Virus record (IMG/VR): IMGVR_UViG_3300037493_004281
Coordinates: 1 to 36,140 of that record
DNA from: a virus
Direction: 5' to 3' (one strand)
Length of the DNA: 36,140 nucleotides
Shown: positions 1-36,140 of the stretch, in pieces
Layout: every line of letters begins with the position of its first letter
Position numbering within the stretch: the first letter of the stretch is position 1
Position numbers and translations under genes: made by a program
Notes under the pieces: model-generated
What the model was told of the DNA's origin: nothing
The model's input: the letters and a program-made list of their open reading frames with translations, nothing else
Databases searched by the model: none

Positions 1-3000
1 AAGGGTAGTCAAATAATGTCACCTGAAAGAATTGCTCAATTAGATAATATTACTGTAAAAGAAGCTTTTGATAATCAACAAAAAGAATTTAAAGAAGTAT
101 TTGATTTTAAAAATCAAGTCTTAAAAGAAAAGACAGGCCTATTAATAGCTTTAACAGGTATTAGCCCAGGTGTGTCAGAAAATGTAACTACTAAAAAAAC
201 AAGTCTTCAAAAATTAGCATCATTACCTTTTACACAAAAAGAAATACTTGGGATATATGGTTCTATTAAACCAGTAACTGAAACTACAGAAAATCTAGAA
301 GCAGGTTGGTCAACTATTGTTATTAATAATCAAACTTTTGTAATTGATAGACCTCTTATAACAGAAGAGCTTACTAATAAAATTGCAGCTGTATTTCTTA
401 ATCCTAATATTCCTAATAAAGAAAAGATTGCTTATGTAGAACAATTTTTAAATAATAATGTAGTAGATAGTGTAAAAAGACATACCATAGCATATAATCC
501 TACTACAGGTATATTAACTTTTAAGTATACAAATGAAACAACTGCAGAAATCAAAGAGACTGGTATAGCAACAGATAATTTTATTCCATTAAATGATTTA
601 TCTAGTATATCCAAAGCTGAATATGATAAAAGATTTGAAAATATAAAAGATATCTTATTTAGAAATGCACATAGTTATAAGGACAAATCAGGTGTTGTAC
701 ATCGTAATAGAACAAGAGTAATATTAAATCAAGCTAATGTTCAATCTATGACATATAGAGATTATGATTTAGTAACTAATGATTTCTTAGATAGCTTAGC
801 TAATTATGCAGATTTCTTAACAAAAATGAATCCTAATATTCAACTTAATTCTGAAACAGATCCTAGTTTTTTTAATGCATACATGTCATTTAAAGTGCCT
901 GATGAAATTACTAAAGAAATTAATACAGCTATAAAAAAGCAAAAGATAAGTACACAAACTTTAAATTTTTTAGAAAAGAAAGCTTTAGCGGTTAAAGCTT
1001 TACAAGAAAAAAAATCTGTTAAAGGAACTATAATTAAAAAAACTGATTATACAAAACATGGTTTTATAACTAAAAACGGTACTGAGTTTTCATTTTTTGC
1101 TAAATATAATAATATTACTCCAGAAGACTATAATGCAGAAGCATACTTAGAGCTTGAACCGGATATTGAAATAAATGATGAATTATTTAAAGATCCTGTA
1201 GCTGTAAAAATTGGAGATAAAATTATAGGCTATTTACAAGCAACTGCTTTTAGTAAAAATGATAAATTATCTATTCAAAAAACTAATAAAGAAGTTGTTG
1301 CTGAAACATTAGAAATAACTCAACCAACAGATGTTGCTCAACCAGATGATTTATCAGAAGATGATTTAGCTGATAGAATGATTTTAGATAGAAAAACTTA
1401 TTTAGATAATAATGTAACTAAAGAACAACTTGATATTGCTGATGCTTGGGTAAAAGAGTCACCATTATTTTCTGATAAAAATGGACCTAGTGTTCAACAT
1501 GTAGCTAACATTGTAAATTCTGATGTATATGCACAATTTGTTGTAGCTGGAAAAACTTTATCAGATGTTAAAGTATTAGTTAATGCAGCTACTGGAGGTA
1601 ATATGGCTGATGTATATCATGAAGCATGGCATACATTTTCACAATTATATTTAACTAAAAAACAAAAAGTTAAGCTTTATAATAATGTAAGAAATAGTAA
1701 ACCTGAGTATAAAAATTTAAGTTTTTTAGAACTTGAGGAGATAATTGCTGAAGAGTTTAGAGACTATGCATTAACCGGAGCTACTGATAAAAAAGCTCCC
1801 GTTAAAGGTTCAATATTTAAAAGTATACTTGACTTTATTAAAAAACTTTTAGGTATTACTAATATAGATGGTAAAGATGTATTATTTCAAAAATTATATT
1901 TTGCCGGTAAGAATCCTAAGTTATTAAATAACTATACTCCTCTTATTGATAATGTAATGTTTGATATATTAAATAGAGGTATACAACAAGTTAATAATAA
2001 AAAAGAAGATTGTCTTAATAGACAAGATAGTAATGCATTAAGTAATTCAATAGATTCTATTATTTCAGAAGTAATTGATGATTTAAATGCAAGAGAATCT
2101 AAAAAAAGAGTATCAGCTGGAGGTGTTGAAACTAAAAGTGGGACTATCCAGTTTTTATTAAATCCTGATAATAAAGATTTAGTATACAGTATAGTAAAAA
2201 CTAGACTAGAAAAAAAGTTAACTTATTGGAAAGATAAATTAGGCCCCATTACGTCTAAATCTTTTAATGAACTTGATACAGTAGATAGTTTAAAGAAAAA
2301 TGCTATAGCAATTATAAAAAGTAAAGATGGTGTTAATAAATATGTTTTCTTAAATTCTCAAGTAGATGTATTTGATAATTTAAATTTATCAATTAAAGAT
2401 GGTGATAGATTAAAAGGTCAAACTTTTGAAGGTGTTGATATTATAGCTGATTATTATGATCATAAATCATTATTAAATGAAAAAGGTGAACCACAAGAAA
2501 TAATTGTAGTAGATAAAATACAAGATGCTGAAATTCAGTATGATAATTATATTAAATCTGGATTAGTCAGTGAAACTTTTACAGGTATTAACCAACCTAA
2601 TATTAAAATTTTAAGTTCAGAAGAACAATCTATATTAAATAAAATTAGAATTTTACAAATAGGTATATCTAATTGGGGAGATATTAGTAATGGTTTAGTT
2701 AGATATCATATTGAAAATAGTAATTATGATATTGTACGTCAACAATATGTTGAGATAGAAGATGATACTGATATAGATACTAGTAATAGAGGAGGTATAG
2801 GTAAAGTTAATCCTGAAGATGTAACTCTAGAACAAGGAGCTAGTAAAGAAACTATTTATATATTAAAAAGTTTATTTAAAATTAATAAACAAGGTCAACA
2901 TACAGAAGATATATTAGGTTTTAAAGAACGTGTAGAATTTAAAAAAACTTGGTTTGATATTGTCAATACTGTAGGGGGTATAAAAGATGCTCAAGAGCAA

Positions 3001-6000
3001 TATGATGCTTTAATAGGAGCTATTAGTATATACCCTGAATTTGCTCAATTAGTTAATTCAAAAATACCTAATCCTGAATTTGCTAATACTTTATATGAAA
3101 CTAGAATAAATTCTGCTTTTGTAAGAGATCTTGGTAGAAAAACTAAGTATGACTATATTCAGAATACTATGATGGAAGATTCTCATGTTGAAGTCGTTGT
3201 GGCATCAATAGGAGCTCCTCAATTAATTTCAAAATATGAAGATTTATTTAAAACAGATATTTCAAATCCATATGTAAATAGAAGTTATGATAATATAAAT
3301 AAGTTAGATTTAATAAAAATTTTAACAGCTTTTAAATCTTCTAATAAATATATTTTAGATGAAAGTAAAGCTTTAGATTTTGCAAGAGCTATAGGTTTAT
3401 ATATTGATGATATAGATGTTATTCAAGAAAAGTTAACTGAATCTCATGGTGCAATTACTTATTTTGGTTTAGGTCATATATATCAAATCATAAGACAAAT
3501 TTCTGAAAAAGAAAGAGAAGGTAATAATTCAAAAGAAGTTTTAAATATTATAGAGGACTTTAAATTAAATCCTATAGGAACTTTAAAAAAGGGTATTCCA
3601 GAAAATACTATTTCAACTAAAGCATTTGGAGAGAGAACTCAATTATTAAGAATAGTAGATTTACAAATAAAATATGGTTCTGAAATTACAAGTCTTAGTA
3701 CATTAAATGCTAAAGGTGATACTGTAAATCCTTTTATTAATGATCATAGTATTAGTATGATGGTTTATGGTATTAATAAAGCCGAAAAATTATCTGATTT
3801 ATGGTTGAAACCTGAGATACAATATATGTCTTACTTAGATCCAGAAATAAATACATTTACTAACAGATCTGCAATTTTAAAGACTATTTTTAATTTTACA
3901 TCAAGTATTCAAGAAAAAAGACCGGACCAAGATTTACAAGTATTTATTAGTTCTGGTTCACAAACTATAGATGAAGATGGTGTAAATACAACAAATTTAG
4001 ATATATTTTCTAAAAACCTTCAAGAAGTAAATGGTCTTCTTAAAGGAGGTATACAAGAATTTATGCGACATGCATCTAAGTCTCAAGCTTTTGGTATAAA
4101 GATAAAAGGTCAGATTTTTGATGGACAAGGTGGTAAAAAGAAAGATCCTAAACTATGGGTAGATATAGATAAATTTGCTATGGGTAGTGAAGGTGCTGAT
4201 TATGCGTTTAATCAACATATCATTCAGTATATTGCTGCTGAAGTAGATAGAATTAATAAATTTAATTCTAATATTGATTTATTTAAAACATATAAAGGAT
4301 ATAATAGAGTTGTTGGTAAAACTAAAGAAGGAAAAGATATTTATGCAGGACAATCTTTTAATGGATTTGATAATGTATTAAGAGAAAAAACTAAAATAGA
4401 TATTTTAGATAATGTAAAGTCTGGACAAGATTTAGTAGCTTATTTAAAAACAAATCCTGAGTTAAAAGCTAAAATAGTAAAAGATGTTAGTGATTATTTT
4501 GAAGAACAGACAGAACAAAATCATAACTTTTTAAAAAAATCACCTTTTATAAGTCCTGATTTAATCAGTAATTTGAATGTATTTAACTTATCACCTGCAG
4601 AAGCTGTAAAAGTTTTAATGAAAGCTTATACTTATAATGCATGGATTCATCATTATGAAACAGCTGCTTTATTTTATGGAGATCTTGCTCAATATGATGA
4701 TGTTCATAAAAGAAATACAGGTGCCTCATCTGTAGGTGAAGGTTATAGAACAGATGCTGCTATGTTAAAGTTTATTAATGATCCTAATGGACCTGTTAGA
4801 AAAAATACTTATGCAGCAAGTTTCCCTATAGATAAAGGTTATGATAATTTTGAATATGATGGGACTCTTAATACAGCTATAGTACAAGATGTAATAAGAA
4901 CTTCTGAGTATTTAGATGATTATATTAGACCGGCTTTACATAAATATTATACTGAACAATTTAAAAATGTAAATAAAGAAATATTAACGTATAACTTATC
5001 AAAAGAAGGTCTTAAAGATCTTATAAAACTTCATGGTAAAAACTTTACTTTAGAACAAGTAAGAAAAGCAATGGTGGAAGACAGGGTTGCTATAGAATCC
5101 GCTCCTTATGAAAAAATGGAGGAAAGTGATGGTCAAGGTTTTATTACCTTTGATGCTTATAGAATGCTCAAGTTATCTGAAAATAATTGGACAGATCCAC
5201 AAGAAGCTTTATTTAGAAAAATAGTTTCAGGTAAAGAGATAGAATCAGATGAGATTAGTGAAGCATTTCCTGTTTACAAAGTACAGAATTTTGGTCATTT
5301 AGCTAATACTGAATTACCGGTTAATGCTATGCATAAATTTTCCTTGATGCCTTTAATACCAGGAGTTTTCAAAAAAGGTTCTGATTTGGATTCTCTTCAT
5401 AATCAAATGATGAAAGAACAGATACATTATATGACATTTGGATCAGGTTCTAAAGTAGGTAGTATACTTGCACCTAATGGTAAACATGATGAAATATATG
5501 AAGAAGGAAGTAATAACAAAACAATTAAAAAAGATATAAAGTTTACTAAAAATGTAATTTATTTAGAATATCTAAAGAATGTTACAACTATGTCTAGTGT
5601 CTTTAAGGGTAAAGTGATTTATTCTTCTCAAGCAAGAGGTATTGGTATAGATGGTTTATTTGAGCAAGGAAAAATTATTAATCCTGATAATCAACAAGCT
5701 TATGATAATTATTTAAATGGAGTTGATGATTTAAGAAATATTATTGAAATAGGTTTACTTTTTGAAATAGGTTATGAAAAAATAAAAAATAAAGATGGTA
5801 GTTATTCTTATAAAGGAGACTTAAAAAAGTTTATGAATTTAGTTCAAAAGGAATTAGTAAGAAATGACGTGCCTGACCATTTAATAAAATTTATTTCTGT
5901 TACTCCTGACAACACACTTAAATTTGATTTATCTTTTCATCCTAATGCTGATTCTATTGAAAAACTTATTGTATCATTAATTGAAAAAAGAGTAGTAAAA

Positions 6001-9000
6001 CAAAAAGTTAAAGGTGAAGGATTTATACAAGTTTCAAGTGCTGTTACTAATGGCATTTGGGATAAAGAATTAATAGATAGAGGAGGTTCAGTAAAAGAAG
6101 TACAAAAATTTATTGGTAGTAATAATTTACCGTTCTATCATCCAGGTGAAGATGGTAAAACAGTAGCTATGAAAGTAGCTATTGCTATGCAAGGAGATTT
6201 TAAAAATTTATTCAATCTTAAATATAATGGTAAATTAATAGGAGATATAGATACTTTAAATATAGCAATCAAAGATCCAGCTTGGGTTGAAATTCATAGA
6301 TCAGAAATAACTTTAAATTCAGTGAGAATTCCTGTTGATGCAATTAGTTCAATGGAATTTGCTGAAGTATATCATTTTTTAAGTCCTGCAGCGGGCCCTA
6401 TAATTATATTACCTTCTGAAATAGTAGCTAAGTCAGGAACTGACTTTGATGGAGATAAGATGACTTCTTCTCTTCCTAACTTAACTAAGCAAGGTGAATT
6501 TATTACAACTGATAAAACAAATGAAGAGATTTATGAAAAAGCTTTATTGTTAAAAGCACAAGGTGAAAATCAAAAAGGATTATCTTTAATTAAACAACAA
6601 CAAAAAGCCATAGAGAATAGATTAATTTCTGCATCTAGAGGTTTACTTGAATTAGAAGATAACTATGTTCATTTAGTACGTCCTAATTCAATGTATTTAT
6701 TAAAAACTATTGCTGATGATATTAGACCATTTGTTACTGATTATGATAATATAAAAAATATGCATGGTGAATCTGACCGTTTAGATAAAAATGGTAATCC
6801 TGCATTAAGTCCAACAAGAAGGTTTGAAGCTAGATTTAATTTAGAAAAACATGAAGTAAATTTAATTTCAAAAAAAGCATTAGGTTCAACTGCTATTGAC
6901 AATAAATTAAGTCCTATATTAAATTCAATACCTGCAAAACTTCCAAAAAGTTATAAATTACTTACTAAATGGGATGATGATTTAAAAAAATATATACCAC
7001 AATCAAATGATAGAGATCTTCCTACAAGAGTATTTTTACCACATAACATTATGATAGTTAATGGAGTGAAACGGATTTCTTTATCTAATGTAAATAGTGC
7101 AGATAATATGAGCACTATATCTAATTTATATTCTCATTTAATGAATGGTTATTTAGATGTTGAAAAAGATGCATGGGTTGCTGCTATTCAAGGAAATCAA
7201 GAAATATCACCAATGATATCTCATTTATTTGAAATAGGTGTTCCTAAAGAATATGTAACAATGTTTTTATTACAACCTTTAATTAGAAAATATGCAGAAG
7301 AACAACGCTTAATTGACAGTGCTTATGCAAAATATACTGGTAAAGGAATAGAAGAAGCTCATTTTAAAAAAAATAAAGCAGCAAGTAATGTAATTGAAAG
7401 TGTAATACCACAATTAATTTCTAATGCTATTAATAAAAGTTCTAAAGACATTACGGTAACTTATTATAAAGATGATATTAATGAATATGGTGAAGAAGTT
7501 TCTACTTTAACAGTGTTAGATACTGATAAAGTAACTCTAAAAGAAATGATTAATAATGATGAAATTTTTGAATTAGACATACTAAAAATTACTAATGGGC
7601 CTGTGCCTGTATATGTTAAACCGGATATAACTAATAAAAAATACTATGATACTGTAAGTCATTATACATCTATTCCAGGTGTTTTAAATAAAGAAGGTTA
7701 TTTTGATTTAAATGATTTAACTACAAATATTAAAGCTCCTGATCTAGGTTCATTAGATGTATCAGTAGCTGCTTTTTTACATTTTTTAGAATTAGAAAAA
7801 CAAGTAAAAGGTACACAAGATATTAAAAGAGCAGCAAATATAGATACTAAAACGTCTAAAACAATACAGGAGTTAGTTAAAGTAAATGTAACTAGAAAAA
7901 AATTAGCTGAAAATTCTAAATTGGATTCAGAAACTTTAGATCAACTTTTTAATAAAAGTATACTTAGATCTTTTGCAGATAATCAAATTATAATTGACTT
8001 AATAACTCCTTTATTTTCAATAAGGAATCATCCTTTTGTTACTGATTTTATAACTGATGTTTTAGATAAAAGGTCTGGAGAAGTAGCTAAAAGTTTTGGT
8101 TCAGATAAAGATAGTCAAGTAAAGTTTATTACTAGCTTTAAAAATGCTATAAGTAATTATATTTATCAAAATCATGCTTCAGATATTAGAAAATCTGATG
8201 GTACACGCCTTACATTTGATGAAATGACTACAGATAATATTATCTCATTCACAAATGAATTATTTAATGTATTAAATACATATCCTTTATTAAAAGAAAA
8301 GTATTTAATATTGAATCAAATTACACCTACTTCAATTAAAAAAAATAAAAAAACTAATGTTAAACAAAAGTCTATAACATTAAATGATAGTAGAGATGTT
8401 AAAGGTCAACTTGCTGAAGTTTATTATCAAAATTTAAAAGAACTAGGTAATCCTAGTGTGAGAAAAGTAGATGATGACGCTGAAAATACATACATAAGTA
8501 CTTTATTTAAAATGTTACCTCAAGTATCTATTTATTTAAATGGACAGGGTTACAGTAAATATGGTTTTAGTGCAGCTTTACCATTTGATGAGTATATGTT
8601 AGCAATGCAAAAAGTATCAAATGATTTTATTGCTAATGAGATGAATAATGATACATTTGAATTTATTTTTAATAGACTTCTTCAAGATACACATGTATTT
8701 AAAAATTACAACCGTAAAGATGTAGTTCAATTATCACCTGTTATTGTAAATCCAGAAGATAACTTACCTGCTCAATATAGTTTATTTGATACAATTAATC
8801 CAGATGGTAGCATAACTCATAATTTATCTTTTGCAAAACTTACTGCTAGTAAATTTGATAAGAAAAATATTTTTAAAGTAACTCCTCAAGATGGTGTAGC
8901 TGATTTTAAAGCTACTGCTAAAGCCTCAATTGCCACTCAATACATTGGTTTTGGTGAAGATATAGTAGGAAAAGATGGTAAAAGAAGCAGTACTCAAATA

Positions 9001-12000
9001 TATAGAGAACAGGCTGGACAATATGCTAATACAGGAGCTTATTCTTCAACTGATGTTATTTTTGTATCAATACCGGGACGTAGAGGAAATGCTACAATTG
9101 CTAAAAGAGAACAAGATAAAACTATAGAAGAAGCAATTAAAGCATTAGAAGCTGGTGCTACACTTCTTACTGATAATAAAGCTTATACATTTGATCCTGC
9201 AAAAACATATAATACAGGAGAAAGAAATTTATATACAACACTTGAGAGTTTAGGTTATTATTATGATGAAATAATGGTCAATGCTCAATCAATTGGTACA
9301 TGGGTTAAAGTAGTACCCTTACTTAAAGAAAGTGCAGATGAAATTTATAGTAAACTAGGAAATACTTCAGCAACTCCTAATGTTAAAATAGATGATATAG
9401 CTGGTAGAAAACGTTCTACTAAATTAGGTATTGTGGCCTATAGAACTCAAGGTAATGATTTTTTAAAAGCCTTTAATGAAGATAGAACTATAGGAAATCC
9501 TTGGAATGAAAGAGGTTATAGTTTATATAAAACAGGTAGTATAAAAGAAGCTGTTATAGAATTTACAAAATGGTTGACTGGGGAAGCTCATACAGATAAA
9601 TTAGTAGAATATAGACAAGCTATAATTAATAATTTAGGTAATCTTAAAGGTAAACAAATAGTATATTATAATGAGTTAAATGAACCTTCTCATGCAACAG
9701 CTTTAGATTATCTAATTAATAAATATAATTGGAATACACCTACTATTGAAACATCTACTCAATCATCTACTAGTATTAAAATAGAATCTACAGATAGAAT
9801 CATATGGGGACATCCTGGATTAGGTAAAACCTTTTTAAGAAAATCTCAAGATAATATTATTGATTTTGACTCAGACTATAAATCAAAAATAAATAAAAAA
9901 CATAATCTTGAAGAAGGGTATAAAGCTAGAAATGCTTGGAGAAAAACTCATGAAGCTCAATGGGATCAAACAGTAAGAGAACTATGGCAAGAAGCTAAGA
10001 AAGATGCAATTAAAACACGTAAAAGATTATTAGCTTCTGATATGATTTTACTAAGAGAATTTGCTAATGATTTTGATAAGGTTATAACTATGTCAGATGA
10101 TACTTTTATTGAAAGATCTAAACAAAGAGATGATTATAAAGAAGGAGATACTGAAAGTTGGAAAAATAAAATTAATGATGAAATATCTAAAATCCCAAGT
10201 GATAAAGTAATTACTACTGATAAGTATCTTTCAGATTTATTATCTACTCAATCATCTACTAGTGTTGATACAAAATGGTATGATAAATTCAGGGAATATG
10301 TAAATAGAGGATATTACCAACAATTTATTAAAGATTTACAAAAAACTAAAACTGCAGCTGAAATAGATAGTATAAATGCAGAAATTAGAAATGTTTATAT
10401 TCAAGAACTACAACAAAAATATCCTCAATTAGGAAATATAAGTATTGCTTCTGATGGTTCTACGGTAAATGTTGATAATATAAATATTTTAAAACAATTA
10501 GAGCCTACTTTAACTAGACTTATGGTAGGTAATCATGGAGTTTATTTAGAATTTACTTCCCCCGTTGATACAGGAACTTTTGTAAAGAAAAGAATGCAGT
10601 ATAATGAGTATATTAAAAATGGTATAAAACTTTATGATCAATTTCAAACTGTTAATTATGCTGATTATAAAGTAGGAAAATGGTATGCTGATATAAATGA
10701 TTATAAACTTACTACTCAATCATCTACTAGTGTTGGAATAGAATTCCAAGAAGAACCAACAAAAGGTTATATAGAAAGAACTAAAAAGAATGCATCAGCA
10801 GATGCAACAATTGATTTTGGTTTAAATCAAGAAGGAGAATCTTGGACTAAAAAAGCAGTAGATAATAACAAAAAGAAATATATTGGAATAAATACTAATA
10901 ATCTTACAATTACACCTGAAATAGTTAATAAAATAGTTAATGCTTTAAATAGTGTTAATGCTAAAACATTAAATATAGCTGGTATGGGTATTTATAATAT
11001 GAAGCAATATACTCAAGAGCAAGTTGATGATTTTACTTATGATTTATTAAACCAAGTACTAAATTCACCTGATCTTAAAACTAAAATAGAAAGTATCAGA
11101 AGTGGTGGTCAAACAGGATTTGATGAAGCTGGTGCAAAAGCAAGTATGAAATTAGGATTACCAACAATAGTACTTGCACCAAATGGTTGGACATATAGAG
11201 ATGTAAACAGTAAAGATATTTCAAATAAAGAAAAATTTATTGCAAGATTTAAATCTACTCAATCATCTACTAATCTACCTATAAATACTAATGAAAATAA
11301 ATCTTTTAAAAATTCATTATTTAGAGGTCAAGAAGATGCACCAATTATTAATGAAAATGGTGATCTTGTTATACTGGCAACTTATGACCCATTATTTAAA
11401 TCAACAGGATCATCTTTTGCAGAAAGTTATAATATGGCTCAGAATTATGGTAATAGGTATTCTAAAAATCCTTATGTGATTGAAATTAATAAAGACTATG
11501 CTGATAAAATTAGTCCATTAATTGAAGGTGGTACAAAAGCATATGGAAATCGTGTTGTAGGTGATCAAGGTGAAGAAAGATTTATTTCAGAAAATGATAT
11601 AATAATTCCAAAAGGAATGTTTACAGTTCATAGAGTAGATAGAACTTTTAATACAAATACTTATTCAGCAAAACAATTAATTGAAGGATATAATAAACAA
11701 TTTATAGAAGGTGACATAGCTGAATACAACCGTTATGGTGAAGCAAGTCAAGGATATGCTACAGAAGGTTCAGATTATTATGAAGCTATAGAAAATGAAT
11801 TATTAAGAAGAGGTATTAGTAAAAATGATTTTGTATTCTTACAAGAAGCCAATTCTATTTATTCATTAAAAGAAATTGTAGCTGGTATTTTTAATATACA
11901 AATTGAACCTGGAGAATTAGAACCAGATGTAAGTCAAGATTTGATTGATCAGTATTTATCTAAACAGAAAGAACTTTTAAGTAAACTAGAAAATCCAGAA

Positions 12001-12933
12001 AATCAACCTACAGGTTTATCTTCATTTATTGGTAATTCAGGTGGAGCTAAAGTAGCAATACATGAAGTAGCTCACAGAGGTATGTTAAGAATGGCTAAAG
12101 ATTTAGGTGGCACAAAAGAATTAGGTGCTGCACTATTTGCTGCAGAAAAACAATTAATGGAAAAATTACCTGAGCTATTAAAAAGAACAGGACATAAAAA
12201 TTTAGAAAGTTTAATGCTAGATTATGGATTTACAACATCTAGTGAAGAAGGTAAAATTAAATTATTAATGGAATTAGCAGCTAGATGGGCAGAAACTTTA
12301 ACAGATAAAGTGCAACCATCTTGGTGGAAAACATTTATTGAAAGTATACAAAAATGGATAGCTAATTTTACAGGAAGAACTTTAAATGAAAAAGAAGTAA
12401 ATGAGTTAGTAGGTGGTTTTGTTAAATATGGTACAAAAAATAATAGTAATACTCAAAGTACTACACAAACAGGTACAGGAAGTTTAAATATTGAATCTGT
12501 AGTACCAGAAAGTTTACTGAGTGTTGAAGAATTATCTAAGTTTAAAACTGAAGTAGATACTTTAAATGGTGCATTACCTAAAAGATTTTTTACAGAACCT
12601 ATTGAAAAAGGTTTAGAAAAAAATATGTGGATATTAAATATTAATAATTTATATGATTTAGTAGACCCAAGTAATAATGAAATCTATTTACAAAATGTAA
12701 ATCTTTTAACAGGTATTCCTGAAAAAATTGAATCTAAAGTAACAGTAGTTAATGAATCTGCACGTAAAAAAGCAATATATGATTTATTAACAGCAGTAAA
12801 CACATTAAAAATAGATGAAGTACTTTCAGATAAAGGATATGATTATAAAGAAATAGTGACTAATTTAGAGAACGCAAGTAGTCAAGAAGAATTAAATAAA
12901 ATTATTGCTAAATTATCAAATTTATTATGTTAA
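1..12933 (+). CDS. Giant crAss-like virion RNA polymerase with multidomain polyvalent C-terminus (5' partial)
   Basis: Residues are numbered from the first Met (base 16), but the frame is open back to base 1, so the N-terminus is probably cut by the window edge. Visible domains: zincin-like HEAWH at 535-539; RNA polymerase core with SGTDFDGDKM at 2140-2149, where Asp2143, 2145 and 2147 match the metal-binding DxDxD loop of single-chain YonO/crAss-type polymerases, preceded by VRIP...SME near 2103-2114; an unnamed GFG...STQ...GRRGN domain at about 2970-3095; DUF4326-like at about 3133-3240 (GNPW, LKGK, SHA); P-loop GHPGLGKT at 3265-3272; a VGNHG...YADYK domain at 3417-3565; SLOG/YpsA-like SGGQTGFDEAG at about 3696-3706; possible ADP-ribosyltransferase fold at about 3766-3875; second zincin HEVAH at 4016-4020. 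In crAss-like phages this polymerase is packaged and ejected to transcribe early genes. The C-terminal modules resemble polyvalent effector proteins; their roles are inferred. Confidence 0.9.
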   Translation, partial: KGSQIMSPERIAQLDNITVKEAFDNQQKEFKEVFDFKNQVLKEKTGLLIALTGISPGVSENVTTKKTSLQKLASLPFTQKEILGIYGSIKPVTETTENLEAGWSTIVINNQTFVIDRPLITEELTNKIAAVFLNPNIPNKEKIAYVEQFLNNNVVDSVKRHTIAYNPTTGILTFKYTNETTAEIKETGIATDNFIPLNDLSSISKAEYDKRFENIKDILFRNAHSYKDKSGVVHRNRTRVILNQANVQSMTYRDYDLVTNDFLDSLANYADFLTKMNPNIQLNSETDPSFFNAYMSFKVPDEITKEINTAIKKQKISTQTLNFLEKKALAVKALQEKKSVKGTIIKKTDYTKHGFITKNGTEFSFFAKYNNITPEDYNAEAYLELEPDIEINDELFKDPVAVKIGDKIIGYLQATAFSKNDKLSIQKTNKEVVAETLEITQPTDVAQPDDLSEDDLADRMILDRKTYLDNNVTKEQLDIADAWVKESPLFSDKNGPSVQHVANIVNSDVYAQFVVAGKTLSDVKVLVNAATGGNMADVYHEAWHTFSQLYLTKKQKVKLYNNVRNSKPEYKNLSFLELEEIIAEEFRDYALTGATDKKAPVKGSIFKSILDFIKKLLGITNIDGKDVLFQKLYFAGKNPKLLNNYTPLIDNVMFDILNRGIQQVNNKKEDCLNRQDSNALSNSIDSIISEVIDDLNARESKKRVSAGGVETKSGTIQFLLNPDNKDLVYSIVKTRLEKKLTYWKDKLGPITSKSFNELDTVDSLKKNAIAIIKSKDGVNKYVFLNSQVDVFDNLNLSIKDGDRLKGQTFEGVDIIADYYDHKSLLNEKGEPQEIIVVDKIQDAEIQYDNYIKSGLVSETFTGINQPNIKILSSEEQSILNKIRILQIGISNWGDISNGLVRYHIENSNYDIVRQQYVEIEDDTDIDTSNRGGIGKVNPEDVTLEQGASKETIYILKSLFKINKQGQHTEDILGFKERVEFKKTWFDIVNTVGGIKDAQEQYDALIGAISIYPEFAQLVNSKIPNPEFANTLYETRINSAFVRDLGRKTKYDYIQNTMMEDSHVEVVVASIGAPQLISKYEDLFKTDISNPYVNRSYDNINKLDLIKILTAFKSSNKYILDESKALDFARAIGLYIDDIDVIQEKLTESHGAITYFGLGHIYQIIRQISEKEREGNNSKEVLNIIEDFKLNPIGTLKKGIPENTISTKAFGERTQLLRIVDLQIKYGSEITSLSTLNAKGDTVNPFINDHSISMMVYGINKAEKLSDLWLKPEIQYMSYLDPEINTFTNRSAILKTIFNFTSSIQEKRPDQDLQVFISSGSQTIDEDGVNTTNLDIFSKNLQEVNGLLKGGIQEFMRHASKSQAFGIKIKGQIFDGQGGKKKDPKLWVDIDKFAMGSEGADYAFNQHIIQYIAAEVDRINKFNSNIDLFKTYKGYNRVVGKTKEGKDIYAGQSFNGFDNVLREKTKIDILDNVKSGQDLVAYLKTNPELKAKIVKDVSDYFEEQTEQNHNFLKKSPFISPDLISNLNVFNLSPAEAVKVLMKAYTYNAWIHHYETAALFYGDLAQYDDVHKRNTGASSVGEGYRTDAAMLKFINDPNGPVRKNTYAASFPIDKGYDNFEYDGTLNTAIVQDVIRTSEYLDDYIRPALHKYYTEQFKNVNKEILTYNLSKEGLKDLIKLHGKNFTLEQVRKAMVEDRVAIESAPYEKMEESDGQGFITFDAYRMLKLSENNWTDPQEALFRKIVSGKEIESDEISEAFPVYKVQNFGHLANTELPVNAMHKFSLMPLIPGVFKKGSDLDSLHNQMMKEQIHYMTFGSGSKVGSILAPNGKHDEIYEEGSNNKTIKKDIKFTKNVIYLEYLKNVTTMSSVFKGKVIYSSQARGIGIDGLFEQGKIINPDNQQAYDNYLNGVDDLRNIIEIGLLFEIGYEKIKNKDGSYSYKGDLKKFMNLVQKELVRNDVPDHLIKFISVTPDNTLKFDLSFHPNADSIEKLIVSLIEKRVVKQKVKGEGFIQVSSAVTNGIWDKELIDRGGSVKEVQKFIGSNNLPFYHPGEDGKTVAMKVAIAMQGDFKNLFNLKYNGKLIGDIDTLNIAIKDPAWVEIHRSEITLNSVRIPVDAISSMEFAEVYHFLSPAAGPIIILPSEIVAKSGTDFDGDKMTSSLPNLTKQGEFITTDKTNEEIYEKALLLKAQGENQKGLSLIKQQQKAIENRLISASRGLLELEDNYVHLVRPNSMYLLKTIADDIRPFVTDYDNIKNMHGESDRLDKNGNPALSPTRRFEARFNLEKHEVNLISKKALGSTAIDNKLSPILNSIPAKLPKSYKLLTKWDDDLKKYIPQSNDRDLPTRVFLPHNIMIVNGVKRISLSNVNSADNMSTISNLYSHLMNGYLDVEKDAWVAAIQGNQEISPMISHLFEIGVPKEYVTMFLLQPLIRKYAEEQRLIDSAYAKYTGKGIEEAHFKKNKAASNVIESVIPQLISNAINKSSKDITVTYYKDDINEYGEEVSTLTVLDTDKVTLKEMINNDEIFELDILKITNGPVPVYVKPDITNKKYYDTVSHYTSIPGVLNKEGYFDLNDLTTNIKAPDLGSLDVSVAAFLHFLELEKQVKGTQDIKRAANIDTKTSKTIQELVKVNVTRKKLAENSKLDSETLDQLFNKSILRSFADNQIIIDLITPLFSIRNHPFVTDFITDVLDKRSGEVAKSFGSDKDSQVKFITSFKNAISNYIYQNHASDIRKSDGTRLTFDEMTTDNIISFTNELFNVLNTYPLLKEKYLILNQITPTSIKKNKKTNVKQKSITLNDSRDVKGQLAEVYYQNLKELGNPSVRKVDDDAENTYISTLFKMLPQVSIYLNGQGYSKYGFSAALPFDEYMLAMQKVSNDFIANEMNNDTFEFIFNRLLQDTHVFKNYNRKDVVQLSPVIVNPEDNLPAQYSLFDTINPDGSITHNLSFAKLTASKFDKKNIFKVTPQDGVADFKATAKASIATQYIGFGEDIVGKDGKRSSTQIYREQAGQYANTGAYSSTDVIFVSIPGRRGNATIAKREQDKTIEEAIKALEAGATLLTDNKAYTFDPAKTYNTGERNLYTTLESLGYYYDEIMVNAQSIGTWVKVVPLLKESADEIYSKLGNTSATPNVKIDDIAGRKRSTKLGIVAYRTQGNDFLKAFNEDRTIGNPWNERGYSLYKTGSIKEAVIEFTKWLTGEAHTDKLVEYRQAIINNLGNLKGKQIVYYNELNEPSHATALDYLINKYNWNTPTIETSTQSSTSIKIESTDRIIWGHPGLGKTFLRKSQDNIIDFDSDYKSKINKKHNLEEGYKARNAWRKTHEAQWDQTVRELWQEAKKDAIKTRKRLLASDMILLREFANDFDKVITMSDDTFIERSKQRDDYKEGDTESWKNKINDEISKIPSDKVITTDKYLSDLLSTQSSTSVDTKWYDKFREYVNRGYYQQFIKDLQKTKTAAEIDSINAEIRNVYIQELQQKYPQLGNISIASDGSTVNVDNINILKQLEPTLTRLMVGNHGVYLEFTSPVDTGTFVKKRMQYNEYIKNGIKLYDQFQTVNYADYKVGKWYADINDYKLTTQSSTSVGIEFQEEPTKGYIERTKKNASADATIDFGLNQEGESWTKKAVDNNKKKYIGINTNNLTITPEIVNKIVNALNSVNAKTLNIAGMGIYNMKQYTQEQVDDFTYDLLNQVLNSPDLKTKIESIRSGGQTGFDEAGAKASMKLGLPTIVLAPNGWTYRDVNSKDISNKEKFIARFKSTQSSTNLPINTNENKSFKNSLFRGQEDAPIINENGDLVILATYDPLFKSTGSSFAESYNMAQNYGNRYSKNPYVIEINKDYADKISPLIEGGTKAYGNRVVGDQGEERFISENDIIIPKGMFTVHRVDRTFNTNTYSAKQLIEGYNKQFIEGDIAEYNRYGEASQGYATEGSDYYEAIENELLRRGISKNDFVFLQEANSIYSLKEIVAGIFNIQIEPGELEPDVSQDLIDQYLSKQKELLSKLENPENQPTGLSSFIGNSGGAKVAIHEVAHRGMLRMAKDLGGTKELGAALFAAEKQLMEKLPELLKRTGHKNLESLMLDYGFTTSSEEGKIKLLMELAARWAETLTDKVQPSWWKTFIESIQKWIANFTGRTLNEKEVNELVGGFVKYGTKNNSNTQSTTQTGTGSLNIESVVPESLLSVEELSKFKTEVDTLNGALPKRFFTEPIEKGLEKNMWILNINNLYDLVDPSNNEIYLQNVNLLTGIPEKIESKVTVVNESARKKAIYDLLTAVNTLKIDEVLSDKGYDYKEIVTNLENASSQEELNKIIAKLSNLLC
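9754..11272 (+). repeat. Four in-frame copies of a TQSST-linker DNA repeat
   Basis: A 19-21 bp sequence with core actcaatcatctacta occurs at 9754-9774, 10243-10263, 10714-10731 and 11254-11272, always in the same reading frame, encoding (S/T)TQSST(S/N). The copies lie at residues 3247-3253, 3410-3416, 3567-3572 and 3747-3753, exactly between the P-loop, VGNHG, SLOG-like and ART-like modules. A degenerate fifth version (NTQSTTQTGTG) lies near 12448-12480, after the second zincin domain. The copies act as flexible domain linkers at protein level and look like punctuation between exchangeable modules at DNA level. Confidence 0.9.
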
Positions 12934-15900
12934 GTTGTCCCAATCCTAGAGCCGAAGAATGGCAAAAATTATTAGAAAAACATAATGGTAATGTGATGGC
13001 TGCTCATATTGAGTGGCAAGATCCTGCTTATCAAGCTGATGCTATTAATGAAGAGTTAGATGAAAATGATTTTATAGAAATACTTACTCCAGAAGAGGAG
13101 GAAGCTAAAAAAGATAAATTTACTAAACTCACTGAACATATTCATCTTTATTTAGAAGATCAGTTAGATACATTGAGTAAAAAGAAAGTAACTAATCAAG
13201 AAATTAAAGAAGCTAGATTACAAAGTTTAATTGAAAATGTTAAAGCTTTAGAAGGTGTTGAATCAATATATGCATTTATTCAAGATAGCCATAAGAAATC
13301 TAAACTTGTAGAACAAAAATTAAAAGATTTATTAAAAAACAAATCTAATTTAACAAGTAAAGAATATCTTAAACAATTAACTGCAATTAATGAGTTTGTA
13401 AGCGAATATTCAATATTAGATGAGTTAATGAAAAAAGATGTTACTGCTTATTTCAGTAAACCTACTAATAAAAATAAAAAAACTGATGAGCTTACACCTC
13501 AAGAAATGTTAACTGAATCTATATCAATTAGAGATAATATTAAGTCTAGATTTTTATCTGAGGGTACACCTTTAATGGCTGATTTTTTATTAGAATATCA
13601 GCCTGAAAATTTAAAAGAGAATATTTTAATTGAAATTGAATCTATACAAAATAGAATTAAAGTTATAGAAGATACAACAAATGTTACACAGGAATATAAA
13701 GATAAAAGAATAGAAGAATTAAATAAAAGAATTGAACAATATCAAAACTTTTCTTTTGATAAAGCTAGCATGGTAAAATTTTTAAATAGTGCTAGTAAAG
13801 ATGAGAGTATGATGAATTTTTTATTTGATCCTTTAATTAGTTCAGCTGATGGAGGATTAGCTTTATTTGCAGCAGCTGTTAAAGCTGAAATGGAAAAAGC
13901 TAGATTATTAGACATAGACATTAGAGAACAATTATCAGAAGTTTTTGAAAAGTACGCACAAACCACTGGTTCTACTTTTAATGTAGCTAAATTTAATGAA
14001 GGATTATATGAATTTATTGATGTACCTGTTTTTGATAAAGGTGTAGCAACTGGTGAGTATGATAAACAAGTTGCATTTATTCAAAAATATGATACAAATG
14101 CATATAAAAATAGTATGAGTAAGTTATTTGCATCGCTTAGTCCAGAAATAGAAAATCCTGTAACACCTGCTGAAAGAGCTGCTAATTATAAAAGAAATAA
14201 AATTATAGGAAAATGGTTTAATGATAATACACAAGCTAAATCTAAAAAAGAAAGAGAACTTATTATAAATGAAAAAGATACTTATTTAAAAAAAGGAATT
14301 TTAACTCAAGAACAATATGATAAATGGAAAAAAGCTAATATATATATTAATCCAGAAACTAATGAAATAACGTATAAAAAAGATTTAGCAGAACCTGCTA
14401 ATAAATATTTAAGTAAAAAATGGCAAGCTATATATGATGTTAATGATAATCCTATAAATGCTAAAGGTGAATTTCATCAATATTTATGGAAATTATATTC
14501 AGATGCTCAAGCAAAATTACCAAAACGTAAATTAGAAGCTACTTATATAATACCTTCTATTGAAAAAACTAGTTTAGAAAGAGCTCAAGATAATGGAATT
14601 AAAAATTCTTTAAATAATGCTGTTACAGATACTTTTAAAATTAAAAGTTATGATATTCAATATGGTTCAGATAAAAAATTAATTCCTGTATATTATGTGC
14701 AACCTATGGATGCTAAAGATGTAAGTTTAGATTTAACACGATCTGTACTGATGTTTAGTGCTATGGCTAATAGATATGATGCTTTAAATAAAATACATGG
14801 TGAGACAGCTTTATTTAAAGAAATTATAAAGCAAAAAGATTTTACAGAAGTTAATGCTAAAGGAGAATCTATTAAAAGTAAATTTGCTGAAAAATTTGGA
14901 TATGAGGGTTATTTATTAAAAGGTGATACTTCTAATTCTCAAAAACATTTAGATGGTTTTATTAGTATGATCATTAATGGTGAGATGCAAAAGAAAGAAG
15001 AAATTTTTTCATTATCAGCAGATAAAATTACTAATAGTTTATTAAATTATTCAGCTTTAACTAGTATTGCAGCTGATTTACTTAAAGGTGTAGCTAATAA
15101 CTTACAAGGTAATATTCAACTTATAATAGAAGCAGCATCTGGAGAATTCTTTAGTAGAAAAAATTATACAGATGGTAAACTTTATTATAATAAGTCTGTT
15201 GTTTCTTTTCTTTCTGATTTTGGTAAAAGTGTACCAACTAGTTTAGTAGGTAAACTTGTAGAAAGATATGACCCTTTACAAGGTAATTTTAAAGATACTT
15301 ATGGTAATGCAATTTCAGCTAGTGTTGTACGTAAATTAATGAGAACAGATACTTTATTTTTTAATCAACACTTTGGTGAACATGAAATTCAAGTATCTTC
15401 TATGTTTGCTTTAATGAGAGCTACTAAAGTAATTGATAATAAAACAAAAAAAGAAATAGATTTACTTACTGCTCATGAATTATATGGAGCTAAAGGGGTA
15501 GAAGAAGATACTGATTTTACTGATAAAAAAAGACAAGAATTTCAAAATAGATTACATGCTTTAAGTAAAAGAATGCATGGTGTATACAATGATTTTGATA
15601 AAGGTACTGCTCAAAGATATTCATTAGGTAGACTTGCTATTATGTATAGAAAGCATCTTATACCTGCATATAAAAGAAGGTATAAAAAATTATCAATGGA
15701 TATGGAATTAGGTGCTGTAACAGAAGGGTTTTATAAAACTTTTTGGGATACTTTTGCTAAAGACTTAGTAACATTTAAATGGAAAACTATGCAAAGCTGG
15801 TCTACTTATTCTCCTTTTCAAAAATCACAAACAAGAAAGGTTATTATGGAAAGCTGTATAATAGTGTCTATTACAGCTATGATTGCTATGCTGGTAGCTT

Positions 15901-16250
15901 TAGCAGAAGATGATGATGAATTAAAAGAAGATTATGCATATAACTTTATGATGTATGAATTAATAAGAATGAAGTCTGAAACTAGTAGTTATTGGTCTTT
16001 ACCGGATGCATATAGAACGGTTAAATCACCAACAGCTATGGTTACTACTACAGAAAGATTACAAAAATTTATAAGTCAGTTTATATTTACATGGGATCCC
16101 AAAAAGTTAACTTATAAAAGAAAAGAAGGTGTATGGGATAAAGGAGATAATAAGTCTTGGGCTTATTTCTTAAAACTTATGGGTTATTCTGGAAATAATA
16201 TTACACCTGAAGCAGCTGTTAAAAGTTTTCAATCATCATTTGTCAAGTAA
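12927..16250 (+). CDS. Large virion-associated protein, probable ejected partner of the RNA polymerase
   Basis: A 1107-aa protein whose ATG overlaps the end of the polymerase gene by 7 bases (ATGTTAA), which suggests coupled translation. The N-terminus (SCPNPRAEEW...HNGN...AHIEW) resembles short N-terminal segments seen in large internal virion proteins of tailed phages. The first third is charged and helical. A hydrophobic stretch at about residues 976-992 (CIIVSITAMIAMLVALA), flanked by acidic residues, could be a membrane-inserting segment. No enzymatic motif was recognised. In crAss-like phages the genes beside the polymerase encode cargo proteins stored in the virion; by position this is a good candidate for one. 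The family assignment is inference, but the coding status is secure. Confidence 0.85.
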   Translation: MLSCPNPRAEEWQKLLEKHNGNVMAAHIEWQDPAYQADAINEELDENDFIEILTPEEEEAKKDKFTKLTEHIHLYLEDQLDTLSKKKVTNQEIKEARLQSLIENVKALEGVESIYAFIQDSHKKSKLVEQKLKDLLKNKSNLTSKEYLKQLTAINEFVSEYSILDELMKKDVTAYFSKPTNKNKKTDELTPQEMLTESISIRDNIKSRFLSEGTPLMADFLLEYQPENLKENILIEIESIQNRIKVIEDTTNVTQEYKDKRIEELNKRIEQYQNFSFDKASMVKFLNSASKDESMMNFLFDPLISSADGGLALFAAAVKAEMEKARLLDIDIREQLSEVFEKYAQTTGSTFNVAKFNEGLYEFIDVPVFDKGVATGEYDKQVAFIQKYDTNAYKNSMSKLFASLSPEIENPVTPAERAANYKRNKIIGKWFNDNTQAKSKKERELIINEKDTYLKKGILTQEQYDKWKKANIYINPETNEITYKKDLAEPANKYLSKKWQAIYDVNDNPINAKGEFHQYLWKLYSDAQAKLPKRKLEATYIIPSIEKTSLERAQDNGIKNSLNNAVTDTFKIKSYDIQYGSDKKLIPVYYVQPMDAKDVSLDLTRSVLMFSAMANRYDALNKIHGETALFKEIIKQKDFTEVNAKGESIKSKFAEKFGYEGYLLKGDTSNSQKHLDGFISMIINGEMQKKEEIFSLSADKITNSLLNYSALTSIAADLLKGVANNLQGNIQLIIEAASGEFFSRKNYTDGKLYYNKSVVSFLSDFGKSVPTSLVGKLVERYDPLQGNFKDTYGNAISASVVRKLMRTDTLFFNQHFGEHEIQVSSMFALMRATKVIDNKTKKEIDLLTAHELYGAKGVEEDTDFTDKKRQEFQNRLHALSKRMHGVYNDFDKGTAQRYSLGRLAIMYRKHLIPAYKRRYKKLSMDMELGAVTEGFYKTFWDTFAKDLVTFKWKTMQSWSTYSPFQKSQTRKVIMESCIIVSITAMIAMLVALAEDDDELKEDYAYNFMMYELIRMKSETSSYWSLPDAYRTVKSPTAMVTTTERLQKFISQFIFTWDPKKLTYKRKEGVWDKGDNKSWAYFLKLMGYSGNNITPEAAVKSFQSSFVK

Positions 16251-16286
16251 AAAAAAAGGGGATACACCATTACAGTGCATCCCCTT
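16249..16286 (-). terminator. Intrinsic terminator at the convergent strand switch
   Basis: Stem 16256-16267 / 16275-16286 with a 7-base loop. In minus-strand RNA it reads AAGGGGATGCAC, loop TGTAATG, GTGTATCCCCTT, followed by nine U. The single non-Watson-Crick pair is G-U in minus-strand RNA but A-C in plus-strand RNA, so the hairpin is built for the leftward replication genes. It lies 46 bases beyond the stop of the 463-aa gene. It may also act weakly on the rightward RNA polymerase transcript, which lacks a clean U tract. Confidence 0.85.
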
Positions 16287-16332
16287 AATTGATTATTTAT
16301 TTATTAAACCTTATGCTATGAACACAAGTATC

Positions 16333-17724
16333 TTACAAGAAAAATTCATCTTCATCTTCATCATCCTCAGAACTAGTCTTATCTAAAGATAAGTCCCATT
16401 CATCTAAAATACCTGTTGTTACAGGTGGTTTAGCTATTTCAAATAAAGATTCAACATTAATTATTTCTTGGTCTAGCTCTTTCTCTATTAGAAGATATTC
16501 CTCATTAGTAGGTTCTAAACTAGGTACAGTATTTATTTTTTCTATTAAATCCTCAACAAGAGGATCTTCTTCAACTTCTTCAGCTACAGTATCTACTGTA
16601 TCCATTAATCTGTTAAATTCTTGAAGATCAGTCACGGGTTCATCCGGTTTACTTAAATCAAAAACTATAGTTTCAACTGACATTAAAGGTTTTTCTGGCT
16701 CACCTTCAATATCAGCTACTCTTTCTAAATACTCTTGATCAGATTCTACATGAATAACAATATCTTCAGGTGCTTTAACTCCAGATAGTTGAGCCATAGC
16801 AAAAGATTCTTCTTTAATTGTAATTGATTCAATAGTACCTTCAGTATTCATCTTATGTTCAACTACTGTTCCATCTTTTAGAGTAACAGTAAAATTCTCT
16901 GTAATAACTTTATCTTCATCTGCAGCAGCTAAAGCATATCTAATGTCTTCATCAAGTTTTTCTGCTTCTAAATCTGCAATTACATTTAGTAAGTTAGTTT
17001 GATTATCGGGTTGACCATAGTTATTTTCTAAAGTATGTTCTATAACTTCTTCTTCTGATTTCTGTAACTCAAGTATATTATCAAAAAGATAGTTTACTAA
17101 TATTTGGTTCCGGATCCAGTCTTTAGGATGAGATGACTGCAGTGTATCTGTTACATTAGCATAAGTATCCCATAAAGTTTCTGTATCAGTAATCATTGTC
17201 TTAAAGAAAGAAGCTTGCTCAGTAGTAAATACACCATATTCTGCAAATAATCTACCTAGTATAGTAGCTTGGTCAGTAACATTAAGATTAATATCCATCA
17301 TTAAGTTTTTCTTTTCAATAGTTTCAGCAAATAGTAAATTTAAATTAGCTATTTCATCACCTAATCCTGTGTATTTCTTTAGATAAGCATCTCCTGCAAA
17401 AGCTATACAACCTTTTAAGTCTTTAATATATATACCTGAGATAGTTCTATATTTAAATTGTTTAGTATAAGCGTTTACCCATGTAAGCATACGTCCTATT
17501 TCTTCATCTTCCTCATCTTCTAAATAATAAGTACCGTATGCTAACTTACCATCAGCTGTTGCTTTGTAAACTGTATTTTTAATTTTATAGCCGGCTTTAA
17601 TAATTCCGGCCTCAACAGCAGTAATAATACTGCTATGAGATTTTATCTTATATCCATCTGTAAATATAGGGACTACTACATTACATAAATCTGTTTTTGA
17701 AACACTTTTAATTCTTACTGCCAT
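16333..17724 (-). CDS. Conserved phage protein with acidic tail, possibly DUF932-like
   Basis: A 463-aa protein, the last gene of the leftward replication block. Its ATG overlaps the stop of the DNA polymerase gene by one base (TAATG), so the two are probably translated together. The N-terminal 130 residues (FTDGYKIKSHSSI ... TWVNAYTKQFKYR ... KDLKGCIAFAGD ... KKYTG) recall the DUF932 phage/plasmid family, but the match is loose. The second half is very acidic and low in complexity. The last residues, DEDEDEFFL, form an acidic tail ending in aromatics, like the partner-binding tails of single-stranded DNA-binding proteins. A DNA-replication accessory role is likely from context; the biochemical function is unknown. 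Confidence 0.8.
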   Translation of the reverse strand: MAVRIKSVSKTDLCNVVVPIFTDGYKIKSHSSIITAVEAGIIKAGYKIKNTVYKATADGKLAYGTYYLEDEEDEEIGRMLTWVNAYTKQFKYRTISGIYIKDLKGCIAFAGDAYLKKYTGLGDEIANLNLLFAETIEKKNLMMDINLNVTDQATILGRLFAEYGVFTTEQASFFKTMITDTETLWDTYANVTDTLQSSHPKDWIRNQILVNYLFDNILELQKSEEEVIEHTLENNYGQPDNQTNLLNVIADLEAEKLDEDIRYALAAADEDKVITENFTVTLKDGTVVEHKMNTEGTIESITIKEESFAMAQLSGVKAPEDIVIHVESDQEYLERVADIEGEPEKPLMSVETIVFDLSKPDEPVTDLQEFNRLMDTVDTVAEEVEEDPLVEDLIEKINTVPSLEPTNEEYLLIEKELDQEIINVESLFEIAKPPVTTGILDEWDLSLDKTSSEDDEDEDEFFL

Positions 17725-19718
17725 TATAATAATTTTAATTGTATAATCTTAGGTTGAAAATTATTAATCTCACTTTCAATCTTAGTTAAATAATATTCAT
17801 AGTTTAAATCATATTCATTTATTGGGTTCTCTTTATAATTAATAAACAGTTTCTGTAGCCATTTTCCAGCTTCAACTTGTATCTGTCTACCATCTAGAGT
17901 ATTTTTCTTTATAATTTTAGAACCTTGATTGGATATATAATATCTAATAGTATGTTGAGTAGGTATAATTTTATGAACACCGTCCTCAATAATTTCTTCA
18001 TTAAATTCCCAATCACCTTTAATCTTTTTACCACCACAAAAGTCAAATATATTAGTTTGTTGACTTACAAAAGTTTCAGGTTTTATATCATGTACAAAGT
18101 AATTATACAATGCTTTAGGTACTATTAAGAAACTTTTATTTTTATGAAGAGCTAAATTATGAAACTCAAATCTACCTTTACATTTTGTACTAGAATATGA
18201 ATAAGAATCTGGCCCTAATCTTTTATAAACATAATGAGGGTTTTCTGTTTTAATACCTAAATAAGTATCATAGTCAACAGTCTTTGGAGAGTTAACAGCA
18301 ATATAGTTATTTACATCACCTATGATAATCTTACTATATGTATCATGTTCTAATTCAAGCTTAGTTATCTTTTCCCATCTGTCACATATTTCAACGTACT
18401 TTTCAGTATACTCTCTAGGTATGATAGTTTCAAGACCATCTGTATTCTGCATCAAAGGAATAGCTCCCGGAATTTCTTCCATAATCATTTCATATAGCAT
18501 AGCCAATGAGAGTTGACCATTAATAGTTATCCTCATTGTGAATTCTGGATCATATAGAAAACAGTTCTTATCATTACTTAAACCATAGGTTGAATTAAGA
18601 ATAATCTTATATACATAGTTTCTAATATCTTTTTTACTTATCTTTCTTCTTTCATCAAAGAACCATTGATATTGTTCACAGAATTCTTTTTTAGGAAGAT
18701 GTGCTGGAGCCCATTCATGAACCATAGCTAATCTTGGATAGTAACTTACAACGTCACTAGTCATAATAACCATTTTATCATCAGATTTATATACACCTTT
18801 AGCTGTTGCTCCATGTATACCACCTAAACCAAAATCTGTTTTAACTCCATGATATTGTACTGAATATTTAAAAGCATTTTTTGTTTCTTCCGGATTTATA
18901 ATAACTTCATTAAATTTATCTAATAACTTTTGAAAGGGAGCTGTATTAAATTTAATGTAGTCAAGAATAATATCTTTAGCTATTATTTCTTTTCTTATAG
19001 TTCTTAATTGTCTTAAATCATATTTTTTGATACCTGTAGCTTCACTTAAGAAATGCATAAATAATTCTTTTGAAATTCTTGGCTCAGAGGCACTGAATAA
19101 ATTAATACCATACTCTTCTGTCAAATTCTTTCTTAAAGCTATCTGATCCTTGCTTAGGGTCATAATTCTCTTAGTAGAGTTAACATCATTAATACAATAC
19201 TTAATAATTTCATCTATCTCTTCTTGTGTAGTAATATCTTTACTATGATGAATAGGCATATCTTTAATATTTGCCCAATCCATACTATATTGTATCCATT
19301 TTAAACTGGATCTTTTTGCAGGATTATCCCAGTGATTTAGTTTAAATACATCTACTTGACGTATTTGCATATTTTTCTCACTAAATTCTAAAAATTCTCC
19401 TGTATTTTGAGTTTGAATAATTTGTTGAGCTTTACTGTATATCCATTCTGCTATATCAACTCCGGACATTTCCCTAAGTTGATCTGCAGATCTTAATATA
19501 TATTCAGTAATTTGACCATCAAATCCTAAACCATTGAATGACACATGCCATTCATCTAATTGAATATTGTGATTTAAGAAGAATAAAAAATCTTCAATGT
19601 CATTATGTAACCTACTCATTATAAATACTTTAGTGTCATCAGATTTAATATCTGTAAATACACCCAAAAAGCACGTGGATAAGGTCTCATAATCCATTAC
19701 GTAGTGGCAACGACTCAT
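17724..19718 (-). CDS. Family B DNA polymerase with 3'-5' exonuclease
   Basis: A 664-aa phage replicative polymerase. Proofreading domain: Exo I DYE (D9, E11), Exo II FNGLGFD (61-67, with N62 and D67), Exo III YCIND (Y174, D178). Polymerase domain: motif A DVVSYYP from D322, motif B KIILNSTYG (K371 to G379), motif C QNTDG (N425-T426-D427). GLGGIHG near 298-303 lies just before motif A. Motif C usually reads DTD; here the first Asp is Asn, while the last Asp, the one most needed for catalysis, is kept. At 664 aa it is compact for the family. The ATG is 44 bases past a terminator hairpin, so its transcription may depend on read-through or on an unseen promoter. Confidence 0.95.
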   Translation of the reverse strand: MSRCHYVMDYETLSTCFLGVFTDIKSDDTKVFIMSRLHNDIEDFLFFLNHNIQLDEWHVSFNGLGFDGQITEYILRSADQLREMSGVDIAEWIYSKAQQIIQTQNTGEFLEFSEKNMQIRQVDVFKLNHWDNPAKRSSLKWIQYSMDWANIKDMPIHHSKDITTQEEIDEIIKYCINDVNSTKRIMTLSKDQIALRKNLTEEYGINLFSASEPRISKELFMHFLSEATGIKKYDLRQLRTIRKEIIAKDIILDYIKFNTAPFQKLLDKFNEVIINPEETKNAFKYSVQYHGVKTDFGLGGIHGATAKGVYKSDDKMVIMTSDVVSYYPRLAMVHEWAPAHLPKKEFCEQYQWFFDERRKISKKDIRNYVYKIILNSTYGLSNDKNCFLYDPEFTMRITINGQLSLAMLYEMIMEEIPGAIPLMQNTDGLETIIPREYTEKYVEICDRWEKITKLELEHDTYSKIIIGDVNNYIAVNSPKTVDYDTYLGIKTENPHYVYKRLGPDSYSYSSTKCKGRFEFHNLALHKNKSFLIVPKALYNYFVHDIKPETFVSQQTNIFDFCGGKKIKGDWEFNEEIIEDGVHKIIPTQHTIRYYISNQGSKIIKKNTLDGRQIQVEAGKWLQKLFINYKENPINEYDLNYEYYLTKIESEINNFQPKIIQLKLL

Positions 19719-19757
19719 AATATTTATTCAGTTAAGCTGTCTCCCCGTTTAATTTAT

Positions 19758-19792
19758 AAAAAAGGGAGAGCATTTTCTAGAATACTCTCCCT
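19758..19792 (-). terminator. Intrinsic terminator before the DNA polymerase gene
   Basis: Stem 19763-19774 / 19781-19792 around a 6-base loop. In minus-strand RNA it reads AGGGAGAGTATT, CTAGAA, AATGCTCTCCCT, then about six U. Its one wobble is U-G in minus-strand RNA and would be C-A in plus-strand RNA, which fixes the orientation. It lies between the 126-aa gene and the DNA polymerase gene. Unlike the other three hairpins of the block, its loop is not TGTAAT. Confidence 0.85.
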
Positions 19793-19834
19793 GTCCAAAG
19801 CGAAAAGTTAATTACTTAACTCCCATTTTACTGT

Positions 19835-20215
19835 TTACCCAGCAATTTTTTCTGCAGTTAAAAAACTATTAAAATCAAAAGTCTTACTGTTAATGCAAGT
19901 AGCTTCTAATAATAACTTAATAGCATCCATATCTTCAATATAATATTCTTGAAAAGTCTCTACAGACTTCTTTTCTTCTTTAATTGTTCTACCGTTAGGT
20001 CTTTTAGTTTTTGTTAGCATAGGATCACCATTATCATCTAACTTAGGCATCATATGAAATGCATTCTTTGTAACCTTACTGATTACTATTAATACTTTTT
20101 GTTCTGCTTCCCAAATACATTCTACATATGGACATGTTTCTGTAAGTGGTACAGTTCTAAAAGTTTGGTGATCATTCCAAGTAGCTTGTACTAAGAACAT
20201 TGAATCTTTACTCAT
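19835..20215 (-). CDS. Conserved hypothetical protein, 126 aa
   Basis: A small protein not recognised beyond its context. It begins MSKDSMFLVQATWNDHQTF and is a mixed alpha/beta sequence without signal peptide or membrane segment. The middle carries a basic stretch (KTKRPNGRTIKEEKK, about residues 69-83) that could contact nucleic acid. It is the last gene of the unit that starts with the 394-aa gene at 23015, 27 bases after the 187-aa gene, and is followed by a strong terminator. Its place between a RecE-like nuclease and a DNA polymerase suggests a replication or recombination accessory role, which is inference only. Confidence 0.75.
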   Translation of the reverse strand: MSKDSMFLVQATWNDHQTFRTVPLTETCPYVECIWEAEQKVLIVISKVTKNAFHMMPKLDDNGDPMLTKTKRPNGRTIKEEKKSVETFQEYYIEDMDAIKLLLEATCINSKTFDFNSFLTAEKIAG

Positions 20216-20242
20216 TTTGTTGATTTTAAATATTTATACAAA

Positions 20243-20806
20243 TTAATCTAGAATTTTTATCTTTTCCAAACTTTTAATAGTTTCTGTGTAACATTCTAAT
20301 TCTAGATTTGGTTTACTACATAACTCACCTACCTCTTTAAGTATATCTGTATCTACATTAAGTAAATCAGAATATATTTCATAATGATCTTCTGGATATA
20401 AATAACTATTAATATATAAGCTATTAGCTTTACTGTCTTGGAAATAAGCACATACTTTACGTTTCATAAATGTATTAAGTAAGCTATATTTTCCTTCTAT
20501 TAGGTAATCCCAATCTTTTTGCAAATCTGAAAAATCAAATATTGCAATAAATGTATCGCCTACTTTTTTAAAATCAGTTAATCTTGAATGTTTTAATAAA
20601 ACATGTTTTTCAAATTGTATATAATCATTATCAGGTCTTATTTTATAAGTTACAATTAACTTTGCTTCAGTAATTGCATAGTTATCTTGCCAACTTAAAT
20701 AAGTTTCTACAGGTAGTACACTGCTACCTTTTTTAATGTCTAAAAGTGGATAAAAAAAGATTTTAGACTTTTGAAAATATTCTTTATAAAGAGATGTTAT
20801 TGCCAT
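20243..20806 (-). CDS. Conserved hypothetical protein, 187 aa
   Basis: No family recognised. The N-terminus (YKEYFQKSKIFFYPLLDIKKG) and the alternation of short beta-like strands with aromatic residues suggest a compact globular cytoplasmic protein. There is no signal peptide, membrane segment or nucleotide-binding motif. It starts 3 bases after the RecE-like nuclease gene and is followed by the 126-aa gene, so it is surely co-transcribed with both. The tight spacing makes a partner role with the nuclease possible, but nothing in the residues proves it. Confidence 0.78.
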   Translation of the reverse strand: MAITSLYKEYFQKSKIFFYPLLDIKKGSSVLPVETYLSWQDNYAITEAKLIVTYKIRPDNDYIQFEKHVLLKHSRLTDFKKVGDTFIAIFDFSDLQKDWDYLIEGKYSLLNTFMKRKVCAYFQDSKANSLYINSYLYPEDHYEIYSDLLNVDTDILKEVGELCSKPNLELECYTETIKSLEKIKILD

Positions 20807-20809
20807 AAG

Positions 20810-21856
20810 TTAAAGTATTACATTTCCTTTTGCTAAATCATATGGTAATGTAAAATCTTTTTCTGTATAATGGTAATCTAATACCTCCAACATATCTAAG
20901 AAATCATTTTGCCATATGGCTAACGTTTCATTTGATACCTGAAATGGGTAAATTTGATTAAACTTATCTATTACAATAAATGTAATTACAATTCTCCATT
21001 CAGCTATGTCAGGTAAGTTCTTTAAATAATTAGACCATGCTAACTGTTGATATATTACGGCCTGTATCCAGTATTTATAATAATCAACAGCATCGGGAAA
21101 ATCTTGTAAAGCTTTACCTGTAGTTTTTAAATCATTTATGAATAGTGTCTTTGTCTTGTAATCAATTACTATATTATCTAAAATACCTTTAAAACCAAAT
21201 TTATATTTTCCTGGTTCCATTTTTAATGGTATTTCATTTAAAATTTTGATATCTTCTGTGCTATCTATATTTAATTGAAGTAAGGATTTAACTTGTGGAT
21301 GATTTCTTAATAATTCAACAGATGCTGTACAATTGTCTAATGTCTGTTGGTCAATTACTGTTTTACCTTCCCGTTTTTTAAGAAAATTAAAGTATTCTTT
21401 ATTTTGATCAGTAAGTATTTTTTCAAGTCTTTTTGAGTCTCCTGTTTTAGTAGAATCCTTTTTGTCATCTACAAGGCTTTGGTGTAAGTTCAGGGATAAG
21501 AGTTGTCTAAGTATATCTTCAGAGAAGTCCTCCAAAAGTAATGAATTATTATTTAATATTGAATAATAATTTTTAAAAATATTTGTGATAATAATTAAAT
21601 TATTATCTGCGGGTACTTTACCCGGCATAACAATGAATTGCTCATTAAAGCTATCAGGTTCTAACAGAAGACAGTGTAATGCCCTACCTGCAACTAGGTG
21701 GGCATCAATACTATCTTCTTTTTGTTTTAATACATAGTGGTCATAAAAAGCTCTAGGTGAGAACAGTAGCTTATTAATACTACTATAACTAAAGTAAAAA
21801 GTTTCACTATAAAATCTTTCTAGTTCTTCATTAAAAGAAATTGTCTGTAGACTCAT
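20810..21856 (-). CDS. RecE-like / exonuclease VIII-type PD-(D/E)XK nuclease
   Basis: A 348-aa protein with the order of motifs of the RecE/exonuclease VIII branch of PD-(D/E)XK nucleases. An N-terminal FSYSSINKLLFSPRAFYDHY (about 22-41) is followed by GRALHCLLLEPDSF (58-70, with H61). The metal-binding core is GILD (D227) and NDLKTT (D242, K244), and QAVIY (Q265, Y269) matches the C-terminal QxxxY helix. Such enzymes degrade one strand of duplex DNA to prepare recombination, usually with a single-strand annealing protein and SSB. A Sak4-like ATPase and SSB-like protein are encoded at 27824-29274. Its first codons overlap the end of the 394-aa gene by 26 bases. Confidence 0.85.
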   Translation of the reverse strand: MSLQTISFNEELERFYSETFYFSYSSINKLLFSPRAFYDHYVLKQKEDSIDAHLVAGRALHCLLLEPDSFNEQFIVMPGKVPADNNLIIITNIFKNYYSILNNNSLLLEDFSEDILRQLLSLNLHQSLVDDKKDSTKTGDSKRLEKILTDQNKEYFNFLKKREGKTVIDQQTLDNCTASVELLRNHPQVKSLLQLNIDSTEDIKILNEIPLKMEPGKYKFGFKGILDNIVIDYKTKTLFINDLKTTGKALQDFPDAVDYYKYWIQAVIYQQLAWSNYLKNLPDIAEWRIVITFIVIDKFNQIYPFQVSNETLAIWQNDFLDMLEVLDYHYTEKDFTLPYDLAKGNVIL

Positions 21857-23015
21857 TTGTTTCTATTTCTATTGGTGTTTCTGGAACTATTTCCTCTACA
21901 ATCATTTCTTTAACCTGAAATTCAGGTCTTATTTCAAATTCATAATTTTCATTCATACCTTCTAGTAATTCTGCATCAATAGTTATAGTTTTTACTTTAA
22001 CTCTACTAGTACAGCCTCTATTTTCTAATTTAGAGTACATATCTGTAAATAATATATCTAAATTTTCTTTAGTAACTTGACCATGTTTAACTAATGTATT
22101 AATAACTACATCTTCAGTGATATTAAAATGAGTTCTGTGTAAAAAACTAGTAAGACTTTTAAAATTAACGTGTCTTTTAGTTGCACAAGCATCTATTTTA
22201 TAACCATAGTTCATAAAGAGTAACTCTAAATATAGTAAACTAGATGAGTAATCACTATTAGCCATAATTTCCATAGCTAAAATATGATTATCTTGATCTG
22301 AGCTATCAAACATATCTGATAATTGTTTATAAGTTGATGCTTCAATTTCAATAGCATCATCTCCATTTAAATGAATTAACAATGCAGATTGATCATAAAT
22401 ATCAGTTGTACAGACATGATTATATACATCTACCATATCAGGATCTATAGTAAAATATTGGTCACTATAACTCATTTCAGGATGTTCTGCTATAAATACT
22501 GTATTTGGTTTATAATCAAAAGGTAAATTAGTTAAATTTATTATTCTTTTAGTATGATAATCTAATAGTATTTCAGGTTCAGTATAAAATTCTAAAACTG
22601 TATTTAAATCATCTGCATATTTTTTATCTAGTAAATGTTCACATGATTTAACAAATAATTTAAAATCATCAGTATATATACGATAATGATAAGTTGTACT
22701 ACTGATTTTATCAAAAGTATGATTACTACCAAAAATATGAGTAGCTTCTTTAATATCTCTTACTGTTTTTACTTTATATTCAGCTGTTATATTTTTCATT
22801 TTTACTCTAGGAATATTAATTCCTTTTAAAAAATATAATTTATCACCTACACTAGGAGTATAGGTTGGTTTTAATTCAATATTATTAAATCTATTTTTAT
22901 AAAAAGATTCTGCAGCAATAAAAGTTATTTGAGGTTGACAATCAAAATCTTTTGCTTGTTGTGTACGTTGAAATTCAATATTAAAATTCAAGTTAATAAA
23001 TAAAATATTTCTCAT
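21831..23015 (-). CDS. Uncharacterised replication-block protein, 394 aa, with a motif shared with the 138-aa gene
   Basis: No known family recognised. Residues about 230-274 carry the pattern (S/T)D-x-x-N-H-x-x-A-x5-N-x5-S-x3-L, which recurs in the 138-aa protein at 25623-26039. The match extends to the preceding segment (AIEIEAS versus AIIEIDE). The segment is probably helical, perhaps a HEAT-like repeat unit. The rest is mixed alpha/beta. The C-terminus is acidic and ends NESTDNFF, which could be a partner-binding tail. The start codon lies only about 14 bases past a terminator hairpin. It overlaps the RecE-like nuclease gene by 26 bases, so the two are translationally linked. Confidence 0.8.
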   Translation of the reverse strand: MRNILFINLNFNIEFQRTQQAKDFDCQPQITFIAAESFYKNRFNNIELKPTYTPSVGDKLYFLKGINIPRVKMKNITAEYKVKTVRDIKEATHIFGSNHTFDKISSTTYHYRIYTDDFKLFVKSCEHLLDKKYADDLNTVLEFYTEPEILLDYHTKRIINLTNLPFDYKPNTVFIAEHPEMSYSDQYFTIDPDMVDVYNHVCTTDIYDQSALLIHLNGDDAIEIEASTYKQLSDMFDSSDQDNHILAMEIMANSDYSSSLLYLELLFMNYGYKIDACATKRHVNFKSLTSFLHRTHFNITEDVVINTLVKHGQVTKENLDILFTDMYSKLENRGCTSRVKVKTITIDAELLEGMNENYEFEIRPEFQVKEMIVEEIVPETPIEIETNESTDNFF

Positions 23016-23023
23016 AATTAATA

Positions 23024-23050
23024 ATTAAAAACCGGCTATTACACCGGTTT
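23024..23050 (-). terminator. Short GC-rich terminator hairpin before the 394-aa gene
   Basis: Perfect 7-bp stem 23029-23035 / 23044-23050 (AAACCGG/CCGGTTT in minus-strand RNA) with loop TGTAATAG, followed by TTAATTAT. It lies between the MoxR-type ATPase gene and the 394-aa gene, leaving only about 14 bases to the next ATG. Partial termination that sets lower expression of the downstream genes is likely. The loop matches those near 16271 and 27800. Confidence 0.75.
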
Positions 23051-23106
23051 AAGTTGATTTATTTTTATTCTGTGTTTTTTTTATTGGGAAACTGTTTTAT
23101 GTGTGA

Positions 23107-24288
23107 TTATTGTAAAGTCATCTTTACAACTGCGGTGTCCCTCATCATTCCAGCAAATTTTACTTTGTTACCATTAACAATTTCTTTAACCATATAATAC
23201 TTCAAATCATTAGTAAAAGCTTCACAATCTGTTGTAAGTTTTATCAATCTTTGAGTCATTGGAGCTCCTACAGCTTCTTTTGAAGCATGTGTTAAAGAAT
23301 AATTTACAAGTCTTGTGGCAATTACACTTGCAATATCTGCTCTATAATCATCATCTTTACCAATAGCTGATGATAAAGCACCTACTACATAAGCTTCATT
23401 AGGATTAGTAATTGCATCTTTTGGAGATATGATTTTATCAAGTTTGTTATTAATAAACATAGTAAATAAACTTGAAAATTCAGGTCCAACTGAACCTTCA
23501 CCAATCATTTGTATTAATGGTAATGAATCTTCAAATTTAGGAAGTGAACTAATTGAATTAAAGAATAATGTTATACTTCTAGGATTTACAGTTTCTGTAA
23601 CTAACTCAGGATTCATTAATAGAAAATTAATACATCTTCCATCAATATTATTTGCTTCAGCCCATCTTGCCCATACGTTTACATCAAATTTAAGTTCTAC
23701 ACTTACAAATCTTGTTCTTTGTGCATTATCTAAAGATGTTACATTATAATCTCCATTGTCTGGGTTGGTAGTAAGAACAATATGCCAATTTTTAGGTAAC
23801 TTCCATGATGCATAAGATTGCTCTTCAACTAGGGTCATTGTAGCTTGCATAAATCTGTGATCAGCTCTAGTATAATCATCTAAGATAAGAAAACCACCTT
23901 CTGATTTACCTTGAATCCATTCAGGAGCAGCATGTGACATTCTTTTATCTTTAACTCTGTAACCTGCTTTTATTGCACTTTCTAATTGTGCATCAACTAC
24001 CCAAGCTGATTTACCTTCTTTATTCTCAATTAAATATTCTTTTAATGGAAAACCTACTAAATCACCTAATTCTTCAAATTCAGCTAAATTTAATCTAATA
24101 ACATCCATGCTTTTGCTAGCAGCAAATTGTTTTATAGCTGATGTTTTGCCAAGGCCTGAATCACCTTCAATATTTATTGTTACAGGTACTTTACCTTGTG
24201 CTTGTATATATTGATTATTAGATACCATGTGTTCTAAATAATCTTTTAATTCATCTACGTTTAATTGTACTAATTTACTTTGACTCAT
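23107..24288 (-). CDS. MoxR-type AAA+ ATPase (AAA_5-like)
   Basis: A 393-aa ATPase. Walker A is GDSGLGKT (42-49), Walker B FLILDD (133-138), and sensor 1 TTNPDNGDYN (173-182). Arginines in NAQRTRF (R191, R193) are placed like an Arg finger. The insert after Walker A (LAEFEELGDLVGFP) is typical of MoxR/midasin-like ATPases, which remodel partner proteins together with VWA-domain proteins. The next gene upstream (24300-25622, 11 bases away) is a VWA protein with a metallopeptidase motif, so the two form a classic MoxR-VWA pair. The substrate is unknown. It is the last gene before a terminator hairpin. Confidence 0.9.
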   Translation of the reverse strand: MSQSKLVQLNVDELKDYLEHMVSNNQYIQAQGKVPVTINIEGDSGLGKTSAIKQFAASKSMDVIRLNLAEFEELGDLVGFPLKEYLIENKEGKSAWVVDAQLESAIKAGYRVKDKRMSHAAPEWIQGKSEGGFLILDDYTRADHRFMQATMTLVEEQSYASWKLPKNWHIVLTTNPDNGDYNVTSLDNAQRTRFVSVELKFDVNVWARWAEANNIDGRCINFLLMNPELVTETVNPRSITLFFNSISSLPKFEDSLPLIQMIGEGSVGPEFSSLFTMFINNKLDKIISPKDAITNPNEAYVVGALSSAIGKDDDYRADIASVIATRLVNYSLTHASKEAVGAPMTQRLIKLTTDCEAFTNDLKYYMVKEIVNGNKVKFAGMMRDTAVVKMTLQ

Positions 24289-24299
24289 GTTTTTTTTAT

Positions 24300-25622
24300 T
24301 TATAGTTCAAGTTTAATCACTTTTCCCGGAAGTCCTTCAGGCATATTTGATCTTTCAGATATTACCCATAGCACAGGAGATTTTGGTTTTACATTTGCAT
24401 AACACTCACCATCTGTAAAATATACTAAACTTGTATATTTCTTTAAATGAGCATTGTAATATTCTAATACAGGATCAAATGCTGTACCTCCTCTACCTGC
24501 TACTGCAATACCACCAAATTTACCTTTGTATTCATTAATACTTTGTATAATTACATCACATTGAATTATAGTAATATCTACTCCAGCTTTATAAATATGA
24601 TGAATCTCATTCATAAATTCTTTTAATTCTTCATCACTTACAGATGCAGAAGTATCAATTGCTAGTAGCATATGTTGCCTCATCTTAAGTTTAAGACCCG
24701 GATTATCTGAAAATCTTCTATTTTCTTTTCTTCTTATTTTTTTAGTGTAAACTTTAGTAGATACACCGGTAAATCTTCTGATATACCCTTTCCAATCAAA
24801 TTTAGGTTTTTCAATTTGGTCTAAACTTAATAAATATGCTGCCAATTCTCCAGGTACAGTACCTCTTTTCTTTTGAGTCATATCAGCAGCTTGCTTAAGT
24901 AAAGTATCAACTTGCTTATTGATTAATTTTTGTTCAGCTTCAGATAAATTATCAAATTCATCCCATGTAGTATGATCCCATAAATTAGAATTATCAGAAT
25001 CCATACCATTACATAATGCATCAAAGTTTGAATCTCCACTACTACCTGTATCTTCTTTCTTTTGTTTAGCTTCTCGTAGTTTATCATAATAATATCTACT
25101 ACCTGCTTTTATATCTAAATTTAAATCCGGATAATCTTTAATAAATATACCTCTCATAGGTATAGTAGCTATTAAAGCCATGATTTCCTCAAGTGTTACA
25201 TCATCTCTTTCTTTTGCTTTTTTAATCTCCTCTTTAATAGGATCTACTATAGCATCATATTCTTCTTTACTTAATTCTTTAGTAGGTAATTGACTATCAT
25301 CTATGTATTGATTAATCTCCATATCCATAGCAATATTAGCTAACTTTCTATCAGAATAGTTATGATGTTGAGTAAGATGAAAGAAAGCAATATGTAAGAG
25401 CTCATGCTTAAGTACACCATATCTATGTTCATTAGACAGGCTTTCCCAAAAGTCTGGATTAATAGCTAACTGATAATTAATACCATTTTTACTTACACCA
25501 GCAGTTGGAACAATGTTCTTGTTCCATATTTTATTTAACATTATCAATAAAAAACCATAAAAGGGCTCAGCTAAAATTAAAGTTTTACTTATTTTAGCTA
25601 AGGATTCTTCTCTATTCTTCAT
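24300..25622 (-). CDS. Putative metallopeptidase plus VWA-like domain protein (DUF2201 type)
   Basis: A 440-aa two-domain protein. The N-terminal part holds HELLH (73-77) and ANIAMDMEINQYI (95-107), as in putative metallopeptidases of the DUF2201 N-terminal type. The C-terminal part is a VWA-like domain with an intact MIDAS: DTSAS (D323, S325, S327), GRGGTAFDP (T380) and FTDGE (D404). The middle (about 180-310) is charged and basic. The MIDAS probably binds a client that the adjoining MoxR ATPase remodels or that the peptidase cuts. It begins next to the end of the 138-aa gene with no spacer (adjacent bases 25622/25623), pointing to one module. Whether the zincin is active cannot be told from sequence. 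Confidence 0.9.
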   Translation of the reverse strand: MKNREESLAKISKTLILAEPFYGFLLIMLNKIWNKNIVPTAGVSKNGINYQLAINPDFWESLSNEHRYGVLKHELLHIAFFHLTQHHNYSDRKLANIAMDMEINQYIDDSQLPTKELSKEEYDAIVDPIKEEIKKAKERDDVTLEEIMALIATIPMRGIFIKDYPDLNLDIKAGSRYYYDKLREAKQKKEDTGSSGDSNFDALCNGMDSDNSNLWDHTTWDEFDNLSEAEQKLINKQVDTLLKQAADMTQKKRGTVPGELAAYLLSLDQIEKPKFDWKGYIRRFTGVSTKVYTKKIRRKENRRFSDNPGLKLKMRQHMLLAIDTSASVSDEELKEFMNEIHHIYKAGVDITIIQCDVIIQSINEYKGKFGGIAVAGRGGTAFDPVLEYYNAHLKKYTSLVYFTDGECYANVKPKSPVLWVISERSNMPEGLPGKVIKLEL

Positions 25623-26039
25623 TTATCTTAATTTTATATTTATTTCAAATTGTTCAGTAGGATATCCCCAAGCTTTCATAATAGATAACATATATTTATT
25701 ATGTAAGTCTAAGAAAAAAGCCATAATTTCTTTTGAAGCATCAGCTTTAATAACCCTATTAAACACAGCATTCATAGTAGGTGCTTGAAATGCATCATCT
25801 GGTAATACATCAATTAAGTTTTTATTTATTAATTCTTTAAGTAACTCAGGACATTTATCTTTCCAAAGTCCCGGATCTATGTCAGAAAATTTATATATTA
25901 TATATAAAAGAATTATTGAATCTTTTATATTACAATTTTCAATAGCTAAAAAAGCTATAGTATGATTTTCTTCATCTGTTGATTTTAGCATTTCTAATAA
26001 ATTATGTGCTTCATCAATTTCAATTATTGCTTTTTTCAT
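25623..26039 (-). CDS. Helical hypothetical protein, 138 aa, MoxR-VWA module partner
   Basis: Not a known family. The N-terminal half (residues 12-52) contains LLEMLKSTDEENHTIAF...N...S..LLYIIYKF, which aligns with residues 230-274 of the 394-aa protein at 21831-23015. The whole protein appears helical and has no membrane segment or signal peptide. Its stop abuts the start of the VWA-metallopeptidase gene, and its own ATG overlaps the stop of the 111-aa gene, so it is translated as part of the same chain. An adaptor or client role for the MoxR-VWA pair is a reasonable guess. Confidence 0.78.
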   Translation of the reverse strand: MKKAIIEIDEAHNLLEMLKSTDEENHTIAFLAIENCNIKDSIILLYIIYKFSDIDPGLWKDKCPELLKELINKNLIDVLPDDAFQAPTMNAVFNRVIKADASKEIMAFFLDLHNKYMLSIMKAWGYPTEQFEINIKLR

Positions 26040-26371
26040 GTGTTTATAAGATTTATAAGGTTAGTTATATTAACGTTTATATCATCAAAATTTATAGTGT
26101 TAGATATAATGTAAACTGAATCAACTAATTGATTTAATGTTACTTCTGTATAATCTAAATCATTATAATAATCTTCTTCATTACAATGTTTTATGTAACT
26201 TGTTGGGTGTGCACATAAAAAAGGTAGATTAAGATATTGCCTTCTTTTTCCATCTATATTCTGCCACCTATAACCTAATGCAAATAACGCTTTTTGAATT
26301 TGTGCAGAATGTTCAGCACTTTTAACTCTAATTTTTATTGAATAGGGTAAAACATTATTATTCATAGTCAT
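26036..26371 (-). CDS. Small conserved phage protein, 111 aa
   Basis: The N-terminal half (YSIKIRVKSAEHSAQIQKALFALGYRW) reads like the small alpha/beta phage domain of the type IKI..k..e.s..vQ..LF.lGy.W, for which I know no function. The remainder is acidic, then rich in Asn, Ile and Leu. It overlaps both neighbours by 4 bases (ATGA-type junctions with the SegE-like and 138-aa genes), showing tight coupling. No catalytic motif is visible. Confidence 0.75.
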   Translation of the reverse strand: MTMNNNVLPYSIKIRVKSAEHSAQIQKALFALGYRWQNIDGKRRQYLNLPFLCAHPTSYIKHCNEEDYYNDLDYTEVTLNQLVDSVYIISNTINFDDINVNITNLINLINT

Positions 26372-26793
26372 TTAGTTTTGTAAAATCTTCCTAATATGTT
26401 ACCATTTAAATAAGTATCTTTTTCAAGTACTTCATTTATAAAAAGATGTTTAGTTTCTTGATATGTCAGTTCTGTTTGAGTTTTACATATTACTAGTATT
26501 TCTCTTTTAATCAATACACCATCTTTATGAGCTTGTTTTAATACAGCATTACTACTATAATAATTCATAAAGGCCGGTTTTAATTCTCTTGTATATTTCT
26601 TTAATCTTTTGTCTGTGCTCATTGCTAGAGCTTTTTTACCCATTGGTTTTTTAATATTAGCAAAAAAGTTTTTTTTACCAATGTATGCAACTGACTTACC
26701 ATCAATGATAGCAGTCATGATATAAATAAATCCTACATGATCCTGTGGAATACACATATCATCAAATTCTTTACCCTGATAATTCCAACTCAT
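26368..26793 (-). CDS. SegE-like GIY-YIG endonuclease
   Basis: A 141-aa protein with the GIY-YIG nuclease signature: GFIYI (21-25) and AYIGKK (36-41). The following part matches SegE-like phage endonucleases: NYYSSN (77-82), REIL (97-100), YQET with a likely catalytic Glu at 113, and a terminal YLNGNILGRFY. Such stand-alone nucleases can be homing enzymes that spread their own locus, or act in host DNA breakdown. It overlaps the primase gene upstream and the 111-aa gene downstream by 4 bases each, so it is embedded in the operon rather than sitting as a loose insertion. Confidence 0.8.
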   Translation of the reverse strand: MSWNYQGKEFDDMCIPQDHVGFIYIMTAIIDGKSVAYIGKKNFFANIKKPMGKKALAMSTDKRLKKYTRELKPAFMNYYSSNAVLKQAHKDGVLIKREILVICKTQTELTYQETKHLFINEVLEKDTYLNGNILGRFYKTK

Positions 26794-27767
26794 AATACTT
26801 CTTTAATTAATTTTAATAATATTTTTCTAATTTCTTCAGCTCCATATTTTTTAACTGAATCTGATAAATCTTTTTCAAGTGGTAATTCAATATAATCTAG
26901 ATGATATCTAGTCTTATATCTTATCATTGCTTTCATTCCGGATTCATCATTATCAAATAACACTATTAATTTTTTATAATGATATATATCAATAAGTTTC
27001 TGTAGAGCACTCTCTGCAATCATACTGTTTTCACTGTCTGGAGCAATTGCTTCAATATTAGGTAAGGATAATCTATTAAAAGCCATTAAATCTTTCAAAG
27101 AAGAAAGAATAATTAAGTAATCTTTACCAACTAATTGTTCACTTCCTTGTACATAATTAGCTACTTTGACAAATTTCTTATCAGGTGTTTTAGGAAGATA
27201 AATTTTATATAAACTGCCATCATTTCTAAAATAACCATACAAGTAATTACGTTGAGTAACTAGTTTAGTTTCTGTACCGTCTAAATTTTCTTTACTCATT
27301 ATAAAGAAATCTAAAGGGGCTACATTATATTTACTTAATGTTTTTGAACTGATACCATATTTAGACCAAAAATCCTGATCAAGATTATTCCAGTGTCTTA
27401 TTTGAAAATCAACTACTTTGAACCTATCATGTACCTGCATTGTATTAGGTACATAAGAAGTATTATATTTTAAGAATGCTTCATAATCATTTTCTATTTT
27501 AAGTATTGCTTCATGGTATTCTATGTTAAACATATACTTTATCAAAGATATGCTATCTCCTTGATAACCAGAAGAAAAGTCCTTAAATCTATACTCAAAA
27601 GATTCTAAATCTAAATAAATAAACATAGATGGAGTTTTCTCTGATTTAAATACAGAAGCTAATTTTACATCTTGCCCATCAAGTTTTTCTTTGAGATTTA
27701 AATAATATTCAAATATCCATTCAATAGGTACAGTAGTTATATCTGTTATGTTAATTGTAGAAAGCAT
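26790..27767 (-). CDS. DnaG-like TOPRIM primase lacking zinc-finger cysteines
   Basis: A 325-aa primase-like protein. The N-terminal part (KLASVFKSEKTPSMFIY ... FKDFSSGYQGDSISLIKYMF) follows the layout of the CHC2 zinc-binding domain, but there is no cysteine anywhere in the protein. The TOPRIM region follows: LSSLKDLMAF (221-230) stands where E(G/S)xxD is expected, with Ser in place of Glu and D226 kept. The DxD motif FDNDESG (D272, D274) is intact. It should make RNA primers for the family B polymerase with the DnaB helicase encoded at 29814. It is preceded by a terminator-like hairpin and starts the unit that ends with the MoxR ATPase. Confidence 0.85.
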   Translation of the reverse strand: MLSTINITDITTVPIEWIFEYYLNLKEKLDGQDVKLASVFKSEKTPSMFIYLDLESFEYRFKDFSSGYQGDSISLIKYMFNIEYHEAILKIENDYEAFLKYNTSYVPNTMQVHDRFKVVDFQIRHWNNLDQDFWSKYGISSKTLSKYNVAPLDFFIMSKENLDGTETKLVTQRNYLYGYFRNDGSLYKIYLPKTPDKKFVKVANYVQGSEQLVGKDYLIILSSLKDLMAFNRLSLPNIEAIAPDSENSMIAESALQKLIDIYHYKKLIVLFDNDESGMKAMIRYKTRYHLDYIELPLEKDLSDSVKKYGAEEIRKILLKLIKEVL

Positions 27768-27773
27768 AATAAG

Positions 27774-27813
27774 AATATTAAAATAGAAAGGGAGACCATT
27801 ACAGATCTCCCTT
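27774..27813 (-). terminator. Terminator-like hairpin before the primase gene
   Basis: Stem 27788-27797 / 27804-27813. In minus-strand RNA it reads AAGGGAGATC, loop TGTAAT, GGTCTCCCTT. One pair is U-G in minus-strand RNA but would be C-A in plus-strand RNA. The following tract is TCTATTTTAATATT, a weak U run, so termination may be partial. It stands 20 bases before the primase ATG and 11 bases after the SSB-like gene. Nine bases (TGTAATGGT) are identical to the hairpin at 16256-16286. Confidence 0.7.
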
Positions 27814-27823
27814 CTAAATAAAT

Positions 27824-28501
27824 TTAGTCTAAACTAAAATCTGTTGAAGCCTTTGCAGGAACTGTAAAGTCATCTGCATCAAAAGCTTCTACAGGCTTAA
27901 CCTCTAGTTTTTTAAGATGTTCTGATTCTACATACGTCATTACTTTATCTCCTTCTTGAGCATAAGCATAACCACTTTTACTTCCTTTTGCAATCCATAA
28001 ATCATGATTTGTATATCCTGATTTACCTTCATATTCTTTACCCGCTATACACATATCTAAATAGATATCTTTAAACGGTGCTTCATCATTGAATGCTTGA
28101 ACTAAGTCTTCAATTGTGTCATATTTATCATTTTGTGCAATGAACCAATCATGTGTTCCTAAAGCCATACACAAGTGCTTAAGGAAAATCATCATAGATT
28201 TATCTCTAAATATTTCTATACCTGATTTAGTTTTACCGTCAGCAAATGCATACTGACTAGCTTTTAATCTACCAATTTGGCCTTCATAGTGACCCTTACT
28301 TTCATCATCTTTATCAATTAAAAATCCTTCAAAACCTTCAATAGGTTTAGTTTCTATGTTAAACATTAAATGTTTAGCTCCTGGAATAAATTTGAAATCA
28401 TCAAGATATACACTATTAATTTTCACTGTATGATTACCCGGTGCAATTGTTTTTGGTAATCCTCCGCCACCTTCCGGTAAATCTGTTGTACTTAAAGCCA
28501 T
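27824..28501 (-). CDS. Probable single-stranded DNA-binding protein
   Basis: A 225-aa protein starting with a Gly-rich arm (LPEGGGGLPKTI) and then a beta-rich region (GNHTVKINSVYLDDFKF ... LMFNIETKPIEGFEGF) that fits an OB-fold phage SSB. The C-terminus is acidic with aromatics (DADDFTVPAKASTDFSLD), as in partner-binding tails of SSBs. It is encoded directly after the Sak4-like ATPase (11 bases), and Sak4-type recombinases are commonly encoded beside an SSB. The function rests on layout and neighbours; no single motif proves it. It ends its unit just before a terminator hairpin. Confidence 0.65.
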   Translation of the reverse strand: MALSTTDLPEGGGGLPKTIAPGNHTVKINSVYLDDFKFIPGAKHLMFNIETKPIEGFEGFLIDKDDESKGHYEGQIGRLKASQYAFADGKTKSGIEIFRDKSMMIFLKHLCMALGTHDWFIAQNDKYDTIEDLVQAFNDEAPFKDIYLDMCIAGKEYEGKSGYTNHDLWIAKGSKSGYAYAQEGDKVMTYVESEHLKKLEVKPVEAFDADDFTVPAKASTDFSLD

Positions 28502-28512
28502 TTTATTTGTTT

Positions 28513-29274
28513 TTATTTGTTTATAGTTAAAAATATTTTGTCCCAGTATGTTTTATATTCACCTTCTGGAGTAATTTCTGAAATCATAATTTCTTGATTT
28601 TTCAAGTGATCTGGTCTAGCACCGCAAGCTATATCACCATCACTTTTGAAGCTTATATAATTAGCTTTACCTTTACGGTATAGATAACCTATAGCATCTG
28701 AATTAGATATAGTAATTCTTTTTAACTTTCCAGTTAAATCTAAATCCGTTGCAGTAAAACTTGCACCAGCTTTCTCTAATAAGGTATCCTTTACGTGACC
28801 TAAAAAGATTACATGAGGAGCCCAAGTTAATATATAGTCAAGAACTTTAGTAAAAGCCTGTCTTGTCCAATAGTAACCTGCACCATCAGGTAAACCTAAT
28901 ATTGTACCATATTTTGTTTTACCTCCATCATCTTCTTTAAACCAATTTTTACCCATTGGACTTTTAGAGTATAAAATCTCAGCATAAGGTATAATCATCT
29001 CTTCTAAAGCTGTAATAGTATCAACTGCTACATATTTATAAGGATAACCTGCTTCTTTAATAGCTTTACCTATTTCTTTAATTTCTTCAAAAGAGTTAGC
29101 TTGCACTTTCATTGCACTAACATAATTTGAACCTCCTTCTAAATCTAATAGAAGACACTTATCTAAAGTGGCTAGTAAACTTGTTTTACCTATTTTTGGT
29201 TTTGAAAATATAATAAGATTTTTAGGATTAATTTCCGTTGGGGCAATTAATCCTGTGGGTAGTATCAAACTCAT
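28513..29274 (-). CDS. Sak4-like RecA-fold ATPase (AAA_24)
   Basis: A 253-aa ATPase with P-loop SKPKIGKT (24-31), followed by LLLDLEGG (41-48) and a Walker B-like YVAVDT (81-86). This is the compact RecA-core pattern of AAA_24/Sak4 proteins, which promote single-strand annealing or strand exchange in phage recombination. The first P-loop residue is Ser rather than Gly, a variation common in this family. It overlaps the 178-aa gene by 4 bases and is followed by the SSB-like gene. With the RecE-like nuclease at 20810 it could form a recombination set. Confidence 0.85.
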   Translation of the reverse strand: MSLILPTGLIAPTEINPKNLIIFSKPKIGKTSLLATLDKCLLLDLEGGSNYVSAMKVQANSFEEIKEIGKAIKEAGYPYKYVAVDTITALEEMIIPYAEILYSKSPMGKNWFKEDDGGKTKYGTILGLPDGAGYYWTRQAFTKVLDYILTWAPHVIFLGHVKDTLLEKAGASFTATDLDLTGKLKRITISNSDAIGYLYRKGKANYISFKSDGDIACGARPDHLKNQEIMISEITPEGEYKTYWDKIFLTINK

Positions 29275-29807
29275 GATTTAGTAATAATTTTGTTTAACCA
29301 TTCTTTTTGACTTACCGGTTTTTGCAACATAATGGCTGCAAGATCTCTAACTGTTAACATAGATAGAGGAGCATCTTCATTTGGATCCATCAGTTCTGTA
29401 AAATCAGGAAATTTATTAGATTCCTCACTTATTGGGTCTGATTTAATCTCAATTTTAATCAATTCAGCTACTGGGATGAGGTATCTCACATCTCCTTTAG
29501 CATTGGGTTCTGTAGTTTCATACTCCGTATCATAATGTGGATTATATCTCCATTTATATAATGTACGTGTAGTATCTTCAGAATCAAGTTCTATACTTAC
29601 AAATTCAGTATAAATATCTTCACCTCTTTTTAATTCACTTGGAAAAAATCCAAGTACATATTCTGTTTTTCCATACGGCTTATAAGCACATTTTGGAATA
29701 AACAAAGGGTTATCAATATCTAAAATCTTAAATTTATGTTCATGTTCCTTAAATAGTTGTTCAGTTTTTTCTTTTCTATTTACAGGTTCTTTAGTTGATA
29801 AACTCAT
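29271..29807 (-). CDS. Conserved hypothetical protein, 178 aa
   Basis: No family recognised. The start MSLSTKEPVNRKEKTEQLF is charged and probably disordered. The middle is beta-rich with many aromatics (YKPYGKTEYVLGFFPSE, about residues 43-59), and an acidic region and a helical end follow (MLTVRDLAAIMLQKPVSQKEW). It is a soluble protein with no signal peptide. It lies between the DnaB helicase gene (6 bases away) and the Sak4-like ATPase gene (4-base overlap), which marks it as part of the replication machinery. A helicase or recombinase accessory role is possible but unproven. Confidence 0.75.
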   Translation of the reverse strand: MSLSTKEPVNRKEKTEQLFKEHEHKFKILDIDNPLFIPKCAYKPYGKTEYVLGFFPSELKRGEDIYTEFVSIELDSEDTTRTLYKWRYNPHYDTEYETTEPNAKGDVRYLIPVAELIKIEIKSDPISEESNKFPDFTELMDPNEDAPLSMLTVRDLAAIMLQKPVSQKEWLNKIITKS

Positions 29808-29813
29808 TTTAAA

Positions 29814-30821
29814 TTATTTAGTTCCTATTCTTTTTTCTTGTTGTGGAGGTGTTGCCATCTCTACAATTCTCATTCTCTCAAATTCAGCTTTGAAAAAGCT
29901 TAACCGGGTATCTCCATTCCTACATTTTAAAAAATGTAATACCATCACTCTTTCATCTTCTATTATGAATCTATCCGGCCCATAAAATCTTATCTTTTGT
30001 TTACCAGGTCTATTAATACCTATTACAGTGTCTGCATGTTGAAGAAGTGCATCAGCACCAAAAATATCAGATTCTAGCACGTAGTTTCCGTATTTCCCGT
30101 CTTCAGATCTATCAGGATGATCAATATTCCTATTTAATTGACTTAATACTATAAACGTTATTGGATAAATTCTTTTAAGTTCTGTTAGGGCTTCCCCTAA
30201 GTTGTTTAATGTATCATGTTTCTCTCTCTCATAGGCAGCTTTTTTAAATAATAATGAATGATCTATAGTTATTAAGGTTTTTGTATATGTTTTTACAAGT
30301 TCATCAGATACTTCTGAATGCAAATTCATATAATTATGTATTATTCTTTTAAAATCATCAATTGTGCATGGTGTTTCTACTATATCAATAGGGTGTTTAA
30401 CCTTCTCTTTAGCGTATTCATAGCATCTTTTTAAATCTTCATCAGATAATTTACCATCAGCACTACATAAGTATTTATAGGATCTCCCTATAGCACTAGA
30501 ATATTCCCTAATAGCTGAAGATCTTGCAAGCATTTCAAATTGAAATTGTAATACTCTAAAATTTTCAGTTGGGTTTAATATAAAAGCTTCTCTTATGATT
30601 TGTTCTGCAATTAAAGTTTTACCACTTGCGGGTCTACCTCCAATTACAATCATTGTATTCCATTCAATTCCATCTGTTAATGCATCATTAAATTTAGGCC
30701 AAGGAGTAGCTAAACTTCTAATTGCACCAATTTTTCTACCTTTTAAGTAGTGTAGTGAATCTTGAAAGCCCTCCTTTTGACTCTTCCATTCTACTGGAAC
30801 AGTTTTTTTTGCATCACTCAT
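29814..30821 (-). CDS. dnaB: DnaB-like replicative helicase, core domain only
   Basis: A 335-aa RecA-fold helicase. Walker A is GRPASGKT (62-69), the catalytic Glu lies in FQFEML (E96), Walker B is LITID (183-187) and the sensor Gln is in LSQLNR (Q228). The arginine-finger region is KCRNGDTRLSFF (299-310). Bacterial DnaB is about 470 aa; the N-terminal primase-binding domain is absent here, as in several phage helicases. The enzyme unwinds DNA ahead of the family B polymerase. The preceding genes are a 57-aa membrane protein and a winged-helix protein that might load the helicase. Confidence 0.93.
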   Translation of the reverse strand: MSDAKKTVPVEWKSQKEGFQDSLHYLKGRKIGAIRSLATPWPKFNDALTDGIEWNTMIVIGGRPASGKTLIAEQIIREAFILNPTENFRVLQFQFEMLARSSAIREYSSAIGRSYKYLCSADGKLSDEDLKRCYEYAKEKVKHPIDIVETPCTIDDFKRIIHNYMNLHSEVSDELVKTYTKTLITIDHSLLFKKAAYEREKHDTLNNLGEALTELKRIYPITFIVLSQLNRNIDHPDRSEDGKYGNYVLESDIFGADALLQHADTVIGINRPGKQKIRFYGPDRFIIEDERVMVLHFLKCRNGDTRLSFFKAEFERMRIVEMATPPQQEKRIGTK

Positions 30822-30832
30822 GAAGTATTGTA

Positions 30833-31006
30833 TTAATTGGTTTTAGTTCCTAATTTAGCTTTATTATATAAAGTATGAAATATTGTTATAATAATTTCAA
30901 TTCCTAAATATTGTAAAATAGTAATAGGACTTATAAAAAGATTGATAATATAATAACTTAAGACACTTCCGACTAAAGCTATTATGAGTAATTTATATTT
31001 AATCAT
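30833..31006 (-). CDS. Small membrane protein, 57 aa
   Basis: A short gene starting MIKYKLLIIALVGSVLSYY and ending KLGTKTN. It carries two hydrophobic stretches (about residues 6-22 and 24-45) with a basic N-terminus, consistent with one or two membrane helices. The ATG overlaps the stop of the 196-aa gene (ATGA), and the gene ends 11 bases before the DnaB start, which supports it being real. A membrane protein in the middle of replication genes could tether the replisome to the membrane, but this is a guess. Confidence 0.7.
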   Translation of the reverse strand: MIKYKLLIIALVGSVLSYYIINLFISPITILQYLGIEIIITIFHTLYNKAKLGTKTN

Positions 31007-31593
31007 ACAATATTTTCTCTAAATTTAAAATCATCTTCTTCTAATCCTTTTTCTACCATATTGCAATAATTAGCTAATTCAGAATCAAAACTTCTTTCTA
31101 CAGAACTTTGTTTTCTAATAAAATATTGAGAAGTCCTCATATATTTCCAGCCACTCATTTCAAATTCATTCACATATCTTGCTGTTGCCTCAAATATAGT
31201 AGCCCAGCTGTAGTTATGATTACTGAAAAACCATCTAAAACCTGTTTCTATATTTTTGGGACTGCACCTAGCGGGTTTACCACTTGGGAGTTTAAAGTTA
31301 GGAAAAATACTTAAATAATGTTCAATATTTTCCATATAATTTTCACCCATTACTGTAACGGATGTTTTAGCTTTACTTACTTTAAAGTACTTATCTATTT
31401 GATTTACAAGATCTTTAGCTTTTTGAGTTAAAGCTTTACTTTCATCTAGCCATTCATCATTTTGTAGTTTAGTACATTCAATTGATGCATTAATAAATTT
31501 ATTAGGTGCTATGTTTTGATGTATACTATGTAAATAATAAAAAGCATTAGGTGTCATACCTAATTTAATTAATTTGTTAAAAATTTCATTCAT
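31003..31593 (-). CDS. Winged-helix-like replication protein, candidate helicase loader or initiator
   Basis: A 196-aa protein. The N-terminal segment (KLGMTPNAFYYLHSIHQN ... NDEWLDESKALTQKAKDLVNQI, about 10-67) has the spacing of a winged helix-turn-helix. The C-terminal part (SGWKYMRTSQYFIRKQ ... SELANYCNMVEKG) is helical and basic, then acidic. It is encoded just upstream of DnaB, where phage genomes often place an initiator or helicase loader. No AAA or P-loop motif is present, so it would not be a DnaC-type loader. The role is inferred from context. Confidence 0.72.
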   Translation of the reverse strand: MNEIFNKLIKLGMTPNAFYYLHSIHQNIAPNKFINASIECTKLQNDEWLDESKALTQKAKDLVNQIDKYFKVSKAKTSVTVMGENYMENIEHYLSIFPNFKLPSGKPARCSPKNIETGFRWFFSNHNYSWATIFEATARYVNEFEMSGWKYMRTSQYFIRKQSSVERSFDSELANYCNMVEKGLEEDDFKFRENIV

Positions 31594-31594
31594 T

Positions 31595-32311
31595 TTACCA
31601 CTGTATAAGATAATTATAATTTTTTTGTACTAAGTCTGTAGTTTTCTTAAACACATCTCCGCAATCCCATTCAGTGTCATTATTAAATAACATGAGTGCA
31701 GGATGAGTAATCATAAATTTGTAATTATTATCATTTACAGCATCTGCCCATTGCTGAGCAGTCTTACCCATATAAATGTATACTAAACCTGGACAATTCC
31801 ATGTTAAGTAATCAAATAAGTAAGCTAAGAAAGTTTGCCAGATTGCAAAATGCTGACCTGGTTTACCTATTGTTGTTGTTAAAGCTGAGTTAAGTAAGAG
31901 TATTCCTTGATTACTCCATCTTTTAAGATCTACATCTCTACCAACTTGATTATTATTATCATATACAGTTTTGTCTATTGCATCAAGTAAATAAGACAAA
32001 ACTTGAGGTTTTTCTGATGATGTACTTAAACTAAACGGAATCCCATCTGCTTGATGAATTCCCGGATACGGATCAGTTGCTACTATAACAACTTTAAGTT
32101 CTGCAATAGGACATTCTTCAAAAGCTCTAAACCAATTTTTAAGTGTAGGTGTAAATCTTTTACCATCTTGAGTCTGTTTAATTAATTTTTTAATAATATC
32201 ATCAAATTCTTTACTAAATATAAACCCTCTAAGTTTAATAGCCCACCCAGAGGGTTCTAATTTAGTATAAATTTTTTCTTTTATTTCTTCAATATTTAAT
32301 TCTTGTTTCAT
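31595..32311 (-). CDS. ung: Uracil-DNA glycosylase, family 1
   Basis: The preferred start is the ATG at 32311, giving 238 aa, close to the usual length of about 230. A longer frame reaches 32380 but overlaps the divergent 104-aa gene. Motif A is ATDPYPGIHQADGIPFS (78-94) with the catalytic Asp at D80. The core WSNQGILLLNSALT (132-145) holds the uracil-binding Asn (N141). Motif B is ITHPA with H203. The usual GQDPYH is altered to ATDPYP, and HPSP to HPAL. The enzyme removes uracil from DNA; in phages it may protect the genome or act in replication. It ends one base before the 196-aa gene. Confidence 0.92.
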   Translation of the reverse strand: MKQELNIEEIKEKIYTKLEPSGWAIKLRGFIFSKEFDDIIKKLIKQTQDGKRFTPTLKNWFRAFEECPIAELKVVIVATDPYPGIHQADGIPFSLSTSSEKPQVLSYLLDAIDKTVYDNNNQVGRDVDLKRWSNQGILLLNSALTTTIGKPGQHFAIWQTFLAYLFDYLTWNCPGLVYIYMGKTAQQWADAVNDNNYKFMITHPALMLFNNDTEWDCGDVFKKTTDLVQKNYNYLIQW

Positions 32312-32318
32312 TTTTTTA

Positions 32319-32326
32319 TATATTTG
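32319..32326 (+). promoter_or_regulatory. Possible Bacteroidota -7 box (TATATTTG) for the 104-aa gene
   Basis: TATATTTG matches the TAnnTTTG -7 element of Bacteroidota promoters and sits only 4 bases before the ATG at 32331, so a transcript from it would be leaderless or nearly so. No convincing -33 TTTG is present at the right distance. The whole divergent gap is just 19 bases. The call is weak because the pattern is short and the DNA is AT-rich. Confidence 0.3.
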
Positions 32327-32330
32327 TAGT

Positions 32331-32645
32331 ATGGCAGTAAAAGTTAAAGAATTAAAAGAAGACATTTTATTGGATGTCAAAGTTAATAAAGCATATTATA
32401 TGATGCTTAAAAAAACATTATATTACTTATTTCAACAAGAAACTGATGATGTAAAAAGAGAAGAATCTCTTAAAACAATCATGACAGGTAAGTATGAAAA
32501 TATGAATGAACTAGAAAGATCATTTTATACTATTACTTTATTACTTGCAGAAATTGAAAAAATAGCAAAAGAACAAGATGCATATGAAGAGAAAGAAATA
32601 TTAGAACCTGGGGATGAAGGCTTTGTAGCTCCTACCCTAGATTAA
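32331..32645 (+). CDS. Conserved phage protein, 104 aa, lone rightward gene
   Basis: A helical, charged protein (MAVKVKELKEDILLDVKVNKAYYMMLKKTLYYLF ... ELERSFYTITLLLAEIEKIAK) with an acidic end (LEPGDEGFVAPTLD). Its strand is opposite to all neighbours. It fills the space between the UDG gene, which starts 19 bases away on the other strand, and the 127-aa gene, whose 3' end it overlaps by 14 bases. The regular amphipathic pattern and normal composition argue that it is real. I recognise no function. Its isolation suggests independent expression from the structural-strand programme. Confidence 0.8.
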   Translation: MAVKVKELKEDILLDVKVNKAYYMMLKKTLYYLFQQETDDVKREESLKTIMTGKYENMNELERSFYTITLLLAEIEKIAKEQDAYEEKEILEPGDEGFVAPTLD

Positions 32646-33015
32646 TATTATACATTTCTCCAATTTCTATACAAGCTTGTATACTCATAGATAATTCATC
32701 TTTAGTACACTCTCCAAAAGATTTACATATTTCTTGTTGAGTATCTCCTTCTGTGAATACTAGACATAATCCGGATCTTTCTTTAATAAGTTGTTTCATT
32801 TCTTCAAATGAATATCCGGATTCTTGAGCTAACATTCTAATACATGTATGAACTTTGGATATCTGGGCTAAAGATCCTCCATCTGTTATTACATTCATAA
32901 ATAATTCTACTTCTGAGCCTTCTGGTAAAGCTTTGACAAATGCATCATATAAGATTTTATTCTTATCTGGTTGTGAAAGCTTACCATTAACTTTTTTAAG
33001 TTTACTTGTATACAT
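32632..33015 (-). CDS. Conserved hypothetical protein, 127 aa
   Basis: A soluble helical protein (LYDAFVKALPEGSEVELFMNVITDGGSLAQISKVHTCIRMLAQESGYS...). Several cysteines (CIRM, GLC, EICKSFGEC, QACIE) are scattered rather than in a clear zinc-binding array. It converges with the rightward 104-aa gene, the two overlapping by 14 bases at their stops, with no terminator hairpin visible between them. Antisense overlap of transcripts is therefore expected. The function is unknown. Confidence 0.78.
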   Translation of the reverse strand: MYTSKLKKVNGKLSQPDKNKILYDAFVKALPEGSEVELFMNVITDGGSLAQISKVHTCIRMLAQESGYSFEEMKQLIKERSGLCLVFTEGDTQQEICKSFGECTKDELSMSIQACIEIGEMYNINLG

Positions 33016-33028
33016 ATTTAAAGTTTAA

Positions 33029-33062
33029 ATTACTTTCCATTTTTTATTACTTTCCATTTTTT
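33029..33062. repeat. Perfect 17-bp tandem duplication at a gene end
   Basis: Two back-to-back copies of attactttccatttttt (33029-33045 and 33046-33062). They cover the last codons and stop of the 87-aa gene. Because 17 is not a multiple of 3, the second copy is read in a different frame (KKWK, then KNGK and stop), which is what a recent slippage duplication would produce. Confidence 0.9.
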
Positions 33063-33293
33063 AAATAAGGCTAATAAAGTCTGAATATCTTCAATATCTG
33101 TGATATTATCTGAAAATTCATCAAATATTACTCTCCATTTATTTTTTAGTGAATCAGTATTTTCTGAACTATATAAAGCAAACCCTCTACCTAATGAAAA
33201 TCTATAGTAATAATAATCAGTTTCATCACCACTTTCTTCTATTGGGACATCAATCCGTTCAAAGCCTTCTTCAATTAATTCTTCTTCTGTCAT
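33030..33293 (-). CDS. Acidic hypothetical protein, 87 aa
   Basis: Begins MTEEELIEEGFERIDVP, has an aromatic core (DYYYYRFSLGRGFALY) and ends KKWKVIKNGK. The N-terminal EEGFERIDVP with a following YYYY...F layout resembles small phage accessory proteins of unknown function. The last codons lie inside a perfect 17-bp tandem duplication (33029-33062) that has changed the reading frame and moved the stop. It ends 14 bases before the 127-aa gene. No catalytic motif is seen. Confidence 0.7.
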   Translation of the reverse strand: MTEEELIEEGFERIDVPIEESGDETDYYYYRFSLGRGFALYSSENTDSLKNKWRVIFDEFSDNITDIEDIQTLLALFKKWKVIKNGK

Positions 33294-33295
33294 AT

Positions 33296-33676
33296 TTAAT
33301 CATTTATTGTCTGATACCTAAAACATATTTCCGGATAAACTATAATAAGATAATCTATCTTATCTACAACGGCCATTATAACATTACAAGGTCTTTCTTG
33401 TTCATCCAATGCTTCCCATATTACTTCATCATCTTCTTCTGATATTATATCATAAGTAATATAATAAGAATCTGCTTTATCCTTAACTTTAATTAGATTA
33501 TTTTTAATCTTAATAGCAATATTGCAGTTTGTTGGTTCTTCCCATACCCAATTATCTTTTGATATTGACCATGTACCAATTTGTGCTGTATATGCATGCA
33601 TGTAAAATTGAGCACTGCATACTATACTAGATACTGTACATACTATAGCAAGTATTAAATTTTTAATTATTTTCAT
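33296..33676 (-). CDS. Secreted protein with Bacteroidota-type signal peptide, 126 aa
   Basis: The best start is the ATG at 33676, which places a signal peptide directly at the N-terminus (MKIIKNLILAIVCTVSSIVCSAQ); an in-frame ATG further up would bury it. Cleavage after SA, before Q, gives the SA-Q junction frequent in Bacteroidota secreted proteins. The mature part is beta-rich and acidic, with few cysteines and no recognised domain. It overlaps the HNH endonuclease gene by 14 bases. A phage protein sent to the periplasm could alter the envelope or block superinfection; this is inference. Confidence 0.7.
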   Translation of the reverse strand: MKIIKNLILAIVCTVSSIVCSAQFYMHAYTAQIGTWSISKDNWVWEEPTNCNIAIKIKNNLIKVKDKADSYYITYDIISEEDDEVIWEALDEQERPCNVIMAVVDKIDYLIIVYPEICFRYQTIND

Positions 33677-34058
33677 CATTATCTTTTTTAAGTTCTCTAG
33701 CTTCATTAGCATTACGTTGCATTAACTCTCCTCTACTAATAGCTTCTAAGTTACTTGGGTGGTCATTTCTTTTATTACCATCTATATGATATATAACATG
33801 ACCTGCAGGAATTGGGCCATAAGCTTCTTTATAAATCATTCTTGGTTTTCTAACTCTTTCATTAGTTCCTGTCCATACATGAGTACAATCTTTACTCATA
33901 ACTTGTTCACCACCATTCCATGAAGGATGATTTTCACCAGTATGATCCTCACCTGATTTAAATTCAGAATCTGGAGATAAGTGTATACCTTTTTTGTTTT
34001 TGTTCCAAGGATTTAATCCTCTAAGAAATTGTCCTAAACTGTTTCTTTCTTTAGACAT
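33663..34058 (-). CDS. HNH endonuclease (HNH_3 type)
   Basis: A 131-aa protein. The C-terminal nuclease core is GPIPAGHVIYHIDGNKRNDHP (81-101), with the HNH-type His91, Asp93 and Asn95, then N98 and N103 in SNLEAISR. The N-terminal half (SLGQFLRGLNPWNKNKKG ... SGEDHTGENHPSWNGG) is rich in Gly, Trp and Asn, like the short DNA-binding repeats that flank homing HNH enzymes. Probably a homing endonuclease inserted in the accessory region. Its start overlaps the 66-aa gene by 8 bases, and its end overlaps the secreted protein gene. Confidence 0.9.
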   Translation of the reverse strand: MSKERNSLGQFLRGLNPWNKNKKGIHLSPDSEFKSGEDHTGENHPSWNGGEQVMSKDCTHVWTGTNERVRKPRMIYKEAYGPIPAGHVIYHIDGNKRNDHPSNLEAISRGELMQRNANEARELKKDNDENN

Positions 34059-34251
34059 TTTTTATAAGTTTATTAGTTAATATTATACTTCCTATTGGCA
34101 CATCAAATTTAGTAGCTTGTTCTTGAGATAAAATCAATGTTCCTATAATATCTCCACCTTTTGCTAAAGCTTCTAATGCAGCTTTATCCATATCATCTTC
34201 ATGAGATAATATTACTTTTAATTCTCCGTTTTTTCTAATTTCTCCTTTCAT
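34051..34251 (-). CDS. Small hypothetical protein, 66 aa
   Basis: MKGEIRKNGELKVILSHEDDMDKAALEALAKGGDI... is a compact alpha/beta sequence with no signal peptide or membrane segment. The leader before its ATG (TAAAATAAATAGTTATG) is a close variant of the repeated leader of this region. It overlaps the HNH gene by 8 bases. No known function. Confidence 0.7.
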   Translation of the reverse strand: MKGEIRKNGELKVILSHEDDMDKAALEALAKGGDIIGTLILSQEQATKFDVPIGSIILTNKLIKNV

Positions 34252-34257
34252 AACTAT

Positions 34258-34344
34258 TTATTTTAATTTTACTATAGGTACACAATCTTCTGGACCAGTA
34301 CAACTACCATCACATACACAGATATATACATCTCTTTTATTCAT
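34258..34344 (-). CDS. Cys-rich mini-protein, 28 aa
   Basis: An open frame MNKRDVYICVCDGSCTGPED followed by CVPIVKLK, with four cysteines at 9, 11, 15 and 21 that could bind a metal or pair as disulfides. It is preceded by the repeated leader AAAAAGAAATAGTTATG, which is the main reason to believe it is translated. Its stop falls 6 bases before the start of the 66-aa gene. At 28 codons the evidence is limited. Confidence 0.5.
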   Translation of the reverse strand: MNKRDVYICVCDGSCTGPEDCVPIVKLK

Positions 34345-34359
34345 AACTATTTCTTTTTA

Positions 34360-34494
34360 TTAATCAATTCCACAAATCTTTTCTACTCCATCAAATACCT
34401 CATTTAATCCCTTAGCGTCCCATTTAATAATCATAATTGGAGATAATAATAAACTAATTATAATCATTAATACTACAAATACTACATATTTCAT
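34360..34494 (-). CDS. Small single-pass membrane protein, 44 aa
   Basis: MKYVVFVVLMIIISLLLSPI and then MIIKWDAKGLNEVFDG...CGID. It has one strong N-terminal hydrophobic segment (residues 3-23) and a short polar tail, so it is either an anchored peptide or an uncleaved signal sequence. The identical repeated leader (AAAAAGAAATAGTTATG) precedes the ATG. It lies between the lipoprotein gene and the Cys-rich mini-gene in one direction of reading, with short spacers. The function is unknown. Confidence 0.6.
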   Translation of the reverse strand: MKYVVFVVLMIIISLLLSPIMIIKWDAKGLNEVFDGVEKICGID

Positions 34495-34515
34495 AACTAT
34501 TTCTTTTTAATTTTA

Positions 34516-34749
34516 TTACCAACTTGTGGTATTAGTAATACAATAGTTAGTTCCTACATAAGCACTCATCCAATCATCAGGAGTCAATACCCATGTTTTA
34601 ATGTTTCCACTACAGTCATTTTTAATATCAACTGAATAATCAGCAGCATTATCTGACATAATTGCACCACAATTACATGGTGTTACTTCTTCTTTCTTAC
34701 AAGACATTGCTAATAAAGCAACTGCCATAATCATCATTACTTTTTTCAT
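34516..34749 (-). CDS. Surface lipoprotein with Bacteroidota export-type signal, 77 aa
   Basis: The start at 34749 gives MKKVMMIMAVALLAMSCKKEE: a lipoprotein signal peptide with the acylated Cys at 17, followed at once by KKEE. A Lys plus acidic pair just after the Cys is the lipoprotein export signal that sends Bacteroidota lipoproteins to the cell surface. The mature part is Cys- and Asn-rich (CNCGAIMS ... NDCSGN ... NYCITNTTSW), suggesting a small disulfide-bonded domain. It begins one base after the stop of the lectin-like gene. Phage lipoproteins often block receptors against superinfection; that role here is inferred. Confidence 0.75.
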   Translation of the reverse strand: MKKVMMIMAVALLAMSCKKEEVTPCNCGAIMSDNAADYSVDIKNDCSGNIKTWVLTPDDWMSAYVGTNYCITNTTSW

Positions 34750-34750
34750 C

Positions 34751-35149
34751 TTATTTCTTTTTAATTGTTTTAACAGCGCGAACATAGTATGCGTTGAACT
34801 TATGGTAGTAGTCCTGGGTACCAAGGTAGAAATCCTGGGACCACGCGTTGGAGTTACCGTTCTCCGTAGAACTCCAATAGTAGGTATAAGCAAAACCGCC
34901 AACCACATCTTTATTTTCATATATTAACAGTAACTCTACCTTAGTAGGTAATCTCCAACCTTTACCTAATGAAGCACAAGCTTTCTTTGCCTCTTCCCAA
35001 GTCATTTTTCCTAACTCTGTAGGATGTACTAAAAAGCCAAGTGTTCCACATATAGCAACAGGTTCTTTTTTTTCTTCTACTTTCATTAAATCAGCTTTTA
35101 ATAAAGCTAACTCATCTTCCAGTACTTTAATTCTTTCTAATTCTTTCAT
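34751..35149 (-). CDS. DUF1566/Lcl-type C-type-lectin-like protein with variable-region-like 3' end
   Basis: A 132-aa protein: an N-terminal coiled coil (residues 1-28, heptad-like Leu/Glu/Lys), then a DUF1566-type fold. Diagnostic pieces are MTWEEAKKACASLGKGWRLP (49-68), ELLLIYEN, YYWSSTE, AWSQDF and YYVRAVK. DUF1566 proteins include known targets of diversity-generating retroelements. The 3' part of the gene (34775-34908) is far GC-richer than the surroundings and dense in AAC and TAC codons, as in a variable region. No reverse transcriptase or template repeat is visible in the window. The repeated leader precedes the ATG, and the lipoprotein gene follows one base later. Confidence 0.85.
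   Translation of the reverse strand: MKELERIKVLEDELALLKADLMKVEEKKEPVAICGTLGFLVHPTELGKMTWEEAKKACASLGKGWRLPTKVELLLIYENKDVVGGFAYTYYWSSTENGNSNAWSQDFYLGTQDYYHKFNAYYVRAVKTIKKK
34775..34908 (-). other. Putative DGR variable region, or compositionally foreign segment, in the lectin-like gene
   Basis: By hand count, 31 of 60 bases in 34801-34860 are G or C, whereas flanking DNA is roughly 30 percent. The codons run GTT GGC GGT ... AAC GGT AAC TCC AAC GCG ... TTC AAC GCA TAC TAT GTT CGC GCT GTT, with clusters of Asn, Tyr, Ser and Asp at surface-loop positions of the fold. The GC-rich end CGC GCT GTT could be the initiation site of mutagenic homing. A partner template is not in view. Confidence 0.5.
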
Positions 35150-35151
35150 AA

Positions 35152-35451
35152 CTATTTCTTTTTAAATTGTTCAAACCATTCTGGTATATCAGCTAATACA
35201 AAATCAGAATACTCAATTAAAGTTGCTTCTATTATTTGTTTAACTTCTTCCTCACTATACATCCTTTCTTGTTGCCATTTAGCACCTTCAATAAAAGCAT
35301 CTTCATTGTAAGGTTGTTTAACCCAATATCTTTCAGCCGCTTCTTCTAATGTTTCTTTTTCATCAGGATATTTTTCATCCCAACACAGCTCACAAATCCC
35401 ACTTAGGGCTTCTTTATAAGCTCTTTTGCATTCACATATTTCTTTTTCCAT
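35152..35451 (-). CDS. Small phage accessory protein with CxC/CxxC motif, 99 aa
   Basis: The start at 35451 is chosen because the regional leader (AAATAAATAGTATG) precedes it; an in-frame ATG further up would overlap the 44-aa gene. The N-terminal part CEC...CELC (Cys 6, 8, 20, 23) may bind zinc. The following LEEAAERYW ... DAFIEGAKWQQERMYSEEEV is a module met in many small Bacteroidota phage and prophage proteins, of unknown function. It ends EWFEQFKKK, just before the lectin-like gene; its stop is inside that gene's leader. Confidence 0.75.
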   Translation of the reverse strand: MEKEICECKRAYKEALSGICELCWDEKYPDEKETLEEAAERYWVKQPYNEDAFIEGAKWQQERMYSEEEVKQIIEATLIEYSDFVLADIPEWFEQFKKK

Positions 35452-35452
35452 A

Positions 35453-35587
35453 CTATTTATTTTTCCATTTTTTCCATATCTCAAAGTCCTTGAGTTTTTC
35501 AAGGTCTTTCATTATTTCTATCTGAATTTTTTTTGCTATAGCCCACATGATAAACATGCCTGTAAATAATCCTAATGCAAATTCCAT
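35453..35587 (-). CDS. Small membrane protein, 44 aa
   Basis: MEFALGLFTGMFIMWAIAKK is one hydrophobic N-terminal helix, followed by a charged helical tail (IQIEIMKDLEKLKDFEIWKK). It is likely an inner-membrane protein with a cytoplasmic coil. Its stop TAG lies one base before the start codon of the 99-aa gene, and a leader variant (AAGTAGTATG) precedes its ATG, which supports translation. The function is unknown; small phage membrane proteins of this form range from holin-like to exclusion factors. Confidence 0.6.
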   Translation of the reverse strand: MEFALGLFTGMFIMWAIAKKIQIEIMKDLEKLKDFEIWKKWKNK

Positions 35588-35588
35588 A

Positions 35589-35834
35589 CTACTTAATTTT
35601 ATCTAAGGGATAACTATTTAATATTGAATCTTTCAGAAATGTTGGGTCATCAGATACATGAGTTTCATCATATTCATATCTTTCACTAGCTTCTTTCAAT
35701 GCTTCTTCTACATGAAGTTTAGCAAATTCAATCATTGCAGTCTCTATACTACCTAAACAAATTGAATCAGTGTCTAGGTGTAAATGATAATAATCTGTTT
35801 CAATTAGTTCTTTTGCTGTTGATATTTTTTCCAT
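35589..35834 (-). CDS. Small phage accessory protein, 81 aa
   Basis: MEKISTAKELIETDYY ... ETAMIEFAKLHVEEALKEASE: the segment AMIEFAKLHVEEALKEAS (about 33-50) is a helical module found in many short proteins of Bacteroidota phages and prophages, with no known function. The C-terminal part (DPTFLKDSILNSYPLDKIK) resembles the conserved end of the same family. It ends one base before the 44-aa membrane protein gene. Confidence 0.75.
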   Translation of the reverse strand: MEKISTAKELIETDYYHLHLDTDSICLGSIETAMIEFAKLHVEEALKEASERYEYDETHVSDDPTFLKDSILNSYPLDKIK

Positions 35835-35846
35835 ACTACTTACGTT

Positions 35847-36026
35847 TTAATCAGTTTTGTTTTCATCTTGTGAAATTTTATTTAGTTCTTTGTTAATACC
35901 TGATGCTGTTATAACTGCAACAATAATATTTGATATCCATACAGGAAAAGGATTATGATATAACCATATACCAAATCCTATAGAAATTGCTAAGTATATT
36001 AATTTCTTAATTAGTTTTGTTCTCAT
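35847..36026 (-). CDS. Small two-helix membrane protein, 59 aa
   Basis: A frame beginning MRTKLIKKLIYLAISIGFGI with hydrophobic stretches at about 9-23 and 29-44 and a polar, charged tail ending SQDENKTD. The basic N-terminus and acidic C-terminus suggest a two-pass inner-membrane protein with both ends inside. The size and shape are compatible with a small holin, but equally with other phage membrane peptides. A leader variant (AGAATAAGATG) precedes the ATG. Confidence 0.6.
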   Translation of the reverse strand: MRTKLIKKLIYLAISIGFGIWLYHNPFPVWISNIIVAVITASGINKELNKISQDENKTD

Positions 36027-36038
36027 CTTATTCTGATT

Positions 36039-36140
36039 TTATCCACATTGATATTGTTCTCCATTTTGTGCAATAGCATCTAATACTCTAAATAAAGGAA
36101 CCAATACAGTACCATTGGTATAGACTTCTTCTTTATCTTT
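36039..36140 (-). CDS. C-terminal end of a hypothetical protein, cut by the window edge
   Basis: Only the last 33 codons are visible: KDKEEVYTNGTVLVPLFRVL and then DAIAQNGEQYQCG before the TAA at 36041-36039. The frame is open to the last base of the window. It ends 12 bases before the 59-aa gene start, in the same direction. Too little is present to name it. Confidence 0.5.
   Translation of the reverse strand, partial: KDKEEVYTNGTVLVPLFRVLDAIAQNGEQYQCG

Follow-up and report, generated by a model that had tools for sequence, protein, structure and literature searches.

A lectin gene of a crAss-like phage fragment with a variable region that fits bacterial DGR template repeats

Diversity-generating retroelements (DGRs) acting in cis are common in phages (PMC7290462, PMC12135933). 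In Bordetella phage BPP-1, hankyphage (PMC12135933) and crAssphage LMMB (PMC7290462), a variable region (VR) occupies the 3' end of a gene encoding a C-type-lectin-fold protein and differs from an AAC-rich template repeat (TR) specifically at adenines, as in the locus described here; however, these phages keep reverse transcriptase (RT), TR and VR together, whereas we found neither RT nor TR alongside the viral VR. DGR action in trans has been described inside a single bacterial genome (PMC10907252; for remote targets, see PMC4891356). In Thiohalocapsa PB-PSB1 (PMC10907252) and Treponema denticola (PMC4891356), a target devoid of its own RT and TR matches a distant TR at non-A sites, which again resembles our case, but there target and DGR share one genome, whereas here the target is viral and the DGR bacterial. 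Cellular DGRs of aquatic Bacteroidetes (PMC8144416) are the kind of system in which we found templates, Avd-like genes and RTs fitting the phage VRs. The global DGR survey considered imperfect repeats at most 20 kb away from an RT (PMC8144416), so that RT-less phage targets are invisible to it. In the literature covered, mostly open-access papers and no bioRxiv preprints, no description of a host DGR acting on the target gene of a phage was found. While the DGR itself is known, the novelty lies in the proposed division of labor between virus and host in its action.

The DNA analyzed, hereafter the window, is a 36,140-base IMG/VR fragment that extends about 1 kb past the lectin gene of interest. 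A giant ORF of 4310 aa, open at its 5' end, spans positions 1–12933 on the plus strand. Tblastn with a 1,500-aa piece of it (positions 4501–9000) returned nine records, all nine from uncultured cr-series phages, with one match annotated as a putative RNA polymerase; the ORF further contains the DFDGD motif of crAss-like virion RNA polymerases. A giant RNA-polymerase-type ORF with matches to cr-series phages only points to Crassvirales, and, judged by these matches, the window is a fragment of a crAss-like phage. Its minus strand encodes a DNA polymerase, a primase, a DnaB-like helicase and a protein of the uracil-DNA glycosylase superfamily; an HNH endonuclease gene (33663–34058, minus strand) lies among small genes near the lectin gene. 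No tRNA that could serve as a clue to the host was found in the window, and no RNA element matching Rfam in 34000–36140 around the lectin locus.

The lectin gene (34751–35149, minus strand) is located at the far end of the minus strand, among small genes and with no recognized tail genes around. Its 132-aa product, which includes an N-terminal helix, carries the Lcl_C domain (PF07603; E = 6.9e-13, above the family cut-off), confirming the DUF1566-type assignment of a preliminary description of this DNA. The AlphaFold2 model (mean pLDDT 86) was found by Foldseek to be closest to the solved Lcl C-terminal domain (8q4e; E = 5.7e-7), with C-type lectins next. The C-type-lectin fold is the usual fold of DGR targets, and here it is likewise combined with a VR at the 3' end of the gene. 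Just downstream, two bases from the lectin stop codon, is a gene for a 77-aa lipoprotein-like protein (34516–34749, minus strand; MKKVMMIMAVALLAMSCKK) with a lipobox-like LAMSC, in keeping with the surface-lipoprotein neighbor noticed before. The pair of genes (34516–35180) recurs with 87% nucleotide identity over 669 bp in a phage contig (G001/L001, 337–1000) whose DNA polymerase is of a different, pol I-like type, suggesting that lectin and lipoprotein gene move together between phages. A cultured phage relative was not found: tblastn of the lectin gave matches of at most 38% identity, and the TR remained unmatched among phage records. As to function, the preliminary description had envisaged a surface-exposed or secreted binder instead of a tail fiber. 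The non-tail role is plausible. In the window, and also in the phage records G070 and G073, the VR protein is small and separate; that the lectin acts as a surface or decoy binder is a guess.

The compositional peculiarities of the 3' end held up on recalculation. The GC content of 34775–34908 amounts to 0.478, compared with a mean of 0.279 (s.d. 0.041) for all 134-nt windows of the fragment, of which 0.02% reach this value, the top ones all representing this very stretch; its richest 60 nt contain 33 G+C (31 of 60 in the preliminary description). Likewise, the AAC/TAC density is real: four AAC and five TAC are present among the 44 VR codons, and none of either among the preceding 81.

A pattern of shared bases, run over 2.9 million viral contigs, retrieved template repeats as well as variable repeats of DGRs; a scan for AAC-rich templates of the same shape in one genome per species (84,980 bacterial and archaeal species) yielded 48 template loci, and it is the TRs of Flavobacteriales that fit the window VR best. 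Relative to the TR of a marine Flavobacteriales genome (L220), 24 of 52 adenines but only 3 of 83 other positions are changed over 135 nt (p = 2e-9, a slightly flattering value since L220 was selected from several dozen templates for its fit); the runners-up L197 (23/51 versus 3/84) and L203 (24/53 versus 3/82) agree. Such concentration of differences at template adenines is expected of a DGR target, and the 135-nt match at non-A positions delimits the VR, homologous to chromosomal TRs of Flavobacteriales, to 34773–34907 on the minus strand, coinciding with the GC peak. From these alignments we consider the 3' end of the lectin gene to be a true DGR variable region. The exact template is absent among the sampled TRs, the closest one showing 2 non-A mismatches in the 62 non-A positions of the VR core. 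Two relatives of the window lectin (L001 and L002; 78% and 75% amino acid identity) agree closely with it in the gene body; towards the 3' end they diverge from it, and do so at AAC-type codons. A-specific variation among relatives, proposed earlier as a check, was thus encountered in these two genes and in the TR comparison, and again in the tandem and paralogous copies discussed below (among them L236b/L237a).

VRs belonging to the same two template classes occur in 17 other phage records, contractile-tailed phages among them. For the second class (L002, L226, L230, L231, L233), the fitting TR comes from a Chitinophagaceae MAG (L192) and leaves 0–2 non-A mismatches in 65 positions; a template of this type had been deduced by eye from the phage VRs before the genome scan turned up L192. 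The VR of L027/G054 follows the Chitinophagaceae template only as far as an extra codon, and that of L008/G050 fits every sampled template poorly. The latter record (27 kb) has two tandem lectin paralogues (L008 1430–2354) differing at AAC-type positions; it contains no RT, and its template was not found among those sampled.

The preliminary description was right about the target gene and its VR, but had assumed that one genome would hold the RT and the template as well. RVT_1 was not detected in the 36-kb window (the rest of this phage genome being unsampled), in 45 DNA-polymerase relatives or in the 17 VR-bearing phage records. A profile built from eight DGR RTs matched none of 29 phage records (control, E = 2.5e-169), while a contrast set from the first pattern scan, with many TR hits, had an RT in 10 of 16 records. 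No TR was found in the window or the VR-bearing records, a mismatch-free template-like match occurring only in the control, and no Avd candidate was seen by eye among the window ORFs, Avd-like ORFs appearing only at bacterial TR loci. The 36-kb window thus shows none of the RT, TR and Avd gene that make up a complete cis DGR, and given that RT and TR are lacking in the sampled DNA we place the gene among DGR targets and do not count it as a complete DGR of the phage. IMG/VR scans with template-compatible patterns returned VRs only (10 + 7 contigs); a phage-encoded DGR with a fitting template was thereby sought for both VR types and found for neither.

An RT and a TR could nonetheless reside in the unsequenced part of the crAss-like genome and act in cis: the window is a 36-kb fragment ending about 1 kb beyond the gene, most of the VR-bearing records are fragments as well, and other crAss-like phages have their own DGR (PMC7290462, PMC11054128, PMC12386605). 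We regard this as quite improbable, as RT and TR were found neither in G004 (92 kb, the nearest DNA-polymerase relative) and G009 (74 kb) nor in relatives of 107–121 kb, as a matching template turned up in no viral contig although the scans caught VRs, and as the template behind the VR can differ between gene bodies that are 93% alike. The 296-kb record G066 is probably complete in view of its near-identical ends (174 bp, 99.4%); it has no RT, and its VR deviates from the template at 14 of 28 adenines and 0 of 44 other positions (ungapped first 72 nt). This VR lies within a 694-aa ORF between the terminase and portal genes, for which reason the protein is probably structural. No RT was found in G013 either (121 kb, exact 127-bp terminal repeat). 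In this probably complete relative, a GC-rich, Fib_succ-type lectin-like domain was observed (L285, G013:54000–60000; GC 0.50 versus 0.38–0.40 around), possibly a candidate for a second orphan VR class. Absence of RT and template from the genome had been named as grounds for rejecting the DGR interpretation; they are indeed absent from the fragment, yet the VR is a true one, so this yardstick misleads, with the templates sitting in Bacteroidota genomes.

At several of these bacterial loci, on contigs up to 199 kb long, a lectin-type target with its own VR is followed by an Avd-like ORF (named by eye), the TR and an RT with RYVDD and IGNLTSQ motifs. An exact-template pattern search in two host orders matched only the centre genomes, which suggests that the template type is rare. 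The TRs of L220, L197, L203, L193 and L189 are near-identical in nucleotide sequence across different Flavobacteriales groups, and their RTs diverge more (about 81–82% amino acid identity); the DGR cassette may be mobile, or the TR may be strongly constrained. Matching TR and RT loci for the window VR thus occur in genomes of Bacteroidota, which are candidate hosts of the phage. Template and RT might alternatively be supplied by a prophage or another co-infecting element, and phage DGRs with related templates do exist (L009/G051 and others). We consider this hardly credible: TRs encoded by phages give a far poorer fit, with 20 non-A mismatches in 111 nt for L009 compared with 5 for L220, and the fitting TRs adjoin ordinary bacterial genes (dnaN-, mnmE- and ribD-like ORFs, named by eye).

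Traces of VR rewriting are visible on the phage side. Lectin genes with VRs are arranged in tandem in G070 (five), G071 (three) and G073 (two). In G070 (88 kb, RT-less) the five small genes are spaced about 344 nt apart (L236, 5312–6778), with a different VR in each. Pooling the ten copies, 201 of 457 template adenines were changed versus 14 of 623 other bases. Copy b of L236 (G070) and copy a of L237 (G071) share every base in the flanks of the VR (194 nt upstream, 42 nt downstream), but differ at 24 positions in the 120-nt VR region, all 24 at template adenines (p = 4e-11). As far as these contigs tell, rewriting between phage paralogues was confined to the VR. In the contractile-tailed phage G073 (79 kb; L239, 8570 and 8909), one VR fits the Flavobacteriales template (0/62 non-A mismatches) and its neighbor the Chitinophagaceae template (2/65); in G071, copies a and c follow L220 and copy b the L203 allele. 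Up to the edge of the VR, the gene bodies of L001 and L002 are 93% alike; beyond it, the L002 VR follows the Chitinophagaceae template and that of L001 another one outside our sample. A single cis template could not easily generate such switching in G073, G071 and L001/L002. Contig chimerism is an unlikely cause, as the pattern recurs in many separate assemblies. The contig of G004 stops inside the lectin-gene VR (L282, 6176–6213), which may fit mixed alleles, with hypervariable sites breaking assemblies, although repeats can break assemblies, too. Rewriting is not visible in every lineage, since identical VRs recur in records with a common locus (G009/G011 and G063/G066).

We favor the idea, at a probability of roughly 0.74, that the phage lectins are diversified in trans by the DGR of the host, the phage itself having none. 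A host DGR, composed of an Avd-like protein, a TR RNA and an A-mutagenic RT, would usually serve secreted lectin-type proteins of the host. During infection it would produce mutagenized cDNA from the host TR, which would home into the corresponding VR in the phage lectin gene and give rise to phage progeny with randomized binding sites. We infer that homing takes place on phage DNA inside a DGR-bearing cell, that bacteria of this kind are the hosts of the phages, and that what the lectin binds is variable. The main rival is recombinational capture, in which already diversified VR segments of host targets enter the phage by homologous recombination, without any homing on phage DNA. A-only differences would be expected here as well, and in G070 the sequence downstream of the VR is similar to its counterpart in a host target gene, so host genes probably once were a source. 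Yet the tandem copies all differ and their VR borders are sharp; moreover, in the window VR and L234 the 5' stretch (ATGTGGTTGGCGG in the window) matches the TRs L220 and L197, but not the host VRs examined, few as these were, which speaks for copying from the template rather than for recombination with the VR of a host. Capture as the explanation appears unlikely to us, and the simplest reading is mutagenic homing with a host TR as the source and phage DNA as the target.

Going one step further, we lean towards the view that unrelated phages of aquatic Bacteroidota convergently evolved RT-less lectins mutated by host DGRs. Besides generating diversity, each tandem VR would then preserve the template of a cell through which the phage lineage had passed, and so a record of former hosts. 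If diversification by the host DGR holds true, a phage lacking its own DGR could have a binding protein hypermutated in a targeted manner, by offering a VR to the machinery of the host, which would explain why RT-first surveys miss such targets. Matching of VRs and templates could then suggest hosts for uncultured phages, and the homing reaction would become testable on an incoming genome. It would also raise the question of why bacteria retain a mutator that can be exploited by their own viruses.
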